Assembly (NCBI RefSeq): GCF_003999255.1
Contig: NZ_CP034791.1
Coordinates: 763,001 to 827,000, forward strand
Length of the DNA stretch: 64,000 nucleotides
DNA from: Caldicellulosiruptor changbaiensis
GTDB taxonomy: Bacteria; Bacillota; Thermoanaerobacteria; Caldicellulosiruptorales; Caldicellulosiruptoraceae
Direction: 5' to 3'
Both the position numbers and the translations under genes were made by a program. The notes beneath the pieces were generated by a model. The model did not search any database, was not told the origin of the DNA, and saw only the letters and a list, made by a program, of their open reading frames with translations. Positions 1-64,000 of this stretch are shown piece by piece; positions within the stretch are counted from its first letter, which is position 1, and each line of letters begins with the position of its first letter.

Positions 1-112
1 AGTCGAAAATGCAACAGAGAAGTTAAAAGAGGTAGCAAGCTTTATAACTTTGAGCTGTGACAATAATGGCTTTGCACATGCTGTTGAAAAAGTATTCAAT
101 GTTGAGTTTTAA
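1..112 (+). CDS. C-terminal end of a probable Cof-type HAD hydrolase (partial)
   Basis: An open frame enters from the left edge and ends at TAA 110-112. The 36 visible residues contain a run of the type NATEKLKEVASFITLSCDNN followed by GFAHAVEKVF. This matches the usual end of Cof-type HAD-IIB sugar phosphatases, where the last Rossmann strand is followed by '..vk..Ad.vt.sn.edGva..ie..f'. The catalytic motifs lie outside the window, so the family call rests only on this tail. It could also be another protein with a similar last helix. Confidence 0.45.
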   Translation, partial: VENATEKLKEVASFITLSCDNNGFAHAVEKVFNVEF

Positions 113-221
113 AAATTTCATGCATATAATAGCATAAAAAAAAGAAAATCTTATAAGTTAATAAGAAAACGAGGGCTAATTTAAAAATTTAAAGGAAAAT
201 GATATTTTTTTAAAAAATATA

Positions 222-249
222 TTGACTTTTGAAAAAATTTTGCTAAAAT
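222..249 (+). promoter_or_regulatory. Promoter of speD
   Basis: TTGACT (222-227), a 16-base spacer, then TAAAAT (244-249) preceded by TG at 241-242, an extended -10. It sits about 50 bases before the speD start and gives a short leader with one ribosome site. Confidence 0.7.
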
Positions 250-297
250 AAATTCTGTTACTTGAAAATAGCAAATTCCAAGAAGGAGGTAGAGAAG

Positions 298-672
298 ATG
301 CACGCATTGGGCAGGCACATTATTGCGGAGCTGTACGGTTGTGACAAGGAAGTACTCAACAACCGCGAGTTAATTGAAAAGATAATGGTAGAGTCAGCAC
401 TCAAGGCAGGTGCAGAAGTAAGAGAGGTAGCGTTCCACAAGTTCTCACCACAGGGTGTGAGCGGGGTTGTAGTAATTTCAGAGTCACATTTGACAATTCA
501 TACATGGCCAGAACTTGGGTATGCAGCTGTAGATGTGTTTACATGTGGTGAGAGGGTTGACCCATGGCAGGCTTGCAACTACATCACAGAGATGCTCAAA
601 GCAAGCCACATGACAACTACAGAGGTAAAAAGAGGTTTGTTCGAACAACCTGTCAAGGTAGCAAACCTGTAA
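298..672 (+). CDS. speD: S-adenosylmethionine decarboxylase proenzyme
   Basis: Makes decarboxylated S-adenosylmethionine, the aminopropyl donor for spermidine-type polyamines, in the cytoplasm. The protein has 124 residues, the normal size of the short bacterial/archaeal class. The self-cleavage site is seen as [10 protein letters not shown]: Glu62-Ser63, with Ser63 becoming the pyruvoyl group. His68 and Cys83 (in FTCGE) are the expected processing and catalytic residues. The start is ATG 298 because GAAGGAGGT lies 8 bases before it; the open frame extends upstream to a TTG without a ribosome site. No speE (aminopropyltransferase) is in the window. It appears to be transcribed alone from the promoter at 222-249. 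Confidence 0.97.
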
Positions 673-762
673 TAATACCTCCTTTTTGTTGATGGTATAA
701 ATAGGTTTTCGTTAAAGTTTTGAAGGGATGTGGAACTGGGAATTCTATAAGGAGGATATACC

Positions 763-831
763 TTGTTTAAATTGTATTACATTTTGAGGTTTTTGATGTA
801 TGAAAGAATACAAAAAGGGAAAAATATTTAA
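763..831 (+). CDS. Possible small peptide, 22 residues
   Basis: A TTG at 763 has a very good ribosome site: AAGGAGG at 749-755, 7 bases upstream. It opens a short frame ending at TAA 829-831. The predicted peptide is hydrophobic at the start (Phe, Leu, Tyr, Ile) and basic at the end. It lies between speD and the terminator at 868-904. No family is recognised. It may instead be the ribosome site and start of a gene lost by decay. The evidence is only the strong ribosome site. Confidence 0.25.
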   Translation: MFKLYYILRFLMYERIQKGKNI

Positions 832-867
832 CTGAAAGACCCCCTTTACTTAAATAAAAATATTTTC

Positions 868-904
868 GGTGCACAGATAAGACTTTCTGTGCACCAATTT
901 TTTT
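868..904 (+). terminator. Intrinsic terminator downstream of speD
   Basis: Perfect 10-bp stem GGTGCACAGA / TCTGTGCACC (868-877 and 886-895), an 8-base loop, then AA and a run of seven T. It probably ends the speD transcript. Confidence 0.85.
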
Positions 905-1154
905 GGATTTACTAAACTTGGAATTCTGAAAACTTAAAATGTCGAAAGTGAAAAAACATGACATCAACAGCAAACTACTTTTCGAGAAACAGAGGTATTG
1001 TCCAAAGTTTTTAATTTCGTTTAACGATTAACACCTGTCAATTTCCTCTAATTGCCAAAACAAAATGGCCTTTAACAATATTAAATTTTATAAAAAAGTT
1101 AAATTTAGGACATTAGAATATTAATACTTCGAAAAGCAAATAATTTTCTTATTC

Positions 1155-2282
1155 TCAATTTTTATGTTTCCTTTTTTCAACTTCATAAAGACTGTGTGAC
1201 AAAACTTTGATATAGTGCAAAGTGGAAGCTTTTCGTATTAACATAAATACAAAATAAAGATATTTACTGTCTTTCACTTCTTCACTATTTAAGTCTACTC
1301 TTGCTCTCGCATAACAGAAACTATCATATTTAACCTTGTTAAATATCTCAATTGGAAGTTGAAAATAAAGAGCAATCGAAGCAGGGTCGATAATTAAATA
1401 ACCGTTCTTTTTATCAATAATAAATCCTTCATCTTGCCATTTAAACATGTTTTCACCCAGATAAGAACGAGCAAACTCTTTAAGTAACATATTCAAATAA
1501 GAAATTTCAAAGGTCATTGGGGATTCTTTCAAAACTTTGTTAATTTCTTTACAAGCAAGTAAAAAGACTTCATTAGGGCTCCATATTTCTATTCGTTTTC
1601 TTCTCATACCAGCGCATAAACCATAAAAGGAATCAGGGAAGAATAAATTAACTGCCACTGTTTTTGCATGCGGATTGTCACTATATATATAATTTCTGAA
1701 AGCACTGTCAAAAGTATTTTTGTTAGTATATCCATACCAGTCGTAATTGCTTTCTACAGGTCTGTAATTGAACAGCTTGTCAATCAAAAATTCAAAAAGA
1801 TTTTTGTTCATTCTTTTCAGAAATTTAATACTCTTTTTCTCTTCAATAATCAAATTATAAGAATAAGCAATAGCAAAAGCTTCTTCTTTCTGCCATATTC
1901 GACTACAGTTATTTATTCTAGCAAAAACATCGCAGAAGTGGTAAAATTCGAAGCGAGAATAAATAGTTTGTAAAATAATATAAACAACTTGGGCAAGTTC
2001 TTTTTCTGAACTTATTGTGAAACCATTTTGGTAAACAAGTTTTAAAATTTCAAGCATAAATTGCAAAACTGCTTCAATTTTAATTCTTAAAAAACCTATC
2101 TGCTTGTCAGGAATGTAATATCCTAAAACTTTATTTACAGAACCATAATATACTTTTTGGTAAATTTCCAGCTGAGTATTTTCTATTTCTTTTTCAAGAA
2201 ACTCAACATAGAACAAACCGTTATTATATTTTTTTCCAGATAAAACCTCAACATATTTTTGGAAGAAAACATTAAAAAGCAT
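1155..2282 (-). CDS. Hypothetical protein, 375 residues
   Basis: Not recognised. The product is rich in aromatic residues, Lys and Ile, with long helical-looking stretches and no signal peptide or clear membrane segment. It is probably a cytoplasmic helical protein. I could place no enzyme motif. The gene is transcribed away from the large secreted protein at 2418 and shares a 135-bp divergent promoter region with it. A minus-strand promoter (2325-2353) and GAGGTGA about 14 bases before the ATG support expression. The overlapping plus-strand frame at 1668-1973 has no ribosome site and is a shadow. It may be lineage-specific; any link to the neighbouring toxin-like operon is only positional. 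Confidence 0.75.
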   Translation of the reverse strand: MLFNVFFQKYVEVLSGKKYNNGLFYVEFLEKEIENTQLEIYQKVYYGSVNKVLGYYIPDKQIGFLRIKIEAVLQFMLEILKLVYQNGFTISSEKELAQVVYIILQTIYSRFEFYHFCDVFARINNCSRIWQKEEAFAIAYSYNLIIEEKKSIKFLKRMNKNLFEFLIDKLFNYRPVESNYDWYGYTNKNTFDSAFRNYIYSDNPHAKTVAVNLFFPDSFYGLCAGMRRKRIEIWSPNEVFLLACKEINKVLKESPMTFEISYLNMLLKEFARSYLGENMFKWQDEGFIIDKKNGYLIIDPASIALYFQLPIEIFNKVKYDSFCYARARVDLNSEEVKDSKYLYFVFMLIRKASTLHYIKVLSHSLYEVEKRKHKN

Positions 2283-2324
2283 GTATTATTTATTTTCACC
2301 TCTTTCGAGTATTTACATATTTTC

Positions 2325-2353
2325 ATCATACCTTAAGTTTTAATTTGTTTCAA
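2325..2353 (-). promoter_or_regulatory. Promoter of the minus-strand hypothetical gene
   Basis: On the minus strand TTGAAA (2353-2348), 17-base spacer, TATGAT (2330-2325). It drives the gene starting at 2282. Confidence 0.6.
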
Positions 2354-2359
2354 GCTATA

Positions 2360-2389
2360 TTTACAAAAATAAACTGGATATGATATTAT
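2360..2389 (+). promoter_or_regulatory. Promoter of the large secreted protein operon
   Basis: TTTACA (2360-2365), 18-base spacer, TATTAT (2384-2389) with TG at 2381-2382. It is divergent from, and almost touching, the promoter of the gene at 1155-2282. Confidence 0.55.
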
Positions 2390-2417
2390 AAAAATAAAAA
2401 ATAGTGGAGGATAGAGG

Positions 2418-2993
2418 ATGCCAAAAAGAGTAATATCTTTTATTATGCTCTTGTCTTTTTTAATTTCAATTTTGCTTTCCTATCAAGCTTTTTCGTGTTC
2501 AGATAAACTTCTAAAAGACATCTCGATATTTGTGACAAAAGTTGAGAGGCTTGACAATAACCAGTATAAAGCAACATGGGGATATGAAAATCCGAATAAG
2601 AATACAATAATACTTCCGAAAGGGCACTCTAAACTGCTTGGGGATATCAAAAAAGATGACTGTATTTACAGATTCGAACCGGGGAAACATGCAACTGCTT
2701 TTTCAACATTATTTACTGGTGACAGGGTGATTTGGGAGATAAAAAACATTTCGGGAAAAGAAAAAAGGGCTATAGCTTACAAAGAGGCTGCAAATTTAGA
2801 TTTTAACTCTTCTCTTATATCCATTAATTTTCAGCCGTATATAAAAGGACAAAATAATATTTTAACAGAAGGTTTTATACCAGACAGTGGTGAAGTTTTT
2901 TCAAATCAATTCGGGCTTGATTTTGGATTTGAAAAGAAGGCGAAAACCTTCAGGGATAATGCCTGCAAAGACCTCTTGTTGGTACCGGCGTGA
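2418..2993 (+). CDS. N-terminal part of large secreted toxin-like protein (signal peptide and start of a sugar-binding-like domain)
   Basis: 191 residues, with GTGGAGG 6 bases before ATG 2418. Residues 1-26 form a Sec signal peptide: a basic start, a long hydrophobic core and a cleavage region near QAFSCSD. No strict lipobox is present. The rest is beta-rich. Near its end (about residues 163-191) begins a motif typical of malectin-like domains, F-G-x-D-F-G then FRDNACKDLLLVP, and the frame stops at TGA 2991. The domain plainly continues in the next frame, whose first codons read VILEHNNKWQIKLPNGAYDV. One added base near 2988 would join the two frames. So this and the next frame are most likely one gene broken by a single-base loss, or a sequencing error. 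If real, the large downstream protein loses its export signal. Confidence 0.8.
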   Translation: MPKRVISFIMLLSFLISILLSYQAFSCSDKLLKDISIFVTKVERLDNNQYKATWGYENPNKNTIILPKGHSKLLGDIKKDDCIYRFEPGKHATAFSTLFTGDRVIWEIKNISGKEKRAIAYKEAANLDFNSSLISINFQPYIKGQNNILTEGFIPDSGEVFSNQFGLDFGFEKKAKTFRDNACKDLLLVPA

Positions 2994-5900
2994 TATTAGA
3001 ACATAACAATAAATGGCAGATAAAACTTCCCAATGGAGCTTATGATGTTGTAATAAGTGTGGGGAGTGCAAATAAGGACACATGTAACACAGTTATTGTA
3101 GAAGGGCAGGAGTTCTGTTTAAATTTGAAACTCAAAAGAGGTGAATTTCAGCAGATAAAAAAGAGAGTAATTTTAAATGATGAATACCTTACACTCAGCA
3201 CATCTTTTCACGGTCATTCAAAGACAGTTTTAAATTACATACAGATATTCTCAAAAAAAGTTTGTGGCATCAGCTTAGAGCCGAAGGAAATGGAAATTGA
3301 AATAGGTGAGAGTTTATATTTATTTGCTAAAGTTATTCCAGAGTGGGCGGATAATCAAGAAGTAATTTTTAGCAGCGAAAACCCTTCAATTGCCGAAGTA
3401 GACCAAAAAGGTATGGTAACAGGAGTTGCAGCCGGAACCACAAATATAATTGCACAAACTAAGGATGGAGGATATAAAGCTGTATGTAAAGTCACAGTTG
3501 TAGAGTCTGGTGTGCCATATCAGATTTCTTTTGCAAAGACTCGTTTGGATGTGGAGATTGGCAAAAGCAGAAAGATAGAATATATAATTGAACCTGAAGG
3601 GTATAAAGGCAAGATTGAGTGGATTAGCTTAAATCCTAATATTGCTGAGGTGGACTCACAGGGCAATGTAAAAGGAGTTTCAGTAGGAGAGACAAGGGTT
3701 AAGGCAAATCTGCCTGAGACAGGAAGTTTTGATGTTTGCAGGATTGTTGTCCACGACAAGTATCCGTATCCATTTGTTCTTATGGCAGACAGTGTCTATG
3801 GAGATGTTTATCTTGAGTGGGATGAAGTTTGCAATGCTGAATATTATGTTGTAAAGAGAAAAGCAGAAACTGAAGAGAATTACAAGGAAATAGCAAAGAC
3901 AAAAAATACAAGTTTTGTAGATACAACATGTTATGAAAATGGCAGATATTATTACGTGGTGTATGCTTACAACAGCTTTGGAGAGAGTCATTCAAACGAA
4001 GAAATAGTAGATGTTCGCAACCTCGACAGCGATTTTGATGGCATAAATGACAAAAAAGAGAACATGCAGGGTTTGAACCCCAAAGTGCAGGATAGTGACC
4101 GAGATGGGCTTGAAGATAGCTATGAAGCAGAGCTTGGCACAAATCCACTTTCTAAGGATTCTGATAATGACGGACTGAGTGATTATTTTGAACTTGAAAT
4201 TTCGAAAACAGACCCACTCATTTCTGATTCTGACAGTGATGGCATTATTGATTCCAAAGAAGATTTTGACAATGATAAGCTTGATAATTTGTCTGAAGAA
4301 AAAACTTTTACATCTCCAATTTTTTCAGACACAGATTTTGATGGAATTAGTGATTATGATGAAATATTTATCTCAAAAACAAATCCAATAAAAGTAGATA
4401 CTGACGAAGATGGTTTGTTTGATAAAACAGAAGTAGATAGTGGTTTAAATCCACTTAGCAAAGACAGTGACGGCAATGGCGTAATTGATGGAGAAGAAAG
4501 TATCTACCAAGTTGTGTCAGGCGAAAGGCTAAGAAGTGTTAATCAAAATGAACAGGTTGACTTTGGACTCAAGATAAAAGCAAAGGGTGAAATAGTCAAC
4601 AGTGTTGTTGTTCAAAAAGTTTATAATTCATCCACATTTTTTGCAAATGGCTTTATAGTAGGAGAACCTTTTAAAATTGAATGTTTTGAACCGTTTGAAG
4701 TAGCCCAGCTTCAATTTAGGTTAAATGACACTGTTTTAAAGGGAGAGCAGCTGAGCCATTTTGCGGTTGTGTGCTATGATACCAAAGGCGGCAAGTTTAG
4801 CTTACCAAAGGCAACATATAATGAGAGTTCAAAAACTATTACTGTTGAAACAAATCATTTCAGTGTATACTATCTTATAAATCTTAAGAAGTATTTAGAT
4901 ATAACTGGCTTAAAAAGTGGGACTGTTTCACCTTCCGGGCAGGCTGATATTGTGTTTGTTATAGACACAACAGGTTCAATGTCAGACGAAATAGATGCTG
5001 TCAAGCAAAACATTAACAATTTTGTAGATAAGCTAAAAACAAAAGATATTAGTGTAAATTTAGGGCTTGTAACATACAAAGATATAACATGTGATGGTCT
5101 AAATTCAACAGTAGGTCATGGATTTTTCTCATCAGCAGATGACTTCAAAAATGCACTCGGAAGTATAAAAGTTGATGGTGGTGGCGATACACCTGAGACG
5201 CTGATTGATGCTCTTGAAACTGCAAGGTTGCTTGGCTTTAGAGAAAACAGCACAAAATTCATAGTTGTTTTAACAGATGCCAACTACAAGCTTGAGAACA
5301 GGTTTGGAATAAAGTCAGCAGATGAGATAATAGAAAGACTCAAAAGTGATAATATTATTGTTTCAGTTGTAAGTAATACGTCGTTTGAAGAATTGTATTC
5401 TGCTTTTTCCAGCCAAACAAAAGGTATTTTTGCAGACATCTATTCTGACTTTTCTTCAACACTTGAAAAGTTAATTGATTTAGCAAACCAATATGTCAAT
5501 GATGGCAGCTGGATTGTTTTGTCCAATCTGGATATAATCAAACTTAAAAAAGCTCCAGATTTAAACGACAGTGTTACCGACACTGATGGAGATGGACTTG
5601 CTGACTCTGAGGAGCTAAAGAACTCCCAGAAAATAACACTGGAACTTCCATGGGGTGGATTGCTGAAAAATTTAGAAATTTGGGATTTTGTGAGCTATCC
5701 TACCAAAGTTGATAGTGATGAGGATGGACTTTCAGATTACGATGAGGTGCTTAAATACAAAACATCTCCTATCGATTTTGATACCGACTGCGACCTTTTG
5801 AGCGATCTTGAGGAAATAGAAGCAGGGACAAATCCGGTTGTTGTTGATAGCGATGAAGATGGTTTGAGTGATAGTGTTGAGTTTTATCTATTTCCTGGTG

Positions 5901-7912
5901 ATGAAGCTTTTGATCCTAACACTGAAACAACTTTGTGGGGATGTGACTATGAAGAAGCAGTCCTCTATTTAAGAGAAGAACTTCCGCTTTATGTGAAAAG
6001 AAACACAGTTGAGGATGTAATCTTAACAACAACATGCTCTCTTTACAAAAAGCAGCAAACTTTAAATAATTCCAGAAAAAGAAGCAAAGTTACAATGTTG
6101 AATAAAAACATAGTTTTTTGCTCAAGAAATGATGAAAAACTTCTGATTGAACCGGATGAAGAGTTAATAATTTGTGAGGGCTCAACCATTTATGTTAACA
6201 GCAAATACCCTGAATTGTTTAAAGTTTACGGCTCCTTAAAAATAGGTGGACCTAACAAAAAAACTTATGTGAAAATAGGAAATCCAAATAATTCATTAAA
6301 GTCTAATACACTCAAAGCAATTAGAGAATATACTTCAAGAATGACCATTTTTGCGGTAGTAGCCCCAATGGAGTGTGGTAACCAACCCAGATGCGAAATT
6401 ACGAATATAGAGCTTTCTTCATTTGCGGGTTTTTTAAGCATAGGACACAAGGGATATGTTAAGATAGATGGTTGCACACTTAAGAATGTGAAGACGGGTA
6501 TATATGTAAGCCCGGTTTGTTCTCCGCAGGGTTCCCAGCTTTGGATTTCAAATACCACATTCCATAGCTGCTCAACAGCCGGGCTGTGGCTTTGCGCAAA
6601 TATCAAACCTGTCAGGATAAATAAGAGCATATTTTATAGTGCCCCTGTTATAGTTGACAGCAAGGATGCAAATTTGAGGTTTGATGAATGTATATTCGAA
6701 AACTGCAATAACAGCAAAGATGAACCGGCATTTAGAACACTGCAAAGAGGCTCAAAAAACATTCTATTTTTATCCTGTGCATTTAGAAACAATAGCATTG
6801 GAATACATGCTTATTATCACAAAACAATAGTATTTATAAATGATTGTGTATTTGAAGGGCACAAATATTGCTCAATTTTACGCCAAGTAAATCCTAAGGT
6901 TATTGTAGATAGACATACACGGTTTTTAGAAACCATAGAGCCTATCGTAAAATTTGAGGGAGCATCAACAAGCGAAACTCTATTTTCAGCTATTTTAGGA
7001 TTATTAGATCCTTGTGGTATTAAAGATATCATAGAAATATTAGCAGGCGAAGACATCATAACTGGCGAAGAGATTCCAGGTATCGAGAAAGTTGAAAGGT
7101 TACTGTTTTTAACTTTAAATGCTAATGATATAAGAAGAGCAGATGATATTGAAAAGTGGCTTAAATATTTGGATGAAATAGAGAAAAATTCAAGTAAAGA
7201 ATTCAGGGACTCTGTTGCGAAATATTCACCTGAGTTTGCCGAAAAAATTTGCAGGAAATTGTCGAATTCTGAAATATCAGCGGCAGGAAGACTGTATAAT
7301 AAGATAGGCGAATTTTTTACCCAAGGATTAAATATCTATATAGACTCACATTACAAAAAACTGATGGAATTATCAGAAGAGTATGGCAGAGAGGCAGTTT
7401 ATTTGAGCATTCACGAGGGGTTGGAGAATGCCGAAAGAAGACTTGCAAGGATTTTTAAAAATGCAAGAGAGATAAAAAATAAAGAAGATTTAGTATATTT
7501 TATAAATAGCAGCGATGAGCTGGCAAAGTCGCTGGGTGTGAGTGCTTTCAAAGAATCCAACTATCGAGATTGTTTGTATAAATATCTGGGTATGGATAAC
7601 ATAAAGGATTTGGCAAACAAGGCATATCAAGTTCACCACATATTTCCACAGAGTTTATTTGGGGAAGGTGGTCTTTATGAATCGATATTTAAAAGAGCGG
7701 GGTTGAATGTCCACGATGTGAGGTTTTTGGGGCTGTGGGATGCAAAGGACCATTTGAAGAAAAAGTATGATTATAATGAAGTATGGTTTAAAGAAATGGA
7801 CGATTTGAAGGAAAAACACGGAAACAGGATAGAAGATATTGATATAATTGAAGTGATAGAAAAAGGAAGGGAGATAGCGAGCAGATATGGGTTTACAAGG
7901 GTTAGATTTTAG
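2990..7912 (+). CDS. Giant multidomain protein with vWA, calcium repeats and C-terminal HNH-like toxin domain
   Basis: 1,640 residues in this frame. The GTG at 2990 overlaps the stop of the previous frame, and the real gene probably begins at 2418. Regions read from the protein, in order:
1-90, rest of a malectin-like domain;
93-171 and 176-255, two bacterial Ig-like (BIG2) domains;
258-343, fibronectin type III;
346-505, a run of DxDxDG calcium repeats (thrombospondin-3 type);
651-840, von Willebrand A domain with MIDAS motif DTTGSMS;
861-960, a second calcium-repeat block;
about 1040-1310, repeats typical of a right-handed beta-helix;
about 1330-1365, a pretoxin-like motif (AGEDIITGEEIPG);
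1545-1600, a His-rich HNH/DUF2380-like nuclease core with VHHIFPQ, NVHD, KDHLK and YNEVW.
This is the layout of a polymorphic toxin: export and display regions, pretoxin, then a toxin tip. The gene behind it overlaps by 26 bases and looks like immunity. No catalytic activity is shown, and the nuclease call rests on motif spacing only. Confidence 0.85.
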   Translation: MILEHNNKWQIKLPNGAYDVVISVGSANKDTCNTVIVEGQEFCLNLKLKRGEFQQIKKRVILNDEYLTLSTSFHGHSKTVLNYIQIFSKKVCGISLEPKEMEIEIGESLYLFAKVIPEWADNQEVIFSSENPSIAEVDQKGMVTGVAAGTTNIIAQTKDGGYKAVCKVTVVESGVPYQISFAKTRLDVEIGKSRKIEYIIEPEGYKGKIEWISLNPNIAEVDSQGNVKGVSVGETRVKANLPETGSFDVCRIVVHDKYPYPFVLMADSVYGDVYLEWDEVCNAEYYVVKRKAETEENYKEIAKTKNTSFVDTTCYENGRYYYVVYAYNSFGESHSNEEIVDVRNLDSDFDGINDKKENMQGLNPKVQDSDRDGLEDSYEAELGTNPLSKDSDNDGLSDYFELEISKTDPLISDSDSDGIIDSKEDFDNDKLDNLSEEKTFTSPIFSDTDFDGISDYDEIFISKTNPIKVDTDEDGLFDKTEVDSGLNPLSKDSDGNGVIDGEESIYQVVSGERLRSVNQNEQVDFGLKIKAKGEIVNSVVVQKVYNSSTFFANGFIVGEPFKIECFEPFEVAQLQFRLNDTVLKGEQLSHFAVVCYDTKGGKFSLPKATYNESSKTITVETNHFSVYYLINLKKYLDITGLKSGTVSPSGQADIVFVIDTTGSMSDEIDAVKQNINNFVDKLKTKDISVNLGLVTYKDITCDGLNSTVGHGFFSSADDFKNALGSIKVDGGGDTPETLIDALETARLLGFRENSTKFIVVLTDANYKLENRFGIKSADEIIERLKSDNIIVSVVSNTSFEELYSAFSSQTKGIFADIYSDFSSTLEKLIDLANQYVNDGSWIVLSNLDIIKLKKAPDLNDSVTDTDGDGLADSEELKNSQKITLELPWGGLLKNLEIWDFVSYPTKVDSDEDGLSDYDEVLKYKTSPIDFDTDCDLLSDLEEIEAGTNPVVVDSDEDGLSDSVEFYLFPGDEAFDPNTETTLWGCDYEEAVLYLREELPLYVKRNTVEDVILTTTCSLYKKQQTLNNSRKRSKVTMLNKNIVFCSRNDEKLLIEPDEELIICEGSTIYVNSKYPELFKVYGSLKIGGPNKKTYVKIGNPNNSLKSNTLKAIREYTSRMTIFAVVAPMECGNQPRCEITNIELSSFAGFLSIGHKGYVKIDGCTLKNVKTGIYVSPVCSPQGSQLWISNTTFHSCSTAGLWLCANIKPVRINKSIFYSAPVIVDSKDANLRFDECIFENCNNSKDEPAFRTLQRGSKNILFLSCAFRNNSIGIHAYYHKTIVFINDCVFEGHKYCSILRQVNPKVIVDRHTRFLETIEPIVKFEGASTSETLFSAILGLLDPCGIKDIIEILAGEDIITGEEIPGIEKVERLLFLTLNANDIRRADDIEKWLKYLDEIEKNSSKEFRDSVAKYSPEFAEKICRKLSNSEISAAGRLYNKIGEFFTQGLNIYIDSHYKKLMELSEEYGREAVYLSIHEGLENAERRLARIFKNAREIKNKEDLVYFINSSDELAKSLGVSAFKESNYRDCLYKYLGMDNIKDLANKAYQVHHIFPQSLFGEGGLYESIFKRAGLNVHDVRFLGLWDAKDHLKKKYDYNEVWFKEMDDLKEKHGNRIEDIDIIEVIEKGREIASRYGFTRVRF

Positions 7913-8483
7913 CTTTTATGACAATTTTTATCATCTTATACCTAGTTGGCGTTCAATGCAAGTAGAAATGCGACAGGAAGACTATTTAAGTGGTAAATAT
8001 TTAGAGATATTAAGACGAGGGCATGAGATTGTGGAAAAAGAAGGTGCGATAGAGTTTTGGAGGATAAGGAATAAAAGGTTATCAGATGTTCTTACCACAG
8101 GAAGTGGTATACTGGTAGTGACGGGCAGGGTGATAGGGATTTTGGAGAGGTATGGGTTTACGGGGTGGAGGAAATTTAAGGTAGTGATAAAGGATAAGAA
8201 GAAGGGCGTAATAAGCGAAGGTTACTGGGGAATAAGTGTTGTGAGCAATATATTGAGAAGAAGGAGGGATTTATATCGAGAGGTAGTAGAGGAGAGGCTA
8301 AATGGGACTAAGAAGATAAGGAAGTTTGGATGGTATTTTGAGCCTGAGGACTGGGACGGCAGTGATTTTAACCTGCTTGGTGGTGTATCTTTAATAGTTA
8401 CAAAGAGGGTAAAGGATGTGTTTGAGAAGGAGAAGGTAAAGAATATAAGCATTGATAGTGTGCATGATATTGAGATCTTTTGA
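7887..8483 (+). CDS. Putative immunity protein (Imm11/DUF1629-like) for the upstream toxin
   Basis: 198 residues with no signal peptide, so cytoplasmic. ATG 7887 lies inside the end of the toxin gene (26-base overlap) with GGAAGGGAG upstream, so translation is probably coupled. The pattern fits the Imm11/DUF1629 family: a middle 'SDVL' followed by GILVVTGRVIGILERYGFTG, an acidic DWDGSDFNLLGG segment, then a last 'LIVTKRVKDVFEKEKVKNI' element. That family guards producer cells from polymorphic toxins. The role here follows from that resemblance plus the overlap with a gene ending in an HNH-like tip. A stem-loop terminator follows at once, so the pair forms its own operon. Confidence in the gene is high, in the immunity role moderate. 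Confidence 0.75.
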   Translation: MGLQGLDFSFYDNFYHLIPSWRSMQVEMRQEDYLSGKYLEILRRGHEIVEKEGAIEFWRIRNKRLSDVLTTGSGILVVTGRVIGILERYGFTGWRKFKVVIKDKKKGVISEGYWGISVVSNILRRRRDLYREVVEERLNGTKKIRKFGWYFEPEDWDGSDFNLLGGVSLIVTKRVKDVFEKEKVKNISIDSVHDIEIF

Positions 8484-8484
8484 G

Positions 8485-8510
8485 AGGGGCAGAAGAGCCC
8501 CTTGTTTTTT
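8485..8510 (+). terminator. Terminator of the toxin-immunity operon
   Basis: AGGGGC / GCCCCT stem (8485-8490, 8497-8502), loop AGAAGA, then TG and six T. It starts two bases after the stop codon. Confidence 0.8.
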
Positions 8511-8684
8511 AATATGCTATAAAAATTTTTACACTTTTTCTGTGAAGAACTTTTAAGAAGAATGCTAAAAGAGTATATTAAAAGGCTTCTCACAAGGTTT
8601 ATTTATCCTCTATATTTTCTTCACTTATGAACACTAAATGTTCTATAATAATGTTATACTCAAAGAAAAGGGGGCTACTAGTTT

Positions 8685-9608
8685 TTGAAAGTTGTCTGCT
8701 ACGGAGAGGTTTTGATAGATTTTTTGAATGTAAAAGAAAACCTTTTTGAAGCAAACCCGGGTGGTGCACCGGCAAATGTTGCAGCGGCTATCTCAAAGTT
8801 TGGAGGAACGTCCTATTTAATTTCACAAGTTGGGAATGACATGTTTGGAAAAATGATTATAGATAGCCTTTCTGCCTGTGGTGTTGACATTTCAAATGTT
8901 AAAATAACAGATGAATATTTTACGACACTTGCGTTTGTAAAGCTTGATAGCAGGGGTGAAAGGTCTTTTTCGTTCTCAAGAAAATATGGTGCAGATGTTT
9001 ACCTGAGAGTGGAAGATATTGATATGAATATCGTAAAGTCAGCTGATATATTTCACTTTGGCTCACTTTCAATGACATATGAACAAAACAAAAGAACCAC
9101 GTTAGAGCTTTTAAAGATTGCAAGACAAAGCGGTAGCACAATCTCGTATGACCCAAACTACAGAAGTAGCCTGTGGGAAAGCCAAAAAAAGGCTTTAGAG
9201 ACCATGATTGAACCTGTTGAAAATGGTTTTGTTGATATTCTGAAAATGTCCGAGGAAGAGGTTTTGTTATATGAAAAGGGTGCAGATAACTTTTATAATA
9301 GAATAAAAGACAAGGTAAAGATTTTCCTTGTGACACTCGGTGAAAAGGGTAGCATGGTTTTCTTTAAAGGAAAGTCATATTTTGTTGATACAATAAAGGT
9401 TGATGTTGTTGACACAACTGGATGTGGAGATTGTTTTGTCGGCATGTTTTTACATGAGATCTCAAAGTCTTTGCCAGTTGAAAATCTATCAGAAGATGAA
9501 ATTGTGAATATTGTAAAAAAAGCGAACATAGCAGGTGCTCTGTGTGCAACCAAAAAAGGTGCTATTCCTGCAATTCCTGAGTACAGTGAAGTTTTAGAAA
9601 GGCTTTGA
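8685..9608 (+). CDS. PfkB-family sugar kinase (fructokinase-like)
   Basis: Phosphorylates a sugar with ATP in the cytoplasm; fructose is the most likely substrate, with ketodeoxygluconate or ribose as alternatives. 307 residues, the normal length. The first PfkB signature appears as NPGGAPANVA near residue 27. The second is DTTGCGDCFVG near residue 243, holding the catalytic Asp; the usual third residue Ala of 'GAGD' is Cys here. The start is TTG 8685 with AAGGGGG about 10 bases upstream, because no closer ATG keeps the conserved beginning. A possible TATAAT lies at 8644-8649. It heads the run of same-strand genes that continues to secG. Confidence 0.88.
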   Translation: MKVVCYGEVLIDFLNVKENLFEANPGGAPANVAAAISKFGGTSYLISQVGNDMFGKMIIDSLSACGVDISNVKITDEYFTTLAFVKLDSRGERSFSFSRKYGADVYLRVEDIDMNIVKSADIFHFGSLSMTYEQNKRTTLELLKIARQSGSTISYDPNYRSSLWESQKKALETMIEPVENGFVDILKMSEEEVLLYEKGADNFYNRIKDKVKIFLVTLGEKGSMVFFKGKSYFVDTIKVDVVDTTGCGDCFVGMFLHEISKSLPVENLSEDEIVNIVKKANIAGALCATKKGAIPAIPEYSEVLERL

Positions 9609-9652
9609 AATTCAAAAATCTTTATCATAAAAACTTTTGGAGGAAAAGAAAC

Positions 9653-9922
9653 ATGAGAGCAATAATAACAGTTGTTGGTAAGGATAAAGTTGGTATAATT
9701 GCAGCAATCTCGAGCTTACTTGCTCAGAACAATGTAAATATTCTTGATATAAGCCAGACAATTATGCAGGGGTTTTTTACTATGATAATGCTTGTTGACC
9801 TACAAGAGTGCAAATTGAAGTTTTCTGAACTGAAAGACCTTCTCATAAAGAAAGGGCAGGAAATAGGTGTTGATGTAAATATGCAGCACGAAGACCTTTT
9901 CAATAACATAAACAGGATATAG
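9653..9922 (+). CDS. ACT-domain protein, UPF0237 family
   Basis: 89 residues forming one ACT domain (beta-alpha-beta-beta-alpha-beta): the start reads MRAIITVVGKDKVGIIAAIS and later NVNILDISQTIMQG. ACT domains bind small molecules such as amino acids and regulate partners. UPF0237 genes commonly sit next to UPF0210 (PFL) genes, as here, so the two probably work together. ATG 9653 was chosen because TTGGAGGAAA is 8 bases upstream and the domain starts there; the frame runs on upstream into the sugar kinase end. The exact ligand is unknown. Confidence 0.92.
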   Translation: MRAIITVVGKDKVGIIAAISSLLAQNNVNILDISQTIMQGFFTMIMLVDLQECKLKFSELKDLLIKKGQEIGVDVNMQHEDLFNNINRI

Positions 9923-9953
9923 TAATTTTTGTTTTTGAGGAGATGAAAGCAGA

Positions 9954-11312
9954 ATGTTCACATCACAGGAGATAATTGAGACCATTAATATGGTAAAGCA
10001 AAGCAATTTGGATATTCGAACAATCACAGTAGGGATAAGCCTTTTTGATTGTAGCTCTGACATTCCCCAGAGGTTTATTGATAACATGAGAAAAAAGATT
10101 ATAAAATATGCTGGGAATCTCAAAAATGTGGCAAATGAGATAGAGGATATGTTTGGGCTACCGATTGTCAACAGAAGGGTTGCGCTAACACCAATTTCAC
10201 TTTTGACCTTTTCTTATTCATATGAAGACCTTTTAAAGGTTGCGCTTGCCATTGATGAGATTGCCAAAGAACTTGAGATTGACCTGATAGGTGGCTACTC
10301 TGCTTCTGTTCACAAGAACTATGATGAAAATACAAAGAAATTCATATCTTCTATCCCAGATGCCTTGGCATCAACAGATAGGCTGTGTTCTTCGGTTGAC
10401 GTTGGTACAACAAGGTCAGGTATTAACCTTGATGTGATTGCCCATCTTGGGCATATAATAAAAGACATTGCACAAAAAACAAAGGACAAAGACAGTTTCG
10501 GATGTGCAAGGTTTGTTGTGTTTGCAAACGCACCAGATGACAATCCATTTATGGCAGGTGCGTTTCATGGGACTGGCGAGGGAGATAGCGCAATAAATGT
10601 AGGAATCTCAGGCCCTGGTGTTGTAAAAAGGGCTTTAGAAGGAAAAAAAGATGCTTCAATTGATGAGGTCTATGAGACAATAAAAAAGATGGCATTTAAG
10701 ATAACAAGGGCTGGTCAGCTTGTTTTAAAGTATGCATCAGAAAGGCTAAACATCCCAATGGGTATTGTTGATTTATCTCTTGCTCCAACACCAAAAATTG
10801 GTGATAGCATTGCAGAGATACTTGAAGAGATGGGACTTGAAAAGGTTGGCGGGTATGGCTCTACGTTTGCTTTAGCACTTTTGAACGATGCTGTGAAAAA
10901 AGGTGGCGCTATGGCGGCAAGTTTCACAGGTGGACTTTCAGGGGCATTTATTCCTGTATCAGAAGACTCTGGAATGGTAAAGGGAGTAGAGGCAGGGGCA
11001 CTCTCTTTAGAAAAACTTGAGGCAATGACAAGTGTATGCTCTGTTGGTCTTGATATGATAGTTGTGCCAGGTGATGTAGAAGCTGAAGTTATCTCTGCTA
11101 TGATTGCAGATGAGATTGCCATAGGCATTTACAACAACAAAACAACTGCTGTGCGCGTAATTCCTGCATATGGTAAAAAAGAAGGAGATGAGGTTAACTT
11201 TGGTGGGCTTTTGGGAAGATCAAAGGTGATGAGTATCAACAAAAGTTCACCAAAAAGGCTAATTGAACGTGGAGGAAGAGTTCCACCACCTGTAATTTCG
11301 CTGAGAAACTAA
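9954..11312 (+). CDS. PFL family protein, UPF0210 (DUF711)
   Basis: 452 residues, the full family length. Conserved stretches seen are the beginning '[14 protein letters not shown]', the middle '[20 protein letters not shown]', and '[20 protein letters not shown]' with the following acidic residues. The family is structurally related to glycyl-radical enzymes (hence 'PFL') but lacks a proven reaction. It forms a conserved pair with the ACT protein just upstream (31 bases). GAGGAGATG precedes ATG 9954 by about 10 bases. No function should be assumed beyond the pair. Confidence 0.93.
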
Positions 11313-11340
11313 AAGTTTTTAAAAGGAGGTAGCAAATGTT

Positions 11341-12177
11341 ATGCTTTTTTCAAAAATGCACGGGCTTGGAAATGACTTTATTGTGATAGATACAAGAGGT
11401 AAAGAGGATATAGATTATAACTTGCTTGCAAAGAGGATGTGTCATCGACACATTGGAGTTGGTGCAGATGGTCTGCTGCTTGTATTAAATTCAGATATTG
11501 CTGACATCAGGATGAGAATTATCAATTCTGATGGGTCTGAAGCTGAGATGTGTGGAAATGGCATCAGGTGTTTTGCAAAATATGTATATGAAAGAGGAAT
11601 TGTGAAAGCCACTAAATTCAAAGTTGAGACATTGGCAGGCATAATTGAGCCAGAGCTTTTTGTAAACGAATATGGCCTTGTTGATAAAGTTAAAGTGAAT
11701 ATGGGAAAGCCCAGCTTTAAAAGAAAAGATATACCAATGCAAGGTGACCCAGAAAGTGATGCCATAAATACATCTATTGTAGTTGATGGCAATGAATACA
11801 GAATTACATCTCTTTTGATGGGTGTTCCGCACACTATTTTGTTTGTTGATGATGTTGAAAAGGTGGACATTTATACTTTAGGACCAAAAATAGAAAAGCA
11901 TGAGGCTTTTCCAAGAAAGACAAATGTCAACTTTGTTCAGGTGATTGACAAGAATAATATAAAGGTGAGAACCTGGGAAAGAGGAGCAGGTGCAACATTT
12001 GCATGCGGCACTGGATCTTGTGCATCTGTGATAGCAGCAAACTTGAATGGACTTACAGAAAGAAAAGCAAATGTCCACCTTTATTTTGGAACTCTTGAGA
12101 TACAGTGGCAGGATGATGATACAGTCTTCATGACCGGCCCTGCTGAGGAGGTTTTTGTTGGGGAGTATTTGGAGTAA
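11341..12177 (+). CDS. dapF: Diaminopimelate epimerase
   Basis: Converts LL- to meso-diaminopimelate, a late step of lysine and peptidoglycan precursor synthesis, in the cytoplasm. 278 residues. The two catalytic cysteines are visible: Cys71 in EMCGNGIRC and Cys222 in FACGTGSCAS, the cofactor-free acid/base pair. The start is ATG 11341, with AAGGAGGT 11 bases upstream; another ATG at 11336 is out of frame and soon stops. The gene lies 28 bases after the UPF0210 gene and is probably cotranscribed with it. No other lysine gene is in the window. Confidence 0.97.
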   Translation: MLFSKMHGLGNDFIVIDTRGKEDIDYNLLAKRMCHRHIGVGADGLLLVLNSDIADIRMRIINSDGSEAEMCGNGIRCFAKYVYERGIVKATKFKVETLAGIIEPELFVNEYGLVDKVKVNMGKPSFKRKDIPMQGDPESDAINTSIVVDGNEYRITSLLMGVPHTILFVDDVEKVDIYTLGPKIEKHEAFPRKTNVNFVQVIDKNNIKVRTWERGAGATFACGTGSCASVIAANLNGLTERKANVHLYFGTLEIQWQDDDTVFMTGPAEEVFVGEYLE

Positions 12178-12192
12178 AGTTCTTTATTTTGA

Positions 12193-12220
12193 TTGAATTT
12201 TTCTTATCTTGTGGTATAAT
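12193..12220 (+). promoter_or_regulatory. Promoter for the small protein and secG
   Basis: TTGAAT (12193-12198), 16-base spacer, TATAAT (12215-12220) with TG at 12212-12213. It starts just after the dapF stop, giving secG its own transcription start. Confidence 0.7.
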
Positions 12221-12263
12221 TTTAATATGGTTTTTATGGCTTTTTGCAAGGAAGGTGAATGTA

Positions 12264-12428
12264 TTGAAAGTCTTCTATGTTAAGATTGAATACAAAGATG
12301 GAAGAAAAGTAGAAGATATCTTTCTCACAAACGCTAAGGCAAAAGAGATGTGTGATTTGCTTTTAGGTGAGGACAAGGAAGGTCAAATTAAACTTGTTGA
12401 GACAAAATGCAGAGAAGTGGATTTATAA
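12264..12428 (+). CDS. Small conserved-looking protein of unknown function, 54 residues
   Basis: TTG start at 12264, chosen because AAGGAAGGTG lies 7 bases upstream and a clear promoter (12193-12220) falls inside the longer open frame. The protein starts as an antiparallel beta pair (KVFYVKIEYKDGRKVEDIFL), followed by a helix and a charged end. It is cytoplasmic, with no membrane segment. No family is recognised. It lies 57 bases before secG and shares its promoter, so cotranscription is likely. Confidence 0.6.
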   Translation: MKVFYVKIEYKDGRKVEDIFLTNAKAKEMCDLLLGEDKEGQIKLVETKCREVDL

Positions 12429-12485
12429 TTTAACCTGTAATTTTTACAAGTCAATACAAAATTTTTTAGGAGGTTTTAAAGCACG

Positions 12486-12728
12486 ATGGCCAAAATAATT
12501 CTAACCGTTTTAGAGCTTCTTTTAGCAATTGCACTTATAATTGTTGTGCTTTTGCAGTCAGGCAAGAGCGCAGGGCTTTCTGGGTCAATTGCAGGTGGTG
12601 CTGAGACATTTTTTGGAAAGTACAAGGGAAGAACACTTGATGCTATGCTTGGAAGATACACATGGATAATCGCAGCGGCTTTCTTTGTTGTATCAATACT
12701 TTTATTCTTAGTAATAAGAGGTTGTTGA
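12486..12728 (+). CDS. secG: Preprotein translocase subunit SecG
   Basis: Membrane subunit of the SecYEG channel that assists SecA-driven export (secA is at 22620). 80 residues with two membrane helices, about 3-22 and 59-77, and the conserved loop [19 protein letters not shown] between them. TAGGAGG precedes ATG 12486. The last residues are altered: the insertion sequence at 12718 supplies the final codons and the stop. Before insertion the protein would have ended ...Leu-Val-Ile-Lys; it now ends ...Val-Ile-Arg-Gly-Cys. The change is outside the membrane helices, so function is probably kept. Confidence 0.95.
12708..12717. repeat. Target-site duplication, left copy
   Basis: TTAGTAATAA, identical to 13833-13842, directly flanking the inverted repeats of the insertion sequence. 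Confidence 0.85.
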
Positions 12729-12776
12729 ATAAAAGAAATAACCATATAGAGTAAACATAGTAACAAAAGAAAAAAG

Positions 12777-12831
12777 CCCCCTTGTGTTATAATTTTAATT
12801 TAAGAGAAAACCACAACAAAACACAAGGGGG
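12777..12831 (+). promoter_or_regulatory. Stem-loop covering the transposase ribosome site
   Basis: Perfect 12-base inverted repeat, CCCCCTTGTGTT (12777-12788) and AACACAAGGGGG (12820-12831). The right arm contains the AAGGGGG ribosome site of the transposase. A TATAAT at 12788-12793 lies at the edge of the left arm, so RNA started there has only the right arm and a free ribosome site. Read-through RNA from secG has both arms and would hide it. Confidence 0.65.
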
Positions 12832-12837
12832 AAAAAG

Positions 12838-13782
12838 ATGACTAAGAATATTAAAGCACAAAATAAGAAATTTTTAAAGCTGCTTTTTGTAATAAAAAAG
12901 GTTACTGAAGTTTTATCGAGGAAGATAAAGCAAAATAGAAGGGGACGACCGAGGAAATTTAATCTGTTTCAGATAATAGCTTGTTTGGTTTATAAAGTTA
13001 AAAAGGGGATAAAGAGTTTCAGAGAATTAGAATATCGAATAAATCAAGACACAGAGTTTAAGCAAGTAGTAGGTATAGAAGAAAGTCCGGACTATTCATA
13101 TTTTGCAAAGTTGTCAAGAAAAATAGAAAAAGAATACATGCAAGATATAAAAGACATATTAATAGCTAAGATAGAACCTGATATGAGTATAGCGATAGTA
13201 GACTCTACGCCGCTGAGAAGTGCCAAAAATGATTCAGAAGCAAAAATAGGTATACATATTACAATAGGATTTTTCAGGGGATACAAATTACATCTTTTGT
13301 GTACAGGTAAAGAAGAAGTAATACCACTTTTCTGGATTTTAACAGGGGCAAATGAACATGACTCAAGACAAGAAGAGCTTTTGTATAGGGCATGGGGCTT
13401 TGGCTGTGAGATTGTATTAGCAGATGCGGGATACGATTGTAGCAGATGGTTTAATATAGCAAATGAGCTTAAAGTTAAATTTGTTGCTGGGATAAACAAA
13501 AGAAACATGAAAAATAAAAACAATGTTAGCAATAGTTTTAGAAGCAAGAACATAAGATTTTTAGAAACTGAAGAGGGTAAAAAGCTATACAAGCAGAGAA
13601 CAAAGATTGAAAGACTATTTAGCAAATTAAAAGGTGAATATAATCTTGAGAATGTGAGGCTCAAGGGATTTAGAAATTATAAAAGGTATATTGATTGGAT
13701 ACTAATTACTTTTCTATTTGAGCAACTTCTTAGAAAGTTAGAAGGTAAGAAGTTTTCTTTCGCTTATGAATGGAATCAATAA
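12838..13782 (+). CDS. Transposase of the IS4/IS5 superfamily (DDE type)
   Basis: 314 residues. It has a basic N-terminal region with an AT-hook-like RRGRPRKF near residue 36, then a DUF772-like helical part, then the DDE core. Catalytic residues are seen as Asp in IVDSTPL, Asp in LADAGYD and Glu in QRTKIERLFSKLK. The reading frame is intact, so the element may still move. Translation is likely limited by the stem-loop at 12777-12831. The overlapping minus frame at 13092-13664 is a shadow. Confidence 0.93.
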   Translation: MTKNIKAQNKKFLKLLFVIKKVTEVLSRKIKQNRRGRPRKFNLFQIIACLVYKVKKGIKSFRELEYRINQDTEFKQVVGIEESPDYSYFAKLSRKIEKEYMQDIKDILIAKIEPDMSIAIVDSTPLRSAKNDSEAKIGIHITIGFFRGYKLHLLCTGKEEVIPLFWILTGANEHDSRQEELLYRAWGFGCEIVLADAGYDCSRWFNIANELKVKFVAGINKRNMKNKNNVSNSFRSKNIRFLETEEGKKLYKQRTKIERLFSKLKGEYNLENVRLKGFRNYKRYIDWILITFLFEQLLRKLEGKKFSFAYEWNQ

Positions 13783-13832
13783 CTTTTGTTTATTTTATGT
13801 ATTGTTGGTAATATTTTTTATTCAACAACCTA

Positions 13833-13842
13833 TTAGTAATAA
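13833..13842. repeat. Target-site duplication, right copy
   Basis: TTAGTAATAA, the partner of 12708-12717. Joining the flanks restores the original secG end (Lys codon then TAA). Confidence 0.85.
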
Positions 13843-13848
13843 AGTAAA

Positions 13849-13878
13849 CCTAAGGTTGGTAGCCGACCTTGGGTTTTT
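13849..13878 (+). terminator. Original secG terminator
   Basis: CCTAAGGTTGG / CCGACCTTGGG stem (13849-13859, 13863-13873), 11 pairs with two G-U, loop TAG, then five T. It now lies 1.1 kb from secG because of the insertion sequence. Confidence 0.85.
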
Positions 13879-13938
13879 ATTTTAACCATCATACGTGGTA
13901 TATTTTTACAATTAAATTACAAAAGAAGGCAGCAACAG

Positions 13939-13967
13939 TTGAAAATAGTTATGCAAAAGGGTATAAT
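13939..13967 (+). promoter_or_regulatory. Promoter of IS607 tnpA
   Basis: TTGAAA (13939-13944), 17-base spacer, TATAAT (13962-13967), 20 bases before the ATG. Confidence 0.7.
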
Positions 13968-13986
13968 TTTAATTAGGTGATGATAG

Positions 13987-14592
13987 ATGTTATTAAGTAT
14001 GCAAAAAGTAAAAGAAATATACTCAATCAGTCGAAGGACACTTATAAACTGGGAGAAAGAGGGGTTAATTACCCCTGTTAGAACCCCAAAGGGTAGAAGA
14101 AGGTATAAAAAAGAAGACATAGAAAAACTACTGGGTATGATAGAGGAAAAAGCAAAGCCAACCGTTGTTTTGTATGCAAGGGTATCAACAAAAAAGCAAG
14201 AAGAGTACCTTAAAAATCAGATAAGAAGACTTGAAGAATATGCCAATTCTCAAGGGTGGCAATATGAGACTATATTTGAGATAGCGAGTGGGGTGAACGA
14301 GAACAGAAGGGGACTGTTGAAACTTTTGAACAAGATTAAGAGAGGAGAAGTTGAAAAAGTTGTAGTGGAGAATCCTGACAGACTTGCAAGGTTTGGGTTT
14401 GAATATCTCAAATTTTTTATGGAAAGCTATGGAGTAGAACTTATAGTGCTAAACGGTCAAGAAAACGAAGAAGACATAAACAAGGAACTGGCAGAGGATT
14501 TAATAGCGATAGTAACATCTTTTGCAGCAAGGATTTATGGTAACAGAGGTGCAAAAAAGCATGGTAACAGTTCAGGCCAAGCTAATTTTTGA
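13987..14592 (+). CDS. tnpA: IS607-family serine recombinase TnpA
   Basis: Catalyses movement of the element by serine recombination, expected to use an intermediate circle. 201 residues. Residues 1-50 form a MerR-like helix-turn-helix (RTLINWEKEGLITPVRTPKG). From about 58 is the resolvase domain with YARVSTKKQ, in which the Ser is the nucleophile, and later NPDRLARFGF. The frame is intact. TAGGTGATGATAG precedes ATG 13987. The end overlaps the tnpB start by 32 bases, as is usual for IS607. Confidence 0.92.
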   Translation: MLLSMQKVKEIYSISRRTLINWEKEGLITPVRTPKGRRRYKKEDIEKLLGMIEEKAKPTVVLYARVSTKKQEEYLKNQIRRLEEYANSQGWQYETIFEIASGVNENRRGLLKLLNKIKRGEVEKVVVENPDRLARFGFEYLKFFMESYGVELIVLNGQENEEDINKELAEDLIAIVTSFAARIYGNRGAKKHGNSSGQANF

Positions 14593-16101
14593 AAGCAGGG
14601 AAGATAAACAAAAAGTCCTGGACCTTATGAGAAGATGGTCATCATGCATGAGGTATGCATACAAGAGGTTACTTGAAGGTCACACAAGAAATGAACTCAA
14701 AAGAGAGCTGCAGGGGATTTTCAATCTTAATTCCCGATACGTGGATGATGCAATAATGAAAGCAAAAAGTATTTTGACCTCCTGCAAAGAAAGAGGCGAA
14801 AATCCCAGGAAGGTCATTTTTGGTGGCAGGCAGCTTTTTGAAAAACTAAGGAAGCGACATATAAACGGCGAACAATATAGGAAACTTCAACTTAAGTGGC
14901 AGGAGAAAAGAAAGGGGAATCTGTATTCAAGAGGAGACAGGAGCAAGAAAGGTAATCTCAATACAAGGATTGAGATAGACGAAGATTGTACAAGACTTAG
15001 AATCAACGTAGGAGAAAGGGAGTATGTATATGCGAGAATACAGCCTGGATGGAAGATAAAAGATGGAAGGTACATTGATAGAAAATCAACTTCTTGAGGC
15101 GATAAGTATTTCTGGACAGTCTTATTCTGCTGAGCTGAAACTTAAAAGTGGTATAGTATATGCCTACTTTGCTATTGAGGAAGTTTTCCCAAAACCTGCA
15201 ATAACGAGAGCGAATGGAGTTATAGGGATAGACACTAATGCATATCCAAAGAATGTTGCATGGGTAGAAACAGATGATCAGGGACAGTTTCTTGGATATG
15301 GGGAAATACCACTTGAGAAGCTTGAAAGTGGCAGCTTTGATAAAAGAGAGTATTACAGGTGGCAGTATGCTCATGAGATTGTAAAAATAGCAAAAGAATA
15401 AGAGAAAAGCTGTTGTGATTGAAAGACTGGACATGAAAGACAGAGGAAGAAGAGGAGATTTTTCAGGTAGAAAATCAAGACGGATAAGACATTATTTTGG
15501 GTACAGGTCACTTTTGGAGAAGGTAAAACTTTTAGCAAAGAGAGAAGGTGTAGAGGTTATAGAAGTAGACCCTGCATACAGTTCTGTAATAGGGATTTTG
15601 AAGTACACGCCGCAGTTTATGGTGACAAAGGACGTAGCTGCAGCATACGTAGTAGCAAGAAGGGGGCTTGGACTGAAGGAGAGGATACCGTCAAACTATA
15701 TGGAGTTTTTGAGATTGCTCGATAGAAGTAGTTTAGAAGAACTAAAAGAGTATGTAAGCAAAACGGTGAAGAATGTAATTTTGAGGAGGAAGCAGATAAA
15801 GGAGATTGAGAATGTGATGCGGATGATACAAAGCTCTGAGAGTGAGCCGGGGAAGGTATCAGGGTCTCTGGGTGGAACAAGTTCTGGTACCTGTGGTAAA
15901 GGTCACAATCTCTGGCGAGTTCTCAGGGTAGCGGTGGTAACGCCACTTTCCCCTGACAGGATATTGCGTGACATGTCTGTCCTGAAATCGATATTGGTTT
16001 CAGGGCAAGTGGGGGAACCGAGATTCGGCGTGAGTTCCTGTTTCTTGGGGCAGGGGCTATGGCTTTCCCAAATACCGCCTGCTGGGGCTGGGAAAGCTTG
16101 A
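14561..16101 (+). pseudogene. tnpB: TnpB (RNA-guided nuclease family), frameshifted
   Basis: Three consecutive frames together make a TnpB protein. Piece one is 14561-15097. Piece two, from about 15090 to 15401, has the RuvC-I Asp in VIGIDTNAYP. Piece three, from about 15404, has the RuvC-II Glu in VVIERLDMKD and the RuvC-III Asp in TKDVAAAYVVARR. The first shift is near 15070-15097. The second is at 15399-15405, where one extra base in AAAGAATAAGAGA separates 'HEIVKIAKE' from 'KAVVIERL'. ATG 14561 with AGAGGTG upstream starts inside tnpA. No CxxC zinc-finger pair is visible. The three catalytic acids survive but the frame does not, so it is probably inactive. The last about 80 codons overlap the structured RNA tail. 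Confidence 0.85.
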
Positions 16102-16154
16102 AAGGCGGACTATAAATACCCCAGCCGCTAAACTCGTGCAGTTTTGCACAGTTT
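15850..16154 (+). ncRNA. Candidate omega-RNA (reRNA) of the IS607 element
   Basis: The sequence becomes much richer in G and C than its surroundings and is full of pairing arms:
CCTGAAA / TTTCAGG around 15980-16003;
GCTTTCCCA / TGGGAAAGC around 16062-16098;
CCGCC / GGCGG and CTGGGG / CCCCAG, which interlock with the previous stem as a pseudoknot;
a last hairpin with GTGCA / TGCAC, bounded by AAAC and GTTT, at 16130-16154.
Guide RNAs of TnpB come from exactly this place, the 3' end of tnpB and the right end of the element. The boundaries are approximate and the guide segment would lie in the flank near 16155. A GC-rich coding tail is the alternative, but the pairing is against it. Confidence 0.6.
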
Positions 16155-16176
16155 AGTTGACCAGGAAAATTTTATT

Positions 16177-16734
16177 ATGAGCATAACACGCGATATTGCA
16201 CTTGAAGAAGTTAAGAAGAGAATTAAAACACCAAACCTGCTTAAACATTGCTTGGCATGTGAGGCTATTATGAGAGGGCTTGCATGCTATTTTGAAGAGG
16301 ATATGGATAAATGGGGAATATGCGGGCTTGTCCATGACATAGATTATGAGGAGACAAAAAATGACCCAAGCTCACACAGTATAGTTGGTGCAAAAATATT
16401 AGAGGATTTAGGGTTTGACAAAGACATTGTGTATGCAGTAAAAGTTCACAACGACGCACATGGTCTTCCCCGTTTAAGTCTTATGGATAAAGCGCTTTAC
16501 TGTGTTGACCCAACTTCAGGGTTTATTGTTGCAGGTGCGTTGATTCTACCATCAAAAAAGCTCTCTGATGTGACAGTACCATTTTTAATGAACAGGTTTA
16601 ATGAGAAAAGCTTTGCAAAAGGGGCAAATAGAAGCCAGATGAAGGCATGTTCTGAGCTTGGGCTTGAGCTTGAGGAGTTTTTAAGAATATCTTTAGATGC
16701 CATGCAGAAAATAAGTGTAGAGCTTGGGTTGTAG
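16177..16734 (+). CDS. HD-domain protein (predicted metal-dependent phosphohydrolase)
   Basis: 185 residues. HD-type ligands are visible: His in LLKHCLACE, His-Asp in GLVHDIDYEE, His in SHSIVGAK and His in VKVHNDAHG. HD proteins hydrolyse phosphate esters, often of nucleotides; the substrate here is unknown. ATG 16177 is the first good start with the conserved beginning. The upstream ribosome site is weak (CCAGGAAAA), and the IS607 right end lies only about 20-45 bases away, so the native leader has probably been cut off. It lies 36 bases before rnr. Confidence 0.85.
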   Translation: MSITRDIALEEVKKRIKTPNLLKHCLACEAIMRGLACYFEEDMDKWGICGLVHDIDYEETKNDPSSHSIVGAKILEDLGFDKDIVYAVKVHNDAHGLPRLSLMDKALYCVDPTSGFIVAGALILPSKKLSDVTVPFLMNRFNEKSFAKGANRSQMKACSELGLELEEFLRISLDAMQKISVELGL

Positions 16735-16770
16735 AATAAACTTTTAAAAAAAGAGGATGTGAGATGTTCT

Positions 16771-18903
16771 GTGAAAAAAACAAGATTTGAAGAGAAAAAA
16801 CAAGAGATTTGGAGTTTAATCCGCGAAGAAAGCTATCATCCAATGACGTTTTCTGAAATTTTAGATATCTTAGGTTGGTATGAAAAAGACGAACTTTTAC
16901 TAAAGAGAATTCTTGATGAGCTTGAGCAGGAAGGAAAAATTGTGAGGACAAAGCGCGGAAGATATGGCCTTGCTGAGGAGATGAACCTTTTTGTTGGTGT
17001 ATTAGAAGTAAATCCGCGCGGGTTTGGATTTTTGGTTCCTGACAATCCTAATATCCCTGACATCTATATCTCAGCAGAGAACATGAACGGGGCTATGCAT
17101 GGCGATAGAGTACTTGTCAAAGCACTTTCTTTACCTGTTGAAGGCAAAAAAGTTGAAGGGTATGTGGAAAGGATTTTAAAAAGAGGAATTACAAAGGTTG
17201 TTGGAAGATATGAAGATAGCAAAAACTTTGGATTTGTGATTCCAGATGACCAGCGAATAACCTATGACATATATATTCCAAAGAGCGGGAAAAACAAAGC
17301 AAAGACAGGGCAAAAGGTTGTTGTTGAGATTACAAGGTATCCTGAAAAGAGAAGGAACCCTGAAGGAAGAATTGTTGAGATTTTGGGATATGAAAATGCA
17401 AAAGGAGTAGATATATTATCAATCATTAAAAAGTACGAATTAGATGAAGAATTTCCAAAAGAGGTCTTAAAAGAGGTTGAGAATATCCCAGATGTTGTTT
17501 TAGAAGAGGAAATTGAAGGAAGAGTTGATTTAAGAGACTGGACAATCTTTACAATTGACGGTGAGGATGCAAAGGATTTTGATGATGCAGTGTCAATTAA
17601 AAAACTTCCAAACGGCAACTATCTACTGGGTGTTCACATTGCAGATGTCAGTCATTATGTAAAGCCAAATACGCACCTTGACAGAGAAGCTTTCAGACGT
17701 GGTACAAGCGTCTACCTTGTTGACAGGGTAATTCCAATGCTTCCTTTCAAGCTGTCAAACGGAATTTGCTCTCTCAACCCAAATGTGGATAGGCTTACCT
17801 TTTCTGTTCTAATGGAAATAGACAAAAATGGCGATGTGGTAAAGCATGATATATTTGAAAGTGTTATAAGAAGCAAGGAGAGAATGACATACACAAATGT
17901 TACAAAGATACTTAAAGAAGAGGACAAAGACCTTCTAAAAAGGTATGAACACATAAGAGAAGACTTGGAGCTGATGCGTGAACTTGCACTAATTTTGCGT
18001 GAAAAGCGCATGAAACGAGGGGCTTTGGACTTTGACTTTGACGAAACAAAGGTAATCCTTGACAAAAACGGCAAACCAATTGACGTCAGACGGTATGAGC
18101 TCACAATCTCAAACAAAATAATAGAAGAGTTTATGCTTATCTGCAATGAGACAGTTGCAAATCACTTCTTCTGGCTAAATGTACCATTTTTGTACAGGGT
18201 TCATGAAGAGCCAGACATAGAAAAGATTTACCAGTTTGCTGAGTTTATATACAACATGGGGTATGTTCTAAAAGGAATTTCCAACAAGATTCACCCAAAA
18301 GCATTGCAGGCAATCTTAGAGCAGAGCAGGGGTACGCCAGAAGAAAGGGTAATTCACACACTTTGTCTTCGCTCGCTTAAAAAAGCAAGATATTGTGAAG
18401 AAAATCTTGGACACTTTGGTCTTTCCACAGATTATTACTGCCATTTCACATCACCTATTAGAAGATATCCTGACCTTGTAATTCACAGGATTATGAAAGA
18501 TGTTCTAAAAGGAAAGATGACAGAAAAGAAAGCAGAAAGACTTCGCCGCAAGATGCCTGAGATAGCAAAGTGGACATCACAGCGAGAGCAGATAGCTGAA
18601 GAGGCAGAAAGAGAAACAGTTGAACTCAAGAAAGTAGAGTTTATGACAGACAAGATCGGTCAGGTTTTTGAAGGTATTATTTCAAACGTCACACCTTTCG
18701 GCTTTTTTGTTGAGCTTGAAAACACTATAGAAGGACTTGTAAGAGTGAGTTCGTTAGAAGATGATTATTATGTCTTTAACGAGAAGACATATCAGCTAAT
18801 AGGAGAAAAGTCAAAAAAGGTATATAAAATAGGAGACAAGGTAAAAGTAAGGGTAATTTCCGCAAATGTAGCTTTGAGGCAGATAGAGTTTACAATTGTC
18901 TGA
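16771..18903 (+). CDS. rnr: Ribonuclease R
   Basis: Processive 3'-to-5' exoribonuclease that degrades structured RNA. About 710 residues. In order: an N-terminal winged-helix region (about 1-70), cold-shock-like RNA-binding domains (FVGVLEVNPRGFGFLVPDN and a second from about 135), the RNB catalytic core from about 245 with DAKDFDDAVSI holding the metal-binding Asp residues, and an S1 domain at the end (VFEGIISNVTPFGFFVELEN). The start is uncertain: GTG 16771 fits AGAGGA better than GTG 16759, which lies one base after it. The gene is followed by dnaX at 45 bases. Confidence 0.95.
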   Translation: MKKTRFEEKKQEIWSLIREESYHPMTFSEILDILGWYEKDELLLKRILDELEQEGKIVRTKRGRYGLAEEMNLFVGVLEVNPRGFGFLVPDNPNIPDIYISAENMNGAMHGDRVLVKALSLPVEGKKVEGYVERILKRGITKVVGRYEDSKNFGFVIPDDQRITYDIYIPKSGKNKAKTGQKVVVEITRYPEKRRNPEGRIVEILGYENAKGVDILSIIKKYELDEEFPKEVLKEVENIPDVVLEEEIEGRVDLRDWTIFTIDGEDAKDFDDAVSIKKLPNGNYLLGVHIADVSHYVKPNTHLDREAFRRGTSVYLVDRVIPMLPFKLSNGICSLNPNVDRLTFSVLMEIDKNGDVVKHDIFESVIRSKERMTYTNVTKILKEEDKDLLKRYEHIREDLELMRELALILREKRMKRGALDFDFDETKVILDKNGKPIDVRRYELTISNKIIEEFMLICNETVANHFFWLNVPFLYRVHEEPDIEKIYQFAEFIYNMGYVLKGISNKIHPKALQAILEQSRGTPEERVIHTLCLRSLKKARYCEENLGHFGLSTDYYCHFTSPIRRYPDLVIHRIMKDVLKGKMTEKKAERLRRKMPEIAKWTSQREQIAEEAERETVELKKVEFMTDKIGQVFEGIISNVTPFGFFVELENTIEGLVRVSSLEDDYYVFNEKTYQLIGEKSKKVYKIGDKVKVRVISANVALRQIEFTIV

Positions 18904-18947
18904 GAAAAAAATTTTTGAAAAATCAATTATGACAAGGGTGAAGGCTT

Positions 18948-20555
18948 ATGCATATAGCGCTATATAGAAAATACAGACCAAAAGTGTTTGAGGATGTTGT
19001 TGCCCAGGAGCATATAACAAAGACACTGAAAAATCAAATAAAACAAGACAAGGTTGCCCATGCATATATCTTTACAGGGCCGCGTGGCACTGGCAAGACA
19101 ACCACCGCTAAGATAATGGCAAGGGCAGTAAACTGTGTCAATCCTAAGGATGGGAATCCTTGTAATGAATGTGATGTTTGCCAGAGTATTTTAAATGAAA
19201 AGACACTTGATGTTTTGGAGATAGACGCAGCATCCAACACAAGCGTAAACGATGTAAGACAGATAAGAGATGAGGTTAGATACCCACCTTCAATGTGCAA
19301 AAAAAGAGTATATATAATAGACGAGGTTCATATGCTCTCAACAGGGGCTTTCAATGCACTTTTAAAAACGCTTGAAGAGCCCCCAGCCCATGCTCTTTTC
19401 ATTTTAGCAACAACAGATATACAAAAGGTGCCAGCTACAATTTTGTCTCGCTGCCAGAGATTTGATTTCAAGAGAATTTCTGTAAAGGATATATATGAAA
19501 GGCTCAAAAAGGTTGTTGAGCTTGAAAAAATCTCAATTGACGACCAAGCACTATATCTTATTTCTCAAAAAGCAGAGGGAGCATTAAGAGATGCCCTTAC
19601 AATTTTAGAGAGATGTGTGAACACCTCTGATGAGCATATATCATACAAGTTTGTTGCAAACTTACTGGGCGTTACCTCAACAGAAATTGTGAAAGAGTAT
19701 TTGAATGCAATTGTCGAGAATGACTCTAACAAGGGTTTGAGAGTGGTAAACAGACTTTGGGACGAGGGGATGGATGTCAATACATTTTTAGAAGAGAGCA
19801 TAAAAATGCTGAGAAATGCTTTGATTTTACGTTTAGGTACCCAGAACGTTTTGCTTGACATGATGGATGAGGACAAGAACTTTGTAACAAACCTTTCTAA
19901 CCTCCTTGATTCAAATAGAATTGTGTCTGTTATAAAGATGTTAATTGACACTGCAAACCAGATAAGATGGACAAGGTTTCCAAAGGTCTTGCTTGAAATA
20001 AACACAATTAAGCTTTGTGATATGCAGATGGACACATCATTTGAAGGACTAAATGAAAGGGTAAAAAAACTTGAAATAAAACTTTCACAGATTTTAGAAA
20101 ATCCGAGTCTACTTCAAAGTTTAAAAACAGAAAAAACTCTTTCATTATCCACAGCAGCGGGTGAGAAATCAGGGTCCTCTGAAGTCAACAAAGAGAAAAT
20201 GCTCCTTCCAGATGCAGATGTTTCTGAAGTTTTAGAAAGATGGGCTGAAGTAAAAGAAGCAGTAAAGGAAGAAAAGCCTGGACTTTCGCAGGTTCTGCAA
20301 AGTGCAAGCATTAAGTTTGAAAATGGCCTTAAAATCTGTTTTAAAGAAGAAGACAGCGTCTTTGCAGAGCTTCTAAAAAGGAATCTTGATTATTTCAAGT
20401 CTGTTCTAAAAAAGGTTGTAGGGTATGATGGCGAGGTTGAAGTAGAGGTAAATAGTAACAGTTCAAAAGCTAAACAAGAACCTCAATCTGATGAAGAGAT
20501 TATGAACAAGCTCAAAAGTATCTTCCCTGATACAGAGATTACTATAAAAGAATAA
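18948..20555 (+). CDS. dnaX: DNA polymerase III subunit gamma/tau
   Basis: Clamp-loader ATPase of the replisome. 535 residues. Walker A reads GPRGTGKTTTAKIM near residue 44. The zinc cysteines follow (CVNPKDGNPCNECDVC). Walker B is IIDEVHM and the SRC motif is ILSRCQRF. Domains I-III end near residue 370. The rest is a variable tau tail with an acidic, low-complexity segment. An A7 heptamer in the right phase at 20063-20069 would let ribosomes or polymerase slip just after domain III and stop at once, giving a gamma form of about 375 residues. AAGGGTGAAGG precedes ATG 18948. Confidence 0.97.
   Translation: MHIALYRKYRPKVFEDVVAQEHITKTLKNQIKQDKVAHAYIFTGPRGTGKTTTAKIMARAVNCVNPKDGNPCNECDVCQSILNEKTLDVLEIDAASNTSVNDVRQIRDEVRYPPSMCKKRVYIIDEVHMLSTGAFNALLKTLEEPPAHALFILATTDIQKVPATILSRCQRFDFKRISVKDIYERLKKVVELEKISIDDQALYLISQKAEGALRDALTILERCVNTSDEHISYKFVANLLGVTSTEIVKEYLNAIVENDSNKGLRVVNRLWDEGMDVNTFLEESIKMLRNALILRLGTQNVLLDMMDEDKNFVTNLSNLLDSNRIVSVIKMLIDTANQIRWTRFPKVLLEINTIKLCDMQMDTSFEGLNERVKKLEIKLSQILENPSLLQSLKTEKTLSLSTAAGEKSGSSEVNKEKMLLPDADVSEVLERWAEVKEAVKEEKPGLSQVLQSASIKFENGLKICFKEEDSVFAELLKRNLDYFKSVLKKVVGYDGEVEVEVNSNSSKAKQEPQSDEEIMNKLKSIFPDTEITIKE
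20063..20069 (+). promoter_or_regulatory. Possible programmed slip site in dnaX
   Basis: A-AAA-AAA heptamer in phase (codons GTA AAA AAA CTT). A -1 slip gives Thr then TGA at 20072-20074. The position is right at the end of the ATPase/collar region, as in the known gamma forms of other bacteria. Confidence 0.5.
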
Positions 20556-20569
20556 GGAGAGGAAATAGG

Positions 20570-21652
20570 TTGAACAATAACATTTATATCATTTACGGCA
20601 AAGATGCAAAGTCAATGACAAAGGACCTACTAAACTACGTTGATGTAAATAAATACATTCCAAGAAATTCAAAAATTGCAATAAAACCAAACTTAGTGGT
20701 TGCAAAACCATATACCTCTGGTGCGACAACAAATCCTCAGATAGTTGAAGGGATAATTGAGTACTTAAAAGAAAATGGACATGACAATATTACAATTTTA
20801 GAAGGTGCGTGGCTTGGAGCATCTACAAAAAGAGCGTTTGAGGTGTGTGGATATAGCGAGATTTCAAAAAAATATGGTGTAAAGCTAATTGACACAAAAG
20901 ATGACCTAGTTAAAAAGGTAAACGTTGACGGGTATGAACTGAACGTCTGTAAAAGTGTATTTGAATACGACTATTTAATAAATGTCCCTCTTTTGAAAGG
21001 TCACTGCCAGACAAGGCTGACTTGTGCGCTCAAGAACTTAAAAGGACTGATTCCAGACAGTGAAAAGAGACGATTTCACACGTTGGGGCTTCACAAACCA
21101 ATTGCATATCTTAATAAGGCTATAAAAACACATTTGATCATTGTAGATAGCCTCATGCCAGACCCTGACTTTGAAGAAGGTGGGAATCCTGTTGAAAAGG
21201 ATTTTATTGCGCTTGGTTTTGACCCAGTTCTCATCGACAGTTTTGCTGCAGAAAATTTGGGATACAATCCTTATGATATAGAATACATAAAGCTTGCTGA
21301 AAAATTAGGAATTGGTAAGACAACAGGTTATAATCTGATAGAAATAAATCCTGAAAAAAAGCCACGCTTAGCTTCAAGAAAATCATCTATTGTCGGCAAG
21401 TATGCAAAATACATTGATGAGAGGGATGCATGTTCTGTTTGCTATGCAAACTTGATAAGTGCACTTATGAGATTAGATGAAGAAGGGTATCTTAGAAAGA
21501 TTGAGAAAAAACTTTGCATAGGCCAAGGTTTTAAGGGAAAAGGCATCGATGGAATTGGAATTGGAAGCTGCACGAAAAATTTTGATATTTCAATTTCAGG
21601 CTGCCCGCCGAAATCAACTGAGATTGTCCAGTTTGTAAAAAACAAGATTTAA
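20570..21652 (+). CDS. DUF362 domain protein
   Basis: 360 residues. DUF362 features are the beginning with IAIKPNLVVAKPYTSGATTN, the middle 'LINVPLLKGHCQTRLTCALK' and NLKGLIPDSEKRRFH. At the end is a Cys-containing region (DACSVCYANL, GSCTKNF, SGCPP) that may bind an iron-sulphur cluster. The reaction is unknown. TTG 20570 follows ATAAGGAGAGG by 7 bases, and the gene lies 14 bases after dnaX, so cotranscription is likely. A terminator follows. Confidence 0.85.
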   Translation: MNNNIYIIYGKDAKSMTKDLLNYVDVNKYIPRNSKIAIKPNLVVAKPYTSGATTNPQIVEGIIEYLKENGHDNITILEGAWLGASTKRAFEVCGYSEISKKYGVKLIDTKDDLVKKVNVDGYELNVCKSVFEYDYLINVPLLKGHCQTRLTCALKNLKGLIPDSEKRRFHTLGLHKPIAYLNKAIKTHLIIVDSLMPDPDFEEGGNPVEKDFIALGFDPVLIDSFAAENLGYNPYDIEYIKLAEKLGIGKTTGYNLIEINPEKKPRLASRKSSIVGKYAKYIDERDACSVCYANLISALMRLDEEGYLRKIEKKLCIGQGFKGKGIDGIGIGSCTKNFDISISGCPPKSTEIVQFVKNKI

Positions 21653-21663
21653 TTGTATAAAAA

Positions 21664-21695
21664 TGCGCATGCCAAAAAGAAGGTATGCGCTTTTA
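21664..21695 (+). terminator. Terminator after the DUF362 gene
   Basis: GCGCATGCC / GGTATGCGC stem with one G-U pair, about 10-base loop, then TTTTATTGTTTTT. Confidence 0.75.
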
Positions 21696-21723
21696 TTGTT
21701 TTTAGTCACTTTTTCAACAGGTT

Positions 21724-21833
21724 ATATCCTTTGGGAAATATACTATCCACAGAGTTATCCACATTATCCACAAGGATATTTTTAACAGAAAGGATATTTG
21801 GCTGTTGTGGATTGTGTACATTTTTGTGGATAA
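21724..21833. promoter_or_regulatory. Cluster of DnaA boxes and 9-10-base repeats
   Basis: Three exact DnaA boxes TTATCCACA: 21755-21763, 21764-21772 (touching) and minus strand 21825-21833. Two one-mismatch boxes: CTATCCACA at 21743-21751 and CAATCCACA on minus at 21806-21814. AAGGATATTT repeats at 21772-21781 and 21790-21799, with an inverted AAAGGATAT at 21724-21732. The region is AT-rich and non-coding. It could be an origin-like or DnaA-titrating site, or a DnaA-controlled promoter for hpf. No dnaA gene is in the window. Confidence 0.7.
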
Positions 21834-21914
21834 AATTTTTGTGTAGAAAATTCAAAATGGGTGGTATATATATAATAACAAAACAAAACTTTCTACATAG
21901 AAAGGATGGTCAAT

Positions 21915-22463
21915 ATGATGAACTTTATAATTAGCGGCAAGAACATAGAGGTAACAGATGCACTAAAAGATAGGATTGAAAAGAAACTTTCAAAACTTGA
22001 AAGGTATGTTAAAATGAACTGTGATGTGCATGTGACATTGAGCGTTGAGAAGATTAGGCACATTGTTGAGGTGACAATACCATTTTATGGCATGATTTTA
22101 AGAGCTGAAGAAGCGAGTAATGACATGTACAGTGCAATAGATTTGGTTGTTGACAGTTTAGAGAGGCAGATAAGAAAGTTTAAAACAAAGATTGCAAAAA
22201 GGGCAAAGGATGCAGAGTCTTTAAGATATATGACGTTTGAAGAAGAAGCTCAGCAAGAGACAAATCAAGAGGAAAATGGTGAGTTTAAGATTGCAAAGAC
22301 AAAGAGGTTTCCAATAAAGCCTATGAGCGTTGATGAGGCAATTCTGCAGATGAACCTTTTGGGACACAGCTTTTTTGTCTTCCTAAATCAGGACACTGAT
22401 AAAGTCAATGTGGTGTACAAGCGAAATGACGGCGCATATGGTCTGATTGAACCAGAATATTAA
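21915..22463 (+). CDS. hpf: Ribosome hibernation promoting factor, long form
   Basis: Binds the 30S subunit and promotes inactive 100S dimers in slow growth. 182 residues: the N-terminal RNA-binding domain (about 1-95, NFIISGKNIEVTDALKDRI), an acidic linker, and the C-terminal dimerisation domain (about 125-182, containing KPMSVDEAILQMNLLGHSFF). ATG 21915 was chosen over the in-frame ATG 21906, which lies inside the AAAGGATGG ribosome site. A TATAAT at 21871-21876 and a DnaA-box cluster lie just upstream. A strong terminator follows. Confidence 0.96.
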   Translation: MMNFIISGKNIEVTDALKDRIEKKLSKLERYVKMNCDVHVTLSVEKIRHIVEVTIPFYGMILRAEEASNDMYSAIDLVVDSLERQIRKFKTKIAKRAKDAESLRYMTFEEEAQQETNQEENGEFKIAKTKRFPIKPMSVDEAILQMNLLGHSFFVFLNQDTDKVNVVYKRNDGAYGLIEPEY

Positions 22464-22507
22464 AAAAATGAGTGACAAAAGAAAAAATTGATGAGACATC
22501 ACTGCCC

Positions 22508-22543
22508 CCGCTCAAGACGAAGATTGTCTTGAGCGGATTTTTG
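22508..22543 (+). terminator. Terminator of hpf
   Basis: Perfect 11-bp stem CCGCTCAAGAC / GTCTTGAGCGG (22508-22518, 22526-22536), 7-base loop, then ATTTTTG and more T. Confidence 0.9.
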
Positions 22544-22544
22544 T

Positions 22545-22573
22545 TTGAATATAGATTCAATTAGTGATAAAAT
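22545..22573 (+). promoter_or_regulatory. Promoter of secA
   Basis: TTGAAT (22545-22550), 17-base spacer, TAAAAT (22568-22573) with TG at 22565-22566. Confidence 0.7.
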
Positions 22574-22619
22574 TATAACTTGAACATCTAAAAATTCAAA
22601 AAATCGAGGGAGAAAAAGG

Positions 22620-25166
22620 ATGCTAAAAATTATCGAAAAGCTAATTGGTAGCTACAGCGAAAGAGAGATAAAAAAGATACTTCCAATTGTAGACAAAATT
22701 GAGTCACTTGCACCGGAATATGAAAGGTTAACAGATGCAGAGCTGAGGCAAAAAACAGATATATTCAAACAAAGACTAAAAGATGGCGAGACATTGGATG
22801 ATATATTGCCAGAGGCATTTGCAGCTGTTAGAGAGGCTGCATGGCGAACCCTGAAGATGCGCCACTTTAAAGTCCAATTGATAGGTGGCATAGTTTTGCA
22901 TCAAGGAAGAATTGCCGAGATGAAGACAGGTGAAGGAAAGACTTTGGTTGCAACCCTTCCAGCATACCTCAATGCTTTGGAGGGGAAGGGTGTTCATATA
23001 GTAACTGTAAATGACTACTTGGCAAAAAGAGATGCCGAGTGGATGGGCCCTATTTACAATTTCCTTGGTCTTTCAGTTGGTGTGATAGTACATGGTTTGA
23101 CAAGTGAAGAGAGAAGAAAGGCATACAATTGTGATGTTACCTATGGGACAAACAATGAGTTTGGTTTTGACTATCTGCGTGATAATATGGCAATTTACAA
23201 AGAAGAGCTTGTTCAAAGAGAGTTGAACTATGCAATTATAGATGAGGTTGACTCAATCTTGATTGATGAGGCAAGAACGCCTCTTATCATATCAGGGCCG
23301 GCCGAAAAGTCAACAGACCTTTACAAAAGAGCAGACAACTTTGTCAGAAGATTAAAACCTCTTTACTACAACAGTGATGATGATAAACAAATGCCAGATA
23401 CAACTGGCTATGACTATATAGTAAATGAAAAAAGACACACAGTTGCTCTGACAGAAGAAGGAATCAAGAAGGCAGAAAAATATTTTGGTGTTACCAACTT
23501 AGCTGACCCAGAAAATGCAACACTGCACCATCATATAATTCAAGCCTTAAAAGCTCATGGGCTTATGAAACGAGATAGAGACTATGTTGTCAAAGATGGC
23601 CAGGTTATAATTGTCGATGAATTTACAGGAAGACTGATGTACGGCAGAAGATTCTCTGAAGGATTGCACCAGGCAATTGAGGCAAAAGAAGGTGTGAGGA
23701 TAGAAAGAGAAAGCAGGACCTTGGCAACCATTACATTCCAGAATTATTTTAGACTATACAAAAAACTTGCTGGCATGACTGGTACTGCAAAGACAGAAGA
23801 ACAAGAGTTTAGAGAAATCTACAAGCTTGATGTAATTGAGATACCAACTCACAAGCCAATGATAAGAATTGACCATCCGGACAAGGTTTACAAGACAGAA
23901 AAGGCAAAATTCGAGGCAATTGTTGAGGAGATTGTTGAGACTCACAAGAAAGGTCAACCTGTTTTAGTAGGTACAGTGTCAATAGAAAAATCTGAGATGT
24001 TAAGCGAAATGCTAAAAAAGCGTGGAATTAAGCATGAGGTGTTAAATGCAAAGCACCATGAAAAAGAGGCGATGATAATTGCCAAAGCTGGTCAAAAAGG
24101 TGCTGTGACAATTGCAACAAATATGGCAGGCCGTGGTACTGACATTGTTTTGGGTGAAGGTGTTGCAGAACTTGGCGGGTTGAAAGTGATTGGCACAGAA
24201 AGGCATGAGAGCAGGCGAATAGACAATCAGCTTCGAGGAAGAGCCGGCCGTCAGGGTGATCCAGGTGAGTCAAGGTTTTACGTCTCGTTAGAAGATGATT
24301 TGATGAGACTTTTTGGTTCTGAGAGAATCAAAAGACTTGTTGAGTCATTAGGACTTCCTGATGACCAGCCAATTGAACACAAGCTATTATCTGATGCCAT
24401 TGAAAAGGCACAAAAGAGGGTAGAGGCCCGAAACTTTGAAATACGAAAACACCTTTTACAGTTTGACGATGTTTTAAACAAACAAAGGGAGATAATATAT
24501 TCACAGAGAAGAAAAGTCTTAGAGGGCGAGAATTTAAGGGACTCTATTTTGAATATGATAGATGAGCTTGTTGATTACAAGATAAAAGTGTACACAGGCG
24601 AAAGTCCATATCCTGATGATTGGGATATAAAAGGACTAATACAGGACCTCAAGTTCATATTCTTGGACAATGAGCTTTCTGAGCAAGATGCTAAGAACAT
24701 GACAAAGGATGAGCTGAAAGAAAAGTTAATCTCAATTGCAAAAGAGAAATATTTGAAGAAAGAACAAGAAGTCGGCGAGCTTATGCGCGAGCTTGAAAGG
24801 GTTGTGCTCTTGAGAGTTGTTGATATGCATTGGATGGATCATATTGATGCTGTTGACCAGCTGAGAGAAGGTATCTCACTTCGAGCAATTGGTCAAAAAG
24901 ACCCTATAATTGAGTTCAGATTTGAAGCTTTTGAGATGTTTGACCAGATGATAAAGAGAATCCAAGAGGATACGATAAAAATTATTCTCCATGCAAATGT
25001 TGAAAATATGCCACAAAGAGAAAGAGTTGTAAAAGAGATGTATGAAAACTCTCCTTCCGATAGCCCTGTAAGAAAACCTGTTGTCAAAACTCAAAAAGTT
25101 GGAAGAAATGACCCATGCCCTTGTGGCAGTGGCAAAAAGTACAAAAAATGTTGTGGTGCGGTGTAA
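22620..25166 (+). CDS. secA: Preprotein translocase ATPase SecA
   Basis: Motor of Sec export, acting at the membrane with SecYEG. 848 residues. Seen are Walker [15 protein letters not shown], the DEAD-type [16 protein letters not shown], the preprotein-binding region, the second ATPase fold with [15 protein letters not shown], helical scaffold and wing regions, and the C-terminal zinc motif [23 protein letters not shown] precedes ATG 22620. With its own promoter it is likely the first gene of a secA-prfB-cheW group, since only 45 bases separate it from prfB. It should carry the large signal-peptide protein encoded at 2418 if that frame is intact. Confidence 0.98.
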
Positions 25167-25211
25167 AAAGGTAACACAGCAAAAATCTCGGTAAAGGAGT
25201 GATTTTTGACC

Positions 25212-26331
25212 ATGCTTTTGCTTGAAGAGATTTTGCAAAGGTTGGAAAAGGTTGAAGAAGATTTAAAAGAAATGAGGGTTTCTCTTTGACATAGATAGGT
25301 TAGAAGCAGAGCTAAAAGAACTTGAAAACAAGACATCAGACCCAAATTTTTGGGCAGATTTGGAAAATTCACAAAAAGTTTTGCAGCAAATTAAGAGGTT
25401 AAAAGACAAGATTGAAAGGTATCAGAAACTTTATTCTCAATGGGAAGATTTGAAAGTTTTGACACAGCTGAGTATTGAAGAAGGCGATATTGAAATGTCT
25501 GATGAACTTGAAAAAGAACTAATAGATTTAGAAAGAAAGATAGAGGAGTTCAAGCTTGAGATACTTCTAAACGGTCCATATGACAAGAACAATGCGATCT
25601 TGTCAATCCACGCTGGTGCAGGTGGTACAGAAGCTCAGGACTGGGCAGAGATGCTACTTAGGATGTACACCCGCTGGGCAGCAAAAAAAGGTTACAAGGT
25701 TGAAACCTTAGATATTCTGCCTGGTGAAGAGGCAGGTATTAAAAATGTCACAGTTCGCATAGTTGGTGAGAATGCTTATGGGTATTTGAAAGCAGAAAAA
25801 GGAGTTCACAGGCTTGTAAGAATCTCACCATTTGATGCAGCAGGTAGGCGTCATACATCCTTTGCAGCGGTTGAGGTTTTGCCTGAGGTAGAAGATGATG
25901 CAGACGTTGAGATAAAAGAAGAGGATTTGGAGATTGACACATTTAGGGCGTCTGGAGCAGGTGGTCAGCATGTAAATAAAACAGAATCAGCTGTGAGAAT
26001 AAAACATATTCCAACAGGAATTGTTGTCACTTGCCAGAACGAGCGCTCCCAGCACAAAAATAGAGAGATCGCCCTCAAAATTTTAAAAGCAAAGCTTTTA
26101 GAGCTCAAAGAAAAAGAGCGAAGGGAGAAGATCCAAAAACTCAAGGGTGAGCAGACAGAGATTGGTTGGGGTAACCAAATTCGGTCATATGTATTTTGCC
26201 CATACACCTTGGTAAAAGACCATAGGACAGATGCAGAGGTTGGCAATGTTGAGGCAGTGATGGACGGTGAAATAGATGTTTTTATAAACGCTTACCTCAA
26301 AAAATTCAGGAATGAGGAGGAAGTAGCGTGA
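25212..26331 (+). CDS. prfB: Peptide chain release factor 2 (programmed +1 frameshift)
   Basis: Ends translation at UGA and UAA. The first 25 codons (25212-25286) end ...Val-Ser-Leu-UGA. The ribosome shifts +1 on CTT-TGA-C, and the frame 25288-26331 carries on with Asp-Ile-Asp-Arg-Leu. The total is about 372 residues, as expected. GAGGG at 25274-25278 is the internal Shine-Dalgarno-like stimulator. The stop-recognition tripeptide is SPF ([10 protein letters not shown]) and the hydrolysis motif is GGQ ([11 protein letters not shown]). The start is ATG 25212, or TTG 25206, which has better spacing to AAAGGAG. UGA as the in-frame stop means low RF2 lets the shift happen, which is autoregulation. 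It overlaps cheW at the stop. Confidence 0.96.
25274..25290 (+). promoter_or_regulatory. prfB frameshift signal
   Basis: GAGGG, then CTT TGA C: the standard RF2 autoregulatory shift site. T25287 is skipped. Confidence 0.95.
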
Positions 26332-26774
26332 AGCAATATGTTATTTTCAATGTTGGAGATTACAGCTTTGGGGTTGACATACTTGAGATTGTTGAAATTA
26401 TAAAGCCTACAAAGATTGTAAAACTTCCAAGTGCACCACAATATGTAGAAGGTATTATTGATGTAAGAGGCACATCTGTTCCTGTTTACAACCTTGCAAA
26501 GCGGCTTGAGATTGAGTCAAAGGCTGAGACGCAGAAGATTATTATTGTTGAGCTCTCTAAATTCCAGCTTGGGTTTTTGGTGGACGATGTTTCTGAGATA
26601 CTCAAAATTGAAGATGACAAGATTGAGAAAGCAAACGAGAGCATAAAAGGTATCAAACGCAAGTTTATTGACTCAATTGCGAGAGTTGGCGATGACATGA
26701 TTATCATACTTGACCTGAAGAATGTACTTACAATGGATGAAGAAGAAGAGATTGGAAAATATATTAACAATTAA
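26328..26774 (+). CDS. cheW: CheW-like chemotaxis coupling protein
   Basis: 148 residues, one CheW domain. The beginning '[20 protein letters not shown]' and the conserved '[17 protein letters not shown]' are visible, as is [11 protein letters not shown]. It links receptors to CheA kinase at the membrane. GTG 26328 overlaps the prfB stop (GTGA), so translation is coupled. No cheA or receptor gene is in the window, so it may serve a system elsewhere. A terminator follows before the response-regulator genes. Confidence 0.93.
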
Positions 26775-26799
26775 ATCGCTGATTAAATTGGGTATATAT

Positions 26800-26834
26800 A
26801 GAGTAAGGAATAATATCCTTACTCTAATTTTTTT
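26800..26834 (+). terminator. Terminator after cheW
   Basis: AGAGTAAGGA / TCCTTACTCT perfect stem (26800-26809, 26816-26825), loop ATAATA, then AA and seven T. Confidence 0.9.
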
Positions 26835-26860
26835 ATAGATTAATAGGTGGTGAATTAATC

Positions 26861-27001
26861 ATGAGAATATTGATTGTTGATGATTCCCCACTTATTTGCA
26901 GACAGATTAACGAGATCATAAATTCAATGGAGATGAATTGGGAAATTTGGACGGTTGAAAGTATTTTTAGATATTGTTCTTCCAGGTATAAGTGGATTTG
27001 A
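26861..27001 (+). pseudogene. Broken start of a response-regulator receiver domain
   Basis: ATG 26861, with TAGGTGGTG upstream, opens 46 codons beginning MRILIVDDSPLICRQINEII, the normal start of a receiver with its acidic Asp-Asp pair. After 'WTVES' the sequence passes into another frame, and receiver residues between that point and the phosphorylation site are missing (roughly 15-20 codons by comparison with the usual receiver). It is the true beginning of the kinase gene that follows, damaged by a small deletion that also shifts the frame. Confidence 0.75.
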
Positions 27002-28133
27002 AGTTTTGAAATTTATAAGAAGGACAAAAGAGTATGGAGATATTTATGTGATTGTTATGACATCGCTTGACGATGATGAAGTTATAAAAGAAAGCTTTTC
27101 CTTGGGTGCAAATGATTTTATAAGAAAGCCAATTAATCAGGTAGAGCTAACCTATCGACTAAGAGCTGCTGTCAGGCTCAGAAACTATCAGTATCTCTAC
27201 AAATCAGCTTTAAACGATTTACAAGAGAAAAATAAGGAATTAATAGAACTGACAAAGAAGTTAAAAGAAACTCAAGATGTTTTAATCCAAAACGAAAAAA
27301 TGTCTGCAATTGGTCAATTAGCAGCAGGTATTGCACATGAAATTAACAATCCATTGGGATTTGTAATAACTAATATGGAAACATTAGGAAAATACATTGA
27401 AAAATTTAAAAAGTTAATGGAGGAGTACGATAAAGTTAGTAAAAATATCTGTAATGGTAATCAAATAGATATGGAAGGTATTATTGAGAATTGCAAGAAG
27501 ATTGGTGAATTTAAAAGGCAACTTAAATTTGATTTTATCATGGAAGATATAGACCAGCTTTTAAGTGAGACAATGGACGGACTGAGGAGAGTTGCACACA
27601 TTGTTCAGACTTTAAAGAAGTTTGCACGAAGTGGTTTGGATGGTCAGGCAAGCTATGAAGATTTAAATGATATTATAGAGGAAACTCTTTTAATTGCAAG
27701 AAACGAACTAAAATATGATATTGAGGTTATAAAAGAATATGGGGAAATAAGACAAATTTACTGTAACCGCGGTGAAATTGGTCAGGTGATACTAAATATT
27801 TTAATCAATGCTGCTCAGGCTATAAAGTCACAGCCAAATAGAACACAAAAAGGCCATATCTGGATAAAAACATGGGAGGATTCAGACTTTGTATATTGCT
27901 CTATAAAAGATGATGGACCTGGTATAAAAAGGATATACTTGAAGAAGATTTTTGAACCCTTCTTTACTACCAAAGATGTTGGAAAAGGAACAGGGCTTGG
28001 GCTTAGCATCTCATATGACATTATTGTTAACAAACATGGTGGAGATATCTGGGCTGAAAGTGAAGAGGGGCAAGGTGCTACTTTTATATTTAAACTTCCT
28101 GTGAGATCTAAATTGTTAGAAAATCAAATTTAA
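26955..28133 (+). CDS. Histidine kinase with truncated receiver domain
   Basis: 392 residues from TTG 26955. Residues 1-70 are the second half of a receiver (FLDIVLPGISGFE with the phospho-acceptor Asp, then VIVMTSLDDDEVIKESFS and IRKP). A coiled-coil linker (about 80-115) follows, then the H-box LAAGIAHEINNPLGFV with the phosphorylated His. The ATPase domain has NILINAAQAI (N), DDGPGIK (G1) and GKGTGLGLSISYDI (G2). It is cytoplasmic, with no membrane segment. The gene once began at 26861, so the product now lacks the first half of the receiver unless a shift restores it. No good ribosome site lies near the TTG, so expression is doubtful. It precedes two more response-regulator genes. Confidence 0.75.
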   Translation: MKVFLDIVLPGISGFEVLKFIRRTKEYGDIYVIVMTSLDDDEVIKESFSLGANDFIRKPINQVELTYRLRAAVRLRNYQYLYKSALNDLQEKNKELIELTKKLKETQDVLIQNEKMSAIGQLAAGIAHEINNPLGFVITNMETLGKYIEKFKKLMEEYDKVSKNICNGNQIDMEGIIENCKKIGEFKRQLKFDFIMEDIDQLLSETMDGLRRVAHIVQTLKKFARSGLDGQASYEDLNDIIEETLLIARNELKYDIEVIKEYGEIRQIYCNRGEIGQVILNILINAAQAIKSQPNRTQKGHIWIKTWEDSDFVYCSIKDDGPGIKRIYLKKIFEPFFTTKDVGKGTGLGLSISYDIIVNKHGGDIWAESEEGQGATFIFKLPVRSKLLENQI

Positions 28134-28151
28134 AAAATGGTGGGATGAACA

Positions 28152-29327
28152 ATGTCAAAATCAATCCTATTTGTTGATGATGAGGTAAGTATTTTAAAAG
28201 CTCTTAATAGAGCGTTTTTAGATGAAGACTATGAACTATATTTTGCCCAAAGTGCTGAAGAAGCATTAAAAATTATGGAAGAAAATTACATAAATTTAAT
28301 AATAACCGACATGAGGATGCCGAACATTTCTGGATTTGAACTACTAAAAATGATTAAACATAGATATCCTGGTACTATTCGTATAATTTTAAGTGGATAT
28401 GCTGACGAAAATCTCGTTTTTAGGGCTCTTCAAACAAACATAGCAAAGCTTTATATTCTAAAACCATGGGATAATGAAAAACTTAAACAAATAATTAAAA
28501 ATATATTTGAGTTAGAAGATTTAATGAAAGCTAAAAAGTGTTTAGAAATAGTAAACAACATTGATTATATTCCTACATTAAAGAACTTATATCTCAAAAT
28601 TACAAAGACAATAGAAGAGGAATTAGGTATAGATAATATTATAAGTGCTATTGAAGAAGACCCTGCAATTTCCTCCAAAATATTACAAGTTGCCAATTCA
28701 GCTTTTTACAACTTAAAAACTGCCTCTGTAAAACAAGCTGTAGTCTATTTGGGATTAGTAAATGTTAGGAATATAATTTTGAATACAACTATTTTCGAGT
28801 GTTTACAAGATGGAAGTAGCAAATCATTGTTATGGCAACATGCTAATATCGCAAATAACATATTCTATTACCTATATGATAATATTATGAAAAAAAAGGT
28901 ACATGACTCTTACGCCTCTGCAGGTTTACTTCATGGAATAGGACAATTGATTTTGCTTAAAACATATCCTAAAAAATACATAGAGTATCTTTCTGTCATA
29001 AAAGAAGAAAAAGGACCAATTGACTATGAAAAAATCGAGCTTGAATTGTTTGGAATTACGCATACAGAGTTAGGAGCAGTGCTATTAAATTGGTGGGATA
29101 TACCATATCCTGTAGTAGAAGCTGCTCTTTTTCACCACCAGCCCTATGATGAGAGGATTATTCACAAAGAGTTGGTTTGTGCTGTGAATATTGCATGTTA
29201 TTGCGCATGGGATATTTTAGGAGTTCATAGTTTGCAAGAGTATCCTCTTTACTCTATCAAATATTTAAATCTTGATGAATATATTTGTCAGGAAATTAAA
29301 GCATGGTTTTTAGATAATAATAGATAA
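28152..29327 (+). CDS. Response regulator with HDOD output domain
   Basis: 391 residues. Residues 1-120 are a receiver: SILFVDDEVSILKAL, phospho-Asp in LIITDMRMPNISG, the Ser in RIILSGYAD, Lys in YILKPWD. From about 140 to 340 is an HDOD domain (PAISSKILQVANSAFYN, then GLLHGIGQLILL, and later LFHHQPYDE). HDOD domains are degenerate HD folds used in signalling. No DNA-binding part is present. ATG 28152 is preceded by GGTGGGATG. It lies 18 bases after the kinase gene, which may be its phosphodonor. Confidence 0.92.
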   Translation: MSKSILFVDDEVSILKALNRAFLDEDYELYFAQSAEEALKIMEENYINLIITDMRMPNISGFELLKMIKHRYPGTIRIILSGYADENLVFRALQTNIAKLYILKPWDNEKLKQIIKNIFELEDLMKAKKCLEIVNNIDYIPTLKNLYLKITKTIEEELGIDNIISAIEEDPAISSKILQVANSAFYNLKTASVKQAVVYLGLVNVRNIILNTTIFECLQDGSSKSLLWQHANIANNIFYYLYDNIMKKKVHDSYASAGLLHGIGQLILLKTYPKKYIEYLSVIKEEKGPIDYEKIELELFGITHTELGAVLLNWWDIPYPVVEAALFHHQPYDERIIHKELVCAVNIACYCAWDILGVHSLQEYPLYSIKYLNLDEYICQEIKAWFLDNNR

Positions 29328-29361
29328 TAACTATAAAAAAGAATAATTTGAGGATAGGAGC

Positions 29362-30411
29362 TTGAGAAAAATGAAGAAATACACAGTATTATTTGTGGAT
29401 GATGAGGATAACATTTTAAGCGCTTTAAAAAGAGCATTGATTGATGAAGAATATAGGTGCCTTTTTGCAAAAAGCGGTGAAGAAGCATTGAAGATATTAG
29501 AAAAGGAAAATGTTCAAGTTATAGTTGCTGACATGAAAATGCCAGAAATGGATGGCCTTACTCTACTAAAAATTGTAAAGCAAAAATATCCTAAAATAGT
29601 TAGAGTTGTATTATCAGGATTTACACAGCTTCCTCAAGTTTTGGCTGCTATCAACCAAGCAGGAATATTTAGATTTATTACAAAGCCATGGAATGTAGAA
29701 GAAGAACTCAAAGTAGTGATAAATCAAGCATTAGAATACTACATAATTCAAGAAGAAAAAGAACAGTTAACAAAAGCTCTTGAAAAAGGAAATGAGATGT
29801 ATGTCAATGTTTTGAAAGCCACTGAGAAAAAGTTTAAAGAGCTAAAGCAAAACTTTGACGTTTTAAGGGATATTATTTCCTACCAGGATTCATATATTAT
29901 TCAGCTTTTAAAAGCGGACAGAAAAAAAGATATTGTTATCTTTTTGCTTGAAAATATGAAGAGAACTATTTCAAATTTCATTTCGATGTTACCAATCTAT
30001 CCAATAAAGTTTAACGTAGAAAGGTTAGTGAAAGATCTAAGTAAAACTATTGAAGAAAGATTTGAAGGAAGTGGCAGTATCAAAATAGAAGTAAAGGATG
30101 GGGCAAAAGAATACACTTTTGAAGGATATTACGGTGTATTACTATTTACATTAATTGAGATTATAATGATTATAATTCAATTTGACATGGATGCCTTTGC
30201 TATTATGAGTATTGACTGTGTTGATAATAAATTAATTACTATAATTTCGATTCCGACAAAAATAGAAGAAAAGCTACTTTTATATTTACTTTCTCTCACT
30301 CCTTTTGCATCTATGTTAAAAGGAACTCTAAAAATTGATACGCAAAAGGGGAAAAATATTGATATACAAGTCGAATGTACATTTGACTATGTTGAAAAAA
30401 ACATTAATTAA
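29362..30411 (+). CDS. Response regulator with unknown C-terminal domain
   Basis: 349 residues from TTG 29362; ATG 29371 is an equal choice because AGGATAGGAG precedes both. The receiver is at 1-125 (TVLFVDDEDNILSAL, Asp in VIVADMKMPEMDG, RVVLSGFTQ, FITKPWN) and very like that of the gene before. A coiled-coil segment (about 130-190) follows, then an alpha/beta region (about 200-349) not recognised. No helix-turn-helix or GGDEF motif is seen. The last part recalls degenerate kinase ATPase folds only weakly. It probably forms one operon with the two genes upstream. Confidence 0.88.
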   Translation: MRKMKKYTVLFVDDEDNILSALKRALIDEEYRCLFAKSGEEALKILEKENVQVIVADMKMPEMDGLTLLKIVKQKYPKIVRVVLSGFTQLPQVLAAINQAGIFRFITKPWNVEEELKVVINQALEYYIIQEEKEQLTKALEKGNEMYVNVLKATEKKFKELKQNFDVLRDIISYQDSYIIQLLKADRKKDIVIFLLENMKRTISNFISMLPIYPIKFNVERLVKDLSKTIEERFEGSGSIKIEVKDGAKEYTFEGYYGVLLFTLIEIIMIIIQFDMDAFAIMSIDCVDNKLITIISIPTKIEEKLLLYLLSLTPFASMLKGTLKIDTQKGKNIDIQVECTFDYVEKNIN

Positions 30412-30436
30412 TAGGCAAAGAAAACAAATTTTTATG

Positions 30437-30465
30437 ATGAAAATGATTTTAGCGATGTTTATAAT
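30437..30465 (+). promoter_or_regulatory. Possible leuC promoter
   Basis: TATAAT at 30460-30465 with a weak -35 (ATGAAA, 30437-30442), 17 apart. No T-box or leader peptide is seen in the 88 bases before leuC. Confidence 0.35.
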
Positions 30466-30499
30466 TATAAAAAAACAAATTTAGAGGTGATTACTTACT

Positions 30500-31789
30500 A
30501 TGCCAAGGCCAATGACAATGTCTCAAAAGATTTTGGCGTACCATGCAGGAAAAGAATATGTTGAGCCAGGCGATTTGATATTTGCAAATGTTGACTTAGT
30601 TTTAGGAAATGATGTCACAACACCTGTTGCAATAAAAGAATTTGAAAAGATAGGTGTTGATAAGGTTTTTGACAAGGACAAAATCGCAATAGTTCCAGAC
30701 CACTTCACACCCAATAAAGATATAAAATCTGCCCAGCAGTGTAAGATGGTTCGCGAGTTTGCTAAAAAGTATGAGATTACAAACTACTTTGAAGTTGGCG
30801 AGATGGGTATTGAACATGCACTCTTGCCCGAAAAAGGCCTGGTTGTACCTGGCGATTTGGTAATTGGTGCAGACTCTCATACATGCACATATGGGGCATT
30901 GGGTGCTTTTTCAACAGGAATTGGTTCTACTGACATGGCATGTGCAATGGCAACAGGAAAGTGCTGGTTCAAAGTTCCAGAGGCTATTAAATTTGTGCTC
31001 TACGGCAAAAAAACTGGCTGGACATCAGGCAAAGATATTATCCTTCACATTATTGGTATGATAGGTGTTGATGGAGCACTTTACAAGTCAATGGAATACA
31101 CGGGAGAGGGCTTAAAATCACTTTCGATGGATGACAGGTTCACCATTGCTAACATGGCAATTGAAGCAGGTGCAAAAAATGGTATATTTGAGGTTGATGA
31201 AAAGACAATTGAGTATGTAAAACAGCACTCCATAAAGCCTTACAAAATCTTCAAGGCAGACGAGGATGCAGAGTATTCACAGGTCTTTGAGATTGATATT
31301 TCAAAAATTAGACCCACAGTTGCTTTCCCACACCTTCCAGAGAACACAAAAACAATAGATGAGATAACAGAAAAGATTTATATAGACCAGGTTGTAATTG
31401 GTTCTTGCACAAATGGAAGAATTGAAGATTTGAGAATTGCAGCAAAGATTTTGAAAGGAAGAAAGGTTAAAAAAGGCCTTCGCTGTATCATATTCCCTGC
31501 AACACAGAACATATACAAGCAGGCTTTAAAAGAGGGGCTCATTGAAATCTTTATTGATGCAGGATGTGTTGTTTCAACACCCACTTGCGGCCCATGCCTT
31601 GGCGGGCACATGGGAATTTTGGCAGAAGGCGAGAGAGCTTTGGCTACAACAAACAGGAACTTTGTTGGCAGAATGGGTCACCCAAATAGTGAAGTATATC
31701 TGTCATCACCTGCAATTGCAGCAGCATCAGCAGTACTTGGCTATATCGGATCACCTGAAGAGCTTGGAATGAAAGGAGATGAAGAATAG
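30500..31789 (+). CDS. leuC: 3-isopropylmalate dehydratase large subunit
   Basis: With LeuD, isomerises 2- to 3-isopropylmalate in leucine synthesis. 429 residues, the shorter (archaeal/thermophile-like) length class. The [4Fe-4S] ligands are Cys in VIGSCTNGR and the two in [10 protein letters not shown]. Substrate motifs [13 protein letters not shown] and [12 protein letters not shown] are seen. AGAGGTGATT precedes ATG 30500. The stop is immediately followed by leuD. No leuA is nearby, so the pathway is split in this genome. Confidence 0.95.
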
Positions 31790-32290
31790 ATGATTTTTAA
31801 AGGGAAAGCTCACAAGTACTATGATAATATCGATACAGATGTCATTATTCCTGCAAGATATTTAAATACATCTGATCCAAATGAGCTTGCCAAACACTGC
31901 TTAGAAGATTTGGACAAAGAGTTTGTAAATAAAGTTCAAAAAGGTGACATTTTGGTTGCAGGTAGAAACTTTGGCTGTGGTTCGTCAAGAGAACATGCAC
32001 CAATTGCAATAAAAGCATGTGGAGTTTCATGTGTTATTGCTAAATCTTTTGCAAGGATATTTTACAGGAATGCCATAAATATTGGTCTTCCAATTGTTGA
32101 GTGCGAAGAGGCAGTAGATGGAATAGAAGCTGGTGATGAGGTTGAGGTTGACCTTGTAACAGGTAGTATAAAAAATCTTACGAAGAACAAAGAGTTCAAG
32201 GCAAAGCCGTTTCCTGAGTTCATGCAAAATATAATGAAAGCGGGCGGGCTTATAGAGTTTGTAAAAGGAGAGTTGAAAAAAGATGCATAG
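31790..32290 (+). CDS. leuD: 3-isopropylmalate dehydratase small subunit
   Basis: Swivel-domain partner of LeuC. 166 residues. Seen are [16 protein letters not shown], the conserved [19 protein letters not shown] and [18 protein letters not shown] 31790 directly follows the leuC stop, and AAAGGAGATG lies at the leuC end, so the two are coupled. Its end overlaps the leuB start. Confidence 0.96.
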
Positions 32291-33350
32291 GATAGCTGTA
32301 ATTCCTGGTGATGGAATTGGTCCTGAGGTAATAGAACAAGCACTGCTTGTTCTTGACAAAGTGTCTTCAAAGTTTGGGGTTAAATTTGAGTATATCTTCC
32401 TTGACGCTGGCGGATGTGCAATCGACAAGTATGGTGTTCCAATTAGAGAGGAAGATTTAGAACTTGTTAAAAAATGTGAGGCAACACTATTAGGTGCTGT
32501 TGGAGGACCAAAGTGGGATAACCTTCCAGGAAATTTGCGACCTGAACAGGCTCTTTTAAAATTAAGAGGTGGTCTAAAGGTATATGCGAACCTTCGTCCA
32601 GCGGTACTTTATGATGAGCTAAAAGACTCATCCCCACTCAAAAAAGAGATTGTAGACAAGGGCATTGACATTCTGGTTGTCAGAGAGTTAATTGGAGGAA
32701 TGTATTTTGGTCCAAAAGGAAGAGAAATAAGAAATGGACAAGAGGTTGCGTATGACACTGAAATCTATTCAGTAAGTGAAATAGAAAGAATAGCAAGAGT
32801 TGCATTTGAGGCAGCAAGAAAGAGAAGAAAAAAAGTCACATCCGTTGACAAGGCAAACATATTAGAGTCTTCAAGACTTTGGCGTGAGGTTGTAAATAGA
32901 GTTGCAAAAAATTATCCGGATGTGGAACTTGCTCACATGTACGTTGACAATGCTTCCATGCAGCTTGTGAAAGACCCATCACAATTTGATGTTATATTGA
33001 CATCTAATATGTTTGGAGATATTTTGTCAGATGAAGCATCAATGATTGTAGGCTCAATTGGAATGCTTGCCTCAGCTTCACTTGGCGACAACAAGATTGG
33101 CCTTTATGAGCCAATTCATGGGACAGCGCCAGACATTGCAGGGCAGGATTTAGCAAATCCTATTGCAACGATATTGTCTGCTGCAATGATGCTGCGCTAC
33201 AGCTTTGACATGGAAGATGCTGCAAAGGCTATAGAAAATGCTGTGAAGATTGCTCTCAAAGAAGGGTATAGAACAAGAGATATCTATACGGAAAATTGTA
33301 AACTTGTTGGAACAAAGCAAATGGGAAAAATCATTTGTGAAAATATCTAA
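32283..33350 (+). CDS. leuB: 3-isopropylmalate dehydrogenase
   Basis: NAD-dependent oxidative decarboxylation of 3-isopropylmalate to the ketoleucine precursor. 355 residues. Seen are [26 protein letters not shown], the active-site [10 protein letters not shown], and the metal/NAD region [18 protein letters not shown] with [13 protein letters not shown]. The start ATG 32283 overlaps the leuD stop, with AAAGGAGAG 10 bases upstream. It is the last gene of the leu operon, followed by a strong terminator. Confidence 0.97.
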
Positions 33351-33382
33351 AAGCTGCAGAAAATTTTCTGCAGCTTTTTTGT
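33350..33382 (+). terminator. Terminator of the leu operon
   Basis: AAGCTGCAGAAAA / TTTTCTGCAGCTT, a near-perfect palindrome followed by T6. It starts at the leuB stop codon. Confidence 0.9.
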
Positions 33383-33461
33383 ATTTATATTTTCGAAAAG
33401 GTAAGGTAAAATATAAACATCACACACTCTAAATAAACGGTTACTGGGGAGGGGTTTTTAA

Positions 33462-34592
33462 ATGAATTACAGGCCCTTCGGGAAAACCGATTTCAAGGTA
33501 TCAGCTCTTGGTTTTGGCGCAATGCGACTTCCTATTTTAGACAGTGACTATTCAAAGATTGATGAGGAAAAGGCAATTGAGATGCTACAATATGCAATTG
33601 ACCATGGAATCAATTACATTGACACAGCATATGTGTATCATGGAGGAAACAGTGAAGTTGTGGTTGGTAAAGCTTTGAAAGGGGGATATAGAGAAAAGGT
33701 CAAGATTGCAACAAAGCTTCCTGTTTGGCAGGTAAATAATTTTGATGATGCTGATAGGATTTTAGATGAGCAGCTAAAAAGACTTGATACAACTTACATT
33801 GACTTTTACCTTTTACATGCTCTTAACAAGGACCATTGGAAAAAGTTAAAAGGTATTAACATATTTAAATGGGTTGAAAAAGTGATCTCTGAAGGGAAGA
33901 TAAAGTATATAGGATTTTCATTCCATGATGATTTGAACACATTCAAAGAAATAGTAGATAGCTACAACTGGACATTCTGCCAAATTCAGTATAATATTCT
34001 GAACAGGAACTATCAAGCAGGAGAAGAGGGCTTAAAGTATGCTGCGTCAAAAGGTTTAGCAGTTGTTATCATGGAGCCGCTTTTAGGTGGAAGGCTTGCA
34101 AAAGAGCCGCCGGAAGAGATTAAAAAGCTTTGGGATAAGGCAGCTGTTAAAAGAACACCTGTTGAGTGGGCTTTGGCATGGCTTTGGAATCAGAAGGAAG
34201 TATCAGTTGTTTTAAGTGGTATGAGCACATTGGAGCAGGTAAAGCAAAATATCGAGTATGCAAGCAAATATGATATAGGGTGTCTTACAGCCGAAGAACT
34301 TGAGCTTGTGGAAAAGGTTGCGCAAAGGTACAATGATCTAAGAAAAGTCAACTGTACAGAGTGCAAATACTGTATGCCATGTCCACAGGGTGTTGATATT
34401 CCTTGGAATTTTAGCATTTACAATCAGGCAAGCATGTATAACATGTATCAGGAGATGAAAAATGATTATACAAAGAAAGAAAAAGAGAGAGCAGAAAATT
34501 GTGTTGAGTGTGGCGTTTGCGAGACAAAATGTCCACAAAACCTTCCAATAAGAGAAATTTTAAAAGAAGTTCGCGCATATTTTTCAAAGTAA
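33462..34592 (+). CDS. Aldo/keto reductase with C-terminal iron-sulphur domain
   Basis: 376 residues. Residues 1-290 form a TIM barrel of the AKR type: GFGAMRLP at the start, Asp-Tyr of the catalytic tetrad in NYIDTAYVYHGG, Lys in IATKLP, His in FYLLHAL. From about 310 a ferredoxin-like part holds CTECKYCMPCPQG and CVECGVCETKCPQN, enough for two [4Fe-4S] clusters. Such fused proteins probably couple ferredoxin-type electrons to carbonyl reduction. The substrate is unknown. GGGGAGGGG precedes ATG 33462. It is probably transcribed alone. Confidence 0.93.
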   Translation: MNYRPFGKTDFKVSALGFGAMRLPILDSDYSKIDEEKAIEMLQYAIDHGINYIDTAYVYHGGNSEVVVGKALKGGYREKVKIATKLPVWQVNNFDDADRILDEQLKRLDTTYIDFYLLHALNKDHWKKLKGINIFKWVEKVISEGKIKYIGFSFHDDLNTFKEIVDSYNWTFCQIQYNILNRNYQAGEEGLKYAASKGLAVVIMEPLLGGRLAKEPPEEIKKLWDKAAVKRTPVEWALAWLWNQKEVSVVLSGMSTLEQVKQNIEYASKYDIGCLTAEELELVEKVAQRYNDLRKVNCTECKYCMPCPQGVDIPWNFSIYNQASMYNMYQEMKNDYTKKEKERAENCVECGVCETKCPQNLPIREILKEVRAYFSK

Positions 34593-34602
34593 AAATAGGT
34601 TA

Positions 34603-34632
34603 TTTACTTTAAAGCGCATTTTGTGATAAAAT
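34603..34632 (+). promoter_or_regulatory. Promoter of the rpsF operon
   Basis: TTTACT (34603-34608), 18-base spacer, TAAAAT (34627-34632) with TG at 34624-34625. Confidence 0.6.
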
Positions 34633-34639
34633 ACTGCAT

Positions 34640-34721
34640 GTTGTGGGAAGAAAAAATTCCTCTTCCCTTGCTCCCAAAAAGTGATTTGGGGGCCTTTAAG
34701 TCTAAAAGGGAGGTGAAAGCT
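34640..34721 (+). promoter_or_regulatory. Structured leader of the rpsF operon
   Basis: Two hairpins can form: GGGAAG / CTTCCC, and CTCCCAAA / TTTGGGGG. They lie in the RNA just before the S6 ribosome site. Many bacteria autoregulate here through an S6-S18 binding RNA; I cannot confirm that consensus, so the role is inferred. Confidence 0.4.
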
Positions 34722-35012
34722 GTGGTTGAGAGAAAGTATGAAACAGTGTTTATAATAAGCCCCACACTTGACGATGAGGCAAGAGCAGCTCTTGTCGAAA
34801 AGTTCAAGAACCTTATCTCAAGCAATGGGCAGCTTCTTACAGTAGAAGAGTGGGGAAAAAGAAGGCTTGCATACAAGATTAACAAGCATGCAGAAGGGTA
34901 TTATGTACTGATGCAATTTATAAGCAAGCCTGACTTCCCACGCGAGCTTGAGAGGGTTTACAGAATCACAGATGGGGTCATCAGGTTCTTGATTGTAAAG
35001 CTCGAAAAGTAA
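34722..35012 (+). CDS. rpsF: 30S ribosomal protein S6
   Basis: Small-subunit protein that pairs with S18. 96 residues, the normal length. Seen are KYETVFIISPTLDDEARAAL, the conserved EEWGKRRLAYKINKHAEGYY, and ERVYRITDGVIRFLIVKL at the end. GTG 34722 with GGGAGGTGA 8 bases upstream is the start; the frame runs on upstream through the leader without a ribosome site. First gene of rpsF-ssb-rpsR. Confidence 0.97.
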   Translation: MVERKYETVFIISPTLDDEARAALVEKFKNLISSNGQLLTVEEWGKRRLAYKINKHAEGYYVLMQFISKPDFPRELERVYRITDGVIRFLIVKLEK

Positions 35013-35027
35013 GAGGGGGCGGCTTTT

Positions 35028-35510
35028 TTGAATAAAGTTATTTTAATGGGGCGCTTGACACGCGACCCCGAGTTTAGATTAACCGCAAACAATACCCCCG
35101 TTGCTAATTTTACATTAGCAGTCAGCAGAAGGTTCAAAAGAGAAAACGACCAAGATGCAGATTTTATTCCTATTGTTGCATGGAGCAGGCTTGCTGAGTT
35201 TTCAAAGAATTACTTGAAAAAAGGTAGGCAGGTAGTTGTAATAGGAAGACTGCAGCTTAGAACATGGGATGATGAATCAAATCGTCGACATTATATTACA
35301 GAGGTAATTGCAGAGGAGATATACTTTGCAGAACCAAAGCCAAAGGATGCTCCAGCAGAGGCTGAGGCAGATGTAAAAGGCGACGAAATTTTGCCAGACT
35401 TAGATGAAGAGATACTTGACAGTGAGCTTGAAAACTTCTTTGAAGAGGATATAGATACCTCTTCGAAACTGGATCTTGACGAAAATCCAGAAGATGACTT
35501 GCCGTTTTAA
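35028..35510 (+). CDS. ssb: Single-stranded DNA-binding protein
   Basis: 160 residues. The OB fold occupies 1-105 (NKVILMGRLTRDPEFRLT, VANFTLAVSRRFKRE, KGRQVVVIGRLQLRTW). An acidic low-complexity tail ends in DDLPF, the conserved tip that recruits replication and repair proteins. TTG 35028 is preceded by GAGGGGGC. It lies between rpsF and rpsR, the usual order. Confidence 0.97.
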   Translation: MNKVILMGRLTRDPEFRLTANNTPVANFTLAVSRRFKRENDQDADFIPIVAWSRLAEFSKNYLKKGRQVVVIGRLQLRTWDDESNRRHYITEVIAEEIYFAEPKPKDAPAEAEADVKGDEILPDLDEEILDSELENFFEEDIDTSSKLDLDENPEDDLPF

Positions 35511-35545
35511 ATAAAAGTAAAAAACTGAAAAAGGAGGGAAGATGA

Positions 35546-35821
35546 TTGACAAATCAAAATCAGACCCAAAACCAAACTACTCAGACTGTAGAAAAGGTAA
35601 GCTCAAGACAGAAGAAAAAGAAAAGAGTTTGTTCTTTTTGTGTTGAAAGAATATACGACATAGACTACAAGGATGTAAATAGATTGAAAAAGTTCCTTAC
35701 TGAAAGAGGCAAGATCATGCCAAGAAGAACAACAGGAAACTGTGCAAGACATCAAAGACAGCTTACACGAGCTATCAAGAGAGCAAGAATCTTGGCGCTT
35801 TTGCCGTTTATAGTTGAATAA
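35546..35821 (+). CDS. rpsR: 30S ribosomal protein S18
   Basis: 91 residues. A long Gln/Thr-rich start is followed by the conserved core [20 protein letters not shown] and [20 protein letters not shown]. The two Cys of CSFC plus Cys and His in NCARH fit the zinc-binding form of S18. TTG 35546 has AAAGGAGGG upstream. The last gene of the operon; a strong terminator follows. Confidence 0.97.
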
Positions 35822-35847
35822 GGCTCTTTTGTAATAAGAATATCAAT

Positions 35848-35890
35848 AAACCTCCTTCTATGGTAACAAAATAGAAGGAGGTTTTATTTT
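35848..35890 (+). terminator. Terminator of rpsF-ssb-rpsR
   Basis: AAACCTCCTTCTA / TAGAAGGAGGTTT perfect 13-bp stem (35848-35860, 35872-35884), then TATTTTTT. Confidence 0.9.
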
Positions 35891-35912
35891 TTGTGGTTTT
35901 ATTTAATATTTA

Positions 35913-35941
35913 TTGATTTTTGGAATGTTTTTGTGTAAAAT
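35913..35941 (+). promoter_or_regulatory. Promoter of the first GH106-like gene
   Basis: TTGATT (35913-35918), 17-base spacer, TAAAAT (35936-35941). Confidence 0.65.
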
Positions 35942-35996
35942 TTTTATTAAATAAGGCAAAAATCAATCTAATAAAATGTGAAAGGAGAAACATACA

Positions 35997-38531
35997 ATGA
36001 ATGAAAGTATCAAATTAAGTTCTATTTTTGAAGAAATCAACAACCCTCCAGCTACTGCCAGTATTATTCATTGGTGGATTTTTTCTGATGAGATGACCGA
36101 GAACAGAATAAATGCTGAGCTTGATTATATTTCAAGTCTTGGCTTTAAGCAAGTATTAATTGCAGCAGGTCATAATGTTTCGCCCAAATATTTAACAAAT
36201 GGCTGGTTTGAAATGGTAAAGTTTGCAGTTCTCCAAGCTAAAAAAAGAGGAGTTAAAGTATGGATTGCCGATGAAGGGTCATATCCAAGTGGCTTTGCTG
36301 GTGAAACTTTTAATAAGAAGTATCCTCACAAGAGGATGAAAGCTATTGTTGTTGAGAAGGAGTTTATTATTGAAGGTAATTTATGTAAAGTTGAACCTCA
36401 CTCTGGTACAATTGGGATTTTGGCTAAAGACATAAACCAAAATAAATATTTTGCTTTTGAAAGATTTGAATTTAGTGCTGAATTTTTATACTTGCCCTAT
36501 CATTCGACCTGGCAAATAAAAGTAATATCTTCAACTTACAGGACATCTCCAACAAGATACGTTCATCATCCAACAGGTGCTAAAGATACTACATATTCGC
36601 TTTGTGATTATCTTGACTATGAAGCTGTCAACCTATTCATAAGTGAGGTATATGAAAAATACAAAGCTTATATGGGAGAAGAATTTGGAAAGACAATAAT
36701 TGGATTTTTTGCTGATGAACCTGATTATTCTATTTCTGGGCTACCATATACTGACAATATGTTTGATATATTTTACAATGAAAAAGGCTACGATGTTAAA
36801 AAATACATACCACATTTCTTTAGAGAGCAATTAGATGAAGAAATGAAAAGAGTAAAAGCAGATTACTGGGATGTATGGAGCAATATTTTTACAAATACTT
36901 TCTTTAAGCAGATATATAACTGGTGTGAAGCAAATGGCCTCAAATTTGTAGTACATCTAAATCATGAAGATATGATAGAGCAGCTAATCAAATCTGAAGG
37001 ACAGTTATTTTCACATATGAAATATGTTCATATTCCAGCAATCGATGTAATTTGGAGACAAATCTGGTATAACAAAAAGGCAGTATTCCCTAAATATGCT
37101 TCTTCAGTTTCTCATATTAAAAACATTGCTCAGACCTTTTCAGAGAGTTTTGCAGTATATGGACAAGGTATATCTGTTGAGCAAATCAAATGGGTAGTTG
37201 ATTACCAGTTTGCAATGGACGTAAATCTATTTTTGACCTCAATCTTCAAATATCTTCATGACCATCCGCAAAATTATCTCTTTCCAGAGGTAATTAAATA
37301 TATTAACACCATTTCATATCTTCTTTATGTAAGCACCCCTTGTACAAAGGTTCTGCTTTACTTTCCTACATCAGATCTGTGGGCAGGTGAAAATATATCT
37401 GCTTTGAAAGCAATGGAAATTGGCAATGCACTTTTAGAAAACCAGATTGATTTTAATTTTTTTGACCATTCTCTTTTAGAATATCTGGAAATTAAAAACC
37501 AGAGAATATATGCCAACAATAGAAAAGAATATAATATTATTATTCTTCCGCCTATAAAATATTTGCCGCAAGAGATGTTCAGATTTTTAAAGCTTTTCTC
37601 AAGTAAAGGTGGGAAGATTATTTTCTTCGAAAACTCTCCTTTGTTTGTTTATAATAAAACCTTTACATCGTTTTTCCACTTCGCAGATAGAGAGATGGGT
37701 GTGGTTGTTGACAGTATCAAGCACCTATCAAAGATGGTTGAAAAAGATATCACTGTTGTAGACAGCAGGGATGTAAGAGTTCTTCATAAAAGAATAGAAG
37801 GCAATCATCTGATTTTTCTTTTCAATGATTCATCAATTCCATTTTTGGGTAAGATAATATTGAAATTTTACAGGAGAAATGTATATGTATGGGATCAAAC
37901 GCAGAATAAATTTTTGACGGTATCAAGTATCAGAAGTAATGGGAAAGATATACAATTAGATCTGTACATGCATCCATATCAGACTTTAGTTTTAATAGCA
38001 AGTGATGAGTATGTAGATAGTGTTCAAAAAACAGATCTGCTTAAAAGCTTGCCAAAAACAATCTTGGAGTTAAACGATAACTGGGAAATTCATTTTGATA
38101 AAGATTTTGTTTTACTCTCAGATTTAAAAGATTGGCAAAGCTTAGGCTATGGTGACTATTCTGGTAATGTGGTTTATAGAAAGACGTTTATATTTTCTCA
38201 TGATAGTTCTTTTAAAAATAAGCGTCTTTTCCTTTACTGTCCCAATATAAGGTACTCTGCAAAGGTCTGGCTGAATCAAAAATATCTTGGTGCAAGAGCT
38301 TTTTCACCGTTTATATGGGATATAACAGAGGCATTAAAAATTGGTGAGAATGAACTTGTGATAGAAGTTCAAAATACTCCTGCAGCAGCTCTCCTTGGAA
38401 TACAAGAAAAATTGGAAAAATTAAGAAAAGAGGCAGAGAAGAACTTCTATCTTTCAATTTCTCTAAAATTTGACCTAGAAATGGTCCAATCAGGATTATT
38501 GCCTCCAGTTGCTATTGTTTCTTTCGAATGA
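35997..38531 (+). CDS. GH106-like glycoside hydrolase
   Basis: 844 residues, cytoplasmic (no signal peptide). The N-terminal barrel reads IHWWIFSDEMTENRINAELD, then 'VKVWIADEGSYPSGFAGE', then GFFADEPDYS with candidate acids. The second part (about 640-844) is beta-rich, ending in a jelly-roll sugar-binding region (NVVYRKTFIF, VWLNQKYLGARAFSPFIWDI) as in GH2-type enzymes. This layout matches GH106 alpha-L-rhamnosidases and relatives. The similar gene at 60182-63301 shares the 'DE.YPSG' core. The substrate is probably a terminal rhamnose or a related sugar, but that is inference. AAAGGAG precedes ATG 35997. It seems monocistronic, with its own promoter. Confidence 0.8.
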   Translation: MNESIKLSSIFEEINNPPATASIIHWWIFSDEMTENRINAELDYISSLGFKQVLIAAGHNVSPKYLTNGWFEMVKFAVLQAKKRGVKVWIADEGSYPSGFAGETFNKKYPHKRMKAIVVEKEFIIEGNLCKVEPHSGTIGILAKDINQNKYFAFERFEFSAEFLYLPYHSTWQIKVISSTYRTSPTRYVHHPTGAKDTTYSLCDYLDYEAVNLFISEVYEKYKAYMGEEFGKTIIGFFADEPDYSISGLPYTDNMFDIFYNEKGYDVKKYIPHFFREQLDEEMKRVKADYWDVWSNIFTNTFFKQIYNWCEANGLKFVVHLNHEDMIEQLIKSEGQLFSHMKYVHIPAIDVIWRQIWYNKKAVFPKYASSVSHIKNIAQTFSESFAVYGQGISVEQIKWVVDYQFAMDVNLFLTSIFKYLHDHPQNYLFPEVIKYINTISYLLYVSTPCTKVLLYFPTSDLWAGENISALKAMEIGNALLENQIDFNFFDHSLLEYLEIKNQRIYANNRKEYNIIILPPIKYLPQEMFRFLKLFSSKGGKIIFFENSPLFVYNKTFTSFFHFADREMGVVVDSIKHLSKMVEKDITVVDSRDVRVLHKRIEGNHLIFLFNDSSIPFLGKIILKFYRRNVYVWDQTQNKFLTVSSIRSNGKDIQLDLYMHPYQTLVLIASDEYVDSVQKTDLLKSLPKTILELNDNWEIHFDKDFVLLSDLKDWQSLGYGDYSGNVVYRKTFIFSHDSSFKNKRLFLYCPNIRYSAKVWLNQKYLGARAFSPFIWDITEALKIGENELVIEVQNTPAAALLGIQEKLEKLRKEAEKNFYLSISLKFDLEMVQSGLLPPVAIVSFE

Positions 38532-38832
38532 ATATTTTAAAGCTTAGCATTTTGGACAAATCATTCTTTTTTGGAAGAGAGGTGACTGCCCTTTGGTTTT
38601 GTAAGTATTTCTTTTTAGCAATATTTAGCTCATTTTAAAAATAAAAAACTCTTTTTAGTTATTCAAAAAGAAAATAAAAAAATAGGTATTGACACAACAA
38701 AAACAAAGTATTAAAATAAAATTAAACCAAAAACAAAATTCAAATCTCAATATTAATACCGACAAAAATAATGGAAATCTGATGAAAAACAATATTCTCA
38801 AGGGATCAAAAAAGAAGGGAGAGAATGATTTA
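38532..38832 (+). other. Intergenic region and leader before the first ABC operon
   Basis: Contains the promoter at 38689-38717 and an about 110-base AT-rich leader. No terminator is seen after the GH106-like gene. The open frame that runs through the leader into the permease is not a real extension: it starts inside the -35 box. Confidence 0.6.
38689..38717 (+). promoter_or_regulatory. Promoter of the first ABC-lyase operon
   Basis: TTGACA (38689-38694), 17-base spacer, TAAAAT (38712-38717). The -35 and most of the spacer (CAACAAAAACAAAGT) are identical to 49271-49299. Confidence 0.85.
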
Positions 38833-39747
38833 ATGACAGCTACCACTTCTATATGGAAAAGACTGAAAAAAGACAAATGGCTGTATATCTTAGCTCTACC
38901 GGGTATTTTGTACTTCATCATTTTTAGGTACATTCCAATGTTTGGTATAGTAGTTGCCTTTCAAGATTTTAATCCGTTTTTAGGGTTCTGGAAAAGTCCG
39001 TGGGTAGGTTTTGAGCATTTTAAAACACTTTTCACCGACCCTGATTTTCCGATGCTGTTTAGAAATACACTGTTAATTTCATTTTACAATATACTTTTCT
39101 ATTTCCCTGTGCCAATTATTTTAGCGCTACTGATCAACGAAGTGCGAAATCAGGTTTATAAGAGAATTGTCCAGACATGTGTTTATGTTCCTCACTTTGT
39201 TTCAATGGTGGTCATAGCAAGTATTACATTTGTATTCCTTTCAAGTGAAACAGGAGTAATAAATAATATCTTGTACAGTTTAACAGGTCAAAAAATAGAG
39301 TTTTTGACAGACCCAAAATGGTTCAGACCACTCATAATAATTCAGAGTATATGGAAAGAAGCAGGATGGGGAACAATAATTTTCTTGGCGGCTCTATCAA
39401 ATGTTGACCCGACTTTATATGAGGCTGCTATTGTGGATGGGGCAACCAGGTGGCAGCAGACTTGGCATATCACTATTCCTTCAATTATGAGTACGGTAAT
39501 CATACTTTTCATTTTGCGGTTGGGTCATCTTCTTGATACTGGCTTTGAACAGATATTTTTAATGAAAAATCCTCTTAACAGGTCAGTAGCCGAAGTGTTT
39601 GATACATATGTTTATCAAGTAGGTGTTGCTCAGGGTTCATACAGTTATAGTACAGCAGTTGGACTTTTTAAGTCAGTAGTAGGTTTAATTTTAATTCAAA
39701 TTTCCAACTATTTAGCTAAGAAATTTACAGAGACGTCGTTATTTTAA
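38833..39747 (+). CDS. Sugar ABC transporter permease (LplB type)
   Basis: Inner-membrane channel subunit for oligosaccharide import. 304 residues with about six membrane helices. The EAA loop reads YEAAIVDGATRWQQTWHITI near residue 200, where the ATPase docks. No ATPase gene is in the window, so a shared MsmK-like ATPase elsewhere is likely. ATG 38833 was chosen: GAAGGGAGAG is about 10 bases upstream, and the residues before it are low-complexity leader. A decayed copy of this gene's start lies at 49406-49502. Confidence 0.93.
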   Translation: MTATTSIWKRLKKDKWLYILALPGILYFIIFRYIPMFGIVVAFQDFNPFLGFWKSPWVGFEHFKTLFTDPDFPMLFRNTLLISFYNILFYFPVPIILALLINEVRNQVYKRIVQTCVYVPHFVSMVVIASITFVFLSSETGVINNILYSLTGQKIEFLTDPKWFRPLIIIQSIWKEAGWGTIIFLAALSNVDPTLYEAAIVDGATRWQQTWHITIPSIMSTVIILFILRLGHLLDTGFEQIFLMKNPLNRSVAEVFDTYVYQVGVAQGSYSYSTAVGLFKSVVGLILIQISNYLAKKFTETSLF

Positions 39748-39783
39748 ATATGCCAAGTGGAAAATGAAAGAGGTGACAATATA

Positions 39784-40662
39784 ATGAAGCAAAATAAAAC
39801 AGTAGGTAGTGTTATATTTGACGTTTTTAATCATGTATTCTTAGGAATATATGCTCTTATAGCAATTATGCCTTTTTTATATGTGTTAGCTGCATCGTTT
39901 GCTTCTGATTCGGAAATAAAAACACGAACATTCTTTTTAATTCCACACAACTTTACCACCGATGCTTACAAGTATATATTCGAATCAAACTACTTTTTAA
40001 AAAGTATGGTAAACAGTATTATTATTACAGTGGGCGGAACATTAGTAAATTTATTCTTTACTTTTACAATGGCATATGCTCTTTCAAAAAAACATTTTAT
40101 AGGAAGAAGTATTATATTGAATGCAGTAATCTTTTCTATGCTGTTTGGTGGAGGTATGATTCCTACATATTTGCTTGTTAAAAGTCTGGGGCTATTAGAT
40201 TCTTATTGGGCATTGTGGCTTCCAGGAGCGATAAGTCCGTTTAACTTCTTTGTTGTGAAAAACTTTTTCCAGGAAATGCCTCAAGATTTAGAAGATGCAG
40301 CAAGAATTGACGGTTGTACAGAAGCTCAGATTTTGTGGAAGGTTGTGCTTCCCCTTTCAAAACCGATTATTGCAACGTTCGCTTTATTTTATGGGGTAGG
40401 ACATTGGAATTCATGGTTTGGAGCCCTTCTGTATATCAATGACCAAGAAAAATGGCCAGTTCAACTAATTTTAAGGCAGATAGTAATGCTTTCCACTACA
40501 ATAGCCTCTGATTTGACTAAATTTGATCCTAATTTTCAGCCACCTCAGGAATCTCTTAAGATGGCTGTAATTGTTGTAGCTACTTTGCCAATAATGCTCT
40601 TGTATCCATGGTTACAGAAATATTTCATAAAAGGTATGTTTGTTGGTTCATTGAAGGAGTGA
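39784..40662 (+). CDS. Sugar ABC transporter permease (LplC/YtcP type)
   Basis: Second channel subunit. 292 residues with about six membrane helices; the EAA loop is DLEDAARIDGCTEAQILWKV. It ends with MLLYPWLQKYFIKGMFVGSLKE, a typical LplC end. ATG 39784 has AAAGAGGTGAC 7 bases upstream. It lies 36 bases after the first permease. Confidence 0.94.
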   Translation: MKQNKTVGSVIFDVFNHVFLGIYALIAIMPFLYVLAASFASDSEIKTRTFFLIPHNFTTDAYKYIFESNYFLKSMVNSIIITVGGTLVNLFFTFTMAYALSKKHFIGRSIILNAVIFSMLFGGGMIPTYLLVKSLGLLDSYWALWLPGAISPFNFFVVKNFFQEMPQDLEDAARIDGCTEAQILWKVVLPLSKPIIATFALFYGVGHWNSWFGALLYINDQEKWPVQLILRQIVMLSTTIASDLTKFDPNFQPPQESLKMAVIVVATLPIMLLYPWLQKYFIKGMFVGSLKE

Positions 40663-40745
40663 TGTAAAGATGTAGGAGATGTAAAGTAACTAAAAAATTT
40701 AAAGCTTCGAAAAAAAAATAAAAAAAAGCAGGAGGGTGTCAATTA

Positions 40746-42314
40746 ATGAAGCAAATGAAGAAACTTTTGAAGTTAATTGTAGTTGGAGTCTGTATCCTGG
40801 GATTACTATTTAGTTCAATGGTAGGATTGGGGGCATCAAAATCTAAATATTCATTTACACTCACTATTATGGGACAATACTTCGGTACAGAGCCACCACC
40901 AGCAAATAGCCCAGTTATTTTAAAGGCTGAAGAGTATCTAAAAACTAATCTTGAGTTTACATGGGTACCTGCAGATAGCTATAAGGATAAGTTAAATATT
41001 ATGTTGGCAAGCGGAAAATTGCCAATGGTTGTATATGTTCCTGATAACTCGGCTTCTTTCGTTTCTGCTTGTAAGGCAGGAGCATTCTGGGAACTTGGAC
41101 CGTATATAAAGCAATATAAGAATTTAAAGACAATTCCGGATATAGTTCTTTGGAACTCTTCCATTGATGGTAAAATTTATGGTATTCCACGTTCAAGAAC
41201 CTTAGGAAGAAATGGAATTGTATACAGAAAAGACTGGGCTAAAAATGTTGGCATCACTAAACTTGAAACTATTGATGATTTGTACAATATGTTGAAGAAG
41301 TTTACTTACAATGATCCAGACAAAGATGGTAAAAATGATACTTACGGAATGTATGAATGCAATTATAATGGACCTTTCTATATAGCAGTTGTATGGTTCG
41401 GTGGACCAAATGGTTGGGGTTTGAACAAAAACGGCCAGCTTGTTCCTTCTTTCTTGACCAATGCGTATATGGAGGCTTTAAAATTCTGGCGTAAATTATA
41501 TCAAGAAAAGATATTCAACCATGATTTCCCAAGTGTTCCTGGTGCAAGGTGGGAAGACTATTATTCACAAGGAAAAGCTGGTGTTAAGATTGATGTTATA
41601 GATTCTGCAAACAGAATTTACAATGGTCTTATTAAAAATGGTTTGATTCCAAAAAATGCAAAGGATACAGATATTATGGACATTAAATTGGCTGTAAAGA
41701 CGAAATATGGGTTGAGGAATATGCCAACATCTGGTTATGCAGGATATCTTATGGTTTCAAAAACAAGTGTAAAAGACATGAATACATTCAAAAAAGTAAT
41801 GTCAATCTTGGATAAGTTTGGTGACAAAACAATGCAGGATTTGTTTGGTTATGGATTGCCCAATAGACATTATAAGTTAGTTGATGGCAAAATAGACCCT
41901 ATTCAAAATTTACCAGCAGAGCTGTCAAGAGAAATAAGTGGTCTTAACCAGGTATTGCATTTTTATCCTGCAAACGGTGGTACACCAAGATACATGACTC
42001 CACTTTTGCAATTGCAAACAGATATGCAGACTTTGAATGAAAAAATGAATATCCTTGTTCCAAATCCGGCATTGCCATTGCAAGCTATGTCACAGACATA
42101 CATTAAAAGAGGTGTTACCCTTGATAATATGATTGAAGATGCACGTGTTAAGTATATCGCCGGTCAGCTCAATGATCAGGGATTCAAGAAAGTTCTTGAC
42201 AACTGGAGAAAGCAGGGTGGAGACCAGATTATAAAAGAAGTAAATGCATTGTATCGTAAATATAAAAAGAATATTCCTTACAAAGAAGACTTGTATAAGA
42301 TACTCAATCCTTAG
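40746..42314 (+). CDS. Extracellular sugar-binding protein (LplA type)
   Basis: Captures the substrate outside the cell and hands it to the two permeases before it. 522 residues. The Sec signal peptide is at about 1-28 (VVGVCILGLLFSSMVG); no lipobox Cys at the cleavage point is seen, so anchoring is unclear. A DPDKDGKNDTYGMYE stretch looks like the calcium-type loop common in this family. CAGGAGGGTG precedes ATG 40746. A strong stem-loop follows directly. Confidence 0.93.
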   Translation: MKQMKKLLKLIVVGVCILGLLFSSMVGLGASKSKYSFTLTIMGQYFGTEPPPANSPVILKAEEYLKTNLEFTWVPADSYKDKLNIMLASGKLPMVVYVPDNSASFVSACKAGAFWELGPYIKQYKNLKTIPDIVLWNSSIDGKIYGIPRSRTLGRNGIVYRKDWAKNVGITKLETIDDLYNMLKKFTYNDPDKDGKNDTYGMYECNYNGPFYIAVVWFGGPNGWGLNKNGQLVPSFLTNAYMEALKFWRKLYQEKIFNHDFPSVPGARWEDYYSQGKAGVKIDVIDSANRIYNGLIKNGLIPKNAKDTDIMDIKLAVKTKYGLRNMPTSGYAGYLMVSKTSVKDMNTFKKVMSILDKFGDKTMQDLFGYGLPNRHYKLVDGKIDPIQNLPAELSREISGLNQVLHFYPANGGTPRYMTPLLQLQTDMQTLNEKMNILVPNPALPLQAMSQTYIKRGVTLDNMIEDARVKYIAGQLNDQGFKKVLDNWRKQGGDQIIKEVNALYRKYKKNIPYKEDLYKILNP

Positions 42315-42347
42315 GAGCTGTAGCTTAGCAATTTTATTAAAAAATAG

Positions 42348-42390
42348 AATCTCGTGCGAAATATTAAAGTATTTCGCACGAGATTTTTTT
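42348..42390 (+). terminator. Strong stem-loop between the binding protein and the enzyme genes
   Basis: AATCTCGTGCGAAATA / TATTTCGCACGAGATT perfect 16-bp stem, 6-base loop, then a T run. It is only 33 bases before the next gene, with no room for a new promoter, so partial termination is likely. Confidence 0.85.
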
Positions 42391-42422
42391 TAAAACACTT
42401 ATTGAATTTGGAGGTTTGGAAG

Positions 42423-45020
42423 ATGCAAGAAATAAAGCTAAAATGGCTTGTAAAACCCCAGGTAAGCAATATTGGAACAACATTTTGTATCCCGTGGAAA
42501 AAAGGAGAGCTAAGGAATACAAAAAATGTTGTTGTAAGAAGCAAAGATGGAAGTATTATTCCAACTCAAAACTGGCCACTTTCCTACTGGGGCGATGGCT
42601 CAGTAAAAGTAAGTGGTCATGCTGCTTTCTTTGGTACCAATTTACCTGATGAGGTCTTTGCATGTATTGAAGAAGATACTGTAACAAAATTTGAAACAAT
42701 GGTTGAAGTTTATGAAGACAAAGAGTATATTAGCGTTACAACTGGCAAGCTTGAGTGCAAAATTAGCAAGGCCGGAGATAAAATTATTGAATATTTAAAA
42801 GTAGGACAAAAGATTATTTGCTCTAATTTCACGCAAATTCTTACTACAGAAAGAACTTCTAATTTTACAGGATATAGGACTAAAGTTGAAGAAGAATACA
42901 TTCCTCAAATATTGGGTGCTACAGTAGAGTCTCGCGGACCTTTGAGATGTGTTATAAAAGTGTGGGGAAGACATTTGCGGAATACCAAGATGACATTTGA
43001 TGGTTCTCTGCTCAAACAAGGGTGGCTACCTTTTGAGATGAGATTATATTTCTATGCAAATTCAGATAAAATTAAGCTTGTTCACACATTTATTTACAAC
43101 GGAAATCCCCATCAAGATTTTATAAAAGGATTGGGCTTAAAATTTAATCTTCCTTTGCACTCTCCTCTGTACAATAGATTTGTAAGATTTGGAGGGGATA
43201 GTGGACTTTTTTGTGAGTCACCAAAAAATTTGATAGATGTGGACAGGAGAGAGAAATACAAAGCAATGTTTCAAAATCAGTTCAATGGACAACTGGTAGA
43301 TTTTGATATTGACGAGGACCACCATTATATTAGGGAGATTAACAATACTCCAGAGTGGGATGAATTTATTCTTTTTCAAGATTCTTCCGAGCACTATGTT
43401 ATTAAAAAACGTACATCTTGCCAGTGCAGTTTTGTAAAAGCAACAGAAGGCAGAGGATCTATGGGGTTTGCGTATGTTGGTGATGAGAATGGTGGGCTTG
43501 GAGTAGCTTTAAAGGATTTTTGGCAAAAATATCCTTCAGGATTTGAGGTAAAAGCTTTAACTTCTTCTGAGGCAAATTTAATAGTTTGGCTTTGGCCCCC
43601 TTATGGGGAAGTTATGGATTTGAGACACTATGATTTTGGTACATACACATCTTCTTCATATGAAGGGTTTGATGAGTATAGAAGTACTCCCTATGGTATA
43701 GCTAATACAAATGAGCTGTGGCTGTACTGTTTTGATTATCCTCCGACAACAGAGCAGCTTTTAGAATACGCAAAAATGCAAGGATTTTCTCCTCTTCTTG
43801 TATGTAGCCCTGAAAGGTATAAAGAGACAGAGATATTTGGAGGATTAAATTTACCGGATAATAGCAGCCCCAAGAAAGAAGAGATTGAAAGAATACTGAC
43901 AGCTATTGTTGATTTTTATCTAAAGGAAGTTGAGAGAAGAAAGTGGTACAGTTTTTGGGACTATGGTGATTTTATGCATAGCTATGATATAGTGAGACAC
44001 ATGTGGAAATATGATATTGGTGGATATGCTTGGCAGAACACAGAGCTTGTGCCAAATATTTGGCTTTGGCTTATGTTTTTGAGAACAGGACGTTTTGATA
44101 TATTTAAAATGGCTGAGGCAATGACAAGACATACATCAGAAGTAGATGTGTATCATCTCGGGGAATACAAGGGACTGGGTTCAAGGCACAATGTTGTTCA
44201 TTGGGGATGTGGTTGCAAAGAAGTGAGAATTAGCATGGCATACCTTCACAGGTATTACTATTATCTTACTGCCGATGAAAGAATAGGCCAGCTTATGGAT
44301 GATGTAAAAGATATTGACAGGCAAATTATGCATATGGACCCTATGCGTGCGTATTTTACGAATGATCCTGAAAATAGAGTACACATAAGGGTTGGGCCGG
44401 ATGTTATGACCTTTTGTGCAAATTGGTTTGTCAGATGGGAAAGGTACCAGGAAGAGATTTACAAACAAAAGATAATAAAGATACTGGACTTTTTGAAGAA
44501 AAATCCAGCAGCATTTATTTCGGGTGGTGTATTTGACTATGATCCTGAAAAGACCCAGCTAAAACCTGTTGAATACACTGGTGGTTCAAATTTTGTATTT
44601 TGTTTTGGGAACACACTTGTTTGGCTTGAAATAGCTAAGAATTTTGAAGATAAGGAATTTGAAGATTTGTGTGTCCAGCAGGGCCTTTTTTATACTGAAT
44701 TTAAAGAAAACAAAGATGAGATTTTAAAAAGCTGGGGCGTTCCAAGCTTTGGATTTAAGTTAAATATGCTCAATATTGGGATGGCTGCCTTTGCTGCAAT
44801 GAAAAAGAATATTCCTGCATTGAAAAAAGAAATCTGGCAGATGTTTTTAGACTATGACAAAAATCCACGGCTAAAATTTATTTGTGATGGAGGTATCGAT
44901 TTGCAATTGGCAACTGTACCTGCGCCTGTTGTGGAAGTTCCTTTTATTTCAACTAATATAGCATCTCAATGGTCATTAAACGCATTGCTTGCACTTGAAT
45001 TTATTGGAGATGAGCTTTGA
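42423..45020 (+). CDS. PL26/YetA-like exo-rhamnogalacturonan lyase
   Basis: 865 residues. Regions match the PcRGLX/YetA family: an N-terminal beta domain, the central 'GWLPFEMRLYFYANSDKIKL' with 'HTFIYNGNPHQDFIKGLGLK', and an alpha/alpha-barrel-like end. PL26 enzymes split rhamnogalacturonan from the end, releasing unsaturated galacturonosyl-rhamnose. With no signal peptide it would act on imported oligosaccharides. ATG 42423 has TTGGAGGTTTGG upstream; the longer frame covers the terminator stem. It is followed by GH95 and GH2 genes. Confidence 0.85.
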   Translation: MQEIKLKWLVKPQVSNIGTTFCIPWKKGELRNTKNVVVRSKDGSIIPTQNWPLSYWGDGSVKVSGHAAFFGTNLPDEVFACIEEDTVTKFETMVEVYEDKEYISVTTGKLECKISKAGDKIIEYLKVGQKIICSNFTQILTTERTSNFTGYRTKVEEEYIPQILGATVESRGPLRCVIKVWGRHLRNTKMTFDGSLLKQGWLPFEMRLYFYANSDKIKLVHTFIYNGNPHQDFIKGLGLKFNLPLHSPLYNRFVRFGGDSGLFCESPKNLIDVDRREKYKAMFQNQFNGQLVDFDIDEDHHYIREINNTPEWDEFILFQDSSEHYVIKKRTSCQCSFVKATEGRGSMGFAYVGDENGGLGVALKDFWQKYPSGFEVKALTSSEANLIVWLWPPYGEVMDLRHYDFGTYTSSSYEGFDEYRSTPYGIANTNELWLYCFDYPPTTEQLLEYAKMQGFSPLLVCSPERYKETEIFGGLNLPDNSSPKKEEIERILTAIVDFYLKEVERRKWYSFWDYGDFMHSYDIVRHMWKYDIGGYAWQNTELVPNIWLWLMFLRTGRFDIFKMAEAMTRHTSEVDVYHLGEYKGLGSRHNVVHWGCGCKEVRISMAYLHRYYYYLTADERIGQLMDDVKDIDRQIMHMDPMRAYFTNDPENRVHIRVGPDVMTFCANWFVRWERYQEEIYKQKIIKILDFLKKNPAAFISGGVFDYDPEKTQLKPVEYTGGSNFVFCFGNTLVWLEIAKNFEDKEFEDLCVQQGLFYTEFKENKDEILKSWGVPSFGFKLNMLNIGMAAFAAMKKNIPALKKEIWQMFLDYDKNPRLKFICDGGIDLQLATVPAPVVEVPFISTNIASQWSLNALLALEFIGDEL

Positions 45021-45052
45021 AAATAATATAATAAACCTGGAGGGATATGAAT

Positions 45053-47311
45053 ATGAAAGAAAATAGCAGCTTAAAAATATTCTTTGATACTCCTGCCAAT
45101 GATTGGAATGAAGCGTTGCCAATAGGGAATGGAAGATTGGGGGCTATGATTTATGGAACTGTCAAAAGGGAAATACTTCAGCTCAATGAAGACAGTATCT
45201 GGTCAGGAGGACCCATGGAGAGAGAAAATCCTGATGCTAAACGGTATTTACCCCGGATACGAGAACTCTTATTAAAAGGGAAGGTGAAAGAAGCAGAAAG
45301 GCTTGCTACTTTTGCTTTAACGGCCACTCCACCAAGCCAGGGGCATTATGAGCCTTTGGGATATTTGTATATAGATTTTGATATTAATGAGGATAAGGTA
45401 GAAAAGTACAGTCGTGAACTTGACCTTGAAAGAGCAGTTGCAAAAGTAAATTTTGAGCTAAATGGAATAGTGTTTAAAAGGGAGTATTTTGCTTCATATC
45501 CTGATAATGTGATTGTAGCAAGGTTTGAATGTAAAAGAGAAAGAGGCATTTCTTTTTCTGCTGTCTTGCGAAGAGAAAAAGGGAAATATGTTGACAGGTG
45601 CGGTCGCATAGGAGATGATACAATATTTATTGAAGTGTTCAACGGTGGTGAAAAAGGGCTTTCGTTTTGTGGAATGGTCAAAGCATTGACAGTAGATGGC
45701 AAAGTTTATTCTATTGGAGAAACGTTATTTGTAGAAGATGCATCAGAAGTTATATTGCTAATTTCTTCTGCAACCACATACAGAACATCTGACTATTTTG
45801 AACACACCTTGAATACACTCCAAAAAGCTGCTCAAAAAGGCTTTGAAAAGCTCTATGAAGACCATATTGCTGATTATACTTTTTTGTTCAAAAGGGTAGA
45901 ATTTCATATTGATAGTGAAGACAAAGATAAGCTTGACTTACCGACACCTGAGCGGCTTAGCCGCTTGAAAGAAGGCGAAACTGATTTGGGCTTGATACCT
46001 TTGTATTTTCAGTTTGGCAGATATTTACTAATTTCAAGCAGCCGGCCCGGCAGCCTCCCTGCGAACTTGCAAGGTATATGGAACAAGGATATGTTGCCAC
46101 CATGGGATAGCAAATATACTATTAATATCAACACACAAATGAATTACTGGCCTGCAGAAGTTTGCAATCTCTCTGAATGTCATCTACCACTTTTTGATTT
46201 GATAGAAAAAATGAAAGAAAGAGGAAGAAAAACGGCTGAAAAGATGTATGGATGTCGAGGGTTTTGTGCACATCACAATACAGACATCTGGGGTGATACT
46301 GCACCTCAGGATGTGTATTTGCCTGCAACTCACTGGCCGATGGGTGCTGCTTGGCTATGTCTTCATATATGGGACCACTATGAGTATACAGGTGATGTTG
46401 AATTTTTGAAATCTCACTATGAAACAATGAAAGAAGCGGCTATATTTTTGCTTGACTATATGGTTGAAGACCACAATGGCTATCTTGTGACATGTCCGTC
46501 TTTATCACCGGAGAACAAATATATTCTTCCCAATGGAGATGTATGCAGTTTAACATATGCACCAACTATGGATATTCAAATCATAACAGCACTTTTTAGC
46601 AGAGTTATTAAAGCAAGCAAAGTTTTGAATATAGACTTTGACTTTGCACAGCAGTTAAAGGAAACTTTAAAAAGATTACCACCAATCAAAATTGGCAAAC
46701 ATGGTCAAATTCAAGAATGGATTGAAGACTATGAAGAAGCAGAGCCCGGGCATCGCCATATATCTCACCTATTTGGACTGTACCCTGAAAGCCAAATAAC
46801 AAAAGAAAAAACACCGCAGCTTTTTGAAGCAGCAAAAAAAACGCTTGAAAGAAGACTTTCATTTGGTTCAGGGCACACAGGCTGGAGTAGGGCATGGATA
46901 GTATGTTTTTGGGCACGGCTAAAAGATGGTGAGAAGGCATATCAGAATATCTTAGAGCTTTTAAGAAAATCCACACTGCCCAATCTATTTGATAACCATC
47001 CACCTTTCCAAATTGACGGCAACTTTGGTGCTACTGCAGGAATTGCAGAGATGCTTTTGCAATCGTATGATGAAATAATAGAAATTTTGCCTGCTTTACC
47101 TTCCGATTGGAAGAGTGGTTATATTAGAGGGCTCAAAGCAAGGGGAGGACATATTATTGATATTGAATGGGAAAATGGTAAGCCCAAAAAAGTCAAAATT
47201 AAATTTGGGTTTAGGCAAGAGGTTAATGTGAAATACAAAGATAAAATTATACGAACTAAAGGCAAATCAGGAGAAGAAAAAATAATTAGAGATAGAGATT
47301 TTGAACAATGA
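45053..47311 (+). CDS. GH95 alpha-L-fucosidase/galactosidase-like enzyme
   Basis: Removes terminal alpha-L-fucose or alpha-L-galactose. 752 residues, cytoplasmic. Seen are the N-terminal ALPIGNGRLGAMIYGTVKRE with LNEDSIWSGGP, the catalytic-region NINTQMNYWPAE and HHNTDIWGDTAPQDV, and the late DGNFGATAGIAEMLLQS. These are the conserved GH95 motifs. ATG 45053 fits GGAGGG (8 bases upstream) better than ATG 45047 (2 bases away). It lies 32 bases after the lyase gene, in the same operon. Confidence 0.9.
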   Translation: MKENSSLKIFFDTPANDWNEALPIGNGRLGAMIYGTVKREILQLNEDSIWSGGPMERENPDAKRYLPRIRELLLKGKVKEAERLATFALTATPPSQGHYEPLGYLYIDFDINEDKVEKYSRELDLERAVAKVNFELNGIVFKREYFASYPDNVIVARFECKRERGISFSAVLRREKGKYVDRCGRIGDDTIFIEVFNGGEKGLSFCGMVKALTVDGKVYSIGETLFVEDASEVILLISSATTYRTSDYFEHTLNTLQKAAQKGFEKLYEDHIADYTFLFKRVEFHIDSEDKDKLDLPTPERLSRLKEGETDLGLIPLYFQFGRYLLISSSRPGSLPANLQGIWNKDMLPPWDSKYTININTQMNYWPAEVCNLSECHLPLFDLIEKMKERGRKTAEKMYGCRGFCAHHNTDIWGDTAPQDVYLPATHWPMGAAWLCLHIWDHYEYTGDVEFLKSHYETMKEAAIFLLDYMVEDHNGYLVTCPSLSPENKYILPNGDVCSLTYAPTMDIQIITALFSRVIKASKVLNIDFDFAQQLKETLKRLPPIKIGKHGQIQEWIEDYEEAEPGHRHISHLFGLYPESQITKEKTPQLFEAAKKTLERRLSFGSGHTGWSRAWIVCFWARLKDGEKAYQNILELLRKSTLPNLFDNHPPFQIDGNFGATAGIAEMLLQSYDEIIEILPALPSDWKSGYIRGLKARGGHIIDIEWENGKPKKVKIKFGFRQEVNVKYKDKIIRTKGKSGEEKIIRDRDFEQ

Positions 47312-47385
47312 AATAGTTAACAATCTTTATTTTGACTATTCACAAAAAATGCAAAATAAAAAATTAAAAGGAGGTTTTGTAAGCC

Positions 47386-49173
47386 ATGCTTTATCCACGT
47401 GAGACAAGAACAAGAGAGATAAAAGACTTAAACGGCATATGGAGGTTTAAAGTTGACAGGGAGAACAAAGGGTATGAACAGAGGTGGTTTGAAAAACCTC
47501 TTGAAGATGCCATTTTGATGCCCGTGCCGTCAAGCTACAATGACATAACCCAGGATGAGAGCATAAGAGACCACATAGGTGATGTGTGGTATGAAAGGAC
47601 GTTTTACATACCAGAGAGCTGGAAGAACAAAAGAATAGTTTTGAGAGTTGGAAGTGCTACTCATCACGCAAAAGTATTTTTAAATGGTAAGGAAATAGCC
47701 CAGAACAAAGGTGGATTTTTGCCTTTTGAAGTTGAAATTAATAGATTTGCCCAAATTGGCTGTGAGAATAGACTTACAATTGTTGTAAACAATATCTTAG
47801 ACTGGAGCTGTCTTCCACCAGGGTTTATAAGGGAATACAATGATCCAATGCATCCAGAAGGGTATAAAACTCAGGAATATCTTTTTGACTTTTTCAACTA
47901 TTCAGGTATTCACAGACCAGTTTTGCTTTACACCACTTCCAAAACATATATTGAGGATATTAAAGTAGAGACACAAATTGATGACGAAAAGGGGATAGTT
48001 TGCTTTAAGGTGGTTGTGAATGGTGAAAAGAAGGATGAATGTCACATAGAAGCAACTTTATATGATAAAGATGGAGGACAAATAGCTAAAGTGGGAGGCC
48101 CAGAGGGTATGATAGAAGTTGAAAATGCAATATTTTGGGAGCCTTCAAATCCATATCTTTACAAACTAAATGTGACTTTAGTACATGATGGTAAAGCTAT
48201 AGATGAATATTATCTTCCTGTAGGAATAAGGACTGTTGAGGTAAAAGGAAAAAGACTTTACCTAAATGGTAAGCCAGTTTATCTTAAAGGATTGGCAAAG
48301 CATGAAGACAGTGATATAAGGGGCAAGGGATACGACCCTGTGATAGCTGTTAAAGATTTCAACCTTCTGAAATGGATAGGTGCAAACTCATTCAGAACAT
48401 CACATTATCCTTATGCAGAAGAGATTTTAAACTTGGCAGACGAGTATGGTTTTTTGGTAATTGACGAGGCACCAGCTGTTGGCATGAATTTCTTTAACAA
48501 AAACGAAAAAGTGTTTACCCCTGAAAGAGTAAACCAAAAGACGTTAGAACATCACTTAGAAGTTGTAAGACGGCTTATAGCAAGGGATAAAAACCATCCG
48601 TGTGTGATTATGTGGAGTGTAGCAAATGAACCTGCAACATATGAAGATGGTGCATATGAGTATTTCAAAAGAGTAATAGATGAGGTAAGAAAGCTTGACC
48701 CGACAAGACCAGTGACGCTGGTTGAGTCTTCTTTTCCAGATGAGACCAAAGTAGCAAGCCTTGTTGATGTTATATGTGTAAACAGGTACTACTCATGGTA
48801 TTCTGATTCTGGCAGACTGGATTTAATAGAGTTCCAGCTCGAAAAAGAGCTGAAAAGATGGTTTGAACTTTATCAAAAACCAGTAATAGTAACAGAGTAT
48901 GGGGCAGACACAATTGCAGGATTTCATTCAAGTCCTCCAATGATGTTTTCTGAGGAATATCAGTGTGAGATGCTTGAAAGATATCATAGAGTGTTTGACA
49001 GACTGGATTTTGTGATAGGTGAGCACATATGGAACTTTGCAGATTTTGCAACAAAACAAGAGGTTCGAAGGATTATGGGCAACAGGAAAGGAATCTTTAC
49101 AAGGCAAAGACAGCCCAAAATGGCAGCATTTTTACTAAAGAAAAGATGGGAAAGTATGAAAGAAAATAAATGA
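47386..49173 (+). CDS. uidA: Beta-glucuronidase, GH2
   Basis: Releases beta-linked glucuronic acid. 595 residues. The sugar-binding jelly roll (about 20-180: GDVWYERTFYIP, HHAKVFLNGKEIAQ), an Ig-like domain, and a TIM barrel from about 290 are seen. Acid/base Glu415 lies in WSVANEPATYE and nucleophile Glu504 in VTEYGADT, near the residues (413 and 504) of the E. coli enzyme. No signal peptide. AAAAGGAGG precedes ATG 47386. The last gene of the first operon; no clear terminator follows. Confidence 0.93.
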   Translation: MLYPRETRTREIKDLNGIWRFKVDRENKGYEQRWFEKPLEDAILMPVPSSYNDITQDESIRDHIGDVWYERTFYIPESWKNKRIVLRVGSATHHAKVFLNGKEIAQNKGGFLPFEVEINRFAQIGCENRLTIVVNNILDWSCLPPGFIREYNDPMHPEGYKTQEYLFDFFNYSGIHRPVLLYTTSKTYIEDIKVETQIDDEKGIVCFKVVVNGEKKDECHIEATLYDKDGGQIAKVGGPEGMIEVENAIFWEPSNPYLYKLNVTLVHDGKAIDEYYLPVGIRTVEVKGKRLYLNGKPVYLKGLAKHEDSDIRGKGYDPVIAVKDFNLLKWIGANSFRTSHYPYAEEILNLADEYGFLVIDEAPAVGMNFFNKNEKVFTPERVNQKTLEHHLEVVRRLIARDKNHPCVIMWSVANEPATYEDGAYEYFKRVIDEVRKLDPTRPVTLVESSFPDETKVASLVDVICVNRYYSWYSDSGRLDLIEFQLEKELKRWFELYQKPVIVTEYGADTIAGFHSSPPMMFSEEYQCEMLERYHRVFDRLDFVIGEHIWNFADFATKQEVRRIMGNRKGIFTRQRQPKMAAFLLKKRWESMKENK

Positions 49174-49270
49174 GTGGCTTTTTATGTACAGAATTTTCTA
49201 AAAGTTTTACAACGGTTTGATTACATTGAGTTTGTAGTTTACCATTTTAAAGAATTAAAAAATATACATA

Positions 49271-49299
49271 TTGACACAACAAAAACAAAGTGATAAAAT
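49271..49299 (+). promoter_or_regulatory. Promoter of the second ABC-redox operon
   Basis: TTGACA (49271-49276), 17-base spacer, TAAAAT (49294-49299) with TG at 49291-49292. It gives an about 440-base leader. The sequence matches 38689-38717 almost base for base. Confidence 0.85.
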
Positions 49300-49405
49300 A
49301 AAATCAGAATTAAATAAAGCAATATATTTAATAACAAACGCTAAAAAAATAATGGTAATGACAAGAAACAAAGTAAACTCAACAATTAAGTGAAATTTAT
49401 ATTTA

Positions 49406-49502
49406 ATGATAAGTTCAGCATCTATTTGGAAGAGGTCAAAAATGATAAATACAGGAATTTAATCTGTTTTTTGGATTTTTTAAAAGTCCATATAAAATAA
49501 CA
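49406..49502 (+). pseudogene. Decayed copy of an LplB-type permease start
   Basis: From ATG 49406 the codons give Met-Ile-Ser-Ser-Ala-SIWKR-Ser-Lys before an early stop; the intact permease at 38833 gives Met-Thr-Ala-Thr-Thr-SIWKR-Leu-Lys. Further on, 49458-49499 in another frame reads FNLFFGFFKSPYK, against FNPFLGFWKSPWVG in the intact gene, with about 90 bases lost between. The promoter and leader upstream also match. It is the relic of a duplicated operon start. Confidence 0.75.
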
Positions 49503-49743
49503 AGTTTTTCATAAGCAAAGTAAAAAGAAAAAGATAATATAACTTTGCAATAAAATCATCGTTAAATGTAATTAAAGTAAATACAAACTCAATAAGTCAA
49601 ATTTCAATAAAAATTAAAAAATTCGAAGATATGAATAGAGAAAGATAAAACACATTTTCTTCTTTTAAATTGTAATGGTAAAAGTGCTCTTTAAAGAGCA
49701 ATTGTAAATATTAATACAAAAAATATAAAAGGAGGGAAGTTCA

Positions 49744-51048
49744 GTGAAAAAGTTTTTGTCAATTCTCTTTGCTGTTTTGTTTTTGCTTTCATGCGTTTTG
49801 ACCACTCAGATAAAGACTTCACAAACGGCTCTTGGGTCTTCTCAGTCAATCAAACTGAGGATTGCTTGGTGGGGAAGCCAAACACGTCATGACAGGACTC
49901 AAAAAGTGCTTGAATTGTATCGGGCAAAAGTTAATCGTAAGGTAAGTTTTGTCCCTGAATTTGGTAGCTGGTCTGGATACTGGGATAAACTTACAACTCA
50001 AGCAGCAGCAAAAAATTTGCCTGACATTATTCAGATGGACTACATGTATTTAGCTCAATATGTTCAAAAAGGTTTATTGGCAGATTTGACGCCTTATACA
50101 AAAAATGGAGTAATAAATCTTAAAGATGTAAGCGAAGCAAGTGTAAAAAGTGGATCAATAAACGGAAAAATTTATGCTATAAGCCTGGGGACGAATAGTT
50201 TAGCAATAGCATATGATCCTGCAATTGCTAAAAAAGCAGGAGTTAAGATACCTGAAGATGGTAATTGGACATGGAATGATTATAAGGAAATTATTAAGAA
50301 AGTCTATCAAAAAACTAAGATTAGAGCGGATTTAGCATTAACTTCTGACCCGAAGTTCTTACTTGAATATTATGTAAGACAGCAAGGGAAAAGCTTATAT
50401 AAGTCTGATGGAACAGGTTTAGGATTTAATCAAGAAAAATTTGTTATTGACGCATTTAATGTAAACTTAGAACTATTAAAAAGTGGATATACAGCGAGAC
50501 CAGATGAAATTTCTGCTACATCTACTATTGAGGATAGTTTATTTGTGAAAGGTAAAACGTGGATAACATGGACGTGGAGTAATATGTTTGTAGCAATGGC
50601 AAATGCAGCAAAACGTCCGCTAGCATTAGCATTACCTCCTAAGGGTGGGAAAAGGCCAGGATTGTATTTAAAACCGTCTCAATTTTTCTCTGTTGCAGCA
50701 ACATCAAAATATAAAAATGAAGCAGCAAAAGTTATAAATTTCTTTACGAATAGTGTAGAGGCAAACAAAATCTTATTAGCAGAGCGAGGTGTGCCTATTT
50801 CATCTAAAGTTAGAGAAGGTATTAAAAATGCAGTAGAACCGGCAGTAAGACAGACATTTGACTATATAGCTCTTGTTGAGAAAAACTGTTCACCTATTGA
50901 TCCACCCGATCCACCAGGAGGAACTGAAGTTGGTCAGCTGTTTAAAGATTTGTACGATCAAGTCTTGTATGGTCAGATAAAGCCTGAAGTAGCTGCCAAG
51001 ATGTTTATACAAAGGGCAAACCAAATACTTATGAGAAATAAAAAATAA
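49744..51048 (+). CDS. Extracellular sugar-binding lipoprotein
   Basis: 434 residues. The signal peptide ends in a lipobox-like FLLSC (Cys17), so it is probably lipid-anchored outside the membrane. The body is of the solute-binding type 1 (MalE/UgpB) kind: 'LRIAWWGSQTRHDRT', DIIQMDYMYLAQYV, and a C-terminal GTEVGQLFKDLYDQVLYGQ. It differs from the LplA-type protein of the first operon. GTG 49744 has AAAAGGAGGG upstream. It is followed by a GC-rich stem-loop and two permeases. Confidence 0.93.
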   Translation: MKKFLSILFAVLFLLSCVLTTQIKTSQTALGSSQSIKLRIAWWGSQTRHDRTQKVLELYRAKVNRKVSFVPEFGSWSGYWDKLTTQAAAKNLPDIIQMDYMYLAQYVQKGLLADLTPYTKNGVINLKDVSEASVKSGSINGKIYAISLGTNSLAIAYDPAIAKKAGVKIPEDGNWTWNDYKEIIKKVYQKTKIRADLALTSDPKFLLEYYVRQQGKSLYKSDGTGLGFNQEKFVIDAFNVNLELLKSGYTARPDEISATSTIEDSLFVKGKTWITWTWSNMFVAMANAAKRPLALALPPKGGKRPGLYLKPSQFFSVAATSKYKNEAAKVINFFTNSVEANKILLAERGVPISSKVREGIKNAVEPAVRQTFDYIALVEKNCSPIDPPDPPGGTEVGQLFKDLYDQVLYGQIKPEVAAKMFIQRANQILMRNKK

Positions 51049-51078
51049 CGTGAAAAATAGAGTTTTTTAAAAGAAAGA

Positions 51079-51111
51079 GAGGGGCTATCCAGGAAGGGTG
51101 GACAGCCCCTC
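51079..51111 (+). terminator. GC-rich stem-loop between binding protein and permease
   Basis: GAGGGGCTATCC / TGGACAGCCCCTC with one mismatch. Only three T follow, so it is a weak terminator or an RNA-protecting hairpin that keeps binding-protein message high. Confidence 0.6.
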
Positions 51112-51148
51112 GTTTAAATTCCTATATATAGGGAGGCGAAATATTTTA

Positions 51149-52084
51149 ATGTCAAAAATAACCTATAAAGAGCCTTTGAAAAGTAGAGTTGATAGAATTA
51201 TAAATTCTGAAAATATAGCAGGGTATGTTTTTATTTTACCATGGCTGGTGGGATTTTTTGTGTTTACTTTGATTCCAATTGTGGCTACTTTTTACCTTTC
51301 ATTTACTCAATATGATTTATTATCTCCGCCCAAATTTGTTGGTTTGAGAAATTATATTCAAATGTTCAAAGAAGATCCTTTATTTTGGAAGTCAATGTCA
51401 GTAACATTTTTCTATGTATTTGTGACTGTCCCGTTGAAATTAGCTTTTGCTTTACTTCTTGCACTTTGGCTATCTTATAAAAGCAAATTAACTCCTTTTT
51501 ATAGAGCTATATATTATGTACCATCAATGATGGGAGGTAGTGTCGCAGTTGCTGTGCTTTGGCAAAGACTATTTACAAGTGATGGTGTTATAAATTCTAT
51601 ATTAAAATTATTTGGAATCAATTCAAATATTTCATGGATAGGGAATCCTAAAACTGCGATCTGGACACTGATATTGCTTGCAGTTTGGCAATTTGGTTCA
51701 CCTATGTTAATATTTTTGGCAGGTTTAAAACAAATACCCGAAAGCTATTATGAAGCAGCTATTATTGATGGGGCAAATAGTTGGCAAAAGTTCATTAAGA
51801 TAACCTTACCAATGCTTACACCGATAATATTTTTCAACTTGATAATGCAGATGATAGGAAGTTTTATGACTTTTACTCAAGGATTTATTATTACTAACGG
51901 AGGACCTGTAAATAGTACTCTTTTTTATGCTATTTATCTTTACAGACGAGCATTCCAGTTCTATGATATGGGTTATAGCTGTGCAATGTCATGGGTAATG
52001 CTTATTATCATTGGAATACTTACAGCTTTTATATTTAAGTCTTCTACATTTTGGGTCTATTACGAATCGAAGGAAGGTGAATAA
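51149..52084 (+). CDS. Sugar ABC transporter permease (MalF type)
   Basis: 311 residues with about six membrane helices; the EAA loop is YEAAIIDGANSWQKFIKITL. It carries sugars delivered by the lipoprotein upstream. ATG 51149 has TAGGGAGGCGA about 10 bases upstream; the longer open frame covers the stem-loop and is not real. Confidence 0.94.
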   Translation: MSKITYKEPLKSRVDRIINSENIAGYVFILPWLVGFFVFTLIPIVATFYLSFTQYDLLSPPKFVGLRNYIQMFKEDPLFWKSMSVTFFYVFVTVPLKLAFALLLALWLSYKSKLTPFYRAIYYVPSMMGGSVAVAVLWQRLFTSDGVINSILKLFGINSNISWIGNPKTAIWTLILLAVWQFGSPMLIFLAGLKQIPESYYEAAIIDGANSWQKFIKITLPMLTPIIFFNLIMQMIGSFMTFTQGFIITNGGPVNSTLFYAIYLYRRAFQFYDMGYSCAMSWVMLIIIGILTAFIFKSSTFWVYYESKEGE

Positions 52085-52087
52085 TTG

Positions 52088-52930
52088 ATGAGAAGATCAA
52101 AGGTGATAAGAACGTTTCTATTTCATCTCATAACACTTTTATTTGGGTACATAATGCTCTATCCTCTTCTCTGGATGTTTTTTAGTTCATTTAAGGATAA
52201 TAGTGAAATTTTCCTAAATGCTCATGAGTTATTACCTAAGAGATGGCTCTTTAAAAATTATCTTGATGGGTGGAAGGGTTTTGCTGGATATCCATTTTCA
52301 GTTTTCTTCAAAAATTCATTTATTGTAACTGTAATTGGGACAATTGGTGCTGTAATTTCTTCAGCTATTGTTGCATATGGTTTTGCAAGATGTAAGTTCA
52401 AAGGTAAAGGATTTTGGTTCGGCTGTATGATTTTAACCATGCTTTTGCCATATCAGGTAGTTATGATTCCTCAATATATTATGTTTCAAAAATTAGGCTG
52501 GGTAAATACATTTAAACCGCTACTTGTTCCAGCCTTTTTGGGTCAACCGTTTTTTATATTTTTAATGATTCAATTCATAAGAGGTATTCCTGATGAATTA
52601 GATGAAGCAGCAAAAATAGATGGTTGTAGTAAATATTCGATTTTTACCAGAATAATTTTGCCGTTAATTTCACCGGCTTTAATCACATCAGCGATATTTT
52701 CATTTTTATGGCGATGGGACGACTTTTTAGGACCATTGCTTTATCTCAGCAAACCAGAGCTGTATACTGTTTCTTTAGGTTTGAGGATGTTTTCTGATCC
52801 AACAGCAGTATCAAATTGGGGAGCAGCATTTGCTATGGCTACTTTATCACTTGTTCCTTCGTTTATAATATTTATATTTTTCCAGCGTTATTTAGTTGAA
52901 GGAATTGTTACTACAGGGTTAAAAGGTTAA
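52088..52930 (+). CDS. Sugar ABC transporter permease (MalG type)
   Basis: 280 residues with about six membrane helices; the EAA loop is DELDEAAKIDGCSKYSIFTR. It pairs with the MalF-type permease. ATG 52088 with GGAAGGTGA 7 bases upstream was chosen over TTG 52085. It starts 3 bases after the stop of the previous gene, so the two are coupled. No ATPase gene is nearby. Confidence 0.94.
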   Translation: MRRSKVIRTFLFHLITLLFGYIMLYPLLWMFFSSFKDNSEIFLNAHELLPKRWLFKNYLDGWKGFAGYPFSVFFKNSFIVTVIGTIGAVISSAIVAYGFARCKFKGKGFWFGCMILTMLLPYQVVMIPQYIMFQKLGWVNTFKPLLVPAFLGQPFFIFLMIQFIRGIPDELDEAAKIDGCSKYSIFTRIILPLISPALITSAIFSFLWRWDDFLGPLLYLSKPELYTVSLGLRMFSDPTAVSNWGAAFAMATLSLVPSFIIFIFFQRYLVEGIVTTGLKG

Positions 52931-53059
52931 ATAAAGAGCAAGAAAAGTATGGAAATGAGAGAGAGGTACACTTCTATTTTTTTTGATGGCGATTGCTAGT
53001 GTTGTAAGTAGTAACTTAATTCTTGTTTTTTCAAAAATTTTTCAAAAGGAGAGATGACA

Positions 53060-54205
53060 ATGCCAGACTTATCAATTACATATGCTAAACTAAGATTAAG
53101 ATCGCCTGTAATTGTTGCATCTGCTGGCATTACTGGAACTGTGGAGAGGCTTCAAAGATGCGAAGAAAACGGTGCTGGTGCTGTTGTGACAAAAAGTCTT
53201 TTTCAAAAGGAAGTGTGTAGAATTGCACCCACTCCACGATTTAAAATAGTCAAGCATGAGAACACATTTACGCTTTACTCATATGAACAGGCAAGCGAGT
53301 TTAACCCTCAAGAGTATGCTGAATTTATATTCAAAGCAAAACAAAAGTTAAGCATTCCAGTTATTGCAAGTATAAACTGCTACACAGATGATGCATGGCT
53401 TGAGTATAGCAAGCTTATGGAGCAGGCAGGGGCTGATGCAATAGAGCTAAACCTTTCGTGTCCTCATGGAGTGCATATAATGTCTGGTATGGATGTAATT
53501 GAAGAAATGGTCCGCACAACAAAACTTGTCAAAGGCAATGTCAGAATACCTGTGATACCAAAAATGACTCCTCAATCTACAAATCCAGGCTCTGATGCCT
53601 TAAGACTCGATAGCGCAGGTGCAGATGGACTTGTCATGTTCAATAGATTTACAGGGCTTGACATTGACATAGAAAAAGAAGCACCCATTTTGCACGGCGG
53701 ATATGCAGGGCATGGTGGTCCGTGGGCAATTATGTATGGTTTGAGATGGATAAGCGCTGTAGCTCCAAAAGTAAAATGTAGTATCAGTGCGAGCGGCGGT
53801 GCCATGAATGGAGAGGATGTGGTCAAATACATATTGGCAGGTGCATCGGCTGTTCAAGTTTGCACAACTGTTATTTTGAATGGCTATGGGGTTATAAACA
53901 AGATAAATAAGTATTTAGAAGAGTACATGGAGAGAAAAGGATACAACACAATTGATGATTTTAAAGGGAAAGTATGTGGAAAAATTCTTGACATGGATTC
54001 TGTTGACAGAACACACTGGGCAGTTGCAAGCATTGACAAAGAGAAATGCACATCTTGTGGCAAATGCTTCACAGTTTGCATATATGATGCAATTGAAAAG
54101 GATGACGGAAAGTTTAAAGTAAATCAAAACTGTGATGGATGCGGGCTATGTGCAGAGCTTTGCCCAACCAAGGCAATTTCAATGGTAAGGAGAGGAGAAG
54201 AATAA
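53060..54205 (+). CDS. Dihydroorotate dehydrogenase-like protein with two iron-sulphur motifs
   Basis: 381 residues. Residues 1-300 form a DHOD/PreA-type FMN barrel (LRSPVIVASAGITGT, ELNLSCPHGVHIM, GGYAGHGGPWAI). The end carries CTSCGKCFTVCIYDA and CDGCGLCAELCPTKA, two [4Fe-4S] motifs as in dihydropyrimidine dehydrogenase. It probably transfers electrons between ferredoxin and a small substrate. The context (flavoprotein, alcohol dehydrogenase, Gfo/Idh genes behind sugar transport) argues against pyrimidine synthesis. ATG 53060 with AAAGGAGAG 8 bases upstream; ATG 53054 is too close. Confidence 0.85.
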   Translation: MPDLSITYAKLRLRSPVIVASAGITGTVERLQRCEENGAGAVVTKSLFQKEVCRIAPTPRFKIVKHENTFTLYSYEQASEFNPQEYAEFIFKAKQKLSIPVIASINCYTDDAWLEYSKLMEQAGADAIELNLSCPHGVHIMSGMDVIEEMVRTTKLVKGNVRIPVIPKMTPQSTNPGSDALRLDSAGADGLVMFNRFTGLDIDIEKEAPILHGGYAGHGGPWAIMYGLRWISAVAPKVKCSISASGGAMNGEDVVKYILAGASAVQVCTTVILNGYGVINKINKYLEEYMERKGYNTIDDFKGKVCGKILDMDSVDRTHWAVASIDKEKCTSCGKCFTVCIYDAIEKDDGKFKVNQNCDGCGLCAELCPTKAISMVRRGEE

Positions 54206-54208
54206 AGG

Positions 54209-55996
54209 ATGATTTACAAAACTGATATTTTAGTTGTGGGCGGCGGTGGGGCAGGTTTAAGAGCTGCTATTGCTGCATGTGAAAAAGCTTATGAAAATAA
54301 AAAAAGTGTGAAAGTGATACTTGCAGTAAAAGGAAGGTTGGGAAGCTGTGGCACAACAGCTTTAGCATATTCTGATAGAATGGCATTCCACGTGACGTTA
54401 CCTACTACAGAGCCCCATGGGGAAGATAACTGGAAGTACCATGCAAAAGATATCTATGAGATTGGTGGATTTGTTTCTGATTATGATTTGGCTGAGATTT
54501 TAGCAAAAAACTCAGCCGATGCTTATTTTTACTTAGATAGTCTCGGCGTTCCCTTTGTAAAAGAAAATGGCGTACCCGTTCAATTTGTGACAGACGGCTC
54601 TATATATGCGCGTGCATGTTTTACAGGACCTGATACGGCTGTTCAAATAGAAAAGGCTTTAATTCGAAAGCTTGGCGAAATAAAAGATATTGAAGTTTTA
54701 GAAGACGTGATGATAGCTGATTTGATTGTTGTGAATAACAAAGTTTGCGGAGCGATTGGTTTTAAAGGGAATCAAAATATCATAATACTTGCAAAAGCCA
54801 TTGTTTTAGCAACAGGTGGGGCAGGAAGTATTTATAAAAGCAATGTTTTTCCACCGCGTATGACAGGTGATGGGTATGCAATGGCACTTCGTGCAGGAGC
54901 ACAGCTTGTAAACATGGAGTTTATCCAGATAGGTCTTTCATCCCCCAAAACAAAACTCGCATGTTCGGGAAGTATAATGAGATGTGTTCCCAGATTTGTA
55001 AATGAAAAAGGAGAAGAATTTTTGTTAAATTATCCTATCACAAACAATGATGTATTTGAAAAAGGAGCAACGTGGCCAATAAGCTACGAGCATAAGACAT
55101 GCATAATTGACATTGCAGTATTCAGAGAGATTGCACGTGGTGGAAAGGTGTTTTTGGACTTTACTCAAAATCCCAAAGGATTTGAGTTTGAACGTTTAAG
55201 AGAGGATTTAAAACAAAGGTATTATAAAGAGATTAAAAATCAGATTGGGAGCAGAAAAACTCCATATGAAAGACTCTGTGAAATAAATCCACAGACAGTT
55301 GAGTGGTTTTTGAAAAGGGGAATTGACCTTAGAAACCAAATGTTAGAAATTGCGCCGTCAATTCAGCATTTCCAGGGTGGTGTAAAAATTAGAGAAAAAG
55401 CAAATACAGCAATTAGTGGCTTGTATGCCTGTGGAGAGTGTGCAGGCGGACAACATGGAGCAAACAGACCAGGCGGAAATGCACTTTTGGATACTCAGGT
55501 TTTTGGGAAGATAGCAGGGGAGAGTAGCTTTGAATTTGCTTTGAATAATTCAATCGATGAAGAGTCTGCAGTTTGCCAAGCAAACCGCTTGTTTGAAAGC
55601 TATAAAATCTATGTAGCTACAGATGGCATTGATTTAGAAAAAGCCATCTCAGAACTAAATAGTGTTATGGACTTGTATGCAAGTGTTGTACGATATCAAG
55701 CTGGACTTCAAAAAGCACTTATGGAAATTGAAGAGTTGAAGACAAGAAAAATCAAGCCTGTTGAGTATGAATATCTTTTGGAATTCAAAAACATGCTTTT
55801 GTGTGCAGAAGCAGTGGTAAAGAGCTGTATTTTAAGAGATGAAAGCAGAGGTCCGCACTTGATGTTCGAAAATTACAGCGATTTGTGGCCAAAGCCAAGG
55901 GATGAAAGACACAATGTATATCATGTATGCATACTAAATAAAGAGACCAATCAAATTGAAGTCTTTCCAATGCAACCGGTAAAACCAAAAGCGTAG
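54209..55996 (+). CDS. FAD-binding fumarate-reductase-type flavoprotein
   Basis: 595 residues. FAD-binding start DILVVGGGGAGLRAAIAA; ATGGAGSIYKSN near residue 205; MTGDGYAMALRAGAQLVNMEF; second FAD region GLYACGECAGGQHGANRPGG. This is the SdhA/FrdA/AprA fold, used to reduce or oxidise C-C bonds. It lies 3 bases after the DHOD-like Fe-S protein, which could feed it electrons. The substrate is unknown. No signal peptide. Confidence 0.85.
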   Translation: MIYKTDILVVGGGGAGLRAAIAACEKAYENKKSVKVILAVKGRLGSCGTTALAYSDRMAFHVTLPTTEPHGEDNWKYHAKDIYEIGGFVSDYDLAEILAKNSADAYFYLDSLGVPFVKENGVPVQFVTDGSIYARACFTGPDTAVQIEKALIRKLGEIKDIEVLEDVMIADLIVVNNKVCGAIGFKGNQNIIILAKAIVLATGGAGSIYKSNVFPPRMTGDGYAMALRAGAQLVNMEFIQIGLSSPKTKLACSGSIMRCVPRFVNEKGEEFLLNYPITNNDVFEKGATWPISYEHKTCIIDIAVFREIARGGKVFLDFTQNPKGFEFERLREDLKQRYYKEIKNQIGSRKTPYERLCEINPQTVEWFLKRGIDLRNQMLEIAPSIQHFQGGVKIREKANTAISGLYACGECAGGQHGANRPGGNALLDTQVFGKIAGESSFEFALNNSIDEESAVCQANRLFESYKIYVATDGIDLEKAISELNSVMDLYASVVRYQAGLQKALMEIEELKTRKIKPVEYEYLLEFKNMLLCAEAVVKSCILRDESRGPHLMFENYSDLWPKPRDERHNVYHVCILNKETNQIEVFPMQPVKPKA

Positions 55997-56009
55997 GGGG
56001 AAAACAAGA

Positions 56010-57098
56010 ATGAAAGCTTATGCAATGGTTTTAGAAGAGTTCAACAAACCTTTGAAGATGAAAGAGTTTGAATTAGTGTCTCCAACTGACGGTGAGCTTT
56101 TGGTAAAGATAGAAGCAGCAGGTGTTTGTGGCTCTGATGTGCATATGTTCAGAGGTAATGACCCGCGCACAAAACTTCCAATGATTTTAGGGCATGAAGG
56201 TGTTGGACGTGTATATGCTATCTCAGGTAGCTGGTTTGATGTAAACGGCGAAAAGATAAAAGAGGGGGATTTTATAATCTGGGACAGAGGTGTTACGTGC
56301 GGGAAGTGTTACTTTTGTGCCGTCAAAAAAGAACCCTACTTGTGCCCTAATAGGTGGACATATGGGATAAGTGTTAGCTGCGCAGAGCCCCCGTATTTGA
56401 GAGGCTGCTATTCGGAATACATTTATCTTCACAAAGATACGAAAGTTATAAAAATAAAAGAGAATGTTGATTCAGAAATTTTAGTATCTGCCTCATGTTC
56501 TGGTGCAACGTGTGCTCATGCTTTTGACATTGTTTCACCTGATTTTGGTGACAGTGTCCTAATTCAAGGGCCAGGTCCTATAGGGCTTTATGCAATCATT
56601 TTTGCAAAACTCAAAGGGGCGCGAAATATAATTGTGATTGGTGGCACAAAAGAAAGACTTAAGATGTGCAAAGAATTTGGGGCAACGCATGTGCTTGATA
56701 GAAATTCGACTACAGCTGGCCAAAGACAGGAAATAATAATGGATATCACAAATGGCCGTGGAGTGGATTTGGCGATTGAAGCTGTGGGTCATCCGTCGGC
56801 AGTAAGTGAAGGGATAAAACTTGTTCGAAATGGTGGAAGCTATCTTTCCCTTGGTTTTGGTGACCCCAACGGCAGCGTCACACTCGATTGTTATTATGAC
56901 ATTGTGAGAAAAAATTTAAGATATCAAGGGGTATGGGTCAGCGATACAAAACATTTGAATATGGCAGTTAATGTGGTGTTGCAGAATAAAGAACTTTTCA
57001 AAAAAATGATTACAAATGTTTACAAGTTGACTGATGCGACAAAAGCTCTTGAAGATATGGAAAACAAAAATACAATAAAATCTGTCCTAAAGCCGTGA
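56010..57098 (+). CDS. Zinc-binding alcohol/polyol dehydrogenase
   Basis: 362 residues, medium-chain type. Catalytic zinc ligands are seen in GVCGSDVHMF and GHEGVGRVY. Structural-zinc cysteines are in CGKCYFCAVKKEPYLC. The NAD fold starts near VLIQGPGPIGLYAII. Likely oxidises a sugar alcohol or sugar acid. GTAGGGGGA precedes ATG 56010. In the redox cassette, 13 bases after the flavoprotein. Confidence 0.9.
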   Translation: MKAYAMVLEEFNKPLKMKEFELVSPTDGELLVKIEAAGVCGSDVHMFRGNDPRTKLPMILGHEGVGRVYAISGSWFDVNGEKIKEGDFIIWDRGVTCGKCYFCAVKKEPYLCPNRWTYGISVSCAEPPYLRGCYSEYIYLHKDTKVIKIKENVDSEILVSASCSGATCAHAFDIVSPDFGDSVLIQGPGPIGLYAIIFAKLKGARNIIVIGGTKERLKMCKEFGATHVLDRNSTTAGQRQEIIMDITNGRGVDLAIEAVGHPSAVSEGIKLVRNGGSYLSLGFGDPNGSVTLDCYYDIVRKNLRYQGVWVSDTKHLNMAVNVVLQNKELFKKMITNVYKLTDATKALEDMENKNTIKSVLKP

Positions 57099-57119
57099 TA
57101 TAAAAGGGGGCGTACAATC

Positions 57120-58334
57120 TTGAATGTTGCAAAGGTTGGTCTTATTGGAATTAGTGGGTTTGGAAGTATACACTTGCGGTCAATAGAACAGCTCCAAGGG
57201 AAGATGGTTGACTTGAGAGCAATTGTTGCAACAAGCTACGAAAAAAATAAAGAAGTGATAGATAGATTGACTTCTCGAGGTGTTAAGTATTATCAGGATT
57301 ACAGATTGATGCTTGAGAATCATAAAGACTTAGATTTTGTTGCCATCTCAACACCCATACACCTACATGCTCCAATGGCAATTGATGCAATGGAAAGAGG
57401 TTTTAATGTCCTGCTTGAAAAGCCGCCTGCTGTGACAATTCAAGATATTGACGCTATAATTGAGACAAAGAGAAAAACAAATAGGGTTTGTAGTGTGAAC
57501 TTTCAAAACACTTCAGGTAAAGCATTTAGAAGACTTCTTGAGTATATAAAAGAAGGCAAACTTGGCAGAATAAAATCAATTGTTGGTGTTGGACGTTGGA
57601 AAAGGGATGAAAGCTATTATCAAAGAAACGCATGGGCTGGTAAGTTAATTGTTGATGGCAACTATGTCTTGGATGGAACAATAAACAATCCTCTTGCACA
57701 TCTTTTGAACAATGAACTGATTGCTGCTGAGACCTCAGAAGAAAATGGTGGTGTGCCTCAAAAAGTTACTGCAGAGATTTATCACGGACATAAGATTGAA
57801 GGAGAAGATACAGCGTGTGTTAGAATCATCACAAAAACCGGAATTGAGGTCTATTTTTATTCAACGTTATGTAACAGAGAAGAAGAGTCACCCTATATCA
57901 TAATAGAAGCTGAAAGAGCAAAGGCCTATTGGACATTTGCAAATAGGTTTAAAATAGAATACATTGATGGCACTACAGAAGAATTTGATGGTGGGCACGA
58001 AGATTTGTTTGTGAATATGTACATTAATATGGTAGAGCATCTGTTTGAAGGAAAACTACTTTACTGTCCACTGGAAATAACACGCAATTTTGTATTGGCA
58101 TCAAACGGGGCTTTTGAATCATCGAGGTGTGTTTATGGTATTCCAGATGAATATTTAGAGATTAGCTATGAAAATGGTAAGATATATACCTATATCAAAA
58201 ATATAAAAGAAATCATAGATGAGGCAACTGAAAACAAAAAGCTGTTTTCGGAGATAGGAGTGCCATGGAGCAGGAAGACAGAACCTTTTGATTTGACAAA
58301 CTATAAAAAGTTCAATATGTTTGGGCAGAAATGA
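57120..58334 (+). CDS. Gfo/Idh/MocA-family oxidoreductase
   Basis: 404 residues. NAD-binding start KVGLIGISGFGSIHL; the conserved LLEKPPAV near residue 100; a C-terminal beta-sheet domain. The family acts on sugars, inositols and glycosides. TTG 57120 follows AAGGGGGCG. It closes the second plus-strand operon; a two-way terminator follows. It is only distantly like the minus-strand member at 58395-59384. Confidence 0.88.
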   Translation: MNVAKVGLIGISGFGSIHLRSIEQLQGKMVDLRAIVATSYEKNKEVIDRLTSRGVKYYQDYRLMLENHKDLDFVAISTPIHLHAPMAIDAMERGFNVLLEKPPAVTIQDIDAIIETKRKTNRVCSVNFQNTSGKAFRRLLEYIKEGKLGRIKSIVGVGRWKRDESYYQRNAWAGKLIVDGNYVLDGTINNPLAHLLNNELIAAETSEENGGVPQKVTAEIYHGHKIEGEDTACVRIITKTGIEVYFYSTLCNREEESPYIIIEAERAKAYWTFANRFKIEYIDGTTEEFDGGHEDLFVNMYINMVEHLFEGKLLYCPLEITRNFVLASNGAFESSRCVYGIPDEYLEISYENGKIYTYIKNIKEIIDEATENKKLFSEIGVPWSRKTEPFDLTNYKKFNMFGQK

Positions 58335-58348
58335 TTAAACAACCTTAA

Positions 58349-58390
58349 AAAAAGACCTCCTTGGGGGTTCCCTGTATAGGAGGTCTTTTT
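58349..58390. terminator. Bidirectional terminator between converging genes
   Basis: AAAAAGACCTCC / GGAGGTCTTTTT perfect 12-bp stem (58349-58360, 58379-58390), with T runs on either strand. Confidence 0.9.
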
Positions 58391-58394
58391 AAAT

Positions 58395-59384
58395 TCAAAA
58401 CTCAATCACCTTTCCCTCATCAGCAGACTGCCTTGCTAAAAGCGAAGCTAAGGTTACGTAAAAACTGTCCTCGCTAGTAACTAAGCACTTTTCTGTACCT
58501 CTTACTTCATTTAAGAAATCTAAAAACACAATAGGTGGCTTTTCCAAGGAGACTTCCAAAGTCTCTTTAGTGGTGTCATTTAGCAAGAAAACTTTTCCGT
58601 TTAAAACTTCAAGAATTCCTTTTGTTCCCACAATTCTAATTCTATCATCATCATGAGTAGGGGCAGTAGCAGGACGCAAATAGTCAATGTTCACCGTTGC
58701 AAAAATTTCATCTTCCATTACAAAACTACAAAAAGCAGTGGCTTCAAGCTCACCATGATCATTATTGTAAAGTCTTGAATGTCTTGCAAAGACCGATTTG
58801 AATTTCTTGCCACTTAACCAATAAATCCAATCAATAGCGTGAATGCCAACCCAGGGAATTGTTCCGCCATATGTTCTTCTCTGTTTGTAAAAATCAGGTC
58901 GCATTCCAAGTTTATAAGATTTTTGAGCATGTATCAGTCTTATTCTACCTATCTTGTTTTCATTTATAAGTTTATAAGCAGTCCAAAAATGGGGTGTATA
59001 GCGCAATCCCAGCATTGACGAAAGTTTTACTTTTGTTTGCTTCCGCACACTCTTTAGTTCTTCAAGTTCTTCTATTGAAAGTGCAACAGGTTTTTCCATA
59101 TATACGTGGATTCCTCTTTCCATAGCCTCAATTGCAAGCTCAGAATTTTTATAAAAAAATGTATTAATCACAGCAATGTCAGGTTTGAGATCTTCAAACA
59201 TGCTTATAGGATTGCTATAAACCACAGGTGCAAATCCCATTTCATTTACTTGAGAATATAACCTTTCAATATTCTCTCCTTCACATCCAGGAGAGATTCC
59301 CACGATTTGGGCATCAGGGTCTTCTTTTATTCCTCTTAAAGCATATACATAGTGTCCACTACTGCCTACTATGCAAATTTTCAT
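58395..59384 (-). CDS. Gfo/Idh/MocA-family oxidoreductase
   Basis: 329 residues. Start KICIVGSSGHYVYALRGIKE (the Gly pattern differs from the normal GxGxxG); the conserved YMEKPVALSIEEL; GGTIPWVGIHAIDWIYWLSG with the usual His-Asp. Acts on an unknown sugar-type substrate with NAD(P). GGTGGGAG precedes the ATG at 59384. The last gene of the minus operon (GH106-like, SGNH, this). Confidence 0.88.
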   Translation of the reverse strand: MKICIVGSSGHYVYALRGIKEDPDAQIVGISPGCEGENIERLYSQVNEMGFAPVVYSNPISMFEDLKPDIAVINTFFYKNSELAIEAMERGIHVYMEKPVALSIEELEELKSVRKQTKVKLSSMLGLRYTPHFWTAYKLINENKIGRIRLIHAQKSYKLGMRPDFYKQRRTYGGTIPWVGIHAIDWIYWLSGKKFKSVFARHSRLYNNDHGELEATAFCSFVMEDEIFATVNIDYLRPATAPTHDDDRIRIVGTKGILEVLNGKVFLLNDTTKETLEVSLEKPPIVFLDFLNEVRGTEKCLVTSEDSFYVTLASLLARQSADEGKVIEF

Positions 59385-59420
59385 TTAAAATCTCCCACCT
59401 TTCATTCAAATTTTTTTCTT

Positions 59421-60146
59421 TTAAAACATAATTGTCTCAAATAATGACCATGCAAAGAGTTTATGCATCGGGCGATTGGGATGATTTATAAAATTTGAAA
59501 GAAGATTTGTTGTGTCAACGCCACTGTGATAAAGCTTTTTCCATTTTTCGTAACAATCACAAACTACAACATTTTCCTTTTGGCAAAGCTCCTTAGCTGA
59601 ATCTATGTAAAGATCTAACGTTCCATTGATTTGACTTTCCATATTTAATTTTGCCATCTCAATCAAAGGCAAGCTCTTTATAGCTGGTGAAATATAAGTG
59701 TTTTTCATATTGGGAGTCAAAAAGATTACTTCGATATCATTCTTCTTAAGTTCCAAAAATATTCCTGCTAAACCATTTAAATATTCATTCAAATACTCTT
59801 TTCCTTTGTTGCTATCATTTAATCCATAACAAACTACCACAAGGTCCGGGTTAAATCTTAAAACATCTCTTTCAAGTCTTTGTAAGCCACTTTGTGCTGT
59901 ATCGCCGCTTATACCTGCATTGACAATATTAATTGGAGCAAATGGGAACACCATTGATAAGATTTTTTTAAATTGATTATGATAGACAGCTTCAAAATCG
60001 CACACAACTTCTAATGTTCTTTTTGTTCCTTCAATGACCTCAAAGCAACCGTGGGTTACACTGTCACCCAAAAAGACAATTGTAGGTATTGGACCGGAGT
60101 GATAATTTTCATTTTTTTGTCTAATTTTTTCTACAATGCGCATCAT
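59421..60146 (-). CDS. SGNH/GDSL hydrolase (probable sugar esterase)
   Basis: 241 residues. Block I is FLGDSVTHGCFE with the nucleophile Ser; block II is ISGDTAQSGLQ; block III is YGLNDSNKG; the end NHPNRPMHKLF has the catalytic His. Likely removes acetyl or similar esters from imported sugars. The start 60146 was chosen from TTGGAGGTAG 8 bases upstream. An upstream ATG at 60185 overlaps the stop of the glycosidase gene (ATGA) but lacks a ribosome site. Cytoplasmic. Confidence 0.85.
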   Translation of the reverse strand: MMRIVEKIRQKNENYHSGPIPTIVFLGDSVTHGCFEVIEGTKRTLEVVCDFEAVYHNQFKKILSMVFPFAPINIVNAGISGDTAQSGLQRLERDVLRFNPDLVVVCYGLNDSNKGKEYLNEYLNGLAGIFLELKKNDIEVIFLTPNMKNTYISPAIKSLPLIEMAKLNMESQINGTLDLYIDSAKELCQKENVVVCDCYEKWKKLYHSGVDTTNLLSNFINHPNRPMHKLFAWSLFETIMF

Positions 60147-60181
60147 TCTAAATCTACCTCCAATTTTTATATTGATAAGTT

Positions 60182-63100
60182 TCATATTGTCTTAATTTTG
60201 TGTGTTTTTTCTTCAATAACTTCACCTTCGAACAGTTGTAACATCGAAGTTGATACTTCAAGTGTGAGCTTTACCTTCTTTGAAGAAAGTAAATCAGAAT
60301 CTACCTTCCATCTGTAAGGTTGCCAACATCTTGTGCCTATAAGTTCATCATTTATATAAAGGCTAACACACTGATCTACGTTATCTTCGATAAAGAATTC
60401 CACAATACCACTTTCCAAATATGGCATTTGAAGTTCTTTTTCGTACTTTATAAAACCAGCATAAAAAGGAATGCCGTTTTCAAGGTCTTTACTAAAGCAG
60501 CCTTGAGTTGGAAGCTTGCCTATATGCCAGCTGTCATCAACTTTGAATATACCTGCCATGCTGAAAATATAAATGGGTGTAAGAAGTCCATCAAAAGACC
60601 TGCTAATCTTAACGCATACACAAAGCTGATTTTCTCCCAATTTAATTAAGTTGCTAATGTCATATGCTAAATTAGTATGAGAATAAAATCTTTTTGATAC
60701 AAAATCTCTTGGTAAAATAGTATGATTGTTCAAAAGTACAACCCATTCGCCTTTTATACCTTCATCTTCAATGACAAGCCAAAATTGTTGGTCTGCAACA
60801 TCTACAAAAAATGAAGTAGTGTATATTGCCTCAAAGCTTGGCAACGTTATTTCTTTTGGACATCCAAAGAAACTTTTTGTTTTTAGTGGTATTGGAATTT
60901 TTGCCTCTTCTATCTGATCAATTATTGGTTTTGGTGTAACTGGAATTTTTGAAGATGCTGAGTATTGTTCATTTTCGTTGTTGAAAATCAATTTTAAATT
61001 CCATCTGCCGAGACTTAAAGGATTTAAACTCTCAATTGAAAATTTCCAGGGAGTTTCAAGAGGAATTTTGTATTGAAAAACTCTCTTTTCAATATCACTT
61101 TTGTGGTTGTTCTTCTTAATCCAACTTTTTTCTAATTTAATTAAATACGATTGAAAAGGTTCAAAACTTATGGAAAAAACCATTTGCTTTTTATCTAAAG
61201 AATTTTCGAAATTTATTTCCTTTTCGGAATCTTGCAATGTTAATGGAACCGAATAAATTCTGGTTATTTCATCAGCCTTGTAACCCACGTGTATCATACA
61301 ACTCTTTTTCTCCTTAGTTGGGTTTATTATGAATAAAAGATCATGATCTACATCCTCAAAGTAAGCACAGAGAATACCGCGGTCATTAGAAGATTCATAT
61401 GATACACTTACAGGCTTTTCACAAATCTTGTCAATTTTTGTTGCTAAATCTTCTATATTACCAATGAAGATACAACTGTTAAGAAAAACTGTATTGTTCA
61501 ATTTAGAACCTGTTGTATATGCCTTTGCGATGTCCATAGGATTTACTCCAAGAAAATTGCTAATATCTTTGGCGACATCAAAATCTTCGATGTTTTGAAA
61601 TGGCAAACAGCCAATAAATACTATCTTGCACCCATTTAGTATCAGCTCTTTTATCTTCATGTAAGCTTCTTTTTCCAAATTGGTCACAGGTGGAATGATC
61701 AATAGTTCAAATTTTTCATTGTCATAATAGATCTTCTGATTCCTGCATTCCAAATTCCTCACTAATGACTGGTCAACTATGTAATAGTCTATATTTTGTT
61801 CTAAAAGAATTTGCTGAATTCTACGAAAATCCTTTGAAATTTTTTCTTTTATTTCTTTCTCATAAAAACAGGTCCACTGGCTTGTAATTGGATCTACTAC
61901 AAGTACATCAACTTTTCTTTTGCAATTTTTAAGCATTTTAGTTACATTTTCTACATACTCAGACAATATTTTTTGATGTTTCCACCATGGCATCTGGAAA
62001 AAGGCTGAAGGTGGAGCATCGTGTTTTTTAAGACCATCTGCACTATAATAAAAAGCATGAGGAACAAACATGTCTATTCCCTGTAGTATTAGCCAATCAA
62101 ATATCCATTTCATATCTTGCATTGTCATGCTCCAGCCGATACTATGAAAGCATTCACACAAAACCCTTTCCTTTTTATAAAAGTGAGCGGCAGATGATGC
62201 TATCTTTGGATTTGCTCTGTAGTTTTCAGATACAACCTGGGGAATGTCACCAGCCTTTTGATGTCCTGCGTCTATTCCAGGAATATCCATAAAGGCTAAT
62301 TGTGAGCTTCTCAAAATTGGCTTTTCGCCCACATACAAAAGATTGTTCTGGTGGCACCATTCAAGGATTTGTTTGTCGTAGCTTTCAATAAATGTGTCCA
62401 CAACAAGCTTCCAAAACTGATACTTAATTTTTGAACAAGCTGTATCAAATATGTCTGTGCAAATAATTTGAGGTAATTTTTCAATAAGATTTTCCCCATA
62501 TGTTTGCTCAAAAAGCTTAGGAAGCAATTTTGACCAAGGAAGTTTGCCGGCAACTGGAGCTGTTTCATCCGTAAAAATTCCCTTTATTGTTTTTCCAAAC
62601 TCATGACCTAAGTATTTTTTATATTTTTCATGAGTGGTTTGAATGAACAGTCTTACAGCATCTTTGTTTAGAGGGTCGATAAATGTTCCGAAATATTTAA
62701 AATTTTTTAATGGATACTGATAAAACAAAAATATCTTCCACTCTCCTTTTGGTACTTTCCATTTAAGAACTTTTGCCCCATCTCCAACAAAGTATCTTTT
62801 CCTATTGTAAAATGTAAGCCCGCTTTCTTGGTAAATATGTTCTTTGTAGATTACACCAATATAATCAATCAAATCTATGTATTCATTCCATACTATAGTA
62901 TTGTTTCTTATTCTATAAGCTCTTGGTAATAACACTTCACACATGGGAATTTCAATGCAAATCTCTTCATTATCTTTTGCCTCAAACACTTTATAATCTA
63001 ATATAAAAGCTTGATACTCAGGATGCTGAGCAACTACTTCACCAGCTGAAATTCCACTTGGATAAGGATATTCATCATAAAGCCACACTTCCATGTTATA

Positions 63101-63301
63101 TTTTTTTGCACATTCAATTGCAACAGAAACCTTTTCAAACCACTCGTGAGAAAGGTAGGGTATTTCAAGGCCTTGCCGTGGATGAATGAAGAACCCGCCA
63201 ATTCCTTTTTCATGCATCTGAGCTATTTGAACTGCTATTTCATCATTTTCAATTTTCCCATTCCAAAACCAGAAAGGTTTTATTTTGAAATTGATGTCCA
63301 T
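60182..63301 (-). CDS. GH106-like glycoside hydrolase, large
   Basis: 1,039 residues, no signal peptide. N-terminal: KPFWFWNGKIENDEIAVQIA, then GFFIHPRQGLEIPYLS, then EVWLYDEYPYPSGISAGEV; then GIFTDETAPVAG with candidate acids; a beta-sandwich end with a jelly-roll sugar-binding fold. This is the pattern of GH106 alpha-L-rhamnosidases and relatives. The start ATG 63301 has GGAG 8 bases upstream; a GTG at 63310 overlaps that site. A minus-strand promoter (63355-63383) precedes it, next to the divergent LacI-type gene. Confidence 0.83.
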   Translation of the reverse strand: MDINFKIKPFWFWNGKIENDEIAVQIAQMHEKGIGGFFIHPRQGLEIPYLSHEWFEKVSVAIECAKKYNMEVWLYDEYPYPSGISAGEVVAQHPEYQAFILDYKVFEAKDNEEICIEIPMCEVLLPRAYRIRNNTIVWNEYIDLIDYIGVIYKEHIYQESGLTFYNRKRYFVGDGAKVLKWKVPKGEWKIFLFYQYPLKNFKYFGTFIDPLNKDAVRLFIQTTHEKYKKYLGHEFGKTIKGIFTDETAPVAGKLPWSKLLPKLFEQTYGENLIEKLPQIICTDIFDTACSKIKYQFWKLVVDTFIESYDKQILEWCHQNNLLYVGEKPILRSSQLAFMDIPGIDAGHQKAGDIPQVVSENYRANPKIASSAAHFYKKERVLCECFHSIGWSMTMQDMKWIFDWLILQGIDMFVPHAFYYSADGLKKHDAPPSAFFQMPWWKHQKILSEYVENVTKMLKNCKRKVDVLVVDPITSQWTCFYEKEIKEKISKDFRRIQQILLEQNIDYYIVDQSLVRNLECRNQKIYYDNEKFELLIIPPVTNLEKEAYMKIKELILNGCKIVFIGCLPFQNIEDFDVAKDISNFLGVNPMDIAKAYTTGSKLNNTVFLNSCIFIGNIEDLATKIDKICEKPVSVSYESSNDRGILCAYFEDVDHDLLFIINPTKEKKSCMIHVGYKADEITRIYSVPLTLQDSEKEINFENSLDKKQMVFSISFEPFQSYLIKLEKSWIKKNNHKSDIEKRVFQYKIPLETPWKFSIESLNPLSLGRWNLKLIFNNENEQYSASSKIPVTPKPIIDQIEEAKIPIPLKTKSFFGCPKEITLPSFEAIYTTSFFVDVADQQFWLVIEDEGIKGEWVVLLNNHTILPRDFVSKRFYSHTNLAYDISNLIKLGENQLCVCVKISRSFDGLLTPIYIFSMAGIFKVDDSWHIGKLPTQGCFSKDLENGIPFYAGFIKYEKELQMPYLESGIVEFFIEDNVDQCVSLYINDELIGTRCWQPYRWKVDSDLLSSKKVKLTLEVSTSMLQLFEGEVIEEKTHKIKTI

Positions 63302-63354
63302 TTCTTTCACTCCAAATTGTTTTAGTTGTATTTATTTTAAAGTTATTTATTTTA

Positions 63355-63383
63355 ATTATACACAACAAAATAAAAAGAATCAA
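63355..63383 (-). promoter_or_regulatory. Promoter of the minus-strand glycosidase operon
   Basis: On the minus strand TTGATT (63383-63378), 17-base spacer, TATAAT (63360-63355). A CAACAAAAACAAA tract lies at its upstream edge (63381-63393), shared with the other two sugar-operon promoters. Confidence 0.7.
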
Positions 63384-63434
63384 CAAAAACAAATCAAAAC
63401 CTATGGGTATTTCAAACAATGCTTCCCAAAATTC

Positions 63435-63464
63435 TTGATTTAAGAGAGCTTAGGGTGGTAAAAT
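63435..63464 (+). promoter_or_regulatory. Promoter of the LacI-type regulator
   Basis: TTGATT (63435-63440), 18-base spacer, TAAAAT (63459-63464) with TG at 63456-63457. Confidence 0.6.
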
Positions 63465-63496
63465 AAACTAATAAAAAATTCATTGTACAAAAGAGG

Positions 63497-64000
63497 GTGA
63501 TAAAAATTCCTGCGACCATCAAAGACATTGCTCGCTACACAGGCTTGTCAATTGCAACAATTTCAAAATACTTAAATGGAGGAAATGTGCTTGAAAAAAA
63601 TAGAATATTGATTGAAGAAGCCATAAAAGCCTTGGATTTTGAAGTGAATGAGATTGCAAGAGGCTTGAGGACAAACAAGACTATGACCGTGGGTGTGCTT
63701 ATACCTGTATTTGAACAGTTTTTTAGCACTATTATTTCAAGTTTAGAAACAATCTTGCTTGAAACAGGCTATAGCGTTGTTGTGTGCGACTATAAAGATG
63801 ACGAAAAATTGGAAAAGGAAAGATTTGATTTTCTTTATAAAAAAAGAGTAGATGCTCTTGTAGTTGTTCCCACTTCTTTGAGGGGCTGTGATATAAGAAA
63901 AATTGTAAAAAGAGATATTCCAATAATAGCAATTGATAGACCAATTCCAGATTATGAGTGTGACACAATTGTTGTAAACAATTTTGAAATTTCATACAAA
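63497..64000 (+). CDS. LacI-family transcriptional regulator (partial)
   Basis: 168 codons visible; the gene runs off the right edge. The N-terminal helix-turn-helix is clear: IKDIARYTGLSIATISKYLN, then a hinge containing NEIARGLRTNKT, then the start of the sugar-binding core (VGVLIPVFEQFFSTI). GTG 63497 is the only in-frame standard start near the domain, with AAGAGG just before it, so spacing is poor; a rare ATT start at 63506 is an alternative. It is divergent from the minus glycosidase operon and likely controls that and perhaps the ABC operons. Confidence 0.85.
   Translation, partial: MIKIPATIKDIARYTGLSIATISKYLNGGNVLEKNRILIEEAIKALDFEVNEIARGLRTNKTMTVGVLIPVFEQFFSTIISSLETILLETGYSVVVCDYKDDEKLEKERFDFLYKKRVDALVVVPTSLRGCDIRKIVKRDIPIIAIDRPIPDYECDTIVVNNFEISYK

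What the first reader, a model, noticed from the sequence alone, without database searches (positions are those of the whole stretch)
15850..16160. Candidate omega-RNA at the end of an IS607 element
GC-rich sequence with nested and interlocking stems (CCTGAAA/TTTCAGG, GCTTTCCCA/TGGGAAAGC crossing CCGCC/GGCGG and CTGGGG/CCCCAG) occupies the place where TnpB guide RNAs are known to arise. It is well preserved although tnpB is broken, so it may be used by another TnpB copy in the genome.
Basis: partly seen in the sequence, partly recalled or inferred. Interest (0 to 1): 0.7.

Follow-up and report, generated by a model that had tools for sequence, protein, structure and literature searches.

The report
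Transposon-borne pseudoknot leader RNA in thermophiles
The end of this broken transposon encodes a real, intricately knotted RNA, and the knotted part also stands alone, without the transposon, right in front of dozens of ordinary genes in heat-loving bacteria of three phyla, so it looks like a portable gene-leader RNA and not only a nuclease guide.

Summary
The interlocking stems at 16060-16162 are real: 35 aligned relatives show compensatory changes in all four helices, including both crossing ones (P2, P3), and 160 distinct relatives keep them 97-100% paired, one terminal pair excepted. The element is IS607: serine transposase, broken tnpB, ends lying in a Shine-Dalgarno-like GG just before a start codon. 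Upstream (15826-16059) lies a separate, covarying omega-RNA-like scaffold. The interlocked core is a separable module. Four related elements lack it, one of them with an open tnpB. Conversely, core plus terminal hairpin occurs without TnpB directly before start codons: uxuA/GH2 in 11 of 12 Caldicellulosiruptor-type genomes, ammA, threonine aldolase and RadA in Thermosediminibacter relatives (two genomes with no TnpB detected), and rpsT, rpsU, acp, hfq, ndk, ftsH, mreB, rpoA, hsp20 in Aquificota (74 of 121 genomes), plus some Thermodesulfobacteriota. No Rfam match. Best reading: a portable 5'-leader RNA carried at the IS607 right end, where it becomes the leader of the gene behind the insertion, and repeatedly domesticated. 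Structure and distribution are shown; the leader's action (mRNA protection, translation or processing) is inferred.

The parts
13928..16165 (+). IS607-family element, left end GG|CAGCAACAGTTG to right end GTTGACCA|GG; joining the flanks would give AAAAGAAGG-AAAATTTTATTATG (Shine-Dalgarno + start codon)
   Evidence: about 40 copies share LE flank ..AGGAGG and RE ..ACCAGG followed within a few to about 15 nt by a start codon in most
13987..14592 (+). tnpA, serine transposase (Resolvase + MerR HTH)
14546..15097 (+). tnpB N-terminal fragment (TIGR01765), frame broken near 15080
15063..15401 (+). tnpB middle fragment with RuvC-I (GIDTN), frame broken near 15400
15415..15859 (+). tnpB C-terminal part (RuvC-II/III; no CxxC zinc finger); the open frame runs on to 16101 over the RNA
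15826..16059 (+). omega-RNA-like scaffold: several covarying stems; codon periodicity stops near 15825
16061..16098 (+). P1: 16061-16070 pairs with 16089-16098
   Evidence: 10 of 10 pairs with two-sided changes
16075..16108 (+). P2 (crosses P1): CCGCC 16075-16079 pairs with GGCGG 16104-16108
16081..16125 (+). P3 (crosses P1 and P2): GCTGGGG 16081-16087 pairs with CCCCAGC 16119-16125; the three helices form an ABCABC pseudoknot
16127..16158 (+). P4 terminal hairpin (CTAAAC.. / ..GTTTAG)
   Evidence: 9 of 9 pairs with two-sided changes
16166..16185 (+). sequence directly behind the right end (would be the guide of an omega-RNA); contains the start of the downstream gene (ATG 16178)
   Evidence: inference for guide role
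16178..16734 (+). downstream gene whose leader the right end now is (HD-type hydrolase-like by eye); elements also sit before what looks like the same gene in G011 and G002
   Evidence: L056, L064

Best explanation
The right end of this IS607 element is a two-module RNA: an omega-RNA-like scaffold overlapping the tnpB end (15826-16059), then a compact leader RNA (16060-16162) in which three helices cross one another (order A B C A' B' C') followed by a hairpin. The element inserts into GG of Shine-Dalgarno sequences (AGGAGG-n-ATG), so the leader module lands directly in front of the target gene's start codon. I propose that the module acts in cis on the downstream mRNA as a thermostable leader that keeps the gene expressed after its own ribosome-binding region has been split (by protecting the 5' end and/or setting up translation initiation), which makes insertion tolerable and leads hosts to keep the module as a gene leader after the rest of the element is lost. 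Shown: structure, covariation, two-module architecture, insertion position, TnpB-independent conservation before start codons in three phyla. Inferred: the effect on expression, its mechanism, and the direction of evolution (IS to host more likely than host to IS).
For: Covariation of all helices incl. crossing ones. Insertion at AGGAGG with a start codon close behind the right end in most of about 40 copies. Module without TnpB directly 5' of start codons: 11 of 12 genomes of the genus between uxuA and GH2, core 85% identical against 47% in the adjoining spacer; orthologous leaders of ammA (8 loci, 4 genera), threonine aldolase, amidase, YjbQ, RadA, ComEC; Aquificota rpoA, acp, hsp20, mreB, ftsH, hfq, rpsT, rpsU, rplY, ndk, glyA and others. 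G073 and G279 have no match to this TnpB family or to NF040570 yet keep two leaders each; G010 lacks this family. Module lost on several branches while tnpB and scaffold stay. Some leaders sit just behind a -10 box: 15 of 78 against 7.6 +/- 2.6 in mononucleotide shuffles. 74 of 121 Aquificota genomes, up to at least 32 copies. No Rfam match.
Against: No expression data. Most copies in transposons lie next to TnpB at a fixed distance (about 150-160 or 230-250 nt), as a guide scaffold would. The promoter enrichment is modest, uses simple shuffles, and many leaders lie inside operons. Many standalone leaders also have a Shine-Dalgarno sequence, so the module need not replace one. Gene names of downstream ORFs were read from their sequence by eye, not by a family search.
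Confidence: 0.5

Rival explanations
1. The whole 15826-16165 stretch, crossing stems included, is one omega-RNA scaffold of this divergent TnpB; standalone copies are orphan guides that work in trans with TnpB.
For: Position between tnpB and the element end, conserved spacing, covariation, TnpB fold match to Cas12f, ISFba1 and ISDra2 TnpB with RuvC D/E/D kept. Known omega-RNAs contain pseudoknots (PMC10711439, PMC11061315).
Against: Standalone copies persist where no TnpB was detected (G073, G279) and lack the 5' scaffold; four elements lack the core; the 'guide' behind a standalone copy is its own gene, which has no TAM-like sequence beside it.
Confidence: 0.2
2. The core is an undescribed self-cleaving or processing RNA that separates downstream mRNA from upstream transcript, in the element and in operons.
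For: Conserved unpaired A-rich joints inside a tight pseudoknot, positions between operon genes (L010, L159, L151).
Against: No Rfam ribozyme match; several leaders start right behind a -10 box, where cleavage would do nothing.
Confidence: 0.15
3. A ligand- or protein-sensing cis-regulator (riboswitch-like) picked up by the IS.
For: Leader position close to the start codon; strongly conserved core.
Against: Downstream genes share no pathway (ribosomal proteins, acp, mreB, radA, ammA, ilvC, hfq, GH2). Alternative terminator or SD-sequestering structures were not looked for.
Confidence: 0.1

Closest known systems
TnpB omega-RNA / reRNA of IS607 elements (ISXfa1; ISFba1 with RAGATH-18)
   Same: Same place (3' of tnpB, up to the element end), structured, with pseudoknots; TAM AGGAG of ISFba1 (PMC11061315) resembles the AGGAGG left flank here.
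   Different: No RAGATH-18 or other Rfam match; longer (about 340 nt); contains a three-way crossing core that can be missing and that also lives without TnpB.
IStron (IS607 element carrying a group I intron; from own knowledge, not read here)
   Same: An extra RNA module in an IS607 element that could soften the cost of insertion.
   Different: No group I intron match; the module sits before start codons instead of splicing.
Standalone HEARO/IscB omega-RNAs (from own knowledge)
   Same: RNA copies without their nuclease gene.
   Different: Here they are fixed leaders of orthologous genes, also in genomes where no TnpB was detected.
Ribosomal-protein leaders, riboswitches and other structured 5' leaders
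   Same: Compact pseudoknotted RNA just upstream of a start codon.
   Different: Downstream genes are unrelated, and the same RNA is carried by a transposon.

Membership tests
IS607-family insertion sequence | serine-recombinase TnpA with N-terminal HTH | tested here: met
   Resolvase 93.6 bits, MerR 40.9 bits
IS607-family insertion sequence | ends without inverted repeats, insertion at a GG core | tested here: met
   LE GG|.., RE ..|GG in nearly all copies; no terminal inverted repeat seen
TnpB nuclease | RuvC D-E-D and TnpB/Cas12 fold | tested here: met
   D224, E287, D357 invariant in 6 homologues (window copy itself is broken); Foldseek hits Cas12f, ISFba1 TnpB, ISDra2 TnpB; model confidence only moderate
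TnpB nuclease | CxxC zinc finger | tested here: not met
   no CxxC pair between RuvC-II and RuvC-III; no Pfam TnpB model hit
TnpB omega-RNA | structured RNA 3' of tnpB ending at the element end, guide behind it | tested here: met
TnpB omega-RNA | pseudoknot between the nucleotides before the guide and a stem-loop of the scaffold | tested here: inconclusive
   candidate CTTGG 16044-16048 / CCAGG 16161-16165 seen in the sequence; it varies too little to show covariation and seems broken in L008, L067, L085
TnpB omega-RNA | binding to TnpB and guiding of cleavage | not testable with these tools
   needs biochemistry
TnpB omega-RNA (for the interlocked core) | occurs only with TnpB and is always present in the element | tested here: not met
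RAGATH-18 reRNA | match to the Rfam covariance model | tested here: not met
Known self-cleaving ribozymes, riboswitches, r-protein leaders | match to any Rfam 15 family | tested here: not met
   self-cleavage itself not tested
Group I intron (IStron) | match to the group I intron model | tested here: not met

The most novel reading that the evidence does not exclude
A portable 5'-leader RNA: a transposon that targets Shine-Dalgarno sites brings its own pseudoknotted expression leader, and thermophiles of three phyla have domesticated this leader before dozens of housekeeping genes; possibly it is also a new catalytic or ribosome-recruiting RNA.
Probability: 0.45. Interest if true: 0.92.

Novelty: categorically new. 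Interest (0 to 1): 0.85.

Why it matters
It would be an undescribed structured RNA class with an unusual three-way crossing fold, found before core genes (ribosomal proteins, acp, hfq, ftsH, mreB, rpoA) in many heat-loving bacteria and carried by a mobile element. It offers a mechanism by which a transposon that lands in a ribosome-binding site could remain harmless, a route from guide-RNA elements to gene leaders, and a directly testable question: how an RNA leader supports expression near the boiling point. It also warns that conserved RNA next to tnpB is not necessarily part of the guide.

Tried and rejected
Twister-type or other known ribozyme or riboswitch: considered because of the CCGCC motif, no Rfam hit even at permissive E-values. 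RAGATH-18: no hit. Protein-coding reading of the extended tnpB frame: codon periodicity ends near 15825 and the frame ends at different places in different copies. Viral collection: 24 of 25 pattern matches looked like chance matches in G+C-rich coding DNA, only L140 is real. Weak match at window 63180-63295: lacks CCGCC, taken as chance. PDB sequence search with the TnpB profile: nothing relevant. Promoter inside the core for the downstream gene: its TATAAA-like stretch is not conserved and would start transcription near the start codon. Trans use by an intact TnpB of this family in the same genome: none present. My first script for the crossing helices failed on a too-short search window and was redone. 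Papers on Aquificales ncRNAs (PMC4227106) and IS607 reRNAs (PMC10711439, PMC11061315) gave no mention of such a leader in the passages searched.

Full report
WHAT IS THERE. At 13928-16165 lies an IS607-family element: tnpA with Resolvase and MerR domains and a tnpB of the TIGR01765/TIGR01766 kind broken into three ORFs. Two further copies in the genome are also damaged; TIGR01765 and a TnpB profile find no intact TnpB of this family in the genome.

ELEMENT ENDS. Aligning about 40 copies from the 12 genomes of the genus gives the ends. The left flank reads ..AGGA[GG]| in most, the right end ..GTTTGGTTGACCA|[GG], and in most a start codon follows within a few to about 15 nt. The element therefore inserts into GG of Shine-Dalgarno-like sequence. 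In the window, joining the flanks would give AAAAGAAGG-AAAATTTTATTATG, a ribosome-binding site and the start codon of the gene at 16178. The published TAM of the IS607 TnpB ISFba1 is AGGAG (PMC11061315), which fits.

TWO RNA MODULES. Codon-position bias stops near 15825 while conservation rises, so the RNA runs from about 15826 to 16165. The 5' part, 15826-16059, folds into stems with compensatory changes, for example 15856/15890, 15861/15885, 15895/15904, 16041/16050. In 19 genus sequences P1 and P4 covary. In 35 sequences from a wider set all helices show two-sided changes (P1 10/10 pairs, P2 2/5, P3 3/7, P4 9/9), with none of 500 shuffles reaching any measure. That alignment was fitted to P1 and P4 but not to P2 and P3. 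A separate tally of 160 distinct sequences gives 97-100% pairing in P2 and P3 except the last P3 pair (72%), with double changes such as GCGCC/GGCGC, GCCGGGG/CCCCGGC, GTTGGGG/CCCCAAC, GCTGAGG/CCTCAGC; the script searched for the best pairing partner, so its percentages lean upward. Aquificota add GCGGGGG/CCCCCGC.

THE CORE IS SEPARABLE. Four elements (L008, L094, L095, L041) in four genomes lack the core while keeping the scaffold; L094 has an open 522-codon tnpB frame. They do not form one clade, so the module is lost or exchanged repeatedly. Conversely the core plus P4 occurs with no TnpB nearby. Between uxuA and a GH2 glycosidase it is conserved in 11 of 12 genus genomes, including G010, which has no TnpB of this family; the core is 85% identical where the adjoining spacer is 47%. 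In a family that includes Fervidicola, Thermovorax, Tepidanaerobacteraceae and Thermosediminibacteraceae MAGs (names inferred by matching contig lengths), it is the leader of orthologous genes across genomes: ammA in 8 loci and 4 genera, threonine aldolase, an amidase, YjbQ, a histidine phosphatase, RadA, ComEC. Two of these genomes (G073, G279; 98-99% complete) have no match to the TnpB profile or to NF040570.

ACROSS PHYLA. The covariance model R2 finds it in 74 of 121 Aquificota genomes, at least 32 times in one single-contig genome, and in 13 of 297 Thermodesulfobacteriota; these two phylum names are inferred from the record titles. In Aquificota most inspected copies lie directly before start codons of unrelated, often highly expressed genes: rpoA, acp, hsp20, grpE, mreB, ftsH, trxB, hfq, rplU, rpsT, rpsU, rplY, rpmF, rplQ, ndk, glyA, ilvC, thiG, metE, tatA (gene names read by eye from the ORFs). 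A few Aquificota copies do sit about 245 nt behind a TnpB of this family (L440, L419, L422), so the transposon form exists there too. Intermediates, solo right ends that still carry the IS hairpin and ..ACCAGG, are common.

HOW IT MAY WORK. Because insertion places the module between the split Shine-Dalgarno region and the start codon, and hosts keep core plus P4 and little else, I infer a cis effect on the downstream message. In 15 of 78 non-redundant standalone copies a -10 box ends 4-12 nt before P1, against 7.6 +/- 2.6 in shuffled flanks (simple mononucleotide shuffles, maximum 16 in 500), so some messages should start with the module. Protection of the 5' end and help in translation initiation at high temperature are the likeliest roles; self-cleavage or protein binding are not excluded. 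None of this is shown.

TNPB. The TnpB lineage is divergent: no Pfam TnpB model matches the window fragments, six homologues keep D, E and D of RuvC but no CxxC zinc finger, and the AlphaFold model (mean pLDDT 64) matches Cas12f, ISFba1 TnpB and ISDra2 TnpB structures.

NOVELTY. No Rfam 15 family matches the window, the standalone leaders or the Aquificota leaders, and the papers found do not mention such a leader in the passages searched. Absence from these sources is not proof of novelty. The RNA class and its double life, transposon end and gene leader, are what I regard as new; the biochemical function remains to be tested.

Noticed in passing
window 12838-13782: A DDE transposase element stands just upstream of the IS607 element; near-identical copies lie next to other IS607 relics in the genome (L008, L009).
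   Followed up: partly
L009 1031-1076 (G000:C1:592539): A solo copy of only the terminal IS607 hairpin plus GACCAGG, without the core.
   Followed up: no
L094, L008, L095, L041: Core-less IS607 elements with the rest of the RNA scaffold kept; L094 with an open tnpB frame.
   Followed up: yes
window 13930-13980: The left end carries a promoter-like TTGAAA-17 nt-TATAAT directly behind the split Shine-Dalgarno site in most copies.
   Followed up: no
L160 1574-1641: NiCo riboswitch match just under the gathering score, upstream of a cation-transport-like gene.
   Followed up: no
G451 (single contig 1.5 Mb): At least 32 copies of the leader RNA in one small genome; the scan scored only 32 candidates, so there may be more.
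   Followed up: partly
G149, G256 TnpB matches in 563-codon frames: A second, more distant TnpB-like family with 563-codon frames is abundant in these genomes and was not examined.
   Followed up: no
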